From positions 4,342,896-4,406,895 of the forward strand of contig OY282377.1 of the NCBI GenBank assembly GCA_958295785.1: a stretch of DNA of 64,000 nucleotides, read 5' to 3'. The position numbers and the translations under genes were made by a program. The stretch is from an uncultured Latescibacterota bacterium. Its GTDB lineage: Bacteria; Latescibacterota; UBA2968. Under the pieces are notes generated by a model that was given only the letters and a program-made list of their open reading frames with translations, did not search any database and was not told the DNA's origin. How positions within the stretch are numbered: position 1 is the stretch's first letter; the number at the start of each line of letters is the position of its first letter. Shown in pieces: positions 1 through 64,000 of the stretch.

Positions 1-1412
1 TATGCCGCCTTGATGGGTGTGGGTCTTTGCACCTGGCCTTTGGATTCGCTGTCCCAGCGCAGGGTTTGCAGGCGTTGCATGGCGGCCCTGAGTGCTTCGG
101 GCGTGCCAATGCGATAGAGACCACGGACTGCAAATCCGCGAACATAGTGGTTGCCATCGCGCAGGGCGTCTGCCAATTCGGGAATGGCCGATTGGGCCTG
201 ATTACCCAGTCGCGCAAGCGAGAGGGCCGCGTTGCGGCGCACAAAATCGCTTTCATCTGTGGACAGGATATCCGCGAGTGGGCGCGCGGCGTCAGCGGTG
301 TTTTGGCTCACTGTGCCCAGGGATTCAGCAACGCGGGCGCGCACATCTTCATCGGGGTCTTGCAACAGCGCGATGAGATCGGGCGCGGCGGCTTTGGCGC
401 GCAAGCCCAAGTCCCCGAGCACATCGATGGCGCGGGCGCGGATCTGCGCGTTCGGATCTCGGCTGAGTTTGAGCAATGCGGGAACGGCTTTTTCGCCAAC
501 CGCCGCGAGTCCATACCCCGCGTTTCGGGGCCGATCCACATTTTCCGTGTCGCCGAGCGCGTCGATCAACGCGGGTATGGCGCGTTCGCCCCGCGCTCCC
601 AGGGTGTAGGACGCATTGAGCGCGAGGGCTTCGTCCGCATGGGAAAGGCGTCCGGTCAGGGTTTCGACAGATGTCCCGTTTGCGCTGCGTTCGGGCGCTT
701 TGCCCAAGTGCCAGTGCCACATGGCCTGCCAGATGGGTTCTTGCGGATCATCGGACGCGACCCAAGTTTCATCTTCGTGATCCCATGTAGGTTCGGTGGG
801 TTCGCTCATGCGCGTGAACAGAAATTTGACCATGTGGCGCGTGATGTCCGTGTCGTTGGCTTCTTTTTTGTGCAAGATGTCGTAGTGAATCAGCACAACT
901 GTGCCCGCTGGCCCGGACGAGAAGAGGGGCTCGCCTTCTTGTTGCCGGGCCGTGATGTATTGCGATTTTGGAATCACGCTGGTGGGGCCCATTTCGTCGG
1001 GCGTATCCTGCGGATAATACATCGCCATCATCCAGCGGCAGTGGTGATGGCGGCGGTTGTGGTCCGCGCAGAACCGGCTGTTGTGCAAACTGTCTTTGTG
1101 CATGCCGCGCGCCGCGCTGCCCGGATGACTTTCGTGGACATGGCGGTGCAGGTGCAAGTAATAATCCGGGCCGAGGATGCTGGAAAACGCGCCGTGAACA
1201 ACGGGGTGATCCCACACATCTTGCAGTTCTGGCACGGCCGGGAGGAGGTTGTTGCCCGGGTTTTTGCCCCCGGTTTTTGCAAAGGCTTCGTCGATGCGTT
1301 TATAGACTTTCGCGTGAAATCCCTCTGGAAAATCGGGCTGGAGCATCAAATACCCATCCCGAATGAATTGCTGCATCTGTGCGTCGGTCAACAAAACGGG
1401 TTTGTCTGCCAT
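1..1412 (-). CDS. Phytanoyl-CoA dioxygenase (PhyH) family protein with C-terminal HEAT repeats, 3'-partial
   Basis: Reading the minus strand from the ATG at 1412 gives 470 codons open to the window edge, so the C-terminus may be missing; the last two bases read TA and could begin a stop. Residues 1-210 resemble Fe(II)/2-oxoglutarate PhyH oxygenases: an N-terminal FIRDGYLML segment, a metal-binding HxD at H105-K-D107, and a distal histidine (HYDILH, 176-181) followed by arginines. Residues 265-455 are at least five HEAT-type helical repeats (units such as AVPALLKL, ARAIDVLGDLG, AIPELADALRD). PhyH enzymes hydroxylate small organic substrates; the repeats suggest a protein-binding scaffold. A long plus-strand frame over the same bases is a composition shadow. 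The fusion is unusual; domain calls are firm, substrate unknown. Confidence 0.85.
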   Translation of the reverse strand, partial: MADKPVLLTDAQMQQFIRDGYLMLQPDFPEGFHAKVYKRIDEAFAKTGGKNPGNNLLPAVPELQDVWDHPVVHGAFSSILGPDYYLHLHRHVHESHPGSAARGMHKDSLHNSRFCADHNRRHHHCRWMMAMYYPQDTPDEMGPTSVIPKSQYITARQQEGEPLFSSGPAGTVVLIHYDILHKKEANDTDITRHMVKFLFTRMSEPTEPTWDHEDETWVASDDPQEPIWQAMWHWHLGKAPERSANGTSVETLTGRLSHADEALALNASYTLGARGERAIPALIDALGDTENVDRPRNAGYGLAAVGEKAVPALLKLSRDPNAQIRARAIDVLGDLGLRAKAAAPDLIALLQDPDEDVRARVAESLGTVSQNTADAARPLADILSTDESDFVRRNAALSLARLGNQAQSAIPELADALRDGNHYVRGFAVRGLYRIGTPEALRAAMQRLQTLRWDSESKGQVQRPTPIKAA

Positions 1413-1545
1413 GGTGCTGTCCCTTTCAAGTTATGGGTTCGCGTTGCGGGAAAATGCGCTGTGAAAATATACAATCCCTCTATCTAATCAAGGATATTTT
1501 GTTTTTCGTGCCGCGGGGTAGGTCCCGAGCATTTTAAGATGGCTT

Positions 1546-2607
1546 CTAAAGGGCTTTCACATCGACTGCTCGGCGCGAGGTTGTCGCCATGTGTGCCGCG
1601 TGGATGATCGCGAGGTTGTGGCGGGCGTGTTCGCAGGTGATGGGCGGCGGGTTGCCTTTGGCGAGTGCCTTGAAGGTGGCGGCGAAACAGTTGGCATGTC
1701 CAGCACGGGCCAGGGCCGCGTCGTCGAGGCCGTGGTTGAGGGCGACGGATTGCCATTTGCGATTGGATTTGTCCATGCAAAAGAGTTCGCGCCCGCGGCT
1801 GACAATGCGGATTCCGTGCGTGCGGGTATAGACTTCGCACAGATTGCCATCCCTGCCGATGGGCATACCCCATGAAGTGGCCACCGTGGAGAGGGCGCCA
1901 TTTTCGTGTTCAAAAAGGAGGAAGGCGACATCATCGACCTCGAAGTCGAAAAATTTGGTCTGCACGCGGGCTTCAACATAGCGCACAGGCGAGCCGATCA
2001 TGGCTTCGATCAAATAAATTTCGTGATAGGCACTGTCGCCGATGCAACCACCGCCGGCCGCTTTGGATGCGCGCCAAACCGCGTTGGGATCCGCCTGATC
2101 CGCTGTTTTGCCAAACAGGGAAAGGGCGCGCCCGGTTTGAGGCGTGCCTGCGTTTTCCTCGCGCAAAATTCTGAGTGCTTCCACCGTGCCGGGCATGTGG
2201 AGAAAATTGTGGACAATGCCGTAGTGTACGCCGCGTTTTTTTACAGTGTCGAGGATATGGTCGGCTTCTTCAAGAGATGTTGCCATGGGTTTTTCCGAGA
2301 GGATGGCAACGCCTGCACGCGCGGCGGCGATGACGTGTTCGGCGTGCAGGTGATGGGGCGTGGCGATGATCGCGGCGTCGAGTTCGGCGCGGGCGAGCAT
2401 GTGGCGATGGTCTTCGTAGCGTTGCGCGGAGGGGACATCTGCGGCTGTGCCAACGCGGTTTCTGTTTTCGGGTATGGGGTCGGCAATGGCCGAGACAGTT
2501 ACGAGATCCGGGATTTCGAGCAGACCGTCCAGATGCGATTTTTGGACAATGCCGCCGCAACCGATCAGACCGACGCGCAGCGGGGCGCGCTTCATGGATG
2601 GAGACAT
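1546..2607 (-). CDS. Gfo/Idh/MocA family NAD(P)-dependent oxidoreductase
   Basis: 353 aa, normal for the family. The N-terminus has a Rossmann glycine motif (GLIGCGGIVQ, about residues 13-22) and the family EKP motif (SEKPMATSLEEA, about residue 104), whose lysine is catalytic in relatives. The C-terminal half has the alpha/beta substrate domain, with the usual GDSAYHEIYLIEAMIG stretch where family members carry substrate-site residues. These cytoplasmic enzymes oxidise or reduce sugars, inositols or related polyols. The start overlaps the end of the upstream flavin monooxygenase-like gene by 16 bases, so the two are probably cotranscribed; an alternative ATG at 2595 would shorten the overlap. 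Specific substrate not determinable. Confidence 0.9.
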   Translation of the reverse strand: MSPSMKRAPLRVGLIGCGGIVQKSHLDGLLEIPDLVTVSAIADPIPENRNRVGTAADVPSAQRYEDHRHMLARAELDAAIIATPHHLHAEHVIAAARAGVAILSEKPMATSLEEADHILDTVKKRGVHYGIVHNFLHMPGTVEALRILREENAGTPQTGRALSLFGKTADQADPNAVWRASKAAGGGCIGDSAYHEIYLIEAMIGSPVRYVEARVQTKFFDFEVDDVAFLLFEHENGALSTVATSWGMPIGRDGNLCEVYTRTHGIRIVSRGRELFCMDKSNRKWQSVALNHGLDDAALARAGHANCFAATFKALAKGNPPPITCEHARHNLAIIHAAHMATTSRRAVDVKAL

Positions 2608-3683
2608 ACCGTTTTCCTTTCCGCGATTTTGCGCGCGATGTATTCCGCATCGCGGCCCACGCCGCGCAGCAGATGAGAGCCGACCGTGTGCTGAAATTTC
2701 AGGCCCACGAAAAACAGCCCCGGCACGGATATGCCGCGTTGGTGAATGGGCCCGTTTTCGTCAAATGCGGATTCGGGATGGCGCACCCGAATAAATTTGT
2801 AATCGGGTCTAAAACCCGTACACCACAAGACAGTGCGATCCGCCGTGCCGATAACCGCGCCATCGGCGCAAACAATGCCGCGCTTTTCAACGCCGATTGC
2901 GCGACCGACCCGTTGCACGCCGTAGCGTTTTGAAAGCCATCGCGGGGACGGTGCCATCGCAGGCTCGCCGCCGTGCCATTGACGCGCAATCCGCCGCCCG
3001 AGCCACGAGTGTCGCTGGATTTCAAAAACCGGAAGCAAGCGCGAGAACACGCCGATGGGGATGCCCAGAATGGACCAGGGGATGACCATGTTGCCGCTGA
3101 GTGCAAATGCGAGATTGTCAAATTGACCCGATTGTGCGAGGTCTAAACAAATTTGAATCCCGCTGCTCCCGCTGCCCGCGATCAAGACATTCGCCGTTGT
3201 GATCTGCGCGGGATTGCGATAGGCCGATGAATGCAGTTGGGGGATCGATGGCGGCAGTTGTTCGGCTATGTCTGGCACAAAAGGCTGGGAAGCGTGTCCG
3301 GTACAAATGGCGACATTGGTCGTTCGATAGACTTCGGCATCTGTATGCACATGCCAGATCCCTTTTCCTTCGATGACCTGCGTAACGCTGACGCCTTCTT
3401 TTATCGGCGGATCGACCATTTGGACATAAGCGCGAAAATAATGGTGTGCTTCTTCCCGCGTGCCCGTGTCGTACCACGCCTTGTGCGGCGCAAACGGTTC
3501 GCGCATGCCGGGCAATGCGTTCATCCAATTGGCGGTGTTTAGCCGAAAGTTGTCCCAGCACTTATGCCATGCCGAAAACGCCCGGTCACGCTCCAAGACG
3601 AGGTGCTCAACGCCGCGCTGTTGCAAAAAATAACTCAGCACAACACCCGCCTGCCCCCCGCCTATGACGATGGTGTTTATCAT
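2592..3683 (-). CDS. FAD/NAD(P)-dependent monooxygenase-like oxidoreductase (flavin-containing monooxygenase family)
   Basis: 363 aa. It begins with a FAD-binding Rossmann motif (VIGGGQAG, residues 6-13). A second dinucleotide motif (IAGSGSSG, 168-175) is where class B flavoprotein monooxygenases bind NADPH. An acidic/aromatic stretch (WDNFRLNTANW, 43-53) fits this family too. The C-terminus has the TVLWCTGFRPDY signature that closes the FAD site. Such enzymes oxygenate soft nucleophiles or act as flavoprotein dehydrogenases. It is the first gene of a two-gene minus-strand unit with the Gfo/Idh/MocA gene. Substrate unknown. Confidence 0.85.
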   Translation of the reverse strand: MINTIVIGGGQAGVVLSYFLQQRGVEHLVLERDRAFSAWHKCWDNFRLNTANWMNALPGMREPFAPHKAWYDTGTREEAHHYFRAYVQMVDPPIKEGVSVTQVIEGKGIWHVHTDAEVYRTTNVAICTGHASQPFVPDIAEQLPPSIPQLHSSAYRNPAQITTANVLIAGSGSSGIQICLDLAQSGQFDNLAFALSGNMVIPWSILGIPIGVFSRLLPVFEIQRHSWLGRRIARQWHGGEPAMAPSPRWLSKRYGVQRVGRAIGVEKRGIVCADGAVIGTADRTVLWCTGFRPDYKFIRVRHPESAFDENGPIHQRGISVPGLFFVGLKFQHTVGSHLLRGVGRDAEYIARKIAERKTVCLHP

Positions 3684-3759
3684 GTCTCTACCGGTGAATC
3701 ACGAGAAGCAGTGGTTAACGGTCAGTGGTCAATCCCAACCCCCCATGCCCCCATCAATC

Positions 3760-3786
3760 GTAGGGACAGGCCCCCGTGCCTGTCCT
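3760..3786. repeat. Short palindromic repeat, GTAGGGAC variant
   Basis: One unit reading gtagggacaggc-ccccgtgcctgtcc lies between the monooxygenase-like start and the YfhO-like gene. The arms GGACAGGC and GCCTGTCC are self-complementary. It belongs to the same family as the multi-unit clusters at 11317, 13951 and 19996. Confidence 0.75.
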
Positions 3787-3811
3787 CGCATCAGTCTCCA
3801 CCCAACCGCCG

Positions 3812-6313
3812 CTAACCGCTTGTTTTTATTTTTGCTTGTTTTACGCGCCTGTGTTCTATGAAGACGAGGGCTAAAGCGATTGACAGTAGGATCAGCTTGA
3901 GATAGAGCAGGTTTCTCCGCAGAGGGGAAAGCCGCGCTTGAATTACAATGTCGTGCTCGCCCGCGTCAAGGGACAAGGCGATGAAGCGACCCGCCGTTTC
4001 CATGGGCTGCACGGGCGTTCCATCTACAGTGATGTGTAGATAGGGGAAGTACGCGTAAGACAACCGCGCATAGCAGGTTGCGGAAACAGCGACCTTCATT
4101 TTGACCTGCTGGTGCTCGACCACCTGCGCGAGAACTTGTGCTGTGGGCGTCGTTTGTAGGTCGCTATCTTCATCGCCTCGAATAAAAATGCGCTCACAGG
4201 CATTATCCTGAAAATGAACCCCCATCTGCTCAATGACCCACAAGACTTGCGAAATGGAACGCGCAAACAGGCTGTCAACTTTCAAGTCTGCGCGGACTTG
4301 GTCAGCGTGCTCTGCTGCGGCTTCTGCGTCATAGCTGACCAAACGCGAGGAGACGACGATGGGGCTGTGCGTTAGGGAAATCTGAAATGCCGCGTTTTTA
4401 GAGGACAAGACCACGTAGCGCGTGTTGAGCAAGTAAAAGCCCGCGGTGAGCAGGGGATAGGTGGAAAACGAGTCGGGTTTTGTGATCAAAGTGGGGGTCA
4501 AATGGCGTGCCGTGTGGAGGAAGGGGGCGACAAACGCACTGCGGACGCGCAGTTCCCCCGGGTGGAATGATTCGGATATCGGGGTCTCGCTCATAAAGAG
4601 CGGGTATGCCATGCGATAGGAGAAGAATTCGTCTTTGTCGATCCACTGCACGCGGTAATGGGGCAACTCGTCCCGCGCTGTAAAGGCCGCGGACGCCTTC
4701 CAAATATTCGCAAATGTATCCGTAGCTCGGTCGCGGGGTCGTTTGTGAGCATGCAAGAAGGTGGTGGGGAAGAGGTCTATCAACAAGAGGAGCAACAGGA
4801 GGGTAAAACAGCGATTGCGCGAGAGCCGCCAGGGCCGGTGTCGCAAGAGCAGGCGCGTGCCAATCCCCGCTGACAGGGCGAGAAAGAACGCGAGAAAGAG
4901 CAAGTAGCGTGCGGCGTTGGATACGTGGATGAGGGATAGCATGTTGAAGGGCGGCAACCGGTACGCAAAGACGATCAGCGCGACCAACATGAGACAGATC
5001 CAACTGGGCGCGAAGGGCCTCAACTTGCCGCGGCGGCGAAGCGCGACCCAACTGCCGGCCAGGGCCAACGCGCACAGAGACAGGCCCATATACCCGCCGT
5101 ACCAGTGGTAGGGCTCGGGCGGAATCAGCCAAAAGCGGTAGTTCGACCAGCCGAGCAAGTGCTGCCATGTGGGGTCGGGAATGCCGGACAGACCCGGACC
5201 GTCGGTACTTTTTAAGCCGAGGCGGAAGTCGCGCATCTCGGTGTGCTCGAGTTCGAAATACATCCCTATGCTCATGTAAGCACTAAAAGAGATGCCCAAG
5301 ACCACGCACAAAACGCCGGCGCGGAAGTGTGCGCCAATGTCTGGATGGCCCCATAAAGACCACAGGCGCGCGATACAGTAGCATCCCCAAAACAGCATCG
5401 CGTAGGTGCCGTAGCCCGGGTGCGTGAAATTCAGGAGGGCGAGAGACGCGCCTCCCAACAAGGCCGCGCGCATCTTGTAGGGCGATCGGATCATGCTTTC
5501 GACCACATAGAAGGGCCATGGCAGGAGGGCGTAGAACAGGGACAGGGGCAAGCGGCCCATGATGAGGACTTGCTGCGTGTGCCAGAAACAGAGCACGTAG
5601 CCCAGCCCCGCGATAAACCCGGCGCGGCGCGATTGGCACAGGCTACTGACAAAGCAGTACATGCCGATGCCGGAAATGATGTGCGTGCCCGCCATGATCA
5701 ATTTCAGAGAGAGAAAGAGATCCCGGCAAAGAAGATCTACAAAGCCAACCAGACAAAAGAAGGCAAAGCCGTAATTTTGCAGGTAGGGCGAGCCATTGCC
5801 CATGAAGAACGTCCAGATGGGCCACTGACCGTCCGCGATGGTTCTGGCCGCGAGATAGGATTGGGCGATGTGGTGAGAGGCGTCTGCGCCCCAGTGCATT
5901 TCGCCGGAGGCAAAGTAGTACCGGACGCATAACAGCGAACAGCCCAAAAGCAGATACACGGGCTTGCGCTCGCTGGCGAATACGTCTTTGAGAAAATCGG
6001 TGAGTACGCGCCCGCGCCGCTCTTTCCACAAGAGCAATGCACTGGCCGCGAGGAAGAGGACGAGCAGCACGATGTCGATCTTCTCAAATGTGATCTTTAG
6101 TTCAATGGCCTGTACAAAGGCAGGCAGGGTGACGAAGGTGCCAGCAGGCGGTAAGGCCGAGAATTTTTCGACTGTGACGAACTGCATGCAGATCGACAGA
6201 CAGCCCAAGAAGATCAGCAACCACAATGTGGGAAACGGACGCCTGCGGGGCATGGAGTTGGCGTTTTTATTTTCGCGCTTGCCCAGTCTTTTATGCGGAC
6301 GCCTGCGGGGCAT
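3812..6313 (-). CDS. Polytopic membrane protein, YfhO-like / GT-C type
   Basis: 833 aa with a TM helix near residue 30, a large hydrophilic loop, then roughly ten further hydrophobic segments to about residue 510. A soluble domain of about 270 residues follows, and a final TM helix near 805-820 ends in a basic tail. The C-terminal part (YFPYLHITVDGTPV, then FIALSLDAGEHDI) closely follows the beta-domain of YfhO proteins, which relate to GT-C glycosyltransferases and act in cell-surface polymer modification. A Shine-Dalgarno-like AAAGGA precedes the ATG at 6313. A second in-frame ATG at 6253 starts an almost identical MPRRRP peptide because the DNA is duplicated, so either start is possible. 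Donor and acceptor unknown. Confidence 0.8.
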   Translation of the reverse strand: MPRRRPHKRLGKRENKNANSMPRRRPFPTLWLLIFLGCLSICMQFVTVEKFSALPPAGTFVTLPAFVQAIELKITFEKIDIVLLVLFLAASALLLWKERRGRVLTDFLKDVFASERKPVYLLLGCSLLCVRYYFASGEMHWGADASHHIAQSYLAARTIADGQWPIWTFFMGNGSPYLQNYGFAFFCLVGFVDLLCRDLFLSLKLIMAGTHIISGIGMYCFVSSLCQSRRAGFIAGLGYVLCFWHTQQVLIMGRLPLSLFYALLPWPFYVVESMIRSPYKMRAALLGGASLALLNFTHPGYGTYAMLFWGCYCIARLWSLWGHPDIGAHFRAGVLCVVLGISFSAYMSIGMYFELEHTEMRDFRLGLKSTDGPGLSGIPDPTWQHLLGWSNYRFWLIPPEPYHWYGGYMGLSLCALALAGSWVALRRRGKLRPFAPSWICLMLVALIVFAYRLPPFNMLSLIHVSNAARYLLFLAFFLALSAGIGTRLLLRHRPWRLSRNRCFTLLLLLLLIDLFPTTFLHAHKRPRDRATDTFANIWKASAAFTARDELPHYRVQWIDKDEFFSYRMAYPLFMSETPISESFHPGELRVRSAFVAPFLHTARHLTPTLITKPDSFSTYPLLTAGFYLLNTRYVVLSSKNAAFQISLTHSPIVVSSRLVSYDAEAAAEHADQVRADLKVDSLFARSISQVLWVIEQMGVHFQDNACERIFIRGDEDSDLQTTPTAQVLAQVVEHQQVKMKVAVSATCYARLSYAYFPYLHITVDGTPVQPMETAGRFIALSLDAGEHDIVIQARLSPLRRNLLYLKLILLSIALALVFIEHRRVKQAKIKTSG

Positions 6314-6406
6314 TGAGCCAGTCCTTTTTTTTATTGCATAAATGACGAATGACGAATTGGAGTGGCGCGGGGCATTCCCAATTCTTGCGGGGCATTCCCA
6401 ATTCTT
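6235..6406. repeat. Short duplications around the YfhO-like start codon
   Basis: The 17-base string ggacgcctgcggggcat occurs at 6237-6253 and again at 6297-6313, each copy encoding MPRRRP on the minus strand. Just upstream a 20-base unit (gcggggcattcccaattctt) is directly repeated at 6367-6386 and 6387-6406. The related string aagaattgggaatgcc appears near the right end of the large repeat copy at 48590-49145. Confidence 0.8.
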
Positions 6407-6430
6407 AATGACATGCCTTTTGTGTCATCC

Positions 6431-6479
6431 ACGATGCGATGCAGAATGCGGACAACTTGAAAGCAAATTGGTATTATAG
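6431..6479. repeat. Solo right end of the TIR-bearing interspersed element
   Basis: This 49-base stretch (gatgcgatgcagaatgcgg, then aagcaaattggtatta) aligns closely with the right terminus of the element at 17433-17916. It is the only recognisable content of the 310-base gap between the YfhO-like gene and the divergent ThDP enzyme, apart from the short duplications at 6367-6406. Confidence 0.6.
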
Positions 6480-6623
6480 GGTTTGCGTGACAGATTTCAG
6501 GCCCGTCAAAATAGCGCGTTGCCAAAGGATTGGCAAGGCCATTAAAATGGATCTGATGCCCGGCGTTTTTGGATGTATATTGATGAAACACGTTCTCACA
6601 AACTCGAGCGAAAGGATGGGGTT

Positions 6624-8186
6624 ATGTCGATGACTGGCGGTCGTGCTGTGGTTGAAACACTGGATGCATGGGGCGTGGATGTGGTGTTTGGCATTCCGGG
6701 GGTTCATACCCTCGCGCTTTACGACGCGCTGTACGATCATCCGCGCATTCGCCATGTGACGACGCGGCACGAGCAAGGCGCGGGTTTTATGGCCGATGGC
6801 TATGCGCGGGCCTCTGGGCGCGTGGGGGTGGCGTTGACGACGACCGGGCCGGCAGCGGTGAATGCGTTGACGCCAATAGGCGAAGCACATGCGGAATCGT
6901 CGCCCGTTTTATTGATATGCAGTGGCCCAACCGACGAAACAAATGGGGCGGATGCCGGGGTGTTGCACGATATGCGCGACCAATTTGGCACCTTGTTTTC
7001 CGTGACCGGGCAGGGGCGGCGCGTGTCCTGCGTGGCAGAGATCCCCGAAGCTCTGTCGGAGGGATTTGAGGCGATGAAATACGCCCGCCCGCGGCCCTAT
7101 GTTTTGGAAGTCCCGTTAAATGTGTTCGCGGAAGAGGCAGAGGTCAGCATTGCCGAACCCGCGCATCGCCCGCCGCAGGTGCCAGAGGCGACCGCGCTCG
7201 ATGCTGCTGCCGCGCTGCTTCAATCGGCGCGCAAACCAATGCTGATCGCTGGCGGCGGCGCGCAAAATGCAAGTGCTGAAGTGGTCGCGCTGACCGAGAA
7301 GCTCGGCTTACCCGTGGCGATTACAGCCAATGGACAGGGCGCGATCCCTGCGGATCATCCATTGCTCGTGCGCGATGAGGCGGTGAACAAATGTTTGAAT
7401 GAAGCCGATGTGGTGATCGCCGTGGGTACGCGCTTGGGGTTTCGATTTGGGCAACTCTGGAAAGGCGCGCTGGAAAAGCTCATTCATCTGGATATCGATC
7501 CGTCTGTGGTCGGGCGGTCATTCGCGCCAGAGGTCGCGCTGATCGGCGATGCGGCCGCGGGGTTGAGGGAACTGTGTGCGCGGTTGGACGCGGTGCAAAC
7601 CGCATGGCGTCTGCCCGAGCAGCGCGAAGACCCGGCATCCGATCCCGGGATTCAAGGGCCTTTTCCCGAATTGTTGGGCATTTTGCGGGACGTGCTGGAC
7701 AGGGACGCGGTGGTCGTAAATGATATGACGCTGATCAGCTATCAGGCGCGCAGAACGTTTCCAGTGTATCGACCGCGCACGTTTCTGTCTCCAACGGTTT
7801 TCGGGACCCTGGGGTTTTCCATGCCCGCTGCCGTGGGCGCCAAGATCGCATGCCCGCACAAGCAGGTGGTGTCCCTGTGCGGCGATGGCGGTTTTATGTA
7901 CACGGCAACAGAGCTTTCAACCGCGGTTCAGCAAGGCGTGTCCCTGCCCGTTATTTTGTGCAATGACAATGCGTACAGCGCGATCAAACGCGCACAGGAC
8001 CGGGAATGTGACGGTCGGCATATTGCCGTGCAACTGGCGAATCCCGATTTTGTGATGTTTGCACAAAGTTTTGGCATGGCGGGTGTTCGCGTGACTCGTG
8101 CATGCGAATTTGGCGACGCGCTCAAACAGGCGTTGCAAGCGGATGGGCCAACGCTGATCGAGGTTTCTTTGGCTGAATATTCTTAA
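6624..8186 (+). CDS. Thiamine diphosphate-dependent enzyme, acetolactate synthase / 2-oxoacid decarboxylase-like
   Basis: 520 aa from the ATG at 6624, chosen because AAAGGA lies just upstream and the family N-terminus (GGRAVVETLDAWGVD) begins there; the frame opens 17 codons earlier without support. Domain order is typical: an N-terminal pyrimidine-binding domain with the conserved glutamate (TRHEQGAGFMADGYAR, E50), a central domain near 190-330, and a C-terminal diphosphate-binding domain with GDGGF near 420 and NDN about 28 residues on. Such enzymes decarboxylate or ligate 2-oxoacids in the cytoplasm. Similarity by eye is to the 5-guanidino-2-oxopentanoate decarboxylase/acetolactate synthase-like branch. 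No small regulatory subunit or ilv genes lie nearby, so a catabolic role is more likely than branched-chain synthesis. Confidence 0.88.
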   Translation: MSMTGGRAVVETLDAWGVDVVFGIPGVHTLALYDALYDHPRIRHVTTRHEQGAGFMADGYARASGRVGVALTTTGPAAVNALTPIGEAHAESSPVLLICSGPTDETNGADAGVLHDMRDQFGTLFSVTGQGRRVSCVAEIPEALSEGFEAMKYARPRPYVLEVPLNVFAEEAEVSIAEPAHRPPQVPEATALDAAAALLQSARKPMLIAGGGAQNASAEVVALTEKLGLPVAITANGQGAIPADHPLLVRDEAVNKCLNEADVVIAVGTRLGFRFGQLWKGALEKLIHLDIDPSVVGRSFAPEVALIGDAAAGLRELCARLDAVQTAWRLPEQREDPASDPGIQGPFPELLGILRDVLDRDAVVVNDMTLISYQARRTFPVYRPRTFLSPTVFGTLGFSMPAAVGAKIACPHKQVVSLCGDGGFMYTATELSTAVQQGVSLPVILCNDNAYSAIKRAQDRECDGRHIAVQLANPDFVMFAQSFGMAGVRVTRACEFGDALKQALQADGPTLIEVSLAEYS

Positions 8187-8244
8187 AAAGTAAAAGTGCA
8201 TCCCAATAAGTGTGAAATAGACGCGACAGGCGCAGGGGGATTTT

Positions 8245-9963
8245 ATGGCAACAAAGCGCAACAAAAGGCGGCATCGGGGCGCGGCGGGCAAGGCCAATGC
8301 AGATTTGACCGCGCATATCCAGTCGCTCGGGTTGACGGGTGTGGCGCAATATCGGGCGTGGTGTCGCGATCACGGGTTGAACAGGGCGCTGAACAAGGGG
8401 TGGCAAGAGCGGCGGCGCGAGCGCGAAATTGCCAATCGGGCCATAGATGCGGAATTGGCCGAACGGGAACTCGCGCATCACATCCGCGAGTTGGGGCTGA
8501 AATCGGTTGCGGATTACACGGCGTGGTGTCGCGGGCATGGGGTGAGCACGGGAGCGCGTAAAAGCGCGGCGCAACGCAGGAAAGAACGCGATTTGGCCGA
8601 ACGCTTGAAGAGCGATGCCGTGTTGGCGAAGATGAAAAATCACACGCGGCGACCCCATGAGACGATTCGGGCGATCTGTGAAGGCACGCTGTCGGAAGGG
8701 GAATTGAATCGCCCCCATTTGCAAAAAATCCAGCGCGCTTTTGATCTTATGGGCAAAGACCGCAAAGGGCGTCGCACGCTGTTGCAATTGCTGTTGCACG
8801 CGGAAAAACGGGGCAATTTTTTTGATGTCAAACCCGCGCTGGCGCGCTTGGGGCCGCAAGATGGCAATACGTATATCGAAGCATTGGGCGCGCTGGCGCG
8901 TTGGCACAGGCATTGGTTGCGCGATCCAACGGCGTGGCGGCCCGAATCGCACAATGCACGCAAGCAATTTGGTTCATTGGCGCGACACCTGTTGGCGAAA
9001 TACGAGGTGCCCGCGTTTATGGACATCGCGTGGTTTCTCAGCGGAGAAGATGAGGCGCGACCGCAACAGGGGTGGTTTGTCCATGTGGGAATGGGGAGCA
9101 ATATCCGCAAGGCCGATATTCCGCTGACCCTGACAAAGAAAATGGCCCATCTGTTCTTGGAATCGCCGCCCGATTACGCGATTTGCGAAGCGTTTCGGCG
9201 CGGACAAATTCTCGGCCTCGGCGGGGCAGAACCCCTGGTGCGCGCCGTGAATGCCACGCGCTTGGGGTCGTCTTTTGATCGCGAGCCTTTCTGGGGCAAG
9301 GTGGTGCATTTTTTTGTCAACAACCCGATGCTCGACCCCGACGAGGTCGGGCCGATTGTGGATTATATTCACCATCAGAAATACGTGCCTCGGGAAGAAA
9401 CGATCAACGGCGAAGTGGTGCGGTTGCCCCCTGAGCAACCGAATTTTTCGGTCAAAGGACGCAGTGTGGTCAAGCTGCTTCGGCAAGTCGAGATGTGGCA
9501 CCGGCAGTTGGCGCGGCAGCGTCGCTTGCCCGCAAAAGTGTGGGCGTCTTCCGGCTTCAACGCGCTGGATTGGACGGAAACAGATCGCTATGGCAATCAA
9601 AAGGATCGCTGGGCCATTACCGAGTTGGTGACAGCCAAAGAGTTGTCCGATGAAGGCCGCAAGATGCACCACTGCGTCGGTTCGTACGCGAACAATTGCA
9701 AAAATGGGCGGACATCGATCTGGTCAATGCAGGTGACGACGCCCGAGAACGAAACGCATCGCGTAATGACGATTGCCGTGCAAAATGGCAGCCGGAGCAT
9801 CGCGCAGGCGCGGGGAAAATGCAATGCGCGGCCCAATGGCAAAACGCCCAACGGCAGGCGTCGGGATTTTAACAAAAATTACGAACGCTATTTGCGAAAA
9901 TCGCGCCATGTGTTGTTTTTGTGGCGCGAACGAGAAGGGCTGTCCATGTCGCGTGGTGTATGA
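8245..9963 (+). CDS. PcfJ-like domain protein
   Basis: 572 aa with a purine-rich GGGGGATTTT just before the ATG. The C-terminal part (about 455-545) has the PcfJ-like signature: a leucine/glutamate-rich helix, then KMHHCVGSYANNC (about 473-485), then a short IWSM strand. PcfJ was named from an enterococcal conjugative plasmid, but homologs are widespread and of unknown function. The N-terminus has two copies of a roughly 60-residue basic helical unit (HIQSLGLTGVAQYRAWCRDHG and HIRELGLKSVADYTAWCRGHG), suggesting nucleic-acid or protein binding. No relaxase, coupling protein or type IV secretion gene is nearby. A hairpin terminator follows the stop. Confidence 0.75.
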   Translation: MATKRNKRRHRGAAGKANADLTAHIQSLGLTGVAQYRAWCRDHGLNRALNKGWQERRREREIANRAIDAELAERELAHHIRELGLKSVADYTAWCRGHGVSTGARKSAAQRRKERDLAERLKSDAVLAKMKNHTRRPHETIRAICEGTLSEGELNRPHLQKIQRAFDLMGKDRKGRRTLLQLLLHAEKRGNFFDVKPALARLGPQDGNTYIEALGALARWHRHWLRDPTAWRPESHNARKQFGSLARHLLAKYEVPAFMDIAWFLSGEDEARPQQGWFVHVGMGSNIRKADIPLTLTKKMAHLFLESPPDYAICEAFRRGQILGLGGAEPLVRAVNATRLGSSFDREPFWGKVVHFFVNNPMLDPDEVGPIVDYIHHQKYVPREETINGEVVRLPPEQPNFSVKGRSVVKLLRQVEMWHRQLARQRRLPAKVWASSGFNALDWTETDRYGNQKDRWAITELVTAKELSDEGRKMHHCVGSYANNCKNGRTSIWSMQVTTPENETHRVMTIAVQNGSRSIAQARGKCNARPNGKTPNGRRRDFNKNYERYLRKSRHVLFLWREREGLSMSRGV

Positions 9964-9967
9964 AAAA

Positions 9968-10004
9968 AAAAATCCCCATTTTGTACGTGGGGATTTTCTT
10001 TTAT
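9968..10004 (+). terminator. Rho-independent terminator after the PcfJ-like gene
   Basis: Starting 4 bases after the stop, aaaatcccc and ggggatttt form a 9-bp stem with an 11-base loop, followed by CTTTT on the plus strand. Confidence 0.8.
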
Positions 10005-10035
10005 GCAATCCGCTGAGAAATAGATTTCTGTACGG

Positions 10036-10450
10036 ATCATGCGTTGTTTGTCTCAAGCATTTGGCCCTACAGCATCGTTTGTTGCCTCCGATGCGTTGGC
10101 TACGCCTGTGCCTACGGCGTGCGGCGACCGACTTTTTTTCAACAAAAAAAGTAGGCGAGCGGGGTACAACTGCCCAGCAGTTCAAAAATGCCGCTCTCAT
10201 GCGCCGAGAGGCTGGCACAGCGCAAATCGCTTTTGTAACAGAACGACATGCGTTGGCCTGCAAGGTGGGTTGCAAAATGGATGTGCGTTGCGAGACAGCC
10301 TTGCGCGCTGTGCGTGATGGGTTTGTGTGACGGTATTTTGTGATCGCATTTTTGCGATGGCTTCTATGAATACCTGCGTAAGGTCAAGGGAATCATTTGC
10401 GGGTCGCATATCGCATCACAGCAGGGCAACAGAAAATCAATTTGGTATAA
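10036..10450 (-). repeat. Interspersed TIR-bearing element, copy 1 (inverted)
   Basis: On the minus strand this matches the elements at 17433-17916 and 48590-49145 over most of its length. It starts TTATACCAAATTGATTTTCTG, continues through GATGCGATATGCGACC and ends near the tgcgttggctacgcctgtgc block. It holds a 70-codon minus-strand frame (10197-10409) nearly matched in copy 3, plus the ggcgagcggggtacaactgc motif. The second terminal repeat is not recognisable here, so the copy may be degraded at that end. It fills most of the gap between the PcfJ terminator and the ABC ATPase gene. Confidence 0.8.
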
Positions 10451-10518
10451 GACAACTCGTTGCTTGAGCCGCCACCGTGTTGATCGCACAATCCCCGCTG
10501 CTTCAGCACGGGGATACG

Positions 10519-11193
10519 TCAAAGTTGCTCGTCTCGATCTATCCAGCCATCTGACATAGACACAATGCGGTCTCCATAAGCGGCATTTTTTTCGGAATGC
10601 GTGCATTGGACTAGGGTTACGCCCTCGGCGTTCAATTGCTTGAACTGCGCCATAATTCGCTCGCCTTCGGTCGAGTTTAGGTTGCCCGTTGGCTCATCGG
10701 CCAAAATCAATTTCGGTTGCGTGATCAACGCCCGTGCGATGCCGACCAATTGCTGTTGCCCGCCCGACAACTGGTTGGGAAACAATTTCTTTTTCGCCAC
10801 GATATTGAAGCGGTCCAGCATCTCGGCGATTCGCCCCTTGCGCTCGGCACTCTTGACTTTTTGATACAACAGCGGCGTCTCCAAATTCTCGGCCACGGTC
10901 AACTCGTCAATCAAGTGATAGCTTTGAAACACAAATCCAATGTGGTCGCGGTGAAATTCGGTCAATGCGCGTTCATCCAATTCGTGAACGGCGCGGCCGC
11001 AAAAATAATACGCGCCATTTGACGCGGTATCCAGCATGCCCAAGATGTGCAACAGCGTTGATTTGCCCGCGCCCGAAGGGCCCGTGATCGACACAAATTC
11101 GCCCTCGCGGATCTCGAGATCAATCCGCCGCAACACAAACGTCTTGACCACGCCATTTTCGTAGTATTTCTCGATGTTATTGAGTTGGATCAC
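10519..11193 (-). CDS. ABC transporter ATP-binding protein, MacB/LolD type
   Basis: 224 aa from a GTG at 11193, preceded by AGGAG with a 6-base spacer; the open frame extends further upstream only by reading through repeats. The protein begins [11 protein letters not shown]. It has Walker A (GPSGAGKST, about 38-46), a Q-loop ([12 protein letters not shown]), the signature [15 protein letters not shown] and Walker B (LILADEPTG). The signature reads QQQLVG rather than the usual QQQRVA. It is the distal gene of the minus-strand exporter locus and presumably powers the FtsX-type permease encoded just upstream, from which it is separated by a repeat cluster. Together with the second ATPase at 14095 the locus has two paralogous ATPases for one visible permease. 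Confidence 0.92.
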
Positions 11194-11240
11194 GGTTATC
11201 TCCTTAAAAGGGGAATCGAGCCCTCCCGACGAGAAAAGAT

Positions 11241-11280
11241 GTAAGTTTAGCCACAAAAAACACGAGCGGGGTACAACTGG
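11241..11280. repeat. Shared leader motif GTNAGTTTAGCCA...CACGAGCGG with the GTACAACTG box
   Basis: Here gtaagtttagccacaaaaaa runs into cacgagcggggtacaactgg. Nearly the same leader recurs at 19965-19993, also directly before a GTAGGGGCG cluster. The gcggggtacaactg box also occurs at 10158-10177 and, inverted, near 46071, 48868 and 55503. Confidence 0.65.
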
Positions 11281-11316
11281 CGACAACCCGTTCAAAGGCA
11301 CAAAAGGCGAGCGGTG

Positions 11317-11446
11317 TATGTAGGGGCGATGCCCCTGTGCTCGCCCGCAGTGTGTAGGGGCGATGCCCCCGTGCTCGCCCAAAGATACAAGACAGACAGG
11401 CACAGGGGCCTGTATTTCTGCGGACAGGCACAGGGGCCTGTCCCTA
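11317..11446. repeat. Cluster of four GTAGGGGCG...GCCCC palindromic units
   Basis: Two units read gtaggggcgatgcccc(c/t)gtgctcgccc and two read ggcacaggggcctgt in shortened or variant form. They lie between the permease stop and the second ATPase start. The last unit abuts the permease stop codon. Units are about 27-33 bases with short irregular spacing. Confidence 0.85.
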
Positions 11447-13876
11447 CTATTCATGCCTCAGCGTGTCTATGGGATTGGACCAGGCGGCGCGAGTGGCCTG
11501 TATGCTCACGGTGCCAAACGCGATGAGCAGGACGAGAATCGCGCTCGTAACAAATAGCCAAGCGTTTAAGCCGACCTGATATGCAAACCCAGAAAGCCAT
11601 TTGTGCATCATATAGTAGGCCACGGGCCAGGCAATGGCATTGGCCAAAAAAACGAGAAATAAAAATTCGCGCGACAGGAGCATCACCAAATGGGAGGTGG
11701 GCGCGCCCAGCACCTTTCGCACCCCAATTTCTTTGGTGCGCCGTTGAACCATAAACGCCGTCAATCCGAACAGGCCCAAACACGCCACAAAAATCGCCAG
11801 CAATGAAAACACGCCGAGCATTTTGCCGGTGCGCCGCTCGTTGAAATAGATCCAATCCATTATCTCGTCCAAAAACACATAGCTGAAGGGCGCGTATGGC
11901 ACAAAGCGTTTCCACTGGGTTTCGATGAAAGACAGGGTTTGCGCGGTATTTTCTGGGCGGATCCGCAAGGCCATCGTGTAAAACCTGTTCCAGTTGTACA
12001 CAAATCCCATGGGGGCGATTTCTTCTCGCAGGGACGAGCTGTGGTAATCTTTTACCACCCCAATCACGCTGAAAATTTGGTTTTGAAATTCGGACGTTAC
12101 AATTTGTTTGCCAATGGGGTCGTCCTCCCAGCCCAGCAAGCGCGCGGCGGTTTCGTTTAGGATAATCGCCTGAGACGCGTCGCTGGCAACAGCGGCTGAA
12201 AAGGCGCGCCCGCGGAGCACGGGAATTTCAAATGTCTCAAAAAACGCATCGTCGACCTCGTTGATGCGAAGGGTCTGTTCTTTGGTTCGATCCCCGTCGG
12301 GCCAAATCAATCGCGGTGCCCCGCCAAATCCCGTAATGTCGAAGCGCAGTGCCGACGCGCTGAGGATATTGGGGTGTTCGAGGAAGACCTGTTTCACGGT
12401 TTGGTGGCGTGCGGCAAGGCGTTTTTGCAGATCGGATTCCCTTTTGGCATCCGGGAGGAAAATCCGCACACTCACAATGTGATCGCGCGCAAATCCCATG
12501 TCTTTGGTTTCGATGAACCGCAGTTGTTGATACACCACCGAGGTGCAAATCACCAGCAAAATGGACATGCCAAATTGAAAAACCACCAATCCCTTTCGCA
12601 ACCATGTAGAACCCGATGCAGAAAACGCGCTGCTTTTGAGTGCCATGACCGGGCGAAATGCCGAAAGAAAAAACGCGGGATAGCACCCGGACAGCAAGCC
12701 GACTGCCAATGTTAGTGCCAGCACCATCGGTAAACCGGTCGCAATCACAGCCGCGTTGAGGTGCAAATCGCCGCCCACAAATTCGTTGAACAACGGCAGA
12801 AACATCTCGACCAATCCCAGAGCAATCAGCAGGGCGATGCAGGTCAAGAGCAGGGACTCGGTCAAAAACTGCACCATCAACTGCGTGCGCTGCGCGCCGA
12901 CGACTTTTCGCATGCCCACTTCGCGCTTTCGGATGATGGCCCGCGCCGCGGTCAGATTTGTGAAATTCACGCACGCGATTACCGCCACGATCAGCCCGAT
13001 TGCCGCCAGCAGGTAAATCTGTTGCATGCGACTGGAGACGGTCGGGTTAAAATCGGCTTCGCCGTACAAGTACACGCGGTGCAGGGGTTGCAAATGGTAG
13101 GTGTTTTTTGCCGCGATTTCATCGCCCATGTGTTGCTTGAACACGGCCTGCATTTTCGCTGTTGGAATTTCTGAATTTTGCCCTGCTTTTAGCAGCACAA
13201 AGGTTTGTACCGGTCGCCACGATTGCGTGGGCCGCCACGTCGTCCACACCTGTTGCGTTTCTTCTGCGGCGGGTATTGTGGTCGAGAGCATGTGGAAATA
13301 GAGGTCTGACGAGGGGTTCGGAGGCTTCGCAATGCCCGTCACGGTGTAATCGCCCGGGAAACTGATGTTGTCGATTGAAAATGTTTGCCCCATCGGGTCC
13401 GCATCGCCAAATAAGTGCTGCGCCATGTCGCTGGTAATGACCGCAGAGTAGGGCGTGCGAAACGCGGTTTTTGGGTCGCCTTTTAAGAGGGGAAAATCAA
13501 ACACATCCAAAAAGTTGTCATCCACCAGCGCGATGCGAAACGCGCCCTCGCGCTCGCCCTGGTGGGCAGACACGCCCCACTGCCAGATGCGAACCGTCGT
13601 TTCCACTTCGGGAAGGGTTTCTGCCAACGCGGGGCCGAGTGCGCCGGATGTTCCGTATCCATACCTTGTTTGCGTATTGCTGCGTTCTTTTCGTACCACC
13701 TTGTAAATTCGGTCGCCCAACGTGTGAAACCGATTCACCGCAAACTCCTGTTGGATATACAACGAGATCAAAATGCCACACGCCAGCCCAATGGCAAGGC
13801 CCAACACATTGATCGACGTGTACAATTTGTACCGCGTCAAATTGCGGATCGCAGTGGTGAGGTAGTTTTTGAGCAT
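11447..13876 (-). CDS. ABC transporter permease, MacB/FtsX family with tandem FtsX modules
   Basis: 809 aa from the ATG at 13876, which has a GGAG motif upstream; the frame runs on only through repeat DNA. The N-terminus MLKNYLTTAIRNLTRYK and first helix (INVLGLAIGLACGILISLYI) are typical of MacB-like permeases. A large periplasmic domain follows, then three TM helices near 285-430 around an FtsX motif (IRKREVGMRKVVGAQ), a fourth helix, a second periplasmic domain and a final FtsX module (RRTKEIGVRKVLGAP). This two-module form, about twice the single FtsX length, is common in Bacteroidetes-like bacteria. It probably transmits ATPase motion to a periplasmic step in export of peptides or small molecules. 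Confidence 0.92.
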   Translation of the reverse strand: MLKNYLTTAIRNLTRYKLYTSINVLGLAIGLACGILISLYIQQEFAVNRFHTLGDRIYKVVRKERSNTQTRYGYGTSGALGPALAETLPEVETTVRIWQWGVSAHQGEREGAFRIALVDDNFLDVFDFPLLKGDPKTAFRTPYSAVITSDMAQHLFGDADPMGQTFSIDNISFPGDYTVTGIAKPPNPSSDLYFHMLSTTIPAAEETQQVWTTWRPTQSWRPVQTFVLLKAGQNSEIPTAKMQAVFKQHMGDEIAAKNTYHLQPLHRVYLYGEADFNPTVSSRMQQIYLLAAIGLIVAVIACVNFTNLTAARAIIRKREVGMRKVVGAQRTQLMVQFLTESLLLTCIALLIALGLVEMFLPLFNEFVGGDLHLNAAVIATGLPMVLALTLAVGLLSGCYPAFFLSAFRPVMALKSSAFSASGSTWLRKGLVVFQFGMSILLVICTSVVYQQLRFIETKDMGFARDHIVSVRIFLPDAKRESDLQKRLAARHQTVKQVFLEHPNILSASALRFDITGFGGAPRLIWPDGDRTKEQTLRINEVDDAFFETFEIPVLRGRAFSAAVASDASQAIILNETAARLLGWEDDPIGKQIVTSEFQNQIFSVIGVVKDYHSSSLREEIAPMGFVYNWNRFYTMALRIRPENTAQTLSFIETQWKRFVPYAPFSYVFLDEIMDWIYFNERRTGKMLGVFSLLAIFVACLGLFGLTAFMVQRRTKEIGVRKVLGAPTSHLVMLLSREFLFLVFLANAIAWPVAYYMMHKWLSGFAYQVGLNAWLFVTSAILVLLIAFGTVSIQATRAAWSNPIDTLRHE

Positions 13877-13950
13877 GAGAGTCTCCGGAGGGGAGAGGTA
13901 AGACGCAAGAAGGCCACCCGGCCCCTCTCCGTCTTTCATCTTGCATTTTC

Positions 13951-14083
13951 GGGCGAGCACGGGGGCATCGCCCCTACATACATTGGACGGGCACAGGGGC
14001 ATCGCCCCTACATACATTGGGCGAGCACGGGGGCATCGTCCCTACACATACTGCGGGCGAGCACGGGGGCATCGCCCCTACAT
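13951..14083. repeat. Second cluster of four GTAGGGGCG palindromic units
   Basis: Four units in the ggg(c/a)gagcac(a/g)ggggcatcgcccctaca orientation occur head to tail at about 33-base spacing between the permease start and the first ATPase. One unit has gtccctac in place of gcccctac. The cluster is reversed relative to the one at 11317, so the permease is flanked by inverted repeat clusters. Confidence 0.85.
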
Positions 14084-14094
14084 TCTCTTTCCTG

Positions 14095-14772
14095 TTACGC
14101 CTTTTTGTTTTCTGTCACCACATGCCCATCAAACAGGTGGATGATGCGATGGGCATAGCTCGCGTCGTGGGCGTTGTGCGTCACCATCACAATGGTCGTG
14201 CCATTTTTGTTCAATTCCGTCAACAAATCCATCACCTCATTGCCGTTTGCCGAGTCCAAATTCCCGGTTGGCTCGTCTGCGAGAATGATATTGGGATTTG
14301 AAATGACGGCGCGCGCCACGGCCACGCGCTGTTGCTGACCGCCTGACAACTGCTGCGGAAAATGCTTCTCGCGGTGCTTGATGCCCATGTATTCCAGCGA
14401 TTCATCCAAGCGTTCTTTGCGCTCGCCCGATGGCAGGCCCAGATACAACAGGGGCAATTCCACATTTTCGGCCACGGTCAATTCGTCGATCAGGTTGAAA
14501 CTCTGAAACACAAAGCCAATGTTTTCCTTGCGGGTATTGGCGCGCTGACGTTCGGTGTGTTTGGACACCTCTGCGGTATTGAGATAATATTCCCCACCGG
14601 TCGGATTGTCCAGCAACCCGAGCACGTTCAAGAGCGTGGATTTGCCGCAACCAGACGGCCCCATAATGGCGACAAACTCGCCCTCGTTGATCTCCAAATT
14701 GACATTGTTCAGAGCAGTTGTTTCCACTTCCTCTGTGGTATAGACTTTTTGGAGACTGACGGTTTTGATCAT
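14095..14772 (-). CDS. ABC transporter ATP-binding protein, MacB/LolD type
   Basis: 225 aa. Walker A is GPSGCGKST (about 38-46), the Q-loop VFQSFNLIDELT, the signature LSGGQQQRVAVARAV, Walker [13 protein letters not shown] and the H-loop VTHNA. The protein matches the LolD/MacB ATPase class by length and motifs. It lies between the adaptor gene and the permease in one minus-strand run and is the best candidate partner of that permease. An AAGGAG-like stretch lies just upstream of the ATG. Confidence 0.95.
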   Translation of the reverse strand: MIKTVSLQKVYTTEEVETTALNNVNLEINEGEFVAIMGPSGCGKSTLLNVLGLLDNPTGGEYYLNTAEVSKHTERQRANTRKENIGFVFQSFNLIDELTVAENVELPLLYLGLPSGERKERLDESLEYMGIKHREKHFPQQLSGGQQQRVAVARAVISNPNIILADEPTGNLDSANGNEVMDLLTELNKNGTTIVMVTHNAHDASYAHRIIHLFDGHVVTENKKA

Positions 14773-14924
14773 GGCGAAACTCCTTTCTTGAGAGAAGCTA
14801 TCAGCGACTGGCTGTCAGCTTTAAGGACAACCCGCATCAAGCCTAAAAATGAAGACTGCGAGCATTCTTTTGATTTCTGCGATTTCTCGATTTATCTGTT
14901 CAAAAACCAAATCACGCTGACCGC

Positions 14925-16292
14925 TTACTTTTTCAACACCAATTTATCGATCTCTTCGTAATTCTCATACGACGATGTCACCACGCGCTCGCCGGGGGAC
15001 AGGCCGGAGAGGACTTCGAAATACTCTGGGCTTTGGCGGCCAATACGCACGTCGCGGCGCACGGCCTCGCCGCCTTCAACCACAAACACCCAGTTGCCAC
15101 CTGTGGTTTGATAGAACCCCCCGCGCGCCAACAACAGGGCTTCTTCGGGCGCGTCGAGTTCCAAGCGAATCTGCTCGGTTTGACCGCGGCGAATGCTCGT
15201 TGGGGTCTCGTTCACAAAATCCATATCGACTTCAAATTGCCCCTGCACGACTTCGGGAAAAACCCGACGGATAGTGAGTGCATAAATCTCATCGTCGATC
15301 TCAATCGTCCCTTTGAGGCCCTTGGTAATTCGCGTAATGTAAAATTCATCGATGCCCACGCGCAACTTGTAAGCGTCCAAAACATCCACCTGACCAAGGC
15401 GCCTGCCCCTGTTCATCAACTGACCGATCTCGGCATTGAGTTGCGACAATTGCCCCTGAATGGACGCGCGCACGACCAGATTTTCCAGCGGACGACGCAC
15501 ATCGTCCAACTGCCGTTGCAAACTTTGGGCGCGCGTGTCTAGCGCGGCGAGTTGGTTGATGCGATACAGCGAATCCTGTCGCACCGTTTCCAGCATGAAT
15601 GACTTGCGCTTTTCGTCGTTTTGATATCTGTCTCGCGCGCTTTCAAATTGGTCTTGGGAACCCAACCCTCGCTCAAACAAAATTTTCTGCTTCTCGTAGT
15701 GGCGTGCGGTTTCTCGCAAAGCCAGTTCAACGCGCATCAGTTCTTGGCGATTGCGAATGGCTTGGGAAGCCAGATTCAACCGCGTGTTTTCCATGTTGTT
15801 GATCTGCTCGAACAAGCGGGCTTCTTGGGTCAAAATATTCTGCTCCAAAATTGGATTGGACAACTGCAAAATGGGCGTGCCTTTCTCGACCATCGCGCCT
15901 TCTTCCAAAAAAATCTCCCCGACTTGCCCGCCTTCCAGCACGTCGATATAATAGGTCTGAATCGGCAACACAGTGCCGCGCTGAACAATGAACTCCTGAA
16001 AAGGCCCGCGGATGACTTCTGAAATTGTAATCCGCTCGACCTGCACATTGAGTTTCGCACTGTGATCGCCAAAAATCGCCATATACACCACGGCAATCAC
16101 AAATGCCGTAGCCGCGCCAATACTCGCGACGCGCTTCAGGGTCCACACCTTTTTTTCGACTTTGCGGTCCATGCCCGAGGTGATGGTTTCCGATTCGGGC
16201 GATGGAGAACCGCCCCCCACAAAGCTGGGCACGGCTTTCTTTTTTGGCATCGGGGCGTCTGATGCCACGCGCTTTTGTTCGGGTTTTTGCAC
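14925..16292 (-). CDS. Efflux periplasmic adaptor (HlyD/RND membrane-fusion protein family)
   Basis: 455 aa from a GTG at 16292, preceded by AGAGGA at suitable spacing; the frame is open 23 codons further but without such a site. A basic cytoplasmic tail is followed by one TM helix near residues 75-92. A barrel-sandwich hybrid half follows (GQVGEIFLEEGAMVEKGTPIL), then about 130 residues of coiled coil, the second half and a beta-barrel. It should bridge the inner-membrane ABC permease to the outer membrane, as MacA does for MacB. No TolC-like gene is in the window. Confidence 0.9.
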   Translation of the reverse strand: MQKPEQKRVASDAPMPKKKAVPSFVGGGSPSPESETITSGMDRKVEKKVWTLKRVASIGAATAFVIAVVYMAIFGDHSAKLNVQVERITISEVIRGPFQEFIVQRGTVLPIQTYYIDVLEGGQVGEIFLEEGAMVEKGTPILQLSNPILEQNILTQEARLFEQINNMENTRLNLASQAIRNRQELMRVELALRETARHYEKQKILFERGLGSQDQFESARDRYQNDEKRKSFMLETVRQDSLYRINQLAALDTRAQSLQRQLDDVRRPLENLVVRASIQGQLSQLNAEIGQLMNRGRRLGQVDVLDAYKLRVGIDEFYITRITKGLKGTIEIDDEIYALTIRRVFPEVVQGQFEVDMDFVNETPTSIRRGQTEQIRLELDAPEEALLLARGGFYQTTGGNWVFVVEGGEAVRRDVRIGRQSPEYFEVLSGLSPGERVVTSSYENYEEIDKLVLKK

Positions 16293-16487
16293 TGTTATAT
16301 CCTCTGTCCTGGTTGCGGGTTCATGGAATTGGGAAAATAGGCATAGTCGAAAAAATATCAAATAGGAAAAGACGATAACCGCAAGTACTCAAGAAAATGC
16401 ACACCGACTCCGAAGTCCGCGTCAGGAAGGCGAGGCAGTTGTGCGAGTCTTCACATCCGGCAATGCCGCGCCCGGGCATCGACGGTT

Positions 16488-17042
16488 CTACGCTCGCTTT
16501 TCCAATTCGCGTTTCAACTGGTGACGCCCGCGATAGAGCCAGATTTTCACCGTGCCGAGGGGCACTTGCATCTCTTGCACGATTTCCCGATACGACAGAT
16601 CTTTCATATACCGAAGCCACATGGCGCGTCGCTGTGCTTTGGGCAATGTACCCAAGCCTTGCGTCAAGAGCCGACGGCGTTCCCGTTTCATCATGTGATC
16701 TTCTGGCGTTGCCAAGGGAAGGGGTTCGGGCATTTGCTGCGCGACTGTTGCCATACCATTTTGCCGCGATTGCTGCGAGCGCAGGTGTGAGCGTCCGACA
16801 TTGAACGCAATGCGCGTCAGCCATGTCGTAAACGCCGATTCGCCGCGAAACAGGCGCAACCCCTGAAAAACCCTCATAAACACAATTTGCATCAAATCTT
16901 CGGCTTCATCGCAGTCTTGCACATATCGCCTGACAATGGCGCGCACGCGATTTTGGTGCAAGCGGTAGAGTTTGCCAAACGCGCTTTCGTCGCCGGCGTT
17001 TATCCTGTTGATCAACTGCACATCGTTTTTCAAATGGGACAT
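16488..17042 (-). CDS. ECF-type RNA polymerase sigma factor
   Basis: 184 aa from the ATG at 17042 with GTGAGG upstream; the frame starts 30 codons earlier without support. Region 2 is at about 20-90 (DEAEDLMQIVFMRVF, then SAFTTWLTRIAFNVGRSHLR). Region 4 is near 125-180 (LPKAQRRAMWLRYMKDLSY, then a GTVKIWLYRGRHQLKRE recognition helix). It is the first gene of the minus-strand exporter run, 195 bases before the adaptor gene, and so is a candidate regulator of that locus. No anti-sigma factor gene is adjacent, which is unusual for an ECF regulator. Confidence 0.93.
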   Translation of the reverse strand: MSHLKNDVQLINRINAGDESAFGKLYRLHQNRVRAIVRRYVQDCDEAEDLMQIVFMRVFQGLRLFRGESAFTTWLTRIAFNVGRSHLRSQQSRQNGMATVAQQMPEPLPLATPEDHMMKRERRRLLTQGLGTLPKAQRRAMWLRYMKDLSYREIVQEMQVPLGTVKIWLYRGRHQLKRELEKRA

Positions 17043-17255
17043 ATAGACCTCACTTTGTTTTGCGAAATAACACAACGGACTGCACGCGGTTACAAATTCT
17101 AACTTGCAATAACTGTGCCAAAAATATGTCAAAAAATCAATTGATGAAATAACAACAAGTTACGAAAATCCACCCAAAATTGACTGCTTAGAAAGTGTCC
17201 GATTTTGATACAGTGGTGTCCGAAAATGAACACAAAATAAAACGAGAAGGAAGAC

Positions 17256-17456
17256 GTGAGAGGTAAGGTCCACGAAGGATACGAAGGGGAATCGCCATTC
17301 CGAATCAAAGGGAATAACGGCGACCTAATCGCAGAAATACAAGGCGTGACCCAGGCCAGCAGTTCTGATAACTGTTGCAAGAATGCGATTGAAAACATAA
17401 TTTGTGCTGTGATCGTTTCGTTTCTTGTATCTTATACTAAATTGATTTTCTGTTGA
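17256..17456 (+). CDS. Small DUF1508 (YegP)-like ORF, tail running into a repeat element
   Basis: 66 codons from a GTG at 17256 preceded by AGAAGGA. Residues 14-48 (SPFRIKGNNGDLIAEIQG, then CCKNAIENI) resemble the DUF1508 core, in which a phenylalanine-rich strand with an NG turn precedes an AENGIxSI helix. The last residues and stop are encoded by the terminal inverted repeat of the element starting at 17433, so the original C-terminus may have been lost. It could be a decaying gene or a chance frame; similarity is by eye only. Confidence 0.35.
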   Translation: MRGKVHEGYEGESPFRIKGNNGDLIAEIQGVTQASSSDNCCKNAIENIICAVIVSFLVSYTKLIFC

Positions 17457-17916
17457 CCTGATGCGATATGCTACCTGCAAATGATTCTCTTGACCTTACG
17501 CAGTCATTCAGAAAAGCCATAGCAAAAATGCAATCGCAAAGGACCCTCCGATAATGCCATCGCGCACAGCGCACAAGGCCGTCTCGCAACCAACCTCCCT
17601 CTTGCAACTTCCTTCGCAGGCCAGCGCATGTCGTGCTATTACAAAAGCGATTTGCGCTGTGCAAGCCTCTCGGCGTCTGAGAGCGGCATTTTTTGCCTAC
17701 TTTTTTTTGCTGTTGAAAAAAAGTAGGTCGCCGCACGCCGTAGGCACAGGCGTAGCCAACGCATCGAAGGCAACCCACATGGAGGCAGAACCAAACGCTT
17801 TAGACAAGCAACGCATGATCTCTGAGGAACGTCTGTTCCCCATTCCTCATTCCTCATTCCTCATTCCTCCCTGATGGGAGGCAGGATACGGACAAATAAA
17901 AATCAAATTGGTATTA
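17433..17916 (+). repeat. Interspersed TIR-bearing element, copy 2
   Basis: 484 bases starting TATACTAAATTGATTTT and ending AAAATCAAATTGGTATTA. These are imperfect inverted repeats matching at about 19 of 25 positions by hand. The interior matches copies at 10036-10450 and 48590-49145, including a hairpin (ctacttttttttgctgttgaaaaaaagtag, near 17697-17728) and the gtaggcacaggcgtagccaacgcatc block. Near the right end attcctcattcctcattcctc is a small tandem repeat. The 70-codon frame seen in copies 1 and 3 is broken here. Most of the 976-base gap from 17043 to 18018 is this element; 17043-17255 shows nothing else and 17917-18018 holds a gcggtcagc/gctgaccgct motif. Confidence 0.8.
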
Positions 17917-18018
17917 GCAATCAGCGGTCAGCAAAACAAGCGGTCAGCCCATACATCGCTTTGGGCGGATGGGTGGAGGCTGACCGCTCATAAGCGAATT
18001 TTCTCAAAGGTTCACACC

Positions 18019-19203
18019 ATGATGCACTATCCCCCTGTTCGCGCAATGACGCGAGGTCCTAAATACCATTGGTTTGGTTATTACGACAAGTGGCAAATCG
18101 ATCCCACTGGCCGATACGCACTTGGCATGGAAGTCGATTTTGAACACCGGTCGCCCTCGGCCGATGATATGGTCGCGCTCGGCATGATCGACATGGAAAA
18201 CGGCGATGCGTGGTCTGAAATCGGGCGCACCCGCGCATGGTGCTGGCAGCAGGGCTGTATGTTGCAATGGATTCCCAACTCGGAGACCGATATTATTTAC
18301 AATGACCGCGAAGGGGATGCGTTTGTCTCGCGCATACACAATGTCAAAACGGGCGATGTCCGCACGCTTCCACACGCGATTTACGCCCTCTCGCCCGATG
18401 GCAAAACAGCGATTGGCACGGATTTTCGGCGCATCAACCACATGCGGCCCGGCTATGGCTATGTGGGCATTCCCGACCCCAACCGCGATGTGCATGCACC
18501 CGACGAGGTGGGCGTTTATGTTGTGGATCTCGAAACAGGAGACACAAAGCTCATTGTCACCATAGCCGACATGGCCGCCATCCCCTATCCGCATGGCGAT
18601 ATTTCCGGGGCGCGTCACTATTTCAATCACCTGCTTTTTAATCCCGATGGGTCGCGCTTTGTATTTTTGCACCGCTGGCGATTTTCACAGGGCGGCTTTC
18701 ACACGCGCATGATCGCGGCCAATGCCGATGGGTCAAATGTGCATGTCGTTGACGACTACGGCAAAATGTCGCACTTTATATGGCGCGATCCCCACACCAT
18801 TCTCGGATGGGCATATCACCCGTCACACGGCAACAGATTTTATCTCTACCGCGATCTCACAGACGCAGAGCCAGAAGTTATTGGCACAGATGTGATGACG
18901 GTCAACGGTCACTGTACGTATTTGCCGGGCAATGCGTGGATCCTCAACGACACCTATCCCTCGGGCGACCATCGCAATCAGATCCCCTATCTCTATCGCG
19001 TTGCCACGGGCGAGCGCGTCGACCTCGGAATTTTCCCATCGCCAGAACCCTATACGGGCGAATGGCGTTGTGATCTGCACCCGCGCTTTAGCCCGGATGG
19101 GCAATTTGTCGTAATTGACTCGGCACACATGGGCAATGGGCGGCAGATGTATCGGATTGAGGTCGGAGATATTGTGTCGCCTTTTGCAAACGCGGAGACA
19201 TGA
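18019..19203 (+). CDS. TolB-like/PD40-type beta-propeller protein of unknown function
   Basis: 394 aa from the ATG at 18019 with AAAGG upstream; the frame runs upstream into repeat DNA. No signal peptide is visible, so it is probably cytoplasmic. Successive blades have the D-P-G or S-P-D-G-K turns of TolB/PD40 propellers (ALSPDGKTAIG, LFNPDGSRFVFLHRW, RFSPDGQFVVIDS). The fold resembles oligogalacturonate lyase-type propellers, but nothing seen here proves lyase activity. Its stop overlaps the start of the PhyH gene at 19200 by 4 bases, so the two are translationally coupled and likely act on one substrate. Confidence 0.7.
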   Translation: MMHYPPVRAMTRGPKYHWFGYYDKWQIDPTGRYALGMEVDFEHRSPSADDMVALGMIDMENGDAWSEIGRTRAWCWQQGCMLQWIPNSETDIIYNDREGDAFVSRIHNVKTGDVRTLPHAIYALSPDGKTAIGTDFRRINHMRPGYGYVGIPDPNRDVHAPDEVGVYVVDLETGDTKLIVTIADMAAIPYPHGDISGARHYFNHLLFNPDGSRFVFLHRWRFSQGGFHTRMIAANADGSNVHVVDDYGKMSHFIWRDPHTILGWAYHPSHGNRFYLYRDLTDAEPEVIGTDVMTVNGHCTYLPGNAWILNDTYPSGDHRNQIPYLYRVATGERVDLGIFPSPEPYTGEWRCDLHPRFSPDGQFVVIDSAHMGNGRQMYRIEVGDIVSPFANAET

Positions 19204-19958
19204 TCATGGCAAGATCTGAAACAGCACTCACGCGAGAAGAAATGATGCACTTTCGCACCCAAGGGTATCTCGGCCCCTATCCCCTTTGTTCAGCCGCGGA
19301 AATGGCGGCCCTCCGCCCGGCAATTGAACAGGTGCTCGAAACAGATCCGCCAGACTCTAAAAACCGCGTTCACAACCGGCACTTGGACAGCCGAGTTATT
19401 TACGATCTCGCCACACATCCCGAGATTCTCAACCGCATGGTCAATCTCTACGGCACGGATCTGTTGTTGTGGCGCACCAATTTTTTTGTCAAATACAAAG
19501 GCACGCGCGCAATCCCTTGGCATCAGGATTTCAACTATTGGCCGCTCGAGCCGCCCATTATTGTTTCGGCCTGGATTGCAATAGATGCTTCGACCAAAGA
19601 AAACGGGAATTTGCAACTCATTCCCGGCTCACACCGCAAAATTATTCCCCACGTCAAAGCGACACCCGATGTGCAATTTCAAGAAATGGCCGACGCGGGC
19701 TATTACGATCCCGATCAACTCATTGACCTCGAAATGCAACCCGGTGAATTTATCCTTTTTAACGAACGCACGCTGCATCACTCCAAAGCCAACAACTCCA
19801 ATTTGCGGCGCATTGGCCTCGCGGTGCGCGCGATCATTCCCATTGTGAATGTGCTCAAATACGATTCGAAAGACCACGGCCTTCAGGTCATTCACGGCGA
19901 AGACGCAATGGGGTTTAATCGCCTCACATCGCCGCCCAAAAAAGCGGATCGCGGATGA
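19200..19958 (+). CDS. Phytanoyl-CoA dioxygenase family protein
   Basis: 252 aa. The start codon overlaps the previous stop (ATGA); a second ATG at 19206 is possible. The Fe(II)-binding HxD is H108-Q-D110 (WHQDFNYWP), the distal histidine is H193 or H194 (TLHHSKANNS) and a 2-oxoglutarate-binding arginine follows at about 204-210. The YLGPYPL N-terminus and the GNLQLIPGSH strand (about 136-145) are typical of PhyH proteins. It lies in a three-gene run with a beta-propeller and an enolase-superfamily enzyme. Substrate unknown. Confidence 0.9.
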   Translation: MIMARSETALTREEMMHFRTQGYLGPYPLCSAAEMAALRPAIEQVLETDPPDSKNRVHNRHLDSRVIYDLATHPEILNRMVNLYGTDLLLWRTNFFVKYKGTRAIPWHQDFNYWPLEPPIIVSAWIAIDASTKENGNLQLIPGSHRKIIPHVKATPDVQFQEMADAGYYDPDQLIDLEMQPGEFILFNERTLHHSKANNSNLRRIGLAVRAIIPIVNVLKYDSKDHGLQVIHGEDAMGFNRLTSPPKKADRG

Positions 19959-19995
19959 AAGCTGTCAGTTTAGCCAGAAAAAAACACGAGCGGTA

Positions 19996-20100
19996 TATGT
20001 AGGGGCGTGGCCCCTGTGCTCGCCCGTAGAGATGAAAATGTAGGGGCGATGCCCCCGTGCTCGCCCGTATGTGTAGGGACGTGGCCCCTGTGCCCGCCCG
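19996..20100. repeat. Cluster of three GTAGGGGCG palindromic units
   Basis: Three units (gtaggggcgtggcccctgtgctcgcccg and two variants) stand head to tail between the PhyH gene and the enolase gene. They are preceded by the agtttagcca...cacgagcgg leader also found at 11241. Confidence 0.85.
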
Positions 20101-20120
20101 AAGAAAGGAATCTGTTCGTT

Positions 20121-21308
20121 ATGAAAATCACCCATATTGAAACATTTATTGTCGATGCGGGTTGGCGCCCGTGGATATTTGTCCGCGTCGATACCGATGA
20201 GGGCATCAGCGGCTGGGGCGAGTGCAGCGATGGGCGCAGTCCCTACGGCGTGACGGGTACGGTGCGCGACCTCGCGCCCTTGCTCATCGGCAAAGACCCT
20301 CGTGCTTATGAGATGCGTTTTTGGGATATGTTGCGCGGCACGCGCCAAAGTCCCGGAGGCATTGCGGCCAAAGCCATTGCCGGCGTGGAACTCGCGCTGA
20401 TCGACATCAAAGCCCGCGCGCTCGGCATCTCTGTAGTGGAACTTTTTGGCGGGCCAACGCGCGAGCAGATCCGTCTCTATTGGTCGCACTGCGGCACGTC
20501 TCGGGCGCGCAATCACGATTTGCTCAATACCCCGCCGCTTCGCACGATAGACGATATCGCCGCACTCGGGCGCGAAGTGGTGGAAAAGGGCTATACGGCT
20601 CTCAAGACCAATATTGTTATACCGGGCGATCCAGCCAGCGTCTTTTTTGGCGGCTTTGGCGGCGCGCCAGGTACGACGGATGGCGTGGTTACGCGCCCGT
20701 TGCTCCGCCACATCGAAACCCTCATCGGCACGTTTCGAGACGCTGTTGGGCCGGATGTGGATATCAATTTGGATCTCAATTTCAATTTCAAACCCGAATC
20801 GTGTATGCGTATTGCCCAAGTGCTGGAACAATTCGATCTGCTGTGGCTCGAGATCGACATGTATGAACCCGATGCCATTCGCCAGATCAAAGACGCCACG
20901 CGCACCAAAATTTGCACCGGAGAAAACCTGTTTTACATGCGCGATTTCATCCCCTATTTCCAAGCGCGGGCTGCCGATGTGTTTATGATCGACGTGCCGT
21001 GGAACGGGTTTGCCCAATCCAAAAAAGTGGGCGATTTGGCCGAAGCCCATCAACTCAATGTCGCGCCGCACAATTATTACAGCCATCTTTCGACATTCAT
21101 CAGTGCCAGCCTGTGCGCGGTGTTGCCCAACGTGCGTATTATGGAGATCGATGTTGACGATGTGCCTTGGCGCGATGACATGGTCACCCATTTGCCGCAA
21201 ATAGAAAATGGGCACCTGACCATTCCCACGGACACAGGCTGGGGAACGGAGATGATTGAAGATGTGCTCAAAGCACACCCCTGGGAAAAGGGAAATGCGA
21301 ATTGGTGA
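20121..21308 (+). CDS. Mandelate racemase/muconate lactonizing enzyme family (enolase superfamily)
   Basis: 395 aa from the ATG at 20121, with AAGAAAGGA upstream; a longer frame reads through the repeat cluster. The capping domain is N-terminal (MKITHIETFIVDAG, GWGECSDG). The barrel supplies metal ligands D218 (INLDLN), E244 (LWLEID) and E268 (CTGENL), and a late histidine H317 (APHNYYSH). At the position of the catalytic KxK motif the sequence reads ALKTN (161-164), keeping one lysine. Such enzymes abstract the alpha proton of a carboxylate, usually to dehydrate sugar acids. Substrate not assignable from sequence alone. Confidence 0.9.
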   Translation: MKITHIETFIVDAGWRPWIFVRVDTDEGISGWGECSDGRSPYGVTGTVRDLAPLLIGKDPRAYEMRFWDMLRGTRQSPGGIAAKAIAGVELALIDIKARALGISVVELFGGPTREQIRLYWSHCGTSRARNHDLLNTPPLRTIDDIAALGREVVEKGYTALKTNIVIPGDPASVFFGGFGGAPGTTDGVVTRPLLRHIETLIGTFRDAVGPDVDINLDLNFNFKPESCMRIAQVLEQFDLLWLEIDMYEPDAIRQIKDATRTKICTGENLFYMRDFIPYFQARAADVFMIDVPWNGFAQSKKVGDLAEAHQLNVAPHNYYSHLSTFISASLCAVLPNVRIMEIDVDDVPWRDDMVTHLPQIENGHLTIPTDTGWGTEMIEDVLKAHPWEKGNANW

Positions 21309-21314
21309 TAAGAT

Positions 21315-21650
21315 GCGAAAAGCGGATCGCGGATTAAGCGGATGACGCGGATTGCGCGGATTGGGTTGGCAGGTAGGGCAAAGGATGCAGGTGATACAGA
21401 CGCCGCCAGAGGTGCAGGGAAAGCAGATTGGGGAAGCGCAGGTAGTACGAAGGTCGCAGGTGGTGCGAAGGCTAAAGCGGTTGCGGGGGGTTGTGGGGTT
21501 AATCCGCGCAATCCATTAAAGAGGGCAGGGCCGCGGATTGGGAAGCCCAGGTAGTACGAAGGTCGCAGGTGGTACAAAGGCTAAAGCGGTTGCGGGGTGT
21601 GTGGGGTTAATCCGCGCAATCCGTTTAATCCGCGATCCCAGAGGGTGAAC
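21315..21650. repeat. GCGGATT / TTAATCCGCGCAATCC repeat region with a tandem duplication of about 108 bases
   Basis: The gap before the ccm region begins with gcggatcgcggattaagcgg and gacgcggattgcgcggattggg. Two similar units follow at about 21426-21530 and 21533-21640, sharing caggtagtacgaaggtcgca, caaggctaaagcggttgcgg in near-identical form, and gtggggttaatccgcgcaatcc. A third related unit lies at 39412-39515. Confidence 0.8.
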
Positions 21651-21654
21651 GAAA

Positions 21655-22737
21655 ATGAATACGATCCGCATGAGGACGCATAAGAACAGATGCTGTGCGC
21701 GTTTTATATTTTGCATTGGATTGCTCGGGTTTTTGATCTGTGGGCCTGCTTTCGCGCTCACGGGGCGCGTGGTCAATCAGACTTTTAATCGCCCCGAAGC
21801 CGAGGTCGAGGTTTCTTATATTCGTCACGAGACAGGCGATGTTACTGTTGTGCGCGATACCACCGACAGCGAGGGTCAATTTGCGATTGACGTTCCGCCA
21901 GATCCGGGTGCTGATCCACCGCCCATGTTGCTCGCCCGATACCGCGGCATTGACTATCCGGGCAACCCTGCGCCTGCGGGCGATACTGTCGATATTCCCG
22001 TTTTTGAGACCACGGATTCCGATACGGCCATTTCTTTGGCGTCGCACCACATTATCATCGATGCTCAGGCCGGTGCTGTGACCTACATCATCATTGTACA
22101 CAACCGCGGCGACCGCACCTACCTCACGGGCGGCGACCACGGTCACGGCCTGGAAATGCCCTTGCCCGATGGCGTCACCGAGATCGTCCGTGCGCCACAA
22201 GGCGTACACTTACACGGTTCGTTGCTCGTCGATCCGCGCCCCATCATTCCCGGAGACAGTCAGACTTTTTTTACCTTCGCGCTACCGCTGTCCAAGCGCA
22301 TCGCACAACGCATCGCCTATCCCACTGCGGCGGTGAATTTGCTCGTTCAGCCCACCGATACACCCGTCACCACAAAAGCCCTTCGAGATCGCGGCGTCGT
22401 GACTTTGGGCGACAATGCCTTTCAAAGCTTCGGCGCGGAACAACTCGCACGCGGCACACAGATCGACATGCGACTCTCCGCGCCCGAGATCGCGTCTGAT
22501 TCGCAAACATGGATCTGGGTCTTGGCGGCCAGTGCTGTTGCGGTCGCCATTCTCGTCATTTATATGCGTTTTCCCAAAGCCCCTCCCAATCGGCGTGCGG
22601 TGTTGCTCGAACAAATCGCCGATCTCGACGAGCGGTTTGAAAATGGCGCCATCTCTGAGGCCGATTACAAAACCCGACGCAGCGCCCTCAAAGCCGAGGT
22701 CATCGATCTGACAAAGTCAGTACCCAGCAGTCAGTAG
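21655..22737 (+). CDS. Exported membrane-anchored protein with carboxypeptidase-regulatory-like domain, linked to ccm genes
   Basis: 360 aa with a basic start and a signal helix (FIFCIGLLGFLICGPAFA, about 17-35). A first beta domain resembles the carboxypeptidase regulatory fold (LTGRVVNQTFNRPEAEVEVSY, then TDSEGQFAIDVPP). A second beta domain runs to about 290, followed by a TM helix near 285-302. A short cytoplasmic helical hairpin closes the protein (LLEQIADLDERFENGAISEADYKTRR), SHOCT-like in pattern. It lies 183 bases before ccmA on the same strand, so a role in cytochrome c assembly or respiratory envelope biogenesis is plausible but unproven. Confidence 0.75.
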   Translation: MNTIRMRTHKNRCCARFIFCIGLLGFLICGPAFALTGRVVNQTFNRPEAEVEVSYIRHETGDVTVVRDTTDSEGQFAIDVPPDPGADPPPMLLARYRGIDYPGNPAPAGDTVDIPVFETTDSDTAISLASHHIIIDAQAGAVTYIIIVHNRGDRTYLTGGDHGHGLEMPLPDGVTEIVRAPQGVHLHGSLLVDPRPIIPGDSQTFFTFALPLSKRIAQRIAYPTAAVNLLVQPTDTPVTTKALRDRGVVTLGDNAFQSFGAEQLARGTQIDMRLSAPEIASDSQTWIWVLAASAVAVAILVIYMRFPKAPPNRRAVLLEQIADLDERFENGAISEADYKTRRSALKAEVIDLTKSVPSSQ

Positions 22738-22831
22738 TCTGTCACCCCGCCCATCCCCTTGGGTTGAGCAAAATTGGGCGGCTTGATCAATCCCCCGCTA
22801 TAAGGGCCTGTCCTTTTCCCTCTTGCATCTT

Positions 22832-22860
22832 CGGGCGGGCACGGGGGCCACGCCCCTACG
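22832..22860. repeat. Single GTAGGGGCG palindromic unit (reverse orientation)
   Basis: The sequence gggcgggcacgggggccacgcccctac lies 60 bases before the ccmA start. Confidence 0.75.
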
Positions 22861-22920
22861 GTCTCATGTCTCGATTTTAGGATGGACGGGCTGGGGCTAA
22901 ACACTCTCCACTCTCCACTG

Positions 22921-23625
22921 ATGATCACATCGGCCATTGTCATACGGAATTTGACCCACCGCTTTGGTCATTTCGCGGCACTGCAAGACATCGATCTCGT
23001 CGTGCCAAAGGGCCAAACTTTTGCACTTTTTGGTCCAAATGGGGCGGGCAAAACCACCTTGTTGCGCCTGATCGCCGCATTGACAAGACCGTCGTCGGGC
23101 GAGATTTGGGTCTGCGGTGACAACGCCCGCCGCGATCCGAAGATGATACGCAAAAACATCGGGTTTATTTCTCATCACACCATGCTCTACGACGATCTCA
23201 CGGCGCGGGAAAATCTCGCGTTTTACGGATGCATGTACGGGCTTCAAAATCTCGATGCCCGAGTCGAAGAAGTTCTGGGTGCCGTTGGCCTGACAGACCG
23301 CCAGCGCGACCGAGTGCGCGATTTCTCTCGGGGGATGAAACAGCGATTGGCGATAGCGCGATCCATTTTGCACCAGCCATCGATCCTCTTGCTGGACGAG
23401 CCATTTACCGGCCTCGATACAGCGGCGCAGTCGATGTTGTCCAATCTGCTCATCGCCCTCAAAGCCGAGGAGCGCACCGTCTTTTTGGTCACGCACGATT
23501 TCGCAAAGGGCCTCGCGCTTGCAGATCGCTTTGGCATCCTTTTGCGAGGCCAATTGATACGCGAAGCATCGACAAAAGAGGTGGATGAATCCGAGTTGCG
23601 AACGCAGATCAACAGCCGTCTGTAG
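22921..23625 (+). CDS. ccmA: Heme ABC exporter ATP-binding protein CcmA
   Basis: 234 aa from the ATG at 22921; an upstream frame start lies in noncoding sequence. Walker A is GPNGAGKTT (about 37-45), the signature FSRGMKQRLAIARSI, Walker B ILLLDEPFTGLD and the H-loop VTHD. With ccmB and ccmC directly downstream, the CcmA identity is well supported. CcmAB uses ATP to release the heme-carrying chaperone in cytochrome c maturation at the inner membrane. Confidence 0.92.
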   Translation: MITSAIVIRNLTHRFGHFAALQDIDLVVPKGQTFALFGPNGAGKTTLLRLIAALTRPSSGEIWVCGDNARRDPKMIRKNIGFISHHTMLYDDLTARENLAFYGCMYGLQNLDARVEEVLGAVGLTDRQRDRVRDFSRGMKQRLAIARSILHQPSILLLDEPFTGLDTAAQSMLSNLLIALKAEERTVFLVTHDFAKGLALADRFGILLRGQLIREASTKEVDESELRTQINSRL

Positions 23626-23644
23626 TCCGGAAGGGCTGACCGCT

Positions 23645-23730
23645 TATACCAAATTGATTTGATGTTGGCCTCCTGTGATCCCCTTAGCTACTGTTGCCTT
23701 TTCGCAGGCACAGGGGCCACGCCCCTACAT
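23645..23730. repeat. Repeat debris between ccmA and ccmB: solo TIR end plus one GTAGGGGCG unit
   Basis: A TIR-like end (tataccaaattgatttgatgttggcc, 23645-23670) matches the terminus of the large element, and a ggcacaggggccacgcccctac unit follows at about 23707-23728. They lie within what should be a tightly packed ccm operon. Confidence 0.65.
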
Positions 23731-23744
23731 TTGACCCCTGACCA

Positions 23745-24425
23745 ATGCCACTATTCTTTATTCAATCCCTCGCCATTCTGCAAAAGGACCTCAAAATCGA
23801 ATGGCGCACGCGAGAGCGTCTCGGCGCGATGGCTTTTTTTGCGTTTTTAGTCGTGCTCATTTTCAACTTTGCATTTGAACCCGCATCGCCGATAGTCAAA
23901 ACAGCCGCGCCCGGCATCTTTTGGATCGCCACTGTTTTTGCCGGGCTGTTGGGCTTGAGTCGATCCTTTGCCATTGAAAAACAAAATGACTGCCTGATGG
24001 GTTTGCGCCTCACACCGGCCGATCCGGGCGCGATCTTTTTGGGCAAAATGCTGGGCAACGCCATCGCCATGCTCATTCTGGCCGCGCTCATCCTGCCCGT
24101 TCTCGTGGTTTTTCTCAATGTGGAAATCGCACCTGCACTGCCGCGTTTGATCTTGCCCATTTTGTTTGGCACGCTGGGTTTTGCGGCTGTGGGCACGCTC
24201 TTTTCCGCAATGTCGCTCAACACCCGATTGCGAGAAGCCCTTTTGCCCATGCTCACATTGCCCATGCTCGTTCCGGCACTGCTGGCGGCGATTGAATCTT
24301 TTCGCGCTGTTCTCGCGGGTCATCCCCTGTCCAAAATCGCGGACTGGCTCGTGCTCGGCGGCGCGTTTGTCGCGCTCTTTGTCGCGGCCTGTCTGCTCTT
24401 ATTTGAATGCGTTCTGGAGGACTGA
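23745..24425 (+). CDS. ccmB: Heme exporter membrane protein CcmB
   Basis: 226 aa with about six TM helices. The N-terminus (AILQKDLKIEWRTRE) is the hallmark of CcmB, which begins with a basic amphipathic segment before the first helix. The loop LMGLRLTPADPGAIFLGKM also matches the family. It is preceded by ccmA and followed by ccmC with one base between the stop and the next ATG. CcmB is the permease half of the CcmABCD system for holo-CcmE release. Confidence 0.92.
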   Translation: MPLFFIQSLAILQKDLKIEWRTRERLGAMAFFAFLVVLIFNFAFEPASPIVKTAAPGIFWIATVFAGLLGLSRSFAIEKQNDCLMGLRLTPADPGAIFLGKMLGNAIAMLILAALILPVLVVFLNVEIAPALPRLILPILFGTLGFAAVGTLFSAMSLNTRLREALLPMLTLPMLVPALLAAIESFRAVLAGHPLSKIADWLVLGGAFVALFVAACLLLFECVLED

Positions 24426-24426
24426 C

Positions 24427-25110
24427 ATGCATCGGCGGCCCTACATCCTTCCTTTTGTCTTCGGCATGCTCGCGCTCATCGGGCTGGCTATCGCGCCCTA
24501 TCTGGTATTTGTCTATGCCGGGATTGAAAAAGAAATGGGTTTGGCACAAAAAATTTTTTACTATCACGTTTCCTCGGCTTTCGCAATGTACATCGGCTTT
24601 TCGCTCTGCTTTGTCTTTAGCATCCGCTATCTTTGGAAACGCGACAAACGCTGCGACTTATGGGCGGCGTGTTCTGCCGAAGTCGGGTTGCTCTTTTGCA
24701 GCCTGGTCTTGCTCACAGGGCCGATTTGGGCCAAACCCGTGTGGGGCGCGTGGTGGGTATGGGACGCCCAACTCACGCTGACCCTCGTGCTCTGGCTCAT
24801 TTTTGTGGCGTATTTCATGTTGCGGACCCACATTGAAGACCCGGTTCAAAATGCGCGCTTTCGCGCTGTTCTCGGCATTGTCGGCTTCCTCAATGTGCCC
24901 TTCATCCACTATGCCACCAAGTTGTGGCGCACACACCATCCCGAAGTGGTGCGCGGTGAAGAAATCGGCCTGCCACCCGACATGAAAACGGCTTTCTTTT
25001 TTTGCGTCCTGACCTTTTTTATGCTCTTTTTCGCGCTGCTCTTCAAGCGCGTATCGGTCGAAAAAGCACGAGATGAACTCGAATCTCTCAAGGCCGAAAT
25101 GCGAGCGTGA
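24427..25110 (+). CDS. ccmC: Heme handling protein CcmC
   Basis: 227 aa with six TM helices. The tryptophan-rich periplasmic motif GAWWVWDAQLT (about 109-119) is diagnostic of the CcmC/CcmF heme-handling family, and the length indicates CcmC. Candidate axial heme histidines lie at YYHVSS (about 42) and in RTHHP (about 167). A GGAGG Shine-Dalgarno lies just before the ATG, inside the end of ccmB. CcmC attaches heme to CcmE; no ccmE, ccmF, ccmG or ccmH gene is seen in the window. Confidence 0.93.
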   Translation: MHRRPYILPFVFGMLALIGLAIAPYLVFVYAGIEKEMGLAQKIFYYHVSSAFAMYIGFSLCFVFSIRYLWKRDKRCDLWAACSAEVGLLFCSLVLLTGPIWAKPVWGAWWVWDAQLTLTLVLWLIFVAYFMLRTHIEDPVQNARFRAVLGIVGFLNVPFIHYATKLWRTHHPEVVRGEEIGLPPDMKTAFFFCVLTFFMLFFALLFKRVSVEKARDELESLKAEMRA

Positions 25111-25132
25111 AATCATTTTTATGGAGAACCTC

Positions 25133-25282
25133 ATGCAGCATCTCGAATACATGACCGCGGCGTATATCCTGATATGGGTTGCCATTTTGCTCTACTTTTT
25201 GAGCCTGTCCAAACGCGAAAAAGCGATCTGGAAAGAATTGCGAGAATTGCGCGCCGCCCTCACCAAAGACAACACCCCATAG
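25133..25282 (+). CDS. CcmD-like small membrane protein
   Basis: 49 aa from the ATG at 25133, which has GGAG seven bases upstream; an in-frame ATG at 25121 would add four residues. One TM helix (AAYILIWVAILLYFLSL) precedes a charged, helix-forming tail (KREKAIWKELRELRAALTK). This size, topology and position directly after ccmC match CcmD, which tethers CcmAB to CcmC-CcmE. Confidence 0.8.
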   Translation: MQHLEYMTAAYILIWVAILLYFLSLSKREKAIWKELRELRAALTKDNTP

Positions 25283-25285
25283 CCC

Positions 25286-26077
25286 ATGGCCGTAAAAAAC
25301 GCCAAAAAAATTTTGAGCCTAAAACGCCGAAAAGGGCGGCAGGCCGAACAAAAATACCTCATCGAAGGCATTCGCCTGTGCGAGGAAGCCCTCGCGAGCA
25401 GCGACACGCTCGAGCAACTCGTCTTTTGCCGCGAAAGCATCGCCCGCAACAAACGCCTCGAAAACCTCTACCAAACAGCCATTGCCCAAGGCATTCCCAT
25501 TCAGCAGACCAACTGGCGCGCCTTCAAAGGCATGTCGGACACGCATACCCCGCAAGGTGTGCTCGGCGTCGTTGCCATGCGGACATGGGATCGCGCATCC
25601 GTTCTCAATACCGATGGCCCATTCCTCATTCTCGACCGCATCTCTGACCCCGGTAACTTGGGCGTGATCATGCGTACAGCCGAAGCCGCTGCATGCGCGG
25701 GCATCTTTCTCACCCGCGGATCGGTCGAACTCCACAATCCCAAAGTCGTGCGTGCGACGATGGGCGCCATCTTTCGCCTGCCCATCTTTCCCCTTCAAAA
25801 CGGATGCGACCTGTTGCGCCACCTGCGCCAACGCAACATCGCCATCATCGCCGCGCACATCGACGGTACGGTCTTTCACGAGTTAAACGCAACACCCTCG
25901 GTCGCTCTCTTGCTCGGCAACGAAGCTTTTGGCATTGATCCCGCGTACCTCGCCATGGCCGATCACACCGTCACCATCCCCATGGCCGCCCCGGTCGAAT
26001 CGCTCAATATCGCGGTCGCCAGTGGCATCCTCCTCTACAAAATTTGCGAACTGACCCATAGGCGTTCAGCTCGGTGA
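25286..26077 (+). CDS. TrmH/SpoU-family RNA 2'-O-methyltransferase
   Basis: 263 aa. The N-terminal substrate-binding domain starts near KILSLKRRKGRQAEQKYLIEG. The C-terminal SPOUT domain has the three SpoU motifs: DPGNLGVIMRTAEA (about 116-129), LLLGNEAFGI (about 211-220) and IPMAAPVESLNIAVASGI (about 231-248). These trefoil-knot enzymes methylate ribose in rRNA or tRNA with S-adenosylmethionine. It follows the ccmD-like gene by three bases and probably shares its transcript by chance of packing. Confidence 0.92.
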   Translation: MAVKNAKKILSLKRRKGRQAEQKYLIEGIRLCEEALASSDTLEQLVFCRESIARNKRLENLYQTAIAQGIPIQQTNWRAFKGMSDTHTPQGVLGVVAMRTWDRASVLNTDGPFLILDRISDPGNLGVIMRTAEAAACAGIFLTRGSVELHNPKVVRATMGAIFRLPIFPLQNGCDLLRHLRQRNIAIIAAHIDGTVFHELNATPSVALLLGNEAFGIDPAYLAMADHTVTIPMAAPVESLNIAVASGILLYKICELTHRRSAR

Positions 26078-26215
26078 CAGCTCAATCCCCACATGAGATT
26101 TGTGGCTTGATTTATCCGCTCAAATGATTTATGTACGCTTAGAAATTGTCTTAAAATTATCGGGACCTACCCCCCTAACCCCCGTTACGCGCTCCGCTCG
26201 TTATAGGCTACGCCC

Positions 26216-27454
26216 GTGCTTTTTGTCGTGTATTCTGTTCAGCCACACTTTTACTCTCGGGATTTAAGAACGGTGAAACTCAAAAACGGCGACATTGTAA
26301 TTGACGATGAATTTCCGTGTAGCAGCGCGGGAGAGACGCGCTTACTGGCGTCGGGCGCGTGCGAAATTGGATACAAGCCCGAGGAAATTCCGCAGTGGTT
26401 TCAGGATGTATTGGATGAGTTATTCAATGGTGGCGGCGTGCCCAAAGAGTACATGGCGCATGTGCGCGTGCGCCATCTCGGAGATCGCGCAAAGCGGGTG
26501 ATATTGCGATTTTTGCTGAGTGACAAAGGCGCGAGTTATATGTATCCGCCCTGGTGGATTTGGCGAGAAGATGCGGGATGGGCGTGGATTCCGCCCGAGG
26601 ATACGGATTTTCACGCGGCGCAATACGTGGATGTATCGGTTTGCCTGCAACCCGGAGAAAGCATTCGCATTGCTTCCGCCCCTTATGAAGAACCCGACCG
26701 CGTTTGCGAAAAAGCGCGGCGACTGGCCGAGCAATGCGAGGTGTGGACCTATCGGGAAATCGGCCGTTCTGCACGGGGATGGCCGCTTTGTGTTTTGGAA
26801 ACAGAACCGCGCGATTTGACACTGCTCATAGACGCCACCATGCAGGCGTGTGAACCGGTGTCGTGGGGCATTTTGCATGTGGCGCATGGGTTGACCATTC
26901 CAACCACACGGGTGCAGCGGCTATTAAATCAGGTGCAGTTCTGTCTGATGCCGATGATGAATCCCGATGGGGTTTGTGAAGGGCGCAGCGTGACCAATGC
27001 CATGGGCGAGGTGCCGAAGTTTGGGATCAATCATCTCGTGGAGGGAAAACGCGCGCCCAAAGAAACCGAGGCCCTGTGGCGGTATTTTTTGGAAAAAAAA
27101 CCCGATGCCTCAATTGAAGTCCACGCCCATTTTACGCGACCGGATTTCACGCGGAGCATTGGCATGCACGACAAGGCGTCTATGCCGCACCATCTTCGGG
27201 CAAAGGCGGCGATCATAGAACGCGCTCTTTTCGAGAACTATCACGTTGAACCCCTGCAAAACCGCAAGGTGTTGATCGATCCGCGGCAACCCGAACACAA
27301 TGTTTATGGCGACCGGCATGTGTGTGAACGGGCCGGCGCGATTCGCATATTTTTGCAGGCGATACCCGACAGCATTGACGCGCACAATGCCGATGTGAGA
27401 GAGATGGCAGAAACCGTGGCCAATGCCCTGATTGAATGGCGCGAAAGTCAGTGA
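26216..27454 (+). CDS. M14 zinc carboxypeptidase-like protein with a degenerate metal motif
   Basis: 412 aa from a GTG at 26216; a GTG at 26273 is an alternative because the first 19 residues fit no domain and the upstream DNA is repeat-like. An N-terminal all-beta domain runs to about 165. The M14-like domain follows, with the ARGWPL motif (186-191), MMNPDG and EVHAHF, matching conserved M14 sites. The first zinc-ligand site, normally HxxE in these peptidases, reads QACE (210-213), keeping the glutamate but replacing the histidine. It may be catalytically altered or bind a different ligand. No signal peptide is visible. Confidence 0.7.
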   Translation: MLFVVYSVQPHFYSRDLRTVKLKNGDIVIDDEFPCSSAGETRLLASGACEIGYKPEEIPQWFQDVLDELFNGGGVPKEYMAHVRVRHLGDRAKRVILRFLLSDKGASYMYPPWWIWREDAGWAWIPPEDTDFHAAQYVDVSVCLQPGESIRIASAPYEEPDRVCEKARRLAEQCEVWTYREIGRSARGWPLCVLETEPRDLTLLIDATMQACEPVSWGILHVAHGLTIPTTRVQRLLNQVQFCLMPMMNPDGVCEGRSVTNAMGEVPKFGINHLVEGKRAPKETEALWRYFLEKKPDASIEVHAHFTRPDFTRSIGMHDKASMPHHLRAKAAIIERALFENYHVEPLQNRKVLIDPRQPEHNVYGDRHVCERAGAIRIFLQAIPDSIDAHNADVREMAETVANALIEWRESQ

Positions 27455-27477
27455 CCAAGCGCAAAGGAGGAAAACCA

Positions 27478-28056
27478 ATGGCAAAGTTGAATGCGGCGCA
27501 CTTGTCCGCCGAAGAAGAAGCGGATGGGTTTGAGCTTTTGTTCAATGGCAAAGACCTGCAAGGTTGGAAAATTATTGGCCCCGCGGAAGGGTGGGAAGTC
27601 CAAGGGGGATTGCTGGTGTGCAATGGCAAAGGCAGGGGCTGGATTCGCCCTGAAGCCACGTACGCGGATTTTGTGTTGCGATTGGCGTATCGGATCAGCG
27701 CGGGAGGCAACAGCGGGATTTTTCTGCGGACGAGTGAAGAGGGGCGACCCGCTTATCAGGGGATGGAAATACAACTTTTTGACGCGCCACACGCGCCGCT
27801 GACCACCAAATCAAATGGCGCGATTTACGATGCGGTCGCGCCAACAGAAGACCCAGCGCGACCAGCCGAGCATTGGAACGCGATTGAGGTATCTTGCCGA
27901 GGCCCGATGGTGCATGTGCTCATCAATGGGCGCGAGGTCATCGCCTGCAATGTGGACGAACATCCCGACTTAAAAGACCGCTTGAAGTCCGGGTACATCG
28001 GGCTTCAAAACCACCGCAGCCCCATCTCATTTCGCAAGGTGCGAATCAAAAAATAG
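27478..28056 (+). CDS. DUF1080 (3-keto-disaccharide hydrolase-like) family protein
   Basis: 192 aa from the ATG at 27478, preceded by AAAGGAGG. It has the concanavalin-like jelly-roll pattern of DUF1080: ELLFNGKDLQGW near the start, ADFVLRLAYRISAGGNSGIFLRT in the middle, then EHWNAIEVSCRG and a GYIGLQNH motif near the end. Family members are now linked to 3-keto-glycoside processing. It lacks a signal peptide, unlike many relatives. It follows the M14-like gene at 23 bases and is likely cotranscribed with it. Confidence 0.85.
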   Translation: MAKLNAAHLSAEEEADGFELLFNGKDLQGWKIIGPAEGWEVQGGLLVCNGKGRGWIRPEATYADFVLRLAYRISAGGNSGIFLRTSEEGRPAYQGMEIQLFDAPHAPLTTKSNGAIYDAVAPTEDPARPAEHWNAIEVSCRGPMVHVLINGREVIACNVDEHPDLKDRLKSGYIGLQNHRSPISFRKVRIKK

Positions 28057-28058
28057 AT

Positions 28059-29411
28059 TCAGGCTTTGTATGTGGCGAGGGCGCGGTCAAACGCGCGGGC
28101 GGTTTGTTCGAGATCAGCGGGATTGTGAACGGCGGAGATCACGCCGCCAGGCCATGGCATAATGTCCACGCCTTCGGCGAGCAGGCCGCAGCGCATCGCG
28201 TGAATTTGCTCGCTCGACGCGCCGCCTTTGAGCACCTCATGCGGCACTTTTCCGTCGTAGATGTCCGAGCAGGTATACGTCTGATCTTCGGACAAGGGCA
28301 AGATGTGAAAGCCGGAAAATTCGCCATAGACGAGCCAGTTCAGGCCGCGTTTTTGAATGGCGTCATTGAGCGCGTTTCTCAGCATTTCGCCGTTTTGATT
28401 GGCGCGCTCCGCGATCCCATTTTCCGCAACGATCTCGAGGGTGGTCAATCCGGCACGCGCCGAAATGGGGTTGGCATTAAACGTGCCCTGGTGTGGCACG
28501 CGGCGTTTGTCATTCCACAAAGCGTCGTCGCGGTAGGTCATTACGTCGAGCAAATCCGCGCGACCGGCGATTGCGCCGCCGGGAAAACCGCCCGCTACGA
28601 TTTTGGCAAACAGGGCCAAGTCGGGCGTGATGCCGTAATATTCCTGAGCGCCGCCGGGCGCGACTCGAAACCCCGTGATGACTTCGTCAAAAATGAGCAA
28701 AACATCGCGTTCGCGGGTGAGCGCGCGAAGTTGGCGCAAAAATTCTCCTCGCGTGGGCACGCGCCCAAAACTCGCCCCCGTTGGCTCTAAAATCGCGGCT
28801 GCAATATCGTCTCGGCTGTCGAGTGCTTGCGCGACTTGGTTGATGTCGTTGGGTTCACACAGCACGGTGTTTTCGATATTGTCTTCCGTAATCCCTCTCG
28901 GCGGCGTGCCGTCAAAATTAGACGAGGCCGCAAAAGCGACTTGATCGTGCCAGCCGTGAAAATTGGTCGCAAAGCGCAGGATTTTGGGTTTGTCTTTGCA
29001 AGCTCGCGCCACGCGCAAGGCCAAAAGGCTGGCTTCTGTGCCCGATGCGGTAAAGCGCACTTTGTCGGCGCAAGGCACCATTCGAATGATTTGCTCTGCC
29101 CATTCGAGTTCGAGCTCGTGCGACGCGCCGTAGTGCGTGCCCTTGCCGAGTTGCTCGCGCACGGCTTCGGTCACTCGGGGATGGTTGTGACCCAAAATCA
29201 GCGCGCCGTGCCCGCCGAAATAGTCGATGTATTCGCGGCCATCCACATCCCATTTGCGGGCGCCCTGTGCGCGTTCAACAAAGACCGGGTAGGGCGTCAG
29301 GTGGCGCGTATCGTGCGTGACACCACTGGGAAATGTTTCGCGCGCCCGCTGGTACAAAGCGCGCGATCTCGGGGTTTGCGCCGTGTACTTTTGAATCGAC
29401 AGATCGCTCAT
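28059..29411 (-). CDS. Class III aminotransferase, glutamate-1-semialdehyde aminomutase-like
   Basis: 450 aa with an AAAGGA site upstream. PLP-site features are a TASGTEASLLALRVAR segment (121-136), FDEVITGFRV (241-250) and the Schiff-base lysine K270 (LFAKIVAGGFPGG). The sequence matches the GSA aminomutase branch in length and motifs, and the neighbourhood has no heme-synthesis genes. It is therefore more likely a paralog acting on another amino or keto compound. Convergent with the DUF1080 gene, three bases apart. Confidence 0.88.
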   Translation of the reverse strand: MSDLSIQKYTAQTPRSRALYQRARETFPSGVTHDTRHLTPYPVFVERAQGARKWDVDGREYIDYFGGHGALILGHNHPRVTEAVREQLGKGTHYGASHELELEWAEQIIRMVPCADKVRFTASGTEASLLALRVARACKDKPKILRFATNFHGWHDQVAFAASSNFDGTPPRGITEDNIENTVLCEPNDINQVAQALDSRDDIAAAILEPTGASFGRVPTRGEFLRQLRALTRERDVLLIFDEVITGFRVAPGGAQEYYGITPDLALFAKIVAGGFPGGAIAGRADLLDVMTYRDDALWNDKRRVPHQGTFNANPISARAGLTTLEIVAENGIAERANQNGEMLRNALNDAIQKRGLNWLVYGEFSGFHILPLSEDQTYTCSDIYDGKVPHEVLKGGASSEQIHAMRCGLLAEGVDIMPWPGGVISAVHNPADLEQTARAFDRALATYKA

Positions 29412-29854
29412 TTTTCATCCTTTCGGTTTCCAATGTTCACATTCTCAAATTGCCCGCGCATGATATGGGGCTGAAGATGCACGATCAACGCGAATATCAC
29501 AAAAAATTAAACCGGGAATAAAACGCGAAAAAACGTTTCGCTTTTTTTTCTTTGCCTTTTTTCTCTTTGCCTTTGTTCGCGGGGCATTGTATCTTGGGCA
29601 ACAATGCTTGGAAAGTTTCCGTAGATGCCTGCCCCAATTTTTCGATCAAGGCCGTAAATGCAGTGCGTTGCGAGTCCGTGTCAGTGATCATTTGGCAACC
29701 CCATCTTTCTGGGTCAAGCCCTCAAAGAGAACATCGGCGTCGCTTACGCAACGAAATTTGTTCATGAACATTATTGTAGCATCTTATTTTGTTTTTTGCA
29801 AGTCGGGATATTGCCGAATCGTCCTTTCAACTTTTCAACTATCGGGATAATGCG
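29412..29854. other. Intergenic region with only a weak small minus-strand frame
   Basis: This 443-base gap is AT-richer than its surroundings. A 64-codon minus-strand frame (29497-29691) ends in lysine/glutamate repeats (KGKEKKGKEKKAKR) produced by a tandem tctttgccttttttc string near 29550-29575. I see no domain in it and do not call it as a gene. No other structure was found; divergent promoters for the aminotransferase and the PhyH gene probably lie here. Confidence 0.5.
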
Positions 29855-30688
29855 ATGTCTCAATCCATTTTTGAACCAGAAGGTACAACGCATCTCACGC
29901 AGGCGCAGGTGGCGCAGTTTGTGACGGACGGATTTGTAGTCGTTCCTGGTTTGGTCGATCCAGACCGCGTTGGCGCGGGGCTGAAGGAGTTGAAAGACAA
30001 GACCGGGATTGTGCCATGCGATGCAGCGACATGGCCCGCGGATAAGGCGGGTATGCATGTGGGGCAGGAGGGCTTTGCGTTTGACCGCTCCGCGTGTGTC
30101 TCGCCTCGCATGGAGGCTGTGGTGCGTGAACTGGGCGGGGCGGCTGTCACATGCGAGCGAGGCCTGGGGCCCATTTTGCGATTTCCGCAAGCGGGGCGCA
30201 AGCGGTTTGAACCGGGCGGGCCGCACATTGATGGCACGCGCCAAGGGAATGGCCTCGCGATGTACCCGACCCATTTTCATCTGTTGGTGATGGCTTATTT
30301 GACAGACACGGAGGAACACGACGGGGCGTTCACCGTTTGGCCGGGCAGTCCGCGGCAGGTGTTTTCATGGGCGTATTGCAATGGCATAGATTTGGGCGAG
30401 AAGTGGCGTACAACGGGCAGTACGGGCGCGCCGGACATTCCGCTTAACGACCCCATTCCGGTGGTTGCGCGAGCGGGCGATGTGGCGATTTGCCATTACT
30501 TGATGGTGCATGCCAATTCAGCCAACCGCGGCGATCACGTGCGCGTTGGGCTTCACGGGTGGCTAAAGGCCGTGCCCGAGTATCGCTATGTGCCCAAAGC
30601 AGGGCCGCCACAACGCGACTGGACGCCGTTGGACTGGATTTTGAGAACGGACAATTTGTGCCGAGAAAGGAGGTCATTTGAAGCCTGA
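29855..30688 (+). CDS. Phytanoyl-CoA dioxygenase family protein
   Basis: 277 aa from the ATG at 29855. Iron ligands are H124-I-D126 (GPHIDGTRQ) and a late histidine in CHYLMVHANSANRG, followed by arginines in DHVRVGLHGW for 2-oxoglutarate. The N-terminal FVTDGFVVVPGL is typical. It lies 76 bases before the TonB-dependent receptor gene on the same strand and could be its first cotranscribed partner. Substrate unknown. Confidence 0.88.
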   Translation: MSQSIFEPEGTTHLTQAQVAQFVTDGFVVVPGLVDPDRVGAGLKELKDKTGIVPCDAATWPADKAGMHVGQEGFAFDRSACVSPRMEAVVRELGGAAVTCERGLGPILRFPQAGRKRFEPGGPHIDGTRQGNGLAMYPTHFHLLVMAYLTDTEEHDGAFTVWPGSPRQVFSWAYCNGIDLGEKWRTTGSTGAPDIPLNDPIPVVARAGDVAICHYLMVHANSANRGDHVRVGLHGWLKAVPEYRYVPKAGPPQRDWTPLDWILRTDNLCRERRSFEA

Positions 30689-30764
30689 GATTTTTGGTAG
30701 GTCGCAGTTCATCGCAACGGGAGAATTTGTCCTCTCGCAAATTTACAAACAAAGGAGTTGACGC

Positions 30765-33700
30765 ATGAAGCGAATGTGTTTGCTATTTATGCTTTCCCTT
30801 TTCGCGGTATCTCAGGCGTTTGCCGGTACCACGGGAAAGGTTGCCGGCGTGATTAAAGACGCCCAAACCGGCGAGGTGTTGCCCGGTGCAAATGTCGTCG
30901 TGGTCGGCACCCGCTTGGGCGCCACAACAGATGTCGATGGCGCGTATTTTATCCTCAATGTTCCGCCCGGCCTCTTGGAGGTACAGGCGTCTATGGTGGG
31001 CTATGGCAAGGTCACGCAGACCGGGGTGCGCGTGAAGATCGATCAGACCGCAAAGCTCAATTTTGAGTTGAGCGAGGAGGCAGTCGAAGGGGCCGAGATT
31101 TTGGTGATAGCCGTGCGTCCGCCCGTGGAGATCGACCTGACCGCGAGCAAACAGACGATGACCACTGAGGAATTGCAGTTGAGCTGGGCCAACACTGTGG
31201 AAGAGGCCGTAGAACTCCAGTCTGGCGTGGGGATTCGCAACACCATTCGGGGCGGGTTTGGGGTCAACGCAGCGTATATGGTCGATGGGGTGGATATGCG
31301 GGATAATTTCACGCAATCGAGTTTTGTGGTGACCAATACGTCGGCCATTCAAGAGATGGAGGTGCTCTCTGGCGGGTACAACGCGGAATACGGTCAGGCC
31401 AACGATGCGATCATCAACATCGTGACGCGGTCCGCACGAGACAAATGGCACTGGAATGCCAAGACGCGCATGCGCCCGCGCGGAAAGTACCACTGGGGCC
31501 GCAATATTTACAGCGAGGAAAATGTCGAGCACCAAGTGATCACCAAAGAGTACTTCGACAACAACGACATGGGCGCTTCTTGGAACGACTACTGGCGGGA
31601 GCAGGGCAGTGAACCCACCGCCGAGTTCAACCATCAGAAGTACCAAGAGTTCACCACGCCGCCCGAAACCCTGGGCAATTACGCGGATCTGGATCAGTGG
31701 GAATGGGAGGGTTCGGTTTTTGGCCCCATCAGTTCCAAAGCAGATGTGCTCCTCAGCGGCAAGTACATGCGCGGCGTGACCCGGTGGCCATCCATTTTGA
31801 ATTACAGCCCGGAATGGAGTCTTCTGACCAAGTTGAATTACAACCTGACCGACAACACCAAACTCACGCTGTCCTATACGCATCAGGGAACAAACAACAG
31901 TGGGTACCCGAAAATGACCTATTTATCTACGGATGATATTGGGCACAATACGGGCAACCACAAAACGTCTGAAATCAAAACGCCGTACGATACCCACAAG
32001 TGGTCTGCAAATTCGTCCAATGTGTTGCACGGAGGCAATGTGTATCCGCGGCCGCCGCAGTATATCCGCACCAATACGGCGATGTCCAAGTTGACGCACA
32101 TTTTCAGTTCCCGAACATTCATGGAGTTCCGCGTTCAGTACCACCAAGTTCGGTACAATATGCACTACGATGGCCTCTACGATTATACCTACGAGGACTG
32201 GTTGAACCGCAACACTGTGCCGTTGGAACCCAAGTGGTTCCCCACCAGTCCGGTGAGTACGGTGATCAGTCGCAGGCAACAGCCCGTGGATAAGGCGAGA
32301 TTGCACTCGTTCAACTGGAAGACGACCGTCAAGCTGGATTTCTCCAGCCAAGTCAACGAACACAATTTGTTCAAGGCGGGCTTTTCTTACGAGCCGCAGT
32401 ACATCGACGAATGGCATGCAGGTGAATTTGGTCCTCCTTCTACGCCGTTTAACAAAGTGCCCCATCGAGATTATTACCCGTGGGATTTCAACGCCTATGT
32501 GCAAGATCAAATCGAGGCCAAGGGCATGATCGTCAACCTCGGCTTGCGCTTGGACCTGTTCAATGCGAACAAGAAGGTGAATTACACGCTTTGGGATCCC
32601 TACGCGCTGGCGACGGGCACGCAGGGCAACATCGCAGGCGGGCTTCTGTCCTTTGATCCGGATGGGCCACATGCCGTCAAGACACCGCTTCAGGTCGCGA
32701 TTTCGCCCCGCGTGGGCATCGCGCATCCCATTACGGCCAGCACCGTGTTGCACTTTATGTACGGGCATTTCAACCAGCGGCCGGGCTGGACCAATATCGC
32801 CGGCAACAAAACGATTTGGAACCGCGGCGCCCCCGTCACAGGGCACGTTCTTCCCCCGACGTATGACCACAATCCGGAGGAAGACTACAATTATCTGCAC
32901 TGGTACGGCAAGGGCGGCAACCCGGTGATTGGGTTTGAGAAGATGATCCAGTACGAGGTGGGCTTTGACCAAGACATCAAGGGCTTGTTGGGCCTGGATG
33001 TGACGATGTATTACAAAGACGCCAAAGACCTGACAAAGCGCGGCTTCCAGATGGGGCGGGAAAATGCCTACGGTGCGAACCAAGGGATGCAGGTGAACTT
33101 GTTTATGGACCCGGTCAACCCGCAGAAACAGACGCCCCAAGCTCAGTTCACGAACCGGGGCGCGTGGGCTACCCAAGGCGCGCGCCTCGACGCACGCGGC
33201 TTGGAATTGGAATTGAGCACCAAACGCTGGCAAAACGTACAGGTTCAGATCAAGTACGACCTGTCCTATTCCAGCACCGGGGCTTATGGGCCGACGAGCC
33301 TCTATATCCCCATTCCGCAGGCAGACGGTTCGATCAAGAAACTCGGACGAGATCGCTATCACGGCGCTGGCGAGAACAATTTGGAGGTGTGGAACCCACA
33401 CAACACGCTCAAACTCAACGGCCTGATCAGCACGCCGAGCAACTTCGGCCCGGCAATGGGCAAGTTCAGACCGTTTGGGAACTGGTACATGAACATCCAT
33501 TATACGTACGCGTCGCCCGAGCGGTTCACGTACCACTCTCCGGAAGATCTCAGCACCGAGCCGCTGAACCAGTCTTGGAAGCCCTATCACCGCACCAATA
33601 TGCGCCTCTCCAAGCGATTCGACCTGCCGGGGAGCATGCGCGGCGAATTTGCGATGGATGTTCACAACCTGTTCAACAACAAGCAACTGCGGTTGTTCAC

Positions 33701-33875
33701 AGGGCAAGACCTGTTCAATTACATGGAAAATGACGGTCAAATGCCCGTGGTGAAAGCGACTTACCGGCAGGCAGACGGAAAGCCGGCAGAGTTTGTTGAA
33801 CCCGACCAGTGGTTGATTTACAGGCCAGACTTGCAGCCGAGGGAGATCTTTTTTTCCCTGTCGCTCTCGTATTAA
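30765..33875 (+). CDS. TonB-dependent outer-membrane receptor with N-terminal carboxypeptidase-regulatory-like domain
   Basis: 1036 aa with AAAGGAG before the ATG and a signal peptide of about 20 residues ending QAFA. Residues 24-105 form a carboxypeptidase-regulatory-like domain (GVIKDAQTGEVLPGANVVVVG, then GAYFILNVPPG) as in SusC/OAR-like receptors. A plug domain follows (about 120-235; AAYMVDGVDMRDN, EVLSGGYNAEYGQANDAIINIVTR). The rest is a long beta-barrel rich in aromatic strands. It should import or bind large ligands at the outer membrane with TonB energy. No SusD gene is adjacent; the partners are the sorting-domain protein and the PorV-like protein. Confidence 0.92.
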   Translation: MKRMCLLFMLSLFAVSQAFAGTTGKVAGVIKDAQTGEVLPGANVVVVGTRLGATTDVDGAYFILNVPPGLLEVQASMVGYGKVTQTGVRVKIDQTAKLNFELSEEAVEGAEILVIAVRPPVEIDLTASKQTMTTEELQLSWANTVEEAVELQSGVGIRNTIRGGFGVNAAYMVDGVDMRDNFTQSSFVVTNTSAIQEMEVLSGGYNAEYGQANDAIINIVTRSARDKWHWNAKTRMRPRGKYHWGRNIYSEENVEHQVITKEYFDNNDMGASWNDYWREQGSEPTAEFNHQKYQEFTTPPETLGNYADLDQWEWEGSVFGPISSKADVLLSGKYMRGVTRWPSILNYSPEWSLLTKLNYNLTDNTKLTLSYTHQGTNNSGYPKMTYLSTDDIGHNTGNHKTSEIKTPYDTHKWSANSSNVLHGGNVYPRPPQYIRTNTAMSKLTHIFSSRTFMEFRVQYHQVRYNMHYDGLYDYTYEDWLNRNTVPLEPKWFPTSPVSTVISRRQQPVDKARLHSFNWKTTVKLDFSSQVNEHNLFKAGFSYEPQYIDEWHAGEFGPPSTPFNKVPHRDYYPWDFNAYVQDQIEAKGMIVNLGLRLDLFNANKKVNYTLWDPYALATGTQGNIAGGLLSFDPDGPHAVKTPLQVAISPRVGIAHPITASTVLHFMYGHFNQRPGWTNIAGNKTIWNRGAPVTGHVLPPTYDHNPEEDYNYLHWYGKGGNPVIGFEKMIQYEVGFDQDIKGLLGLDVTMYYKDAKDLTKRGFQMGRENAYGANQGMQVNLFMDPVNPQKQTPQAQFTNRGAWATQGARLDARGLELELSTKRWQNVQVQIKYDLSYSSTGAYGPTSLYIPIPQADGSIKKLGRDRYHGAGENNLEVWNPHNTLKLNGLISTPSNFGPAMGKFRPFGNWYMNIHYTYASPERFTYHSPEDLSTEPLNQSWKPYHRTNMRLSKRFDLPGSMRGEFAMDVHNLFNNKQLRLFTGQDLFNYMENDGQMPVVKATYRQADGKPAEFVEPDQWLIYRPDLQPREIFFSLSLSY

Positions 33876-33890
33876 CAAAGGAGTCAAACC

Positions 33891-35972
33891 ATGAATGCCA
33901 AACGCGCACTTCTGTGGGTGTTCTCTCTGGCGCTGATCTCGCCAGGGGCCGGCAACGCGCAGTTGCCCACAGAGCCTGTGCCCGAAAGCCAACTTTTGTC
34001 CAATGCTTCCTACCCATTTACAGTGGGCCGGTTGTGGTGGGGCACGAGTTGTGCGGCCAACTATGCAGAAACCTATGTTCCCAATGTGATTTCCTATCCG
34101 GGTTATTACGAAGCCCTGGATCACATGGATATGATCGCCCCCTTTATGATGTTCGATAACCAAGGGGTCAGTGCTTATATCAACCTGGAGGAGCGCAACA
34201 TCGTTTCCTATGGCGGCGCAGTGCTGCCCTTCGAGCTCCACAACAACTACAATTTTGTCGGAGATGGCGGGATAGACGATGCCGAGCAATGGGGGCAAGG
34301 GGTCTTTCAGACGTTCAAGATGCAGTTGAGCGCGCCGGACCAGCCCCAGGGCGCAGTGCTGATTACCACCAAGACCAGGGCGTGGAGCGTGCCCAAGTAC
34401 GACGATTTTGTCATTCACCATATCAAAATGAAAAATGTGGATGACGTGCCGTTCACGAATTTCTACTACAACATGCCCGCGCAGGTGCGCTATGGCGTGC
34501 GCGGTGCGGGCGGCAGCAATTACAAGTTCTCAAACGACATGGAATACCAATGGGATCCGGAGCGGGAAATTTTCATGTTTTACGACGATGTGCAATGGCT
34601 ACGAGGAGATTCCGCGCCCTTGTCATTTGATGGCTTCCAGCCACCGGGCAATGTGACCGGCGATGCCGGGGATCCGGGCAATATCACCGAGGCCGGGTCT
34701 TTGGACCGCAGACTCTACGAGCCGGAAGTCAGAGCCTGGGGGGTTGTGAACCTGACGTTTAAGGGCATGCCCACGCCGGAAAAAGTCCATTACAATATTT
34801 TGGCTGCGACAGAGGTCGGCGGAAACAGCTGGCTACAAGGTAGCCAAAGCGACGCCGCCGTGCCCGCCCACGAATGGGGCCGCCTGCGCGGTGGTGCAGA
34901 TCTAACCCGCCGCATCACGGCACTTTCTCACGATCAGGAGCGGGCAAACTGGCGCGATTTGTGGAATGACTCGAGCCGCCCCAAGGATGGATCCGTGGAT
35001 GGCAGTCTGTTTGAGCGGTCGCCCATGCTGTATTCCTACATTGGGCCTTTTGACATGAACCCGGGGGATGAAATCGAGTTTGTGGCGATTTATTGCTTTG
35101 GCGAAATGGACCGCAACATCACGCAGTTGGGCGGCGTGCAAGCCACGCAGAATTTTCAGGCAGAAGGCATCAAGGCATTGCAGGCCAATTACGACGCGGC
35201 CCTGGAGTTGATCGCCAACGACTACAAACTGCCTGCGAATCAGTATCCACCTCCGACCGTGGGCACGCAACCCTTTGTGAATGACGATCAGCCCAAGTTG
35301 CAAGTCGCGCCATTTGCCGATGAGGAAGCGGGCACACAGGGGTTTGACATTACATGGCGGGCCGTGCCGGACAGCTATCGAGATCCGGGCACGGGTGAGG
35401 ATGATTTTGCGGGATATAGGATATATCGTTCTGAGGTGCATATTACCGGGCCGTGGGTCTTGGTGGAAGACCTGACCCGGTCTGAAGCCGAAGCCTTTCG
35501 CAACGGCGACAATATCTTGTACCGCTCGGAAGCGGAGCCGGGGATTCCCTACCGCTATGGCGTCACGTCCTACGATACGCAGGGCTTGGAGAGCGGGATG
35601 ACCGCGTACAGCTTTTTTGCCCAAGAGGCGCCCAGAGCACCGAGCAATGATATGACGCAGATCCGCGTGGTGCCCAACCCGTTTCGGCAGCGCAGCGGAT
35701 TTTTGGATCCGTCTCAGAACAACCGCTTGGCCTTTGTCAATATCCCGGCCAAATGCACGATTCGGATTTATACGCTGGCGGGCGATCTGGTGAAAATTAT
35801 CGAACACGAAGCTTTTGGAGAAACGACTTGGGGCAGCCAAGACACCGGCAATTATTTGCAGACGGACTTTTCCGAAAGCCCGGCGGCCGGGCTTTACATC
35901 TATCACGTAACCTCTCATGTGGCCGGAGAAGAAGGCAAGTCCCACGTTGGGAAGTTCATGATCATTCGCTAA
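33891..35972 (+). CDS. Secreted protein with fibronectin-like and C-terminal sorting-like domains
   Basis: 693 aa with AAAGGAG upstream and a signal peptide of about 22 residues ending GNAQ. The first 470 residues form a large domain I do not recognise. Residues 490-590 look fibronectin type III-like (FDITWRAVPDSYRD, FAGYRIYRS, GIPYRYGVTSYD). The end (IRVVPNPFRQRSG, TIRIYTLAGDLVK, AGLYIYHVTS, GKFMIIR) is a type IX-secretion/FlgD-type C-terminal beta-domain. It lies 15 bases after the TonB receptor and 12 before the PorV-like gene, so the three are likely one transcript for a surface complex. Confidence 0.85.
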   Translation: MNAKRALLWVFSLALISPGAGNAQLPTEPVPESQLLSNASYPFTVGRLWWGTSCAANYAETYVPNVISYPGYYEALDHMDMIAPFMMFDNQGVSAYINLEERNIVSYGGAVLPFELHNNYNFVGDGGIDDAEQWGQGVFQTFKMQLSAPDQPQGAVLITTKTRAWSVPKYDDFVIHHIKMKNVDDVPFTNFYYNMPAQVRYGVRGAGGSNYKFSNDMEYQWDPEREIFMFYDDVQWLRGDSAPLSFDGFQPPGNVTGDAGDPGNITEAGSLDRRLYEPEVRAWGVVNLTFKGMPTPEKVHYNILAATEVGGNSWLQGSQSDAAVPAHEWGRLRGGADLTRRITALSHDQERANWRDLWNDSSRPKDGSVDGSLFERSPMLYSYIGPFDMNPGDEIEFVAIYCFGEMDRNITQLGGVQATQNFQAEGIKALQANYDAALELIANDYKLPANQYPPPTVGTQPFVNDDQPKLQVAPFADEEAGTQGFDITWRAVPDSYRDPGTGEDDFAGYRIYRSEVHITGPWVLVEDLTRSEAEAFRNGDNILYRSEAEPGIPYRYGVTSYDTQGLESGMTAYSFFAQEAPRAPSNDMTQIRVVPNPFRQRSGFLDPSQNNRLAFVNIPAKCTIRIYTLAGDLVKIIEHEAFGETTWGSQDTGNYLQTDFSESPAAGLYIYHVTSHVAGEEGKSHVGKFMIIR

Positions 35973-35984
35973 GTGGAGGATGCA

Positions 35985-37076
35985 ATGAAGCGGTTTACAA
36001 CTGCGACAGCAGTTCAACTGAAATGGACGATGATTCCGATCATTTTGCTCGTGGTCGGGTTTGCAAGCGATGTGTTCGCCCAGCGACGCTTCGAGGCGGA
36101 AGTGGAATCCGGGATCAAGGCCCTGCCCTATAGCCGCGTGGGGCGGTCGGGCTGGCAATTTGCCAAATTGCCCACCTCGGCGCGCATGGCGAGTATGGCG
36201 GGGATTGCGACCGTGCTGGGGCGGGGCGATGCAAACGCCGCGCTGACCAACCCGGCGTCGATGTCCGATGTGTCCTCTTTGAGCATGTCGGGCAGCAGCA
36301 TGAACTGGATCGCCGATATCACCTATTATTCCGGCGCGGTGGTCAAGAGTTTTGACCAGTGGGGCGTGTTTGGCTTCAGCATCAATACGCTCGATTACGG
36401 GGATATGGTGCGTACGGAAAATCAGGAACAGTTCGGTCCCAGCGGCGAAACCCTGGGCCGCACCCAACCCGTGCTGGACGGACTGGGCACGTTTTCCGGA
36501 GGCGACCTCGCCGTGGGGCTGAACTACGCTCGGCGCATTACGGACCGCTTGCAGGTGGGCGGCACGGTGAAGTATTTTCAAGAGACCTTGGACAACGCCA
36601 AGACCGGGAACTGGGCGATTGATATTGGCACTTACTATTACACTGGGATCAGGAGTTTGCGAATTGCGATGCTGGGGCAGAATTTTGGCCCCGATACCGA
36701 GTTCACCAAGTACGACGAGCAGATCCAAATTCCGCCCTCGCAAGTGCGGATGCCCATGGTGTTCAAACTGGGCGCGGCGATGGATTTGATCGAAAAGGCA
36801 GAAGATCACCCGCATCTGCTCACGCTGGCAACCGAGTTCACGCATCCCAATGACGGGGATGAAAAAGTGCATGTGGCGGCCGAATACGGGTTTCGCAACA
36901 TGGCCTATATCCGCGGTGGCTACCGCTTCAATTACGACGAGGAGGGCCTCACCGCTGGCGGTGGCCTCCATCTGAAGCGCGACCGCTATGGGATCAGCGT
37001 GGATTACGCCTATATCGACTTTGGCCGCCTGAGTTCGGTGCATGTGGTGACGGTTGGATTTGAATTTGGCGAGTAG
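35985..37076 (+). CDS. PorV/PorQ-like outer-membrane protein
   Basis: 363 aa from the ATG at 35985, with GGAGG upstream. A signal peptide of about 32 residues ends VFAQ. The mature start (TSARMASMAGIATVLGRGDANAALTNPASM) is the PorV/UPF0164 hallmark, where the ARxxGMGGA-like and NPA motifs open a 14-strand FadL-like barrel. Beta strands continue to the end (SVHVVTVGFEFGE). PorV acts in type IX secretion as an outer-membrane shuttle for sorting-domain cargo, which fits the gene before it. Last gene of the trio. Confidence 0.85.
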   Translation: MKRFTTATAVQLKWTMIPIILLVVGFASDVFAQRRFEAEVESGIKALPYSRVGRSGWQFAKLPTSARMASMAGIATVLGRGDANAALTNPASMSDVSSLSMSGSSMNWIADITYYSGAVVKSFDQWGVFGFSINTLDYGDMVRTENQEQFGPSGETLGRTQPVLDGLGTFSGGDLAVGLNYARRITDRLQVGGTVKYFQETLDNAKTGNWAIDIGTYYYTGIRSLRIAMLGQNFGPDTEFTKYDEQIQIPPSQVRMPMVFKLGAAMDLIEKAEDHPHLLTLATEFTHPNDGDEKVHVAAEYGFRNMAYIRGGYRFNYDEEGLTAGGGLHLKRDRYGISVDYAYIDFGRLSSVHVVTVGFEFGE

Positions 37077-37102
37077 GTCGTCGCATCGCGCTTAAATCAC
37101 TG

Positions 37103-37144
37103 GGCGCCCGACGGTGTATTGCCCGTCCGGCGCCTATTTTTTTT
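37103..37144 (+). terminator. Rho-independent terminator after the outer-membrane trio
   Basis: The arms ggcgcccgacgg (37103-37114) and ccgtccggcgcc (37123-37134) pair almost perfectly with an 8-base loop, then A and eight T residues. It closes the receptor/sorting/PorV operon and rules out starts placed inside it for the next gene. Confidence 0.88.
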
Positions 37145-37181
37145 CATGGAAACGTGTGCAACGCGAAAGGAGAGTGTCGGG

Positions 37182-38558
37182 ATGACCAATGCCGAGTTGG
37201 ATGAATACGGGGGCTGGACGGGTATTCAGGGTGAAAAGACCGGTTTTTTTCATCTCGAAAAAATTGACGGGCGAAACTGGTTTGTCACCCCGCAAGGCAA
37301 TGTCTTTTTTCCGGTGGCACTCAGCCATCTCTTGTCCGAAGAAAGCGATGCGGCCTGCGAGAATATCTACAAGGGCGACCGGGAAGCATGGGTACGGGGC
37401 TCGCTCGCCAATGCCCGTGCGATGGGCTTTAATTGCGCCCTGGGCGGCGCCACGAGCCCGGAACGCAACTTGAATGGGTTCGTCGATATTGCAGAGGCAG
37501 AAGCCATATTTCGGGAGGAGCATTTCCCCTTTGCGGTCGGTGTGATTTTGCTGAAGCATCCCCGGGAATTTGTCGAAGGGGAAACGCTCCCGGATATTTT
37601 TGATCCGGCGTTTGAACAGGTGATCGAATCCAAAGCCGAAGCGGTTTGTCCGGCCGTTGCAGATGACCCGCTCGTGATGGGGTATTATTACGGTTTCGGT
37701 GCATTTAACCAGTCAGAACATTGGGTGAATCACCATCTGTCCCTGCCGCCAGACAGCCCTGGACGCAATGCCATCATCGACTTGCTCGCGCAACGGTATG
37801 ACGACGATGTTCGGCAATTCAACCGGATATACGGCACATCTTTGGGGCGGATTGCCGATTTGAAACAGGCAGCCGTGCTGACCTACGACAAAGCCTTCGA
37901 GAATCGCAATTATCGGGCAACGCGCAAAACGCTGAATCCGCGGCAACTAGACGATTTTGAAGCCATCCTTTCCCACATGTGTGTCACGCTCTACAAAATT
38001 GCCCATACGGCCATTCGGCGGTGGGATAGCGCGCATCTCATCTTCGGTTCTTTTATCAAAGAATGGGCTTTGACGGGGGATTCGTGGAAAGCAACGGCAC
38101 CGTATATCGATATGATCGCACCGCAACATTTTAACCGCGAGATTTCAGTCAATGGGTTGGCCGATGTCGCGGACTTGCCCATCCTCATGTCGGATGACTA
38201 TTTCGGGTTCCACTATCCCGGGGAAAAAGGCAACCGTCACGCGGGCGTGACATCTCACGACGCACGCGGTGAAATATACCGCGCGAGCCTGATGAGGCAT
38301 TACAAAGACCCGCAGGTTCTGGGCGTCACGTATTGCGCCTGTATGTACGATCAGGCTGGCGATTCACTAAAAAGAAATCTCCAGAATGGATATTATGACA
38401 TGCAGGGGAATCCACGCGAAAATCTGATCGCGGCAGTGACGGACATCAATCGGGCCATCTATACATACACCCCACATCCCGGTACAGCCGAGGAGCTTTG
38501 GGCATTGAAGCAGACACTTTTTGGTACCTGGGACAAATACCAGCGCGGGGGCTGGTAG
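37182..38558 (+). CDS. Glycoside hydrolase-like TIM-barrel protein, agarase-like
   Basis: 458 aa from the ATG at 37182, with AAAGGAG upstream. The opening TGFFHLEKIDGRNWFVTPQG followed by VFFPVAL matches GH50/agarase-type proteins that begin with a substrate-recognition strand, and the DDPLVMGYYYGFG loop is where such enzymes usually read GYFxDNE. Here the acidic pair is absent, replaced by FGAFNQSE, and the later nucleophile region reads MSDDYFGF. It may be an inactive or altered glycosidase. No signal peptide is seen. It sits upstream of a PhyH gene, 33 bases apart. Confidence 0.6.
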   Translation: MTNAELDEYGGWTGIQGEKTGFFHLEKIDGRNWFVTPQGNVFFPVALSHLLSEESDAACENIYKGDREAWVRGSLANARAMGFNCALGGATSPERNLNGFVDIAEAEAIFREEHFPFAVGVILLKHPREFVEGETLPDIFDPAFEQVIESKAEAVCPAVADDPLVMGYYYGFGAFNQSEHWVNHHLSLPPDSPGRNAIIDLLAQRYDDDVRQFNRIYGTSLGRIADLKQAAVLTYDKAFENRNYRATRKTLNPRQLDDFEAILSHMCVTLYKIAHTAIRRWDSAHLIFGSFIKEWALTGDSWKATAPYIDMIAPQHFNREISVNGLADVADLPILMSDDYFGFHYPGEKGNRHAGVTSHDARGEIYRASLMRHYKDPQVLGVTYCACMYDQAGDSLKRNLQNGYYDMQGNPRENLIAAVTDINRAIYTYTPHPGTAEELWALKQTLFGTWDKYQRGGW

Positions 38559-38591
38559 GTCGCTCTAAACTGACGACTGAAAGGAGTCACT

Positions 38592-39329
38592 ATGACCGTT
38601 GAAAAACTTCCACTGACAGAGGATCGAGTTGCCCAATACCACCGCGATGGCTTTTTGCTGGCCTCTAATCTGATTCCCGAAGCGATTGCGCGAACCGGCG
38701 AAGCCGCCATGTGGACCGTGATGGGAATGGATGCGGATGATCCGGGAACATGGGGCCATTTCTCGGATGAAGCACTTGCTACGGCGGTTCAGGCGGGGTT
38801 TAAACCCCAGTCGAAATTGTTCCAATTTTTTGGCAATCGACATCCGGATTTGTTGGCCTGTTACACGCCCGCGATGATGGCTGCCATGGCGCAACTGACC
38901 GGCAAAGCGCGGGATTTCTTTCCTCCCCCAACCGAAACGCTGATCCAAAATGTCTTTCCGTCAGAAGGCGAATGGGCATGGCGCGGGGCGCATTTTGACG
39001 GCGCGGTGAAAGCCAAACAGCACGAGACATTTCCCGGCCCGTTTGTGATCAATTCGATCATTTATCTCAATGATATCGAACAACGCGGCGGGGGAACGGT
39101 CGCATGGCCGGGAGCCCACAAGCCCGTGCGCGCATTGGCGGAATCCGATCCCGAGAAATACAAATACATGTGGCGATTGGCACAAGACCTGCCCACCGTG
39201 CAGATCGGCGATCCCGTGGAACTACAACCCAAGTGTGGCGACATTCTGTTTTTCGCGCATTTCTCCGTCCACGCCGCCAGTAAAAACATACGCGACACGC
39301 CCCGCTTGGCCTTGCGAAGCCGGTGGTAA
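38592..39329 (+). CDS. Phytanoyl-CoA dioxygenase family protein
   Basis: 245 aa with AAAGGAG upstream. Iron ligands are H134-F-D136 (GAHFDGAVK) and the histidine in FSVHAASKN near the end, followed by R residues (PRLALRSRW) that close the protein. The N-terminal DGFLLASNLIPE is typical. It probably shares a transcript with the glycosidase-like gene before it. Substrate unknown. Confidence 0.87.
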   Translation: MTVEKLPLTEDRVAQYHRDGFLLASNLIPEAIARTGEAAMWTVMGMDADDPGTWGHFSDEALATAVQAGFKPQSKLFQFFGNRHPDLLACYTPAMMAAMAQLTGKARDFFPPPTETLIQNVFPSEGEWAWRGAHFDGAVKAKQHETFPGPFVINSIIYLNDIEQRGGGTVAWPGAHKPVRALAESDPEKYKYMWRLAQDLPTVQIGDPVELQPKCGDILFFAHFSVHAASKNIRDTPRLALRSRW

Positions 39330-39331
39330 AG

Positions 39332-39515
39332 GCGATCACGGATTAAACGGATGACGCGGATTGCGCGGATGAAAGGCAACATCGTCTCAATCGCGGATTA
39401 AACGGATGAACGCGGATTGGGGGCGCGGTAGGGCGGAGGATGCAACAGGTGGGAAGGACTTAGCAAGGCGGAGGCTGTGGGGTTAATCCGCGCAATCCTT
39501 GAATCCGTGCTTCAG
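39332..39515. repeat. GCGGATTAAACGG repeat region, related to 21315-21650
   Basis: Two copies of a gcggattaaacggatga(a)cgcggatt-type string are followed by a unit ending gtggggttaatccgcgcaatcc that matches the tandem units at 21426-21640. Bases 39516-39674 hold a partial gtagggacgtgg string and nothing else recognised. Confidence 0.75.
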
Positions 39516-39674
39516 ACAAATGTAGGGACGTGGTTAAAGCGTTCTAGGGCAGGCTTTGTATGCTTAAAGCAGGGGCCGGAATCCAGGCAGGTGCTGAAGC
39601 GGTGTTATTCATCATCGCAGGAAGTCATCGCTGAACGCATTACAGGCGCGAGCCACATCTCAACGCACAAACCG

Positions 39675-41429
39675 ATGCCCCAACTTCTCAAAAGGCTTTC
39701 GAGAAAGCCGCAAAACTCCCGCTTTCTCTTTTTAATAAGTATCATAATTTTATGGTGCGAAAATGATGGGTTCGCACAAACTGGGGTATTTGTGCCGGAA
39801 ATGGTAAATGTAGATGCGGTATTCTCCAATTTTATGAATGATTGGAACATACCTGGCGGATCTATAGCTATTGTCAAAGACGGACGTTTGGTTTACGCCA
39901 GAGGTTTTGGATATGCAAATAAAGAATCTCAAGAGTTGGTGCAACCCCATCATCTTTTTCGAATTGCAAGTATATCTAAACCCATCACTTCAATTGCGAT
40001 TATGAAACTCATTGACCAAGGTCAACTTAATATAGATGCCAAAGTTTTTGGGATGGATGGCATACTCAATAACTCAGACTATAGCACGATACTTGACTCA
40101 AGAGTGAAAAATATTACTGTGCGACATTTATTGCAGCATACTTCAGGGTGGGATTTTATTGACGGACGCGGCGATCCCATGTTTTATAATTCTTATATTG
40201 CTTGGCAGATGGGGGAGGAGCCACCGGTTGGTCCAGTTACCATTATTAAATTTATGCTTACGACCCAAACGCTAGACAATGAACCGGGCACGCAGTATTT
40301 TTATTCTAATTTTGGATTTTGTATCCTAGGTAGAGTTATTGAGCAAGTCTCAGGACAAAACTATGAGAATTATGTAAAAACCGAATTATTGAATCCCTTG
40401 GGTATCTCTGAAATGCAAGTGGGTCGGAATCTTTACGAAAATAAGGCACCAAACGAAGTTAAATATTATGATTTCCCGGGATCCTCTTTGGCTTATTCGA
40501 TTTACGGAACAGGCGAACGTGTTCCATGGCCTTATGGTGGATTCCACCTTGAAGGAATGGATGCCCACGGTGGATGGATAGCTTCTGCAATTGACTTGGT
40601 AAGATTACTTGTTGCCGTAGATGGGTTTGATACGAAGCCAGACATTCTCAGTCAATCATCAATACAATTAATGACGACTTCTTCAAATGCAAATAGTTAT
40701 TATGGCCTGGGATGGGGGGTTAATCGCTGGAACAACTGGTGGCATGATGGCAGTCTACCGGGAACGTCTTCAATACTTGTAAGAACAGCTAACGGATTAG
40801 GATGGGCAGTGCTGTTTAACACACGTCCATCGAATCGGCGTGACTTTACTCCTCCAATGGACAAAGTGGTTTGGGAAGCTATTCGAGGGATAGATAAGTG
40901 GCCTACTCATGATTTGTTTGAGCAAGTAATATCAGACGCCCGCATGCCAGAGACGCTAGTGAAAATTTCAGGGGATAAACAGGAAGGCATGCCAAGCACA
41001 GAGTTGGCGATGCCTTTGGTCGTTGAAGTGCGGGATCAAAATGGGGAGGCGATTACAGGGATTTCGGTCACATTTGCAATCGCGACAGGCGGTGGGGTGC
41101 TCAGTGTCGAGACCACGACGACCGATTCGAGCGGTCAGGCGTCGAGTGTACTGACGCTTGGAAACGATTTGGGGACGAACAGCGTTGCGGTCACGGTCAT
41201 AGGGATTGAGCAACCTGTCACCTTTGTGGTAGAAGCCGTGGCTACGCCCGATTTTGATGGTGATGGGCGGGTTGGCTTTCCCGACTTTTTGCTGTTTGGC
41301 GTACAGTACGGATTGACGCGGAACGACGAGGGGTATGATGCACGGTTTGATCTGGATGGCGATGGTGCGATTGGGTTTAGCGATTTACTGATCTTCGCCA
41401 ATCATTTTGGGAAGCCAGTGTCATCATGA
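39675..41429 (+). CDS. Chimeric secreted serine hydrolase (class C beta-lactamase fold) with Ig-like and dockerin-like C-terminus
   Basis: 584 aa from the ATG at 39675; the frame runs upstream into repeat DNA. A signal segment (FLFLISIIILW) ends near residue 35. Residues 45-410 are a beta-lactamase/penicillin-binding-protein-like domain with S99-I-S-K102, a YSN motif (FYSNFGF) and WWHDGSLPG. Residues 430-520 look like an invasin-type Ig domain (LVVEVRDQNGEAITG). Residues 525-575 contain two Ca-binding dockerin-like loops (DFDGDGRVGFPDF, DLDGDGAIGFSDL). The hydrolase portion is strongly AT-rich and ends near 40960, where codon use returns to the local GC-rich style. This suggests fusion of a transferred domain to a native tail. 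Confidence 0.85.
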   Translation: MPQLLKRLSRKPQNSRFLFLISIIILWCENDGFAQTGVFVPEMVNVDAVFSNFMNDWNIPGGSIAIVKDGRLVYARGFGYANKESQELVQPHHLFRIASISKPITSIAIMKLIDQGQLNIDAKVFGMDGILNNSDYSTILDSRVKNITVRHLLQHTSGWDFIDGRGDPMFYNSYIAWQMGEEPPVGPVTIIKFMLTTQTLDNEPGTQYFYSNFGFCILGRVIEQVSGQNYENYVKTELLNPLGISEMQVGRNLYENKAPNEVKYYDFPGSSLAYSIYGTGERVPWPYGGFHLEGMDAHGGWIASAIDLVRLLVAVDGFDTKPDILSQSSIQLMTTSSNANSYYGLGWGVNRWNNWWHDGSLPGTSSILVRTANGLGWAVLFNTRPSNRRDFTPPMDKVVWEAIRGIDKWPTHDLFEQVISDARMPETLVKISGDKQEGMPSTELAMPLVVEVRDQNGEAITGISVTFAIATGGGVLSVETTTTDSSGQASSVLTLGNDLGTNSVAVTVIGIEQPVTFVVEAVATPDFDGDGRVGFPDFLLFGVQYGLTRNDEGYDARFDLDGDGAIGFSDLLIFANHFGKPVSS

Positions 41430-41467
41430 TTCCGAGTTCGGGACATCAGATTCTGTATCCAGAATTT

Positions 41468-41764
41468 TCACGCGACATAAATTTCCTTCCCTTCTTCTAA
41501 AATGGTATAGTAGATCAACCCGATATTGTCTTTGTGTTTTTCGAGACTCTCAGGGGGCGTCACCAAAATATCAAAGGGCGCGCCAAGGCCGCGAATTTCT
41601 CGATAGAGATGCTGCGCGGTTTTTCGTCTATGAACACCTTCGGGCATAACGACGAGCACATCCACGTCGCTGTCCGGGTCCATCTCGCCGCGTGCCGCCG
41701 AACCAAAGAGGACGATTTTGAGCGGATTGACGAGTTGATCAATAACATGCGAGTCGGGTTTCAT
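41468..41764 (-). CDS. Orphan nucleotidyltransferase-fold protein (MNT type)
   Basis: 98 aa from the ATG at 41764; an upstream start at 41800 adds 12 residues. The core GSAARGEMDPDSDVDVLVV holds the GSxxRG and DxD motifs of minimal nucleotidyltransferases. Such proteins usually pair with a HEPN gene as a toxin-antitoxin unit in which the MNT AMPylates the HEPN toxin. No HEPN gene is next to it on either side, so it appears orphaned. It is convergent with the chimeric hydrolase. Confidence 0.8.
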   Translation of the reverse strand: MKPDSHVIDQLVNPLKIVLFGSAARGEMDPDSDVDVLVVMPEGVHRRKTAQHLYREIRGLGAPFDILVTPPESLEKHKDNIGLIYYTILEEGKEIYVA

Positions 41765-41881
41765 GGTCAATTTCCAAAACGTGTGAAAAGAATCTATCAT
41801 CGCCGAAACATAGCTTGCGATGTGTTAAAATCAATACAGCAGTCCCGACGCATGTGCTGAACCCGATTCAGCAACCGACCT

Positions 41882-43867
41882 ATGGCGCAATCTCGATACA
41901 TTCACAAAATGCCGAGTGCGGAAGACCCGATCAGGAAAACGGCTGTGCTGGCGATGGTGGGCACGCTGATGTTCACCTGCGTCATGTCCACGTACATCGA
42001 ACTGAGCACGCGGTCGGCCTTGCTGGCCATGTCGAATTTGCCGATGACCGTGCTCCTGCCGTTTGTGTTCTGGTTGCTGGGCAATGCGGTCTTGAAGCGG
42101 TTCTGCCCCCGGTTGTCCCTCTCGTCTTCAGAAATGCGCGTGTTGTTTTGTCTCTTGTGGATCGGCGGATTATTTGCCGGGTTCAACTGGGCAACGCAAT
42201 GGGCGGGCATGATGGCGGCGCCGCGGTATTTTGCGTCGCCCGAAAACCGATGGGAAGAATTGTATTTTGACGACCTTCCCGACTGGATGCTACCGCTCAA
42301 CAGCCCGGGCGTGGTGGATGGCTTTTACCAAGGGGTGTGGTCGGGCGTGCCGTGGGGCGCGTGGCTCGCCCCGCTTTTTTGGGCGGGATCCATCGCGCTG
42401 GCGATCACGGGCGTGGGATTGGGATTGACCGCGTTGTTTCAAAAACAATGGGCGCAGCACGAGCGGTTGGTCTATCCCCTCGCCGAAGTCTCGTTGAAAC
42501 TCACCGAGGGCTTTGACCGCAAACCCGGCTGGCCCCCGTTTGTGAAAAACAAGGTCTTCTGGGTGGGATTTTTGGTGGCCGCGATCCCTTTGCTGTGGAA
42601 CATTGGGGCGTACTTCATCCCGGATTTTCCGCGCATTGCAATTTTCGATCCGATGTTCGGCCCCAGGGGTCGGCGCGGGGTGCAGTTGTCGCGTTATCTG
42701 CCGCCCTTTGCGTTTTCGTATCGCATTTTGCCCACGCTCTCCGGCTTCACGTTTTTGTGCGAGTTGAACATATTGTTCAGCATCTGGTCCGTGTTTTTCA
42801 CCGGACTCGTCGCGCAATACGGCATGAACCGCATCGGATTTACCATTGGGTTGGAAGGACAGACCGCAGACGGGGGCGGCATCCTGAGCTTGTTCTCCAA
42901 TGGCGCGATGGCCGGGCTGGCCGCGTGGGGCGTGTGGACCGCGCGCGGGCACATCAAACGGGTTTGGGAACAGGTGAGAAAACCCGTCGCACACGAGGCA
43001 TCCGAAACCGCGATCCTATCGCCCCGCGGCACGGCGTTCGCGCTGGCGGGCGGTCTGCTCTACATGGCGTTCTGGCTGTATCAGTCGGGCAACAGCGCGA
43101 TAACGCTGGCCTTGTGGATGGCGGCGTTTTGGATCGGCCTTTTTGTGTCGATGAAATTGTTGGCCGCCATTGGCTTTGCCTATTTGTTTCCTTTTTGGGC
43201 CGGGGGAACGCCGATATTGGGCGATATGTTTGTGGGCACGCGCAATATGTCCACCGCCACGCTGGTCAGCACGCACATGGTGAATCACCGCTTGCTGGCC
43301 GGTTGGCGCGTGCCAACGGCTCTGCCCAATATCGACCGGGTGATGGCGCGGTCGCCAAAGACAAACGGCCTAATCTGGATCGGCGTGCTGCTCGGCGTGC
43401 TGATTGCCGGACTCTATACGATCTGGCTCTGTTACACATGGGGCGGCGCCAGCTTCCACTCGTGGGCCTTAGAGGGGTCCGCACGCGAGCGGTATAATAT
43501 CATTGCAGGGGAGGTTGCGAATACGGATCGCTCCGTTCCCGATACGGAAAAAATCAGCGTGTACGCACTCGGCGCGCTGGGCGCGTTGGTATTTGCCGTG
43601 CTCCAAGCGCGGATTCCCTGGTGGCCCATCCACCCGATAGGGCTGATGGTGATGTATAGCTGGCAGTTGCGAATTTACGTTTTTAATATTTTTTTGGTGT
43701 GGTTGGCCAAGTTGCTGGTTCTAAAATTCGGCGGCATCTTGCTCTACCGCCGGGTGCGCCCGTGTTGCTACGGCCTGATCGTGGGATTTGTCTTTGCCAT
43801 CGGCATTGCCTTCCTCGTAGATGTGATCTGGTTTCCCGACCAAGGGCACGGTGTTCACGGGTGGTGA
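41882..43867 (+). CDS. DUF6785 family polytopic membrane protein (OPT-like transporter)
   Basis: 661 aa with about 14 hydrophobic segments. Features matching the DUF6785/DUF6784 family are the first TM region (AVLAMVGTLMFTCVM), the WGAWLAPLFWAGSIAL loop, LFQKQWAQHERLVYPLAEVSLKL, and the C-terminal HPIGLMVM and VLKFGGILLYRR. The family resembles oligopeptide-type transporters in layout but its substrate is not established. A second family member follows at 43902, and sulfatase, PhyH and glycosidase genes follow in the same direction. Confidence 0.85.
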   Translation: MAQSRYIHKMPSAEDPIRKTAVLAMVGTLMFTCVMSTYIELSTRSALLAMSNLPMTVLLPFVFWLLGNAVLKRFCPRLSLSSSEMRVLFCLLWIGGLFAGFNWATQWAGMMAAPRYFASPENRWEELYFDDLPDWMLPLNSPGVVDGFYQGVWSGVPWGAWLAPLFWAGSIALAITGVGLGLTALFQKQWAQHERLVYPLAEVSLKLTEGFDRKPGWPPFVKNKVFWVGFLVAAIPLLWNIGAYFIPDFPRIAIFDPMFGPRGRRGVQLSRYLPPFAFSYRILPTLSGFTFLCELNILFSIWSVFFTGLVAQYGMNRIGFTIGLEGQTADGGGILSLFSNGAMAGLAAWGVWTARGHIKRVWEQVRKPVAHEASETAILSPRGTAFALAGGLLYMAFWLYQSGNSAITLALWMAAFWIGLFVSMKLLAAIGFAYLFPFWAGGTPILGDMFVGTRNMSTATLVSTHMVNHRLLAGWRVPTALPNIDRVMARSPKTNGLIWIGVLLGVLIAGLYTIWLCYTWGGASFHSWALEGSARERYNIIAGEVANTDRSVPDTEKISVYALGALGALVFAVLQARIPWWPIHPIGLMVMYSWQLRIYVFNIFLVWLAKLLVLKFGGILLYRRVRPCCYGLIVGFVFAIGIAFLVDVIWFPDQGHGVHGW

Positions 43868-43901
43868 GGCGAGACAACTGCGAATCGAAGGAGATTTCCC
43901 A

Positions 43902-45866
43902 TTGGCGTTTGCACAACGGGCAATGCACACAGTGCCTAAACCCAAGGCGGTGTCGTGGCAAGCGGTGGTCGCGGGATTGCTGTTGATCGTGGCGTCTGAC
44001 TACTACATCAACTGGTCCACCGTCATCTTGAGCGCGTCCAAGAACAACAAGGCGCTGTTCCCGATGGGCCTGTTCTTTCCGTTTGTGGTGCTGGTGGCGG
44101 TCAATTTGCTGCTCAAGCGGACAACCCCTCGGTGGGCACTGAATCGCGGTGAACTGTGCGTGGCGCTGGGCATGGGGTTGATTGGATCGCTGTTCCCCTT
44201 TTACGGATTGGCGTCTTATGTGGTCGGCTCCATTGCCGCGCCCTATTATTTTGCCACCCCGGAAAATGGCTGGGCAGAACTGCTGCATCCCAACATGGTT
44301 TCATGGCTGGTGATGAACAACGAAGACAGCGCGGTGACGTGGTTCTATGACGGACTGCCCGCGGGGCAGGGCATTCCCTGGCGGGCATGGGTCGTGCCGG
44401 TATTTTGGTGGATGACCTTTGTGGGCGCGGCAGCATGCGTGGCCCTCTGTCTGATGGTGGTCTTGCGAAAGCAGTGGGTCGAAAACGAACGCTTGGAGTT
44501 TCCGCTGATGGAAGTGGGCTTGCAAGTGGCGCGCATCGGCGAGGCCGATGCGGGAAATCCTCCCTTGCTCGATCAACGGATTTTTCGCGTGGGTTTCTGG
44601 ATCGGGGTTTTTGCCGTGGCGTGGAACATCATCTCGTTTTTTTTTCCGTTGATGCCGGGCCTGCCCACCACGCACACCGAGGGCCAGTGGTTCCAATGGC
44701 TGGAGGGCGCCAAGCCCTTTTGGGTTCAGATCAGCATTTACGTGATGGGCTTTGCCTATTTTGCGCGGGTGGAAACCCTGTTCAGTTTCTGGTTGTTCTT
44801 CTTGTTCACCGAGATCGAGGTGGCGACTTTTGACCGCTTGGGCATCGCGGCCGGGCACGGTGGCGGCGAGGCCGTGCGGTCGCAAAATTTCGGGGTGCTG
44901 TGCGCCTATGTGATGTTCGGGCTGTGGATGGGGCGCGCGCATCTGAAAGCCGTGTTTCAGAAGGTCTTCAACGGCGCGTCCAATGTGGAGGATGCCCGAG
45001 AGGCACTGTCGTACCGCGCGGCGATGATCGCGCTGGTGGCGGCCCTGCTGTATATGGTGGCGTGGTTGCACGCGGCGGGCATGGAAGTCCGAGTGGCGGC
45101 CCTGTACTTGTTCTTTACGGCGGTGGCTTATATTGGGATGGCCCGATTCGCAGCAGAACTGGGGTTGCCTTATGGCGATATTGCCTACCATTCGATTACG
45201 TGGACGCCCTTCCACATTCTGGGCGGGCAGACCGCGGCGGCCTCCACCTTGACGTGCCAAGGGTATCTCTGGGCGATGTTCGGGAAGACCCGGGGATTTT
45301 TGGGCCCTCCCATCGCGCAAATGCTGAAATTGACCACGCCGTTCCGCATCGAGCGGGGCCGTTTGTTCGGCGCGATTGTGCTGGCCGTGGTGGCGGGGGC
45401 GACATTTGCGGTGCTGCACGCCATCTCAATGGGCTATTCGTCCGGGGGGTTCAACCTGAGAGCGGCGTGGAATTTGTTGATCGGGCCACAGCGGTCTTAT
45501 GATATGTCCGTGACATGGATCCGCAACCCAGAGCCGCCAGATGTGGAGCGGATGCTGTTCATGGGATCCGGCGTGCTGATCACAGCGGTGCTCACGTATT
45601 TGAAATACCGCTTTGTACACCTGCCCCTCCATCCGGTCGCGCTGATGCTACAAGGCACTTACATGGCGCAAAAGACCGTGTTCTCGGTCTTTCTGACCTG
45701 GGTCTACAAGTCGATAGTGCTGAAGGTGGGGGGCGCGCGTCTGTACAGGAAAGGGCAACCGTTTTTTATCGGCCTGCTGATCGGATATGCCGCGGCGACA
45801 TTTTTTTCCTGTGTGGTGGATAGCCTGTTCTTTTTTGGCCGGGGGCATTTGGTTCACGGGTTTTAA
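43902..45866 (+). CDS. DUF6785 family polytopic membrane protein, second copy
   Basis: 654 aa from a TTG at 43902, preceded by GAAGGAG; a GTG at 43851 overlapping the upstream gene lacks such a site. It shares the family landmarks of the first copy at matching positions: KQWVENERLEFPLMEVGLQV, LPLHPVALML and VLKVGGARLYRKGQPF. Both end in a GHGVHGW or GHLVHGF tail. The pair may form a heteromeric transporter or two porters for related substrates. Confidence 0.85.
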   Translation: MAFAQRAMHTVPKPKAVSWQAVVAGLLLIVASDYYINWSTVILSASKNNKALFPMGLFFPFVVLVAVNLLLKRTTPRWALNRGELCVALGMGLIGSLFPFYGLASYVVGSIAAPYYFATPENGWAELLHPNMVSWLVMNNEDSAVTWFYDGLPAGQGIPWRAWVVPVFWWMTFVGAAACVALCLMVVLRKQWVENERLEFPLMEVGLQVARIGEADAGNPPLLDQRIFRVGFWIGVFAVAWNIISFFFPLMPGLPTTHTEGQWFQWLEGAKPFWVQISIYVMGFAYFARVETLFSFWLFFLFTEIEVATFDRLGIAAGHGGGEAVRSQNFGVLCAYVMFGLWMGRAHLKAVFQKVFNGASNVEDAREALSYRAAMIALVAALLYMVAWLHAAGMEVRVAALYLFFTAVAYIGMARFAAELGLPYGDIAYHSITWTPFHILGGQTAAASTLTCQGYLWAMFGKTRGFLGPPIAQMLKLTTPFRIERGRLFGAIVLAVVAGATFAVLHAISMGYSSGGFNLRAAWNLLIGPQRSYDMSVTWIRNPEPPDVERMLFMGSGVLITAVLTYLKYRFVHLPLHPVALMLQGTYMAQKTVFSVFLTWVYKSIVLKVGGARLYRKGQPFFIGLLIGYAAATFFSCVVDSLFFFGRGHLVHGF

Positions 45867-46132
45867 AAAAGAGGGGATCCACGGGCGGTGTACAACTGCG
45901 ATGTTTCGCCAGCAGTTCACGCCAGGAAGGGGTACAAACGTTGTCCCGAGGGAGGAAGTGGGGTCATTCCGCAATGTAGGGGCGTGGCTCCCGTGTCCAA
46001 AGATACAAGACGCGAGACATGACAAGGCTACCTCAAAACCCTACGCACTTCAATTTGCCGATGAACTGCTACGCAGTTGTACCCCGTTCCGCTGATAAAC
46101 TGGCCTGAGAACCCGAAAAGGAGATGTGAGCT
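45867..46132. repeat. Repeat-rich gap before a PhyH gene
   Basis: The 266-base gap holds a gtgtacaactgc box near 45891, a degenerate gtaggggcgtggctcccgtg unit at about 45975-45998, and an inverted gcagttgtaccccg box at about 46073-46086. No gene is evident. Confidence 0.65.
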
Positions 46133-47107
46133 ATGGCTACAGTTGAACCCAAAACGCATGGCTTAACCGCTGAAGAGCGCGAGAAGTATGCAAAGGACGG
46201 GTTCTTTATTCGTCCGAATGCCTTTGGCGCAGATGAGATTGATGCGTTGCGCGACCGAGTCGAGGATTTGGTAGAACTCATCGAGACCTCTGAGGCGTTG
46301 ACGGAAAAACAGAAGCAGGTGATTTTGAAACGCAATGTCAGAACTGATGTGACTTTTGGACCTGCATCCTTAAGCAGTATCTGGCGGCTTCACATGTTCA
46401 GTGCATGGGTGCGATCCCATATCCGCGATCCCAGGCGGCTGAATGCGGTGACAGAGATCGTGGGGCCAGATCTGTTCTGTCCAAACGATCTGTATTTTTT
46501 CAAACCCCCAGGCACTGGGCGGCCTATTGCGTGGCATCAGGATTCGTGGTATTTCCGAAATACGTACATCAGCAGCATCGGAGACGCCATCCAGCAAGCC
46601 ACCATTGGAACTTGGTTGGCACTGGATGACGCAGACGAAGAGAACGGGTGTTTGTGGGTAATTCCCGGCAGCCACCTCTTGGGCGTGGTGGATCACAGTC
46701 AGGTCGAGAGCGATGACTATTTGCTCCAAAAAAGAGTGACCGTGTCAGACGAGATGGAAGAACGCGCCGAGCCAGTGGAGGTGCCAAAAGGCGCGCTGGT
46801 GTTCTTCAACAACGCCCTGTTGCACCGCAGCACGCCCAACCGATCCCATCGTTTCCGCCGGGCCTACATCGCGCATTACATGAAGGCCACGATTCGGCAT
46901 ATCAAAAACAGGCAATGGGCCCCCGAAGGCACGCAGCACTGGAGTACCCCTGAAATGTACATCTGCGGACGGCAATTGCCCGGGTGCGTGCAGACAACGC
47001 CCGAGAAAGAGAGCATGGACTGGGACAAGGCTTTGGGGCGGACATTGACAGAAAGAGATATTCGGATTTCGGCGCGGCGTAACGAGGAGGTGAAAAATGG
47101 CAGATAG
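46133..47107 (+). CDS. Phytanoyl-CoA dioxygenase family protein
   Basis: 324 aa with AAAGGAG upstream. Iron ligands are H135-Q-D137 (AWHQDSWYF) and the late histidine in NNALLHRSTPN, followed by arginines. The strand CLWVIPGSH is the usual PhyH landmark. The stop is overlapped by the start of the following sulfatase gene by 11 bases, so the pair is cotranscribed and translationally coupled, tying hydroxylation to sulfate-ester cleavage on one pathway. Confidence 0.92.
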   Translation: MATVEPKTHGLTAEEREKYAKDGFFIRPNAFGADEIDALRDRVEDLVELIETSEALTEKQKQVILKRNVRTDVTFGPASLSSIWRLHMFSAWVRSHIRDPRRLNAVTEIVGPDLFCPNDLYFFKPPGTGRPIAWHQDSWYFRNTYISSIGDAIQQATIGTWLALDDADEENGCLWVIPGSHLLGVVDHSQVESDDYLLQKRVTVSDEMEERAEPVEVPKGALVFFNNALLHRSTPNRSHRFRRAYIAHYMKATIRHIKNRQWAPEGTQHWSTPEMYICGRQLPGCVQTTPEKESMDWDKALGRTLTERDIRISARRNEEVKNGR

Positions 47108-48578
47108 GCGGCCCAATATCCTGTACATCATGACCGATGATCACGGAACCGGGGCGTTGAGTTGCTATGGCAGCAAAATTAACCAGACCCCCAATTTGGA
47201 TCGGATCGCCCATGGTGGCATGCGTCTGGACAATTGTTATGTCACCTACTCTTTGTGTTCGCCCAGTCGCGCGTCCATTTTGACCGGGAAATACGCCCAT
47301 CTTCACGGACAGACGTCGATTGGCGGGAATATCTTTGACGGGTCCCAGCAAACATTTCCCCGCCTGTTGCAGGCGGCGGGCTACCAGACTGCGATTGTCG
47401 GCAAGTGGCACTTGCACAGCATCCCGACCGGGTTTGATCACTACAGCGTGATGTGGGGGCAAGGCTCTTATTTTGATCCGAAGTTTATCGAACCCAGCGC
47501 GCATGGCCCCGTGTGGAAAGAAAGCCGAGGGTATTCGACGGACTTGGTGGTTGACAAATGCTTGGATTGGCTCGCGGGATGTGACTCTGAAAACCCCTTT
47601 ATGCTGTTGTGCCACTTTAAGTCGCCCCATTACAACTGGGAGCCAGACGAGAAGCACAAAGCGATGTTTCAGGATGAGACGATTCCGGAACCAGAGACGT
47701 TTGACCACACTTTTGGAGACAGCCCAGTGCCGCCCGAGGCATTGCAGGTCAAGTTGGAAACCGTGCATGAAAAGTGGAATATCACGCACTGGGACGCGAT
47801 GCCCGAGGGGTTGTCCATGCAGGCGCGAAAGCACAGGAATTACCAGTACTTTATCAAAGACTACCTCCGCTGTGTGGCATCCGTCGATGATAATGTCGGT
47901 CGGCTTTTGGATTACTTGGATGAACGGGGTTTGACCGACAATACGATTGTGGTCTATACCTCTGACAACGGAATGTTTCAGGGCGAACACGGCTGGGTGG
48001 ATAAGAAGATGATGTACGAGGAGAGCCTGCGCGTTCCGTTTTTGATCCGGTATCCCGGTGAAATTGCAGCGGGATCGCAGGCGGATGATCTGGCGATCAA
48101 TCTCGACTACGCGCCGACTTTTTTGGAGTACGCGGGTCAATCCGTGCCGGCGGATATTCAAGGACGGAGTCTGCTGCCCGTGCTAAACGGGAATACGCCA
48201 GAGGATTGGCGCAGCGCGTTTTATTACCAGCATTTTGACATCCACCCGGATGGCGAGTTGGCAAACTGTGGAGTCCGCACCGAGGATTTCAAATTGATTT
48301 GGTACAACCACAACTACGATCACTACCAACTGTTCGATTTGAAAAGCGATCCCAGCGAAACGAGAGACGTATCAGAAGACCCCGAATACGCCTCAACCGT
48401 GCGCGACATGAAAGCCTTGCTACAATCAGAACGCGCAAAAGCCGGCTTGACGCACGCCCTGGAAGACCAGATTTTTACCAGCGGAAACTTGCCTCAGACA
48501 CGCAAACAAATGAACGCGCTCCTGACCATGATAGACGCGAACACACGTAAGACGGAAGCGGGGAGACGCGAGACGTAA
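47097..48578 (+). CDS. Cysteine-type sulfatase
   Basis: 493 aa with GAGGAGGTGAAA before the ATG. The modification motif C54-S-P-S-R58 provides the cysteine that is oxidised to formylglycine. Metal-binding and catalytic landmarks are TDDHG (13-17), GKWHLH (about 102) and TSDNG (about 287). It lacks a signal peptide, so it is probably cytoplasmic and acts after import. Such enzymes remove sulfate from sulfated sugars or similar esters. No formylglycine-generating enzyme gene is in the window. Confidence 0.95.
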   Translation: MADRRPNILYIMTDDHGTGALSCYGSKINQTPNLDRIAHGGMRLDNCYVTYSLCSPSRASILTGKYAHLHGQTSIGGNIFDGSQQTFPRLLQAAGYQTAIVGKWHLHSIPTGFDHYSVMWGQGSYFDPKFIEPSAHGPVWKESRGYSTDLVVDKCLDWLAGCDSENPFMLLCHFKSPHYNWEPDEKHKAMFQDETIPEPETFDHTFGDSPVPPEALQVKLETVHEKWNITHWDAMPEGLSMQARKHRNYQYFIKDYLRCVASVDDNVGRLLDYLDERGLTDNTIVVYTSDNGMFQGEHGWVDKKMMYEESLRVPFLIRYPGEIAAGSQADDLAINLDYAPTFLEYAGQSVPADIQGRSLLPVLNGNTPEDWRSAFYYQHFDIHPDGELANCGVRTEDFKLIWYNHNYDHYQLFDLKSDPSETRDVSEDPEYASTVRDMKALLQSERAKAGLTHALEDQIFTSGNLPQTRKQMNALLTMIDANTRKTEAGRRET

Positions 48579-48589
48579 GAGACAAGACG

Positions 48590-49145
48590 TAATGCTAAAT
48601 TGATTTTCTGTTGACCTAATGCGATATGCGACCCGCAAATGATTCCCTTGACCTTACGCAGTCATTCAGAGAAGCCATTGCAAAAATGCCATCGCAAAAT
48701 ACCATTCCAAAAAGCCATCACGCACAGCGCGCAAGGCCGTCTCGCAACCCACATCCATCTTGCAACCCACCTTGCAGGCCGGCGCATGTCGTGCTGCTAC
48801 AAAAGCGATTTGCGCTGTGCCAGCCTCTCGGCGCATGAGAGCGGCATTTTTGAACTGCTAAGGCAGTTGTACCCCGCTCGCCTACTTTTTTTTGCTGTTG
48901 AAAAAAAGTAGGTCGCCGCACGCCGTAGGCACAGGCGTAGCCAACGCATCAAAGGCAACAAACGACGCTTGAGAACCAAACGCTTGAGATGAGCAACACA
49001 ATAGGTCTTAAAACAAGCTACGCAACGTCAGTTAAGAATTGGGAATGCCTACGCCACCCAATTCCCAATTCGCAATTTGTGTGATAAGTTGCATACTTGC
49101 TGTCGGCATATCGCATCAGGCCAACGGCAATTCAAGTTGGTACTA
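48590..49145 (+). repeat. Interspersed TIR-bearing element, copy 3 (longest)
   Basis: 556 bases between imperfect terminal inverted repeats of about 40 bases: left taatgctaaattgattttct, continuing into gttgacctaatgcgatatgcg; right ggcatatcgcatcaggccaa into cggcaattcaagttggtacta. Both ends thus share a GGCCTGATGCGATATG-type core when inverted. The interior matches copies 1 and 2, with the ctactttttttt...aaaaaaagtag hairpin at about 48882-48912. A 70-codon frame (48626-48838) is close to one in copy 1. It occupies nearly all of the gap between the sulfatase and the next PhyH gene. Confidence 0.85.
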
Positions 49146-49210
49146 GGGCGAGTATTTCCAAAAAATACCTTTGGAAAAAGCCGCAGATAGACCATCAAAG
49201 GAGGTCGAAC

Positions 49211-50179
49211 ATGCTAACCCCCAAACAGTGCGAATCGTATCGGCGAGATGGCTACCTCTTGGTCCCTGACCTTTTCTCAAAAGACCGACTTCTGCCAGCC
49301 CTTGAAGCCGCAGAACAAAATGCTTATGGCAAATCTTTTGAAGCATTTAATGCGGAATTGGACGCCAATCCAGCCCTTGAGGAGACATTGATCCGACCCA
49401 CAGGGCGGCGCAGCTTTGGCGGTCCCCGGGCGCAGTTTCACGACATTCCGACCGGTGTCGATGCCATTGATCGGATCATCGAACACGAACCGTTTTTAGA
49501 CGCGCTGACGCAACTCTTGAACACCCCGGACATGCACTACCACCACGGCTTTGTGTACGTCCGCAACGGTCGTTTGGACAGAGGAACGCCCAAAGATCCC
49601 TGGGCCGGCTTCCACATCGACTGGGCCAAACCCTTACTCCCTCCGCACCCGGAATGGCAACGCTATGGCCATATCCAAGCATGGGTTTATTTGACCGACA
49701 ACGATACAGATTGCGCGCCCGTGCGCGTGCTTCCCGGCGCGCATCGCAAAATGGGCGACCTCATCCGCGACCCTATCGGCACAGAGCACAACTCTTATCG
49801 CTTTGACGACATTCGCAACCTCCCGCACAAATTTGAACCGGTTACTGCAACCGGAAAAGCGGGCACCGTACTCTTTTACAGTTCGCACACCCCGCATTCG
49901 CCACAGCCATTTGCCAACCCGCGCAAACAACGCGCCGTACTCTTCTTCGCAGTGGGACGCAGAGACACCAGCACTTGGACGCTCACGGAAAAGAGAGATA
50001 TTCGAGAACGCCAACGCCTGCGCCCCTTCTTGACAAAAACCACAGCGAGAGTTCGCAGCCTCTTTGGCTGGCCCAAACCCGGCGACGCGTTTTACACGCC
50101 AGAGGCCCTGCACCTCATTCAAAACGCTTATCCAGAATTGGATCTCAGTCCATATCACAAGGAAAGGATTTTCAAATGA
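49211..50179 (+). CDS. Phytanoyl-CoA dioxygenase family protein
   Basis: 322 aa from the ATG at 49211 with AAAGGAGG upstream; the frame begins in the repeat element. Iron ligands are H135-I-D137 (GFHIDWAKP) and the later histidine in SSHTPHSPQP, with arginines after it. It carries about 70 residues beyond the oxygenase core. Its stop overlaps the next start by 4 bases (ATGA), coupling it to the GHL6-type gene. Confidence 0.9.
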   Translation: MLTPKQCESYRRDGYLLVPDLFSKDRLLPALEAAEQNAYGKSFEAFNAELDANPALEETLIRPTGRRSFGGPRAQFHDIPTGVDAIDRIIEHEPFLDALTQLLNTPDMHYHHGFVYVRNGRLDRGTPKDPWAGFHIDWAKPLLPPHPEWQRYGHIQAWVYLTDNDTDCAPVRVLPGAHRKMGDLIRDPIGTEHNSYRFDDIRNLPHKFEPVTATGKAGTVLFYSSHTPHSPQPFANPRKQRAVLFFAVGRRDTSTWTLTEKRDIRERQRLRPFLTKTTARVRSLFGWPKPGDAFYTPEALHLIQNAYPELDLSPYHKERIFK

Positions 50180-52164
50180 AGAATGCCAAACTCCGTTACA
50201 GACAAGTCCATCTGGATTTTCACACCTCTGAACACTGTCCAAATGTGGGCGGCAAATTTGATGAGGATCAGTTTATCGGCGCCCTGCGAAAAGGGCATGT
50301 GGATTCCGTGACGATTTTTGCACAGTGTCATCACGGGTGGTGTTATTACCCCACGAAAACGGATATGCAGCACCCCAACTTGCAAACCGATCTGGTTGGG
50401 CGGATGCTGGCGGCTGCGAAAAAGGCCGCCATTAACATGCCCGTGTACATCACCGTGCAATGGCATGAAAAAGCAGCGCGAGAGCATCCCGAATGGCGCG
50501 TGCGAAGGCCCGATGGCGGATACATGGGGCGGCCCGATAAGCACCCCCATACCCCCTTGCCCCATGGCGGATGGTACCGCTTGTGCTGCAACACGCCCTA
50601 CATGGCGACGAGCGTTTTGCCCGTGTTGACCGAAGTGATGGAGAAGTACAATCCCTCTGGCATTTTTCTCGATATTACCGGCGAATACGAATGCACATGT
50701 GATTGGTGTGTTGTGGGGATGAAAGGAAAAGGACTGGATCCAAACCGCGCTGCGGATCGGGCGATTCACGCTCGGGATGTGTATAGGGATTATTTGACCA
50801 AGACGACGGAGATTGTGTGGCGTCGCAATCCGGATGCCACGATTTATCACAATGGGAGCGACAAAAAAGGCCGCCACGACTTGTATCCCTACTGGTCGCA
50901 TCACGAGATCGAATCGCTGCCGACCGGGATGTGGGGATACAATCACTTTCCGACAAATGCGCGGTATTTCACAAATTTGCCCAATTGCAATGTCATCGCA
51001 CAAACGGGGAAGTTTCATCGGATGTGGGGCGAGTTTGGCGGCTTTAAAAATCCAGTCGCATTGGCTTATGAGGTCGGGCAGATCGTCTCATTGAATTGCC
51101 GGTGTATGGTGGGCGATCAACTCCATCCAGAAGGCGAGATGGATGAAGAGACCTATCGCATCATCGGCGAAGCATATCGGCGCGTTGAAGAACGCGAGCC
51201 ATGGCTGGTGGGGGCCGAGCCTGTGGTGGATGTGGCAATTTTGGCCCCTTCGGGTGTGCACAAAGACCCGGCGTTGGAAAACAGCGAAGTGGGCGCGGGG
51301 CTGATGCTGATGGAAAACCAGATTCCGTTTTTGATGCTGGATGAGACGATGGATTTATCGCCCTATCGACTGCTGATTTTGCCAGATAGCGTGCGCGTGA
51401 ATGCCGCGCTGAAGGCGAAGATCGATGCGTTTTTGGCGGGCGGTGGGAAGTTGTTGTCCTCGGGCGAGAGTGGCTTGGATCCCGAAAGTCGCGGTTTTGC
51501 ATACGATATTGGCGCGGATTATGCCGGGCCATCCCCCAATGATGTCGAATACGTGGTGGTCAAGGACGAGATTGCCGAGAATTTGGTACGCACGCCGTTC
51601 TTGGTGTATGAATCTGGGGTGGCGACAAAGGCGACCGATGGCGACGAACTGGCGGAAGCATGGAAACCGTATTTCAATCGGACTTACGGCCGGTTCTGTT
51701 CCCACCGGAACACGCCGTTTGAGGGCAATGCGGGTTGGCCGGCGGTGATTCGCAAGGGCCATGTCATTCACATTGCACAACCGATTTTCCGAGTCTATGA
51801 CGATCAAGGGATGCAGTTGCACCGCGATTTGGTGAAGAATTGTATCGATTTGCTCTACGATGATCCCTTGTTGCAAGTGTCTCTGCCTTCGTGTGGCCGC
51901 GCAAATGTGACGCGGCAACCGCAAGAGGGAAATCGGCTGATCGTGCATTTGATGTACGCCAATCCCATCAAGCGGGGCGACACAGAGGTGATTGAAGATA
52001 TTATTCCCCTGTATGAAGTTGCGGTCTCCTTAAAAACGGATCGCGCCGTGTCTCGCGTGTATCTCGCGCCGGAAAATGAGGCCCTCGATTTTGCCATCGC
52101 CAACGGGCGCGTGTCCTTTGTCGTGCCCAAAGTCGAAATGAACCAGATTGTCGTCATTGAATGA
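50176..52164 (+). CDS. GHL6-type glycoside hydrolase-like protein with beta-galactosidase-trimerisation-like domain
   Basis: 662 aa. The N-terminal TIM-barrel-like half begins [19 protein letters not shown] and has [18 protein letters not shown] (161-178), where an aspartate/glutamate cluster sits at the barrel mouth, as in hypothetical glycosyl hydrolase 6 proteins. Residues from about 385 resemble a class I amidotransferase-like trimerisation domain ([30 protein letters not shown]). A final beta domain closes the protein. No signal peptide. It is translationally coupled to the PhyH gene before it and lies 14 bases before a sulfatase start. Confidence 0.8.
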
Positions 52165-52178
52165 GGATCGCGTCACTT

Positions 52179-53942
52179 ATGTCAAAACATCCCAACGCGA
52201 TTCTAATTTTGACAGACGACCAAGGGTATGGCGATTTGGGTTGCACGGGCAATCCGATGTTAAACACGCCCCATTTGGATCGGTTGTACGCCGAGAGCGT
52301 GCGGTTGACCGATTATCACGTCGATGCGATGTGCGCGCCCACACGGGCCGCGCTGATGACCGGGCGATATGCCGCGCGCACGGGCGTATGGAGCACGCTG
52401 TGGGGGCGGTATCTGCTGCGCCGCGATGAGGTGACAATGGCCGATGTGTTTGCGGCTTCGGGATACCGCACGGGCATTTTTGGCAAGTGGCATTTGGGCG
52501 ATAATTATCCCTATCGCCCCTTTGATCGGGGGTTTGGGGAAGCCTTGAGTTTTGGCGGTGGCGTGGTCGGGGAAATTCCCGATTACTGGGACAATGACAA
52601 TTTTACCGCGACCTATTTGCGAAACGGCATACCTGAACCGCATTCGCGTTATTGCACGGATGTGTGGTTTGATGAGGCCATACAATTTATGGGGGCGGAT
52701 TCGGAGAGACCCTTTTTTTGCTATCTCTCGACAAATGCACCGCATGGCCCGTTCAATGTACACGAGACGTACAGCGCGCCGTATTTGCAACGCGGGATTC
52801 CGCAACAGCGCGTGCGGTTTTACGGCATGATTGCAAATATCGATGAAAATATCGGGCGATTGCGTCAGTGGCTTGTCAAAAATGAGTTGGCAGAAAATAC
52901 GCTTCTGATTTTTATGGGCGACAATGGCACGGCTGCCGGGACGGGTTTGACAAAGGACGGATTTCCAACCGATGGGTTTAATGCGGGTATGCGCGGGAAA
53001 AAAACATGGATTTATGACGGCGGCCATCGCAATGCGTGTTTTGTACATTGGCCCAACGGCGGCTTGACCGGGGGGCGGGATGTCGATCGGGTAACGGCCC
53101 ATGTCGATGTGTTGCCAACGCTGATCGACCTGTGCGGCCTGGTGCCGCCTTGCGTGAAATTCGATGGCGACAGCCTGACCCCGCTGTTGCGTGGCGATGC
53201 GGGCGAATGGCCTGCGCGCACCCTGTTTGTACACCATCAGCACGTCGATCATCCCGTGAAGGACAAGGATTTTGCAGTGATGACCGATAACTGGCGTCTG
53301 GTACGTACGCAAATGTGGCGCGCACCGCGAGAGGAGTTGTTTGACCGGCAGCGCGATCCCGAGCAAAAATATGACGTTGCGGCGTGCCATCCCGACGTTG
53401 TGAAAACGCTGCGGAAAGCATATCGGGCTTGGTGGGCGGATGTTTCGCAACACTTTGGCGAATACAGCGAAATCACCATTGGCTCGAACCGAGAGACGCC
53501 CACAACATTGACCGCACACAGTTGGCACGGTGAGAGGGGCATTTACAATCAGTGGCATGTGCGCCCGGGTGTTCGAGACAACGGGTTTTGGGCCGTGCAG
53601 ATCGAGCGGGATGGCGATTATGAATTTGAGCTTCGCCGGTGGCCCGCTGAAACCAATACCCCTATATGCGCCGGGTTGCCAGCGAGAACGGGGATTCCAT
53701 TTGTAGAGGATTTGCTACCGGGGAAAATGCTCGCAATAAAAACAGCGAAGTTGCAGGTGGGCGATGTCGTACAAGAAAAGGCGGTTGACAAAAGCGATAC
53801 ATGCGCGACATTTCAAGTATCCCTCAAAAAGGGATCGACGCACGTGCAGACGTGGTTTGACGATGGAATCGAAACACCGCTCGGTGCGTACTATGTTTAT
53901 GTGAGGCGAATCAATAGGGATTTGGAAATGGACGATGAATAG
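52179..53942 (+). CDS. Cysteine-type arylsulfatase-like sulfatase
   Basis: 587 aa from the ATG at 52179 (GAGG upstream); an ATG at 52161 overlapping the previous stop is possible. The modification motif is C52-A-P-T-R56. Other landmarks are [11 protein letters not shown] (11-21), [10 protein letters not shown] and [11 protein letters not shown]. The last 140 residues form an extra beta domain ([21 protein letters not shown]) absent from short sulfatases. No signal peptide. It is the second sulfatase of the island and differs clearly from the one at 47097. Confidence 0.95.
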
Positions 53943-53945
53943 GGC

Positions 53946-53967
53946 TTTTCGCCTTTTGTGGCGAAAA
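53946..53967. terminator. Hairpin after the second sulfatase gene
   Basis: The arms ttttcgcc (53946-53953) and ggcgaaaa (53960-53967) form an 8-bp stem with a 6-base loop four bases after the stop. On the plus strand no T-run follows, so it may be an attenuating or RNA-stabilising hairpin rather than a strong terminator. Confidence 0.45.
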
Positions 53968-54134
53968 AAGGAGACCGCCCTACAGACCAAACTCCCGTTG
54001 CAGATGGATGGCGAATTGATTGCACGGGCCAAAGCGCACGCAGTCACGCGCAATAGGGCTGATTTTGCCGGATAATTTGAACGCGCTGATAGATTTGCGC
54101 GGTGAACAGATGCACGGACGACCAGGGAAAAAAA

Positions 54135-55271
54135 ATGAAAATTACCGATCTGCATGTGATGCGTATGGGCACGCCGGGGCAGGGGGGGACGAACTGGACA
54201 TTTGTCAAAATCGAGACCGATGCGGGCATTTACGGTTTGGGCGAAGCCAGTTTGCAGTTCAAGGACGAAGGATTGATCGCGGAATTTGGGGCGTTTAAGC
54301 GGTTTCTCATCGGCAAAGACCCGTTTGAAATCGAGCGGTTGTGGACATCCCTGTATCGGCGCGTAACGTGGTCTGGCGGGCCGGTGACCACGAGTGCGAT
54401 CAGCGCGATTGATCTGGCATTGTGGGACATCAAGGGCAAAGCACTGGGCGTGTCGGTGTGCGAATTGCTCGGCGGCAAGTCGCACGACAAAATTCGCATG
54501 TACGCCAATGGCTGGCCGCGGGGTGGCATGACGCCTCGGGGGATTGCCGAAGAAGCGAAAAAGGTGGTGGATCAGGGCTACACGGCGTTGAAATTTTATC
54601 CGTTTGGCGGCGAGCAAGTCGCACAAATCGCGCGCATTGAACACGGAGTCGCGCTCGTGGAAGCCGTGCGGGAGGCGGTCGGTTCACAAATCGAAATTGG
54701 CATCGACATTCGCGCCCGGCTGAACATCTGGAGCGCGCGGCGGGTCGCCCGGCAATTGGAGGCGTTTCATATCGCGTGGATGGAAGAACCGATATTGTGG
54801 GACAATCCCGAAGCACTCGCGCAATTTGCCCGCGATGTGCGCGTGCCCATTGCAACGGGCGAGCAATTGTACACGCGCTGGGGATTTCGCGCATTGTTGG
54901 AACAAAATGCGGTGGGCATTATTCAGCCGGATATTTGTCATGCGGGTGGGATAACCGAGTTAAAGAAAATTGCAACCATGGCCGAGACGTATTACGTGAC
55001 CCTCGCACCGCACAATTCCAACGGGCCGATTTCGACGATTGCAAGTCTGCATTTGGACTTGTGCATTCACAACAGTTTGATGCAGGAGATTTTCCTGTCG
55101 TCTATCGATCTCTACAACGAGGTGCTCACGCAACCCATTGACGTGATCGACGGGTATTGTACGCCACCCGAAGGCCCGGGCTGGGGCGTGGATTTGAAAG
55201 CGGATGTGCTTGCCAAATACCCGCCCAAGCCATTTACACCCGTTGAATCAGAGCCTTATGTGGCGTTTTGA
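54135..55271 (+). CDS. Galactonate dehydratase-like enzyme (mandelate racemase/muconate lactonizing family)
   Basis: 378 aa from the ATG at 54135. Metal ligands are D191 (IGIDIR), E217 (MEEPI) and E243 (TGEQLYTRWGF), and the catalytic histidine is H293 (LAPHNSNGP). The motifs GEQLYTRWGF, PDICHAGGITE and APHNSNGPI match D-galactonate dehydratase-type enzymes, which convert aldonic acids to 2-keto-3-deoxy acids. In this island it would take sugar acids released after desulfation and hydrolysis. A different family branch from the enolase at 20121. Confidence 0.9.
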   Translation: MKITDLHVMRMGTPGQGGTNWTFVKIETDAGIYGLGEASLQFKDEGLIAEFGAFKRFLIGKDPFEIERLWTSLYRRVTWSGGPVTTSAISAIDLALWDIKGKALGVSVCELLGGKSHDKIRMYANGWPRGGMTPRGIAEEAKKVVDQGYTALKFYPFGGEQVAQIARIEHGVALVEAVREAVGSQIEIGIDIRARLNIWSARRVARQLEAFHIAWMEEPILWDNPEALAQFARDVRVPIATGEQLYTRWGFRALLEQNAVGIIQPDICHAGGITELKKIATMAETYYVTLAPHNSNGPISTIASLHLDLCIHNSLMQEIFLSSIDLYNEVLTQPIDVIDGYCTPPEGPGWGVDLKADVLAKYPPKPFTPVESEPYVAF

Positions 55272-55429
55272 CAAGCGGTCAGCCCGCCCTGACCAACTGG
55301 CGCGCGTAAAGTGCAGAGAAGCATCGCTTCTAATCCCGCTCACCCTTTAATCTTGGAAATCCTGATGCGGACGTGTGAACGGGCGCACGATCAATTACAA
55401 ACAATGCGTTTCCCCTGATTCGCTGATTT

Positions 55430-55530
55430 GGGCGAGCACGGGGGCATCGCCTCTACAATGCGTTATAGGCTATGTGCGTTGATGAATTGGCTTGAGAGAC
55501 GGCCAGTTGTACCCCGCTTCGTCGATTCGC
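55430..55530. repeat. GTAGGGGCG-type unit plus gcagttgtaccccg box
   Basis: A ggcgagcacgggggcatcgcctctaca unit lies at 55430-55457, with one substitution in the last arm. A ggccagttgtaccccgcttc box follows at 55501-55520. These are the only structures in the 287-base gap before the sialidase-like gene. Confidence 0.7.
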
Positions 55531-55558
55531 CTATTCGTTGATTTTCGGAGAAAACAAA

Positions 55559-56584
55559 ATGAAAACACATGTATTTATCAGCGGGCGAAATGGGTATCAC
55601 ACCTATCGCATTCCCGCATTGCTGATGACAAAAGCGGGCACCTTGCTGGCGTTTTGCGAGGGGCGGCGCAATGGCCGCGGGGATCACGGCGATCTCGATT
55701 TGCTGGTGAAGCGGTCGGAAGACGGGGGCGAAACCTGGTCTGAGCAGCAATTGATTTACGGCGAGCCGGGCGAGGTGACGATAGGCAATCCCTGTCCCGT
55801 TGTGGATGAGGACACGGGCGCGATCTGGTTGCCGTTTTGTCGGGAAAATGACGCTGTGCTGATCGCGCACAGCGAGGATGATGGCAAGACATGGGCCGAT
55901 CCCGTGGAGATTACCGCGGATGTGAAGAAGGCCACATGGAATTGGTATGCGACAGGGCCGGGCATTGGCATTCAACTGCAACGGGGGGAACACAAGGGGC
56001 GGTTGGTGATTCCGTGCGACCATCGAGCGGATGAGACGTACGGCAATGGTTCACACGTCATTTACAGCGATGACCACGGGGCAACGTGGCAACTGAGCGC
56101 GGTGATCGCGCCGGGGGCAAATGAGTGTCAGGTCGTGGAACTGGGCGATGGGTCGCTGATGATGAATATTCGGATGCAGACGCACAGCGAAGGGGTGCGC
56201 GGGATCTCGGTGAGTCGAGATGGGGGACACCATTGGTCAGAGGTCGTCCACGATGCGAATTTGCCGTGTCCAAAATGTCAGGCGAGTTGGGTGGGCAAAG
56301 GCGACCGATTGGTATTTTCAAATCCCGTATCGCCCACGCCGCCAGAAAATCCCGAATCTGGAACCCGATTCTATCCGGGCAAGGGGCGAGGCGAGCGCGT
56401 GGACCTGACCGTTCGGTTGAGTGAAGATGGCGGGCAGACATGGCCTTGGAAAAAATTGTTGCACAAAGGCCCGGCAGCGTATTCGTGTTTGGCACTCTTG
56501 CCCAATGGCGACATAAGCTGTTTGTATGAGGCGGGAGGAGAACATCCCTATCAATACCTGATTTTTGAACGGTTTAGAATATAG
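55559..56584 (+). CDS. Sialidase-fold (BNR/Asp-box) exo-glycosidase-like protein
   Basis: 341 aa from the ATG at 55559, with GGAG upstream. The YRIP motif (16-19) starts the fold. Five Asp-box turns are visible: SEDGGETW, SEDDGKTW, SDDHGATW, SRDGGHHW and SEDGGQTW. Conserved acidic and basic sites of GH33 are present: an aspartate in GDHGDLDLL, arginines near CDHRAD and GTRFYPG, and a late tyrosine (YSCLALL). These fit a sialidase or related exo-glycosidase. No signal peptide, so it probably acts on imported substrate. Last gene of the catabolic island. Confidence 0.85.
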   Translation: MKTHVFISGRNGYHTYRIPALLMTKAGTLLAFCEGRRNGRGDHGDLDLLVKRSEDGGETWSEQQLIYGEPGEVTIGNPCPVVDEDTGAIWLPFCRENDAVLIAHSEDDGKTWADPVEITADVKKATWNWYATGPGIGIQLQRGEHKGRLVIPCDHRADETYGNGSHVIYSDDHGATWQLSAVIAPGANECQVVELGDGSLMMNIRMQTHSEGVRGISVSRDGGHHWSEVVHDANLPCPKCQASWVGKGDRLVFSNPVSPTPPENPESGTRFYPGKGRGERVDLTVRLSEDGGQTWPWKKLLHKGPAAYSCLALLPNGDISCLYEAGGEHPYQYLIFERFRI

Positions 56585-56652
56585 CCTGCAAACATGCGCT
56601 GAACCCTGACTTACATCAGGCCAACTTGATTCAGCAGTCAAAAATAGCAAAA

Positions 56653-56680
56653 AAAAGGACACCCAACCGGGTGTCCTCTT
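56653..56680 (-). terminator. Rho-independent terminator of groESL
   Basis: Eight-bp arms ggacaccc and gggtgtcc with a 4-base loop. On the minus strand the stem is followed by eight T residues, placing it just after groEL. It may also serve the convergent sialidase-like gene, with CTCTTTT on the plus side. Confidence 0.9.
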
Positions 56681-56700
56681 TTGCTTAAAAGCGGATCGCT

Positions 56701-58645
<1,945 letters not shown>

Positions 58646-58690
58646 TGTTATGCCTCCTTGTGCGAGGGGGGTAAAAATGAATGATTTTTT

Positions 58691-58717
58691 TTAGCACTCT
58701 CGGCCTTCGAGTGCTAA
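58691..58717 (-). promoter_or_regulatory. CIRCE operator for HrcA repression of groESL
   Basis: A perfect inverted repeat TTAGCACTC-N9-GAGTGCTAA, identical to the CIRCE consensus, lies 45 bases before groES and just downstream of the promoter. HrcA is the known repressor of CIRCE; its gene is not in the window. Confidence 0.96.
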
Positions 58718-58726
58718 CGCGGGCAA

Positions 58727-58755
58727 AATATATCAAAGTCCATTTGGCAACGCAA
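58727..58755 (-). promoter_or_regulatory. Sigma-70-like promoter of groESL
   Basis: On the minus strand TTGCGT (58755-58750) and TATATT (58732-58727) are separated by 17 bases, placing the likely transcription start inside or just before the CIRCE operator. Confidence 0.75.
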
Positions 58756-58761
58756 GAAAAA

Positions 58762-58800
58762 ATTAAAAATGGGACGATCTCAATAGAGACCGTCCCACTC
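58762..58800 (-). terminator. Rho-independent terminator of the Ni-SOD gene
   Basis: The arms gggacgatctc (58771-58781) and gagaccgtccc (58786-58796) pair with one mismatch. On the minus strand the hairpin is followed by a T-rich run (TTTTTAATTTTTT), 23 bases after the gene's stop. Confidence 0.85.
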
Positions 58801-58822
58801 AAAAAAGGAATCATCGCCCAAA

Positions 58823-59347
58823 CTACTCGGCATTGTAAAGGGCTTGGAAAGCCAGCACGAGCTCGCGCAGGGCTTTGGCATTGGCCGGGTCTGTGGTCTG
58901 CTTGCACTTCATGGCCGTGCGAATGATTTTGTGCAACGCGATCAACTTGTCCGTATAAGCTTTCATCGCCGCGGCGTCATCCTCTGTCGGCTCTGTGATC
59001 CGCTGCGCGAAAAAATATTGCGCCACGACATCGCGGATGTGGTCCGCATGGTGCTCTTTGTTGATCACCCACCGCACGATCTGATTGTCATTATTTGTCT
59101 TTTTCCCCGACAATTTGTCGATTTCATTCTTGGATTTTTCAATCAGTGAGGGGAGCGGATTGATACGCCGAGGGGAATCCGACAATTTGTTGATTTCGGT
59201 CATGGATTTTTCTATGGTGGTCACGTCTTCCAACAGGGCTGCAAACCGCCCTTCGTCGCCGTAGATCCCACACGGAATCTCGCAGTGTGCGCGGGCAAGT
59301 GTGGGATAGAGGAACAAACTCAGTGCCAGCAAAATACAATGTCTCAT
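58823..59347 (-). CDS. sodN: Exported nickel superoxide dismutase homolog with internal duplication
   Basis: 174 aa from the ATG at 59347, preceded by GAGGAGATCGAG. A signal peptide (MRHCILLALSLFLYPTLARA) would leave H21 as the mature N-terminus. The following H21-C22-E-I-P-C26-G-I-Y matches the Ni-SOD hook HCxxPCGxY, in which the free amine, His1, Cys2 and Cys6 bind nickel. The C-terminal half (NKEHHADHIRDVVAQYFFAQRI) matches the helical bundle, with its HHAD helix. A segment of about 23 residues occurs twice: TIEKSMTEINKLSDSP and LIEKSKNEIDKLSGKK. A Sec-exported form needs no separate N-terminal protease for hook exposure. Dismutation of superoxide in the periplasm is the likely role. Confidence 0.88.
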   Translation of the reverse strand: MRHCILLALSLFLYPTLARAHCEIPCGIYGDEGRFAALLEDVTTIEKSMTEINKLSDSPRRINPLPSLIEKSKNEIDKLSGKKTNNDNQIVRWVINKEHHADHIRDVVAQYFFAQRITEPTEDDAAAMKAYTDKLIALHKIIRTAMKCKQTTDPANAKALRELVLAFQALYNAE

Positions 59348-59416
59348 CTCGATCTCCTCGTGGTGAAAAGGTGACAACTGCGTCTCACAGACAATATAAC
59401 ACAAGTCCGCCAAAAA

Positions 59417-60547
59417 TCAAAACCCCCACATTCGCAATGCCGGATCGGTTTTGATGTCCAACCCCATTGCGCGCAGCGGATCGCGGCTATCCAATAAAAA
59501 TCGCTTGACGGCCTCAATGCCCACGACAAAGCCCAAACCGGGTTCGACCACCTCGCGCTCTGCAATCGATATTTGATCGAGCAACTCGGGCGAAAGCACT
59601 GTGCCCTCGTTCAACCTGCGGTCGGGCACCAACAGCCGAAACGTTTCTGTTGTGGCGCCGCGGCAAAGGCCCACGAGTTCCAAATTGGGCAAGCCATCGC
59701 GCACGGCAACCACGGGTCCGCCGCTGTAGCCCGCACGAATGGCAGCATCGACAAAAAATTGATCTTTGTGATAATCGTCCAAACTCACGGTGCCCGCGGT
59801 GAGGCGCGTTTTGCTTTTTGGATGGCCTATGATATAGACAAAATTGCCCCATTGCAGGTCCGAGGTCTTGCCGATGGGCAACAAAAAGGGCGCGGGCTTT
59901 CGCATGACATGGGGAATATCGAGTTTGAGCAAGGCGAGGTCTGCTTTCCGGTCAAGGCGAATAATTTTTGTATGGATGCTTTCACCATCGCGGTTGACCA
60001 CCTGCAATGCGGTGCTGGTCTTAATGGAAATCCGTTCGAGCACGCTCGTTTCCAGGCCCCGCGAATCCCGCATAAAATACCGAATGGTATCGGGGGCTGT
60101 CACCAGATGGGCAACCGTCAGCGCGATAGCTATGTCGTATTGATTGGCTGCCGATTGCCGCGCGATCACGAGGGCGGTGCCCACTTTGGAATACGAATCG
60201 ACGGTCTCGCGGATGCCTTCTCGCTGCAGCCGATAGCCCGTTGGGCTGTTGTCATCTGCGAGCGGCAAGCGCAGCAACAAGCCCCTGTCATCTCTCAAAT
60301 TATGCGTGTAAAACACATTGGCGTATTGGGGCGTCCACACGACTTTTACAGTGGAAACAAATAGGGTTTCAAACCCAGACTGGGCATTGCCCCGCCCAAC
60401 GGGCACGCGATAATCGTATTCGCTATCGGGCGCCAGAACGTATTGCGCGGCGCACCCCACAAAGCATATCAGAGCCATTGCGACCCGCCATGTGAAGATC
60501 CAGAGCTTTTGCATTGCTTTTTCGCGCCCTTTCCGTATATTCCCCAT
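59417..60547 (-). CDS. Trypsin-like serine protease lipoprotein (S1 family)
   Basis: 376 aa from the ATG at 60547, with GGAG upstream; a start at 60514 is the shorter alternative. A basic tail and hydrophobic helix lead to a lipobox ending FVGC32, suggesting an acylated lipoprotein. The trypsin-fold triad is readable: H147 (LTVAHLV), D203 (KADLALLKL) and S275 (AGYSGGPVV). No PDZ domain follows. It lies upstream of the Ni-SOD gene on the same strand, 69 bases apart, and may act in envelope protein quality control. Confidence 0.85.
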   Translation of the reverse strand: MGNIRKGREKAMQKLWIFTWRVAMALICFVGCAAQYVLAPDSEYDYRVPVGRGNAQSGFETLFVSTVKVVWTPQYANVFYTHNLRDDRGLLLRLPLADDNSPTGYRLQREGIRETVDSYSKVGTALVIARQSAANQYDIAIALTVAHLVTAPDTIRYFMRDSRGLETSVLERISIKTSTALQVVNRDGESIHTKIIRLDRKADLALLKLDIPHVMRKPAPFLLPIGKTSDLQWGNFVYIIGHPKSKTRLTAGTVSLDDYHKDQFFVDAAIRAGYSGGPVVAVRDGLPNLELVGLCRGATTETFRLLVPDRRLNEGTVLSPELLDQISIAEREVVEPGLGFVVGIEAVKRFLLDSRDPLRAMGLDIKTDPALRMWGF

Positions 60548-60649
60548 GCTGTTATCTCCCACAGCATTATAACAATTCGGCAATTGAAGTCAAGCACTGC
60601 CGCCCTATCTCCCGCCTCTTTGTCATCCCTCATCCACTCCGTGAACAAT

Positions 60650-62812
60650 ATGTCTGTCTCTCGCGATCAGGTCTTGGCTTTTTCGCGCCAACAATCCAAG
60701 CACCCGCTCAAAATGCGGGAACTCGCGCGCGGCCTTCGCGTATCTGATCGAGATTATCCAGAATTTCGCAACCTGATTCGCCACATGGTGCGCGAGGGCA
60801 GCTTGATCAAATCGCGCCACAATAAGTACGGCCTGCCATCCGACCACGGCCTCGCAGTTGGTCGCATTGGCATACAGACCAGTGGCTATGGCTTGGTCGC
60901 GCCCGAAGATGGCGGCGCGGATATTTTTGTTGCGGCGAAACACCTCGCCCATGCTCTGCACGGCGACCGCGTCGTGGTGCGCGTCACGCGCGGGGCACGG
61001 GGCAGCAATCGGCCAGAAGGCGAGTTGATTCGCATTGTTGCACGCGCCGCGCAAAGTGTGGTGGGCACATATCTCGAAGATGGCGGTCTCGGCATCTTTG
61101 TCTCAGATGATCCGCGCATCCCCGTACGCATGCCCATCCCCAATGCCCACCCCCATAGAGCCGAGCACGGTCAAAAGGTCGTGGTGCATCTCACCTTTCC
61201 CTCTGTTCACGCGCATCCCCAAGGGCAGATTGTCGAAGTCTTGGGCGATTCCGACGATCCGCGCATCGAGACCCTGATCTTCCTCAAAAAACGCGGCCTC
61301 CCGCTCGATTTCCCCAGTCCTGTGCTCCACGCTGCGGAAGTGACTTCCCAAGCCATTCCGCCCGATGAAATTGCACGCCGCCTCGATTTGCGCGACTCGA
61401 TCTGCTTTACCATAGACCCGCCCGATGCACGCGATCACGACGATGCGGTGTCGCTGCAGGTACTCGACGATCAGACCTATTGCTTGGGCATTCACATCGC
61501 CGATGTCAGCCACTATGTTCCCGAAGGTTCGCCCCTCGACCGCGAGGCCATGGACCGCGGTTGCAGCGTTTATTTGCCCGACCGCGTGATTCCCATGTTG
61601 CCGGAAAAACTCTCTGCAAATATCTGTTCTTTGCGCCCGCGTGAAGACCGCCTGACCCTAAGCGCGTTGGCGCGCATTACCCCCGAAGGCGAGTTGCTCG
61701 ACGCGCAGATTGCAGAAACGGCGATCCGCAGCCGCGCCCGCCTGTCTTATGAAGACGTCCAGCATGTGCTCGACCAGCGCGAGGGCCACACCCCGGCCCA
61801 ACCCTTTGCCGATACGCTCAGGCGCATGGACGCGCTGAGAAGTGGATTGACCGAGAAACGCAGGGCAAGGGGCGCGATTGATTTTGAAGTTCCCGAACCG
61901 CAGATTATTCTCGACAAAAAAGGGCATCCCATTGAGATTCACCCGCGTGTCCGATTGAATAGTCACCGCCTCATTGAAGAATTTATGCTGTTGGGCAATG
62001 AAATCGTCGCCCGATATATGGCCGAGCGCGGCGTGCCCATTCTCTATCGCGTCCACGAACCGCCCGATAGCGAGAAACTCGCCTCGTTTTGCGACTTGGG
62101 CAGAGCCTTGGGCTATGGCCTGTCAAACCCCGCGCAACCGGGCAACATCCAGCAGTTTCTCGAGGGGTTCAAGGGTGAACCCCTCGGCCATATCTTGAGC
62201 AACCGCTTGTTGCGCTCGATGAAAAAAGCGGTCTATACGCCCGTCAACCGCGGTCATTTTGGGTTGGCCTGCGATACCTATACGCACTTCACATCGCCAA
62301 TTCGCCGCTATCCCGATCTGTTGCTCCACCGCGCCTTGCGCGCCGCGCTCAACAATGCGACCACGCCCGACAGTATGGCGCGCCGCGCCCGTCGCCTGCC
62401 CGATATTGGGGATTTGACAACAGAGCGCGAAATCGCCGCGCAAAAAGCCGAATGGGATGCGGTTAAGTGGATGCAAATTCGCTATCTCGAAAACAAAATA
62501 GGCCAGTGTTTTGATGCCACCATCGTGGATGTGCGCCCCATCGGCTTTTTTGTTCAACTTTGCGATGTGCTCCTCGAGGGCTTGGTTCACGTCAAATATC
62601 TCTACGGCGATTATTATATTTACCGCGAATTGCAAGGCGCGCTCGTTGGCGACCACACCGGGACGACCTTCCGAATCGGGGATGCGGTTCGCGTGCAACT
62701 CGCCCAACTCGACCCCCAACGCCTGCGGATCGATTTTCACCTTTTGTCGCACAGGGGAAAGGATCATTCCAAGCGCGGTCGGAATAGACGCAGGGGCAGG
62801 TCCCAATTTTGA
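60650..62812 (+). CDS. rnr: Ribonuclease R
   Basis: 720 aa from the ATG at 60650; the frame is open earlier but overlaps the divergent protease gene. An N-terminal winged-helix segment (MRELARGLRVSDRDYPEFRNL) precedes cold-shock domains (SHNK..., GYGLVAPEDGGADIFV). The RNB catalytic core has DPPDARDHDDAVSL near residues 255-268, whose aspartates bind Mg. It ends with an S1 domain (DATIVDVRPIGFFVQL) and a basic tail. It degrades structured RNA 3' to 5'. No obvious Shine-Dalgarno precedes the start. Confidence 0.95.
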   Translation: MSVSRDQVLAFSRQQSKHPLKMRELARGLRVSDRDYPEFRNLIRHMVREGSLIKSRHNKYGLPSDHGLAVGRIGIQTSGYGLVAPEDGGADIFVAAKHLAHALHGDRVVVRVTRGARGSNRPEGELIRIVARAAQSVVGTYLEDGGLGIFVSDDPRIPVRMPIPNAHPHRAEHGQKVVVHLTFPSVHAHPQGQIVEVLGDSDDPRIETLIFLKKRGLPLDFPSPVLHAAEVTSQAIPPDEIARRLDLRDSICFTIDPPDARDHDDAVSLQVLDDQTYCLGIHIADVSHYVPEGSPLDREAMDRGCSVYLPDRVIPMLPEKLSANICSLRPREDRLTLSALARITPEGELLDAQIAETAIRSRARLSYEDVQHVLDQREGHTPAQPFADTLRRMDALRSGLTEKRRARGAIDFEVPEPQIILDKKGHPIEIHPRVRLNSHRLIEEFMLLGNEIVARYMAERGVPILYRVHEPPDSEKLASFCDLGRALGYGLSNPAQPGNIQQFLEGFKGEPLGHILSNRLLRSMKKAVYTPVNRGHFGLACDTYTHFTSPIRRYPDLLLHRALRAALNNATTPDSMARRARRLPDIGDLTTEREIAAQKAEWDAVKWMQIRYLENKIGQCFDATIVDVRPIGFFVQLCDVLLEGLVHVKYLYGDYYIYRELQGALVGDHTGTTFRIGDAVRVQLAQLDPQRLRIDFHLLSHRGKDHSKRGRNRRRGRSQF

Positions 62813-62872
62813 ACCTTTTTTGTCTTCAAACATTAAAAACCGTATATTTGCAAATTCAGTATAACCTCTTGC

Positions 62873-63269
62873 GTGCGATACCGAATCCTCGCCTGCGCTG
62901 TGGGTCTCATCATGACTATCGCGGCGTGCAACCCGACCGGGCCGAGCGAATCGGACGAAGGGGAACACAGCGAATCCGGCGTGCAGTATAGGCTGTCAGA
63001 GACGGTCACAGAGACCCGAAGCGGGGTCGTTCTGGTCATTCGCTACAACGCGCCGCAAAAGGCCGTTCATCGGAACAGTGACCAACACGACGAACGCGAA
63101 CGTCTCGGATGTCCGCGTTGAAGTTCACTTGTCCAACGGAATTGAACTCGGCCCTACCCCCAGGGTGAATTTGACACAGGGACAGATGAGTGCCGTCAGG
63201 CTTGACGCCAGCGGGCAGAGTTTTACCCGGTGGAGCGTCCATGTCGAGCTCGGATCGGCCGCATCCTAA
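62873..63269 (+). pseudogene. Frameshifted lipoprotein gene
   Basis: A GTG at 62873 opens a frame with a signal peptide and lipobox (IAAC, cysteine near residue 19), then SGVQYRLSETVTETRSGVVL. The frame then turns to basic nonsense and stops at 63121. One base further on, the next frame carries the expected continuation (PFIGTVTNTTNANVSDVRVEV, SNGIELGPTPRVNL, GQSFTRWSVHVELGSA) to 63269. A single-base shift near 63050-63066 (caaaagg) would join them. Either a genuine mutation or an assembly/sequence error in a short A-run. Confidence 0.7.
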
Positions 63270-63383
63270 TAGGTGCAAACCGCGAGTGTCACACATCGCC
63301 GCGCTTCGCAAAGGGGATTAGGGGCCGCGTGAACACCGATAAAACGCGCCTACAATGGTCTTGGGGTCGCAACGAGGGAGTAA

Positions 63384-63764
63384 ATGATGACAACGAGACT
63401 TTTGGTCGTATTCGTTTTGATGTTGTTTTCAGGTGTTGCTTTTGGTGCTTCATCTAATCCAAATGTTGAAGAAAGATTGGCAATACTCGAGACAAAATTT
63501 GATGCGTTGGGCAAACAGATTGAGGCCAATCGCCAGTCCACACTCAAATTGATTGAAGTGACGAATGAAGCAACGAATAAGCGGATTGATACCTTGAATA
63601 ATTGGGGGATTGCTCTATTCGCGGGTATATTGGCGTGGATTGGGGTTTTCATAACGCATGCGTTGGGGTTTTGGGACATTTCTAAGCGGGATAAAACTGT
63701 GACAACGACAACAGAAGCCGATGGGCCAGAAGCGGGCCCTGTGATGCAATCCGTTGATGCCTGA
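63384..63764 (+). CDS. Small exported protein with coiled coil and TM helix
   Basis: 126 aa with GAGGGAG upstream; ATG at 63384, with another ATG immediately after. A signal peptide (LLVVFVLMLFSGVAFGA) is followed by a predicted coiled coil (VEERLAILETKFDALGKQIEAN), then a TM helix (ALFAGILAWIGVFITHALGF) and a polar tail. Function unknown. The gene is AT-richer than its neighbours. Confidence 0.65.
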   Translation: MMTTRLLVVFVLMLFSGVAFGASSNPNVEERLAILETKFDALGKQIEANRQSTLKLIEVTNEATNKRIDTLNNWGIALFAGILAWIGVFITHALGFWDISKRDKTVTTTTEADGPEAGPVMQSVDA

Positions 63765-63775
63765 TGGTGATTTCC

Positions 63776-64000
63776 ATGTTTTTTCAATCAGCCAAAATTT
63801 TCGCCGCGCTTTTGGTCTTCGCGCTTTCGTCCGCATGGGCTGCCAGCACCAAAGATCTCCTCAACGCAGATCACCTAGGCGAGCACCTCAAGGCTACAGG
63901 CGATCAAAAAGAACACATTGCCAAACACGTCGCCGCGCTTCGCAACATCGTGGTGGCCTATCAAACCGAACGCGCCCGCCGAACCAACGAAGCCCTGTTG
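63776..64000 (+). CDS. Exported protein, 3'-partial at window end
   Basis: 75 codons from the ATG at 63776 to the window edge, with no stop. A signal peptide (FAALLVFALSSAWAA) is followed by a helical mature region (STKDLLNADHLGEHLKATGD, EHIAKHVAALRNIVVAYQTE). It follows the coiled-coil gene by 11 bases. No family is recognised from this fragment. Confidence 0.6.
   Translation, partial: MFFQSAKIFAALLVFALSSAWAASTKDLLNADHLGEHLKATGDQKEHIAKHVAALRNIVVAYQTERARRTNEALL

Follow-up and report, generated by a model that had tools for sequence, protein, structure and literature searches.

Introduction

Streptomyces nickel superoxide dismutases (Ni-SODs) carry a protease-cleaved propeptide at the position where the enzyme described here, encoded by sodN of a Latescibacterota bacterium, has a signal peptide. 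The two share an N-terminal HCxxPC nickel hook and a four-helix bundle (Streptomyces structures 1T6U, 1Q0D, 3G50 and 4NCQ), but their sequence similarity is very low (phmmer E 0.32) and an additional 24 residues separate helices 1 and 2 in the sodN product. Much closer to sodN is a clade of exported Ni-SODs from Latescibacterota, Gemmatimonadota, Desulfobacterota, Planctomycetota and others (loci L032 to L111), which has the same arrangement of signal and hook and is 48-81% identical to sodN over the mature protein (79 of the 80 loci), whereas the insertion is found in 0 of the 80. Ni-SODs with a signal peptide are already treated as known in PMC12537917, and since the signal-hook arrangement is ordinary in this clade, export of a Ni-SOD is not in itself new here. 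Within this known clade of exported enzymes, the sodN product is a new member, set apart from the others by its insertion.

During normal CRISPR adaptation, the leader-proximal repeat is duplicated by gap filling. To our knowledge, what is known of off-target spacer integration comes largely from integrase assays and from overexpression in E. coli. In 2018, Nivala, Shipman and Church reportedly described a small number of natural examples, from Yersinia pestis and Sulfolobus islandicus. Non-canonical integration of spacers outside arrays (Nivala et al. 2018) is cited in PMC11788318 and PMC9456107, and off-target sites are described in PMC6895254 as resembling the leader-repeat junction with guanine preferred, which is a preference and no strict requirement. 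The arrangement named 'neo-CRISPR' (Nivala, Shipman and Church 2018) is reportedly spacer-sized DNA outside an array, lying between repeat-length copies of the target, and this is the same anatomy as that reported below. In contrast to 'neo-CRISPR', the present cases lie in natural chromosomal genes, fall into three size classes that match three systems and include self-derived inserts, and two of the sites (sodN and one other) are in frame in protein genes. Within open-licence PMC text, we found no report on in-frame or coding ectopic spacers.

Results and discussion

sodN encodes an exported Ni-SOD

The window, by which we mean the whole stretch of 64,000 nucleotides that was analysed, contains sodN on the minus strand together with the following features.

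56701 to 58323, minus strand: groEL, a neighbour of sodN (from the list of open reading frames)
58355 to 58645, minus strand: groES, neighbour of sodN, conserved in 10 of the 10 loci L032 to L041
58823 to 59347, minus strand: sodN, exported Ni-containing superoxide dismutase, 174 aa plus stop (PF09055 profile and Foldseek)
59107 to 59143, minus strand: repeat copy 2 (IEKSKNEIDKLS plus 1 nt), an additional helix in the model; one side of what we propose to be a target-site duplication
59144 to 59178, minus strand: non-repeated insert of 35 nt, a proposed ectopic CRISPR spacer, coding for most of DSPRRINPLPSL
59179 to 59215, minus strand: repeat copy 1 (IEKSMTEINKLS plus 1 nt), end of helix 1; other side of the proposed target-site duplication
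59261 to 59287, minus strand: nickel hook HCEIPCGIY at the mature N-terminus, with H1, C2, P5, C6 and G7 invariant
59288 to 59347, minus strand: Sec-type signal peptide MRHCILLALSLFLYPTLARA, recognised by eye from its hydrophobic core and ARA before the cut
59417 to 60583, minus strand: gene for a trypsin-like protein (named by eye) upstream of sodN, present in 8 of the 10 loci L032 to L041

The sodN product matched the Pfam profile Sod_Ni (PF09055) with 99.7 bits against a cut-off of 25, and it is the only PF09055 match in its own genome, which is a single contig of 5.66 Mb. Its signal-like segment of 20 residues ends in ARA and is followed directly by HCEIPCGIY. A preliminary description of the locus had proposed an exported Ni-SOD with this hook at the predicted mature N-terminus, and the homologues bear this out: a signal-like stretch precedes the hook in 80 of 80, a hydrophobic core lies before it in 79 of 80, and the hook residues H1, C2, P5, C6 and G7 do not vary across the 80 aligned sequences. 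Just before the hook, 78 of the 80 have A, S or G at -1, and we saw no sign of cleavage elsewhere, a pattern consistent with the proposed cleavage immediately before the hook, as far as sequence can indicate it.

Against the NCBIfam sodN equivalog TIGR02753, the product scored 29.5 bits, under the curated cut-off of 90. Insertion-free exported relatives missed this cut-off too, scoring 35.5-44 bits in 4 of 4 tried, and the exported clade as sampled therefore lies outside the equivalog. Across the exported Ni-SODs scored (sodN, L032, L038, L052 and L090), TIGR02753 gave 24.9-44 bits against the required 90, with the hook intact.

A duplicated target encloses unrelated DNA in sodN

The insertion in sodN measures 72 nt, or 24 residues, and consists of a direct 37-nt repeat around 35 nt of other DNA. 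It had been described as a 23-residue tandem duplication on account of two similar protein motifs. This motif pair is real, 9 of its 12 residues being identical, but its spacing is 24 residues or 72 nt and not 23 residues. The accompanying claim of a repeat at the DNA level also held, with 59107-59143 and 59179-59215 identical at 32 of 37 positions. The tandem duplication itself did not, since the repeat accounts for only about 37 of the 72 nt, the remaining 35 nt (59144-59178) are similar to neither flank, and no array in sodN was reported by Tandem Repeats Finder.

Judged by shuffling, the self-match exceeds chance: none of 5000 permutations of the mature protein equalled it, nor did any of 500 codon shuffles. 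When synonymous codons were reshuffled with the protein held fixed, a repeat identity of 31/36 was reached in 12 of 20000 trials, so that the sodN DNA itself is duplicated and the match goes beyond a likeness of helix sequences; among the nine identical residues in the repeat, eight use identical codons. Because the copies have diverged to 32/37, their boundaries are uncertain by 1-2 nt. The sodN pair escaped the stricter of our two pair scripts. The looser one detected it and gave copies of 34 nt and a gap of 38 nt, because extension in this script ends earlier than in the repeat finder.

The insertion is species-specific. Its presence in most homologues, which the preliminary description had named as an outcome that would refute its reading, was not seen: it is absent from all 80 of them and from 10 of the 10 other species of the genus. 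In these ten sister genomes, matches to the sodN protein stop at residues 57-58 and restart at 69-74, and a DNA alignment with six sisters has a single clean gap at the insertion. Across the phylum, a Ni-SOD is present in 39 of 64 genomes, and the other 38 genes span 387-402 nt as against 465 here. Likewise, the conserved arginine of helix 2 is mature residue 72 in sodN and lies at 47-51 in 80 of 80 homologues. The anatomy is that of a duplicated target, unrelated DNA and the duplicated target again.

Both sodN copies carry TCC at a place where the seven sisters compared carry TCG. Divergence between the copies amounts to 5 of 37 sites, and that between sodN and the sister genes to 22-24%. Given the shared TCC and these divergences, the insertion appears to postdate the sister split without being recent, and its age may be put, very roughly, at about half the time since that split. 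The rest of sodN is under purifying selection when compared with seven sisters (dN 0.12-0.13, dS 1.28-1.70).

The insertion has the dimensions of a resident CRISPR array

The genome contains three CRISPR-Cas systems, namely III-A (37-nt repeat, period of about 76), I-B (36-nt repeat, period of about 72) and I-E (28-29-nt repeat, period 61). Three full Cas1 genes were recognised with NCBIfam, one with the III-A genes at about 28.7 kb, one with I-B at about 2.225 Mb and Cas1e with I-E at about 4.096 Mb. A further long array with a III-A type repeat lies in inverted orientation near 3.99 Mb (L235:2076-13566), with a weak match to a Cas1 fragment at 3998344.

Array B is a large CRISPR array, and the stretch of it that was read has 57 exact copies of a 36-nt repeat. 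The 54 spacers counted measure 34-39 nt (35-37 nt in 49 of them), and the modal period is 72. The sodN insert, with its 35 nt, falls within this range of spacer lengths, and the duplicated sodN target of 37 nt compares with the 36-nt repeat of the array. In sequence, the target resembles the long CRISPR repeats no better than by chance (best 14/37 to repeat A and 12/36 to repeat B), and its ends are not guanine, unlike the Cas1 preference given in PMC6895254.

When the own genome was searched with the 161 nt around the insert, a single other notable match was obtained, at 2242099-2242121. It is partial (E 0.0027) and pairs 22 of 23 bases with sodN 59144-59166, beginning where the insert begins. 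This position is the edge of array B, which reads ...CAGTGAGGGGAGCGGATTGA followed by AAC; in it, GGATTGAAAC represents the final part of the CRISPR repeat. An exact match of 20 bases between sodN and the array edge stops where the CRISPR repeat sequence begins. From these sequences, either the sodN prespacer could have come from the edge of array B, or the edge and the insert could both stem from one element that also recombined with the array at GGATTGA; the match may also be due to chance. Beyond this partial match of 22/23, the genome query returned no full-length source of the insert. Its exact 24-mers had no match in viral contigs, and phage records gave only 17-nt chance matches. At the end of array B (L137:9040-9122), a dispersed element that occurs in at least 39 other places adjoins a hybrid unit, of which the 3' end is CRISPR repeat and the 5' part a hairpin-like sequence.

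Isolated repeat pairs with array periods recur on the chromosome

A census of isolated repeat pairs (gap 15-60 nt) covered 2.114 Mb or 37% of the chromosome, made up of the window and 103 stretches (L168 and L235 overlap by 10 kb, which is counted twice within the 2.114 Mb). It yielded 26 pairs, eight of which, sodN included, have the period of a resident array. This period is 61 nt in four (L167:14267, L176:7750, L189:3727 and L289:18945) and 72-76 nt in the other four (72 in L219:7972 and sodN, 73 in L169:13900, 76 in L156:5304). None of the remaining 18 pairs has a period of 61 or 71-77. The copies are identical in six of the eight array-like pairs and decayed in sodN (32/37) and L289 (26/29). 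One near miss, L217:8113, has a period of 69 (34-nt copies and a gap of 35 nt); it fits every array poorly and indicates that some background of such pairs exists. In 340 kb of the sister G008, 0 of 5 pairs had an array period, a number too small to serve as a control.

The REP-like motif GTAGGGGCGATGCCCCCGTGCTCGCCC is abundant in this genome (window positions 11319, 13950 and 19993, and many stretches) and often paired. It occurs in 8 of the 18 pairs without an array period, seven found by the script mask and one by eye. REP-like elements coincide with L189, one of the period-61 candidates, and possibly with L176 and L289 as well. The pair at window position 19993 (period 74, 91% identity) was left uncounted, as it is itself the REP-like motif, another copy of which fills part of the gap.

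Of the eight array-like pairs, three (sodN, L219 and L156) were compared for empty sites, and an empty site was established for each of them. At L156:5304-5416, a transposase gene, which we take to be of the IS630-like family, contains 39 nt of other DNA between the two copies of a 37-nt duplication, and the intact copy at L137:3283-3993 lacks exactly these 76 nt, with a clean gap. At L219:7972-8081 (G000:C1, about 3.208 Mb), a 36-nt duplication and 36 nt of copied DNA add 72 nt in frame to a 1074-aa reading frame, by its appearance presumably a sacsin/HSP90-type ATPase, and 2 of 2 close sister orthologues are without the 72 nt. The L167 site lies at the end of a gene that we take to be HicB-like.

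The sources of the inserts were sought with seven of them joined in one genome query, L289 being left out, and full-length chromosomal copies were found for three of the eight. The L219 insert was copied from 1871539 (34/34, or 36 exact bases with 2 flanking ones), that of L169 from 2487795 (35/36) and that of L176 from 1796130 (33/33). At the L176 source, AA stands directly before the copied segment, the first base of which is G, and we take this AAG at 1796130 to be the type I-E PAM. The same query gave no other genomic copies of the L156, L167 and L189 inserts, and exact 20-mers of the L189, L167, L156 and L289 inserts had no viral match, exact matching being a weak test.

Resemblance of the targets to the CRISPR repeats was graded. 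The L219 target agrees with repeat B in register at 20 of 36 positions (single-k-mer P 8e-5), and weaker likeness was seen for L176 (15/28, P 0.0014), L189 (14/28, P 0.0048) and L156 (16/36, P 0.009), where each P value holds for one k-mer and about 20 registers were tried per site. For L167 and L169, as for sodN, the resemblance is not above chance. Collectively, this chromosome has three adaptation modules and, besides sodN, other isolated loci of the same geometry.

Origin of the sodN insertion

We consider it likely that the 72-nt insertion in sodN arose by off-target integration of a CRISPR spacer. A Cas1-Cas2 integrase, the probable maker, would have joined a prespacer of about 35-36 nt to both ends of a sodN stretch of about 36-37 nt, and gap filling would then have duplicated that stretch. 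The integrase of the type I-B system, with its 36-nt repeats and spacers of about 36 nt, would fit best, and we infer that I-B was the system behind the event. As 36 + 36 = 72 is divisible by three and the insert has no stop, the product would have gained 24 residues in frame, which would have been tolerated since. Because the target is unlike a leader-repeat junction, we say that sodN has the build of a misplaced spacer and do not call it proven; the genome-wide pattern is surer than this single old event.

Alternatively, replication slippage or template switching could have copied about 37 nt of sodN and added about 35 nt of unrelated filler, with no CRISPR enzyme involved. The dissimilarity of the sodN target to the CRISPR repeat, an insert without a full-length source and the 18 of 26 isolated pairs in the genome that fit no array would all suit such a process, and we give it a minor share of the probability. 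Against it, sodN shares its geometry with the local type I-B array, and such geometry recurs at other loci, among them ones for which an empty site is proven and ones whose insert is a copy, whereas 0 of the 18 other pairs have an array period. Far less probable is a 72-nt tandem duplication of which the second half has diverged beyond recognition. Its period of 72 would be a multiple of three and its repeated half is helix sequence under selection, but eight of nine identical residues keep their codons while the intervening 35 nt or so are unlike either flank, so that one half would have to be frozen and the other saturated. Moreover, the tandem-repeat finder reports nothing, and no full 72-nt duplication can be recognised among the ten sister species. 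The richness of the genome in the REP-like motif brings to mind a small dispersed element, palindromic or REP-like, that inserted into the sodN frame. This origin is, if anything, a shade harder to credit than a tandem duplication: the 36-nt insert is single-copy in the genome even with up to 3 mismatches allowed, for which reason we rejected it, and the 161 nt around the insert have no other strong genomic match.

With off-target spacer integration as the preferred reading, one natural chromosome appears to hold many traces of such events at single-base resolution. If this is true, the rate, target choice, prespacer source and fate of misdirected adaptation can be read from ordinary genomes, and the CRISPR integrase is a generator of in-frame protein insertions. 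The anatomy to be scanned for in any genome is an isolated repeat of array length around an insert of spacer length, with the site empty in relatives. We lean, though only slightly, towards the broader proposition that CRISPR adaptation is a recurrent source of protein sequence, in which systems whose repeat and spacer add up to 72 nt would contribute 24 in-frame codons wherever Cas1-Cas2 misfires. The events seen here would then come from three systems (8 candidates in 37% of the chromosome), several of them fed by self-DNA, and the one in sodN would have persisted for about half the time since the sister split, adding a helix.

Predicted consequences for the protein

The model of the sodN product (m9836031e3fb1, pLDDT 84.7, 80-row alignment) is a four-helix bundle with helices at 11-36, 48-60, 67-96, 105-130 and 134-152. 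The best 13 PDB matches in a Foldseek search with this model are all Ni-SODs, with E-values of 0.03-0.5, none of which passes 0.001, and 1t6u_A aligns with a TM-score of 0.78 by target length. An insertion-free sister was modelled with helices at 11-36, 43-72, 81-106 and 110-128 (pLDDT 94.0, 66-row alignment), and the modelled four-helix core is the same with and without the insert.

A longer first helix or loop had been expected from the duplication; the model leaves helix 1 at its length and adds a low-confidence helix in the loop between helices 1 and 2. Helix 1 closes with copy 1, as in the sisters. The insert is modelled as a loop of low confidence (pLDDT under 50 at 41-47), and the extra helix, with block means of 48-68, is formed by copy 2. 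The enzyme probably still works; copy 1 would keep its place in closing helix 1, and the remainder of the insertion would form a flexible loop and a short helix at the end of the bundle opposite the Ni hook. Since helix 1 leads away from the hook to the opposite end of the bundle, the nickel site of the sodN product is expected to be unaffected by the insert.
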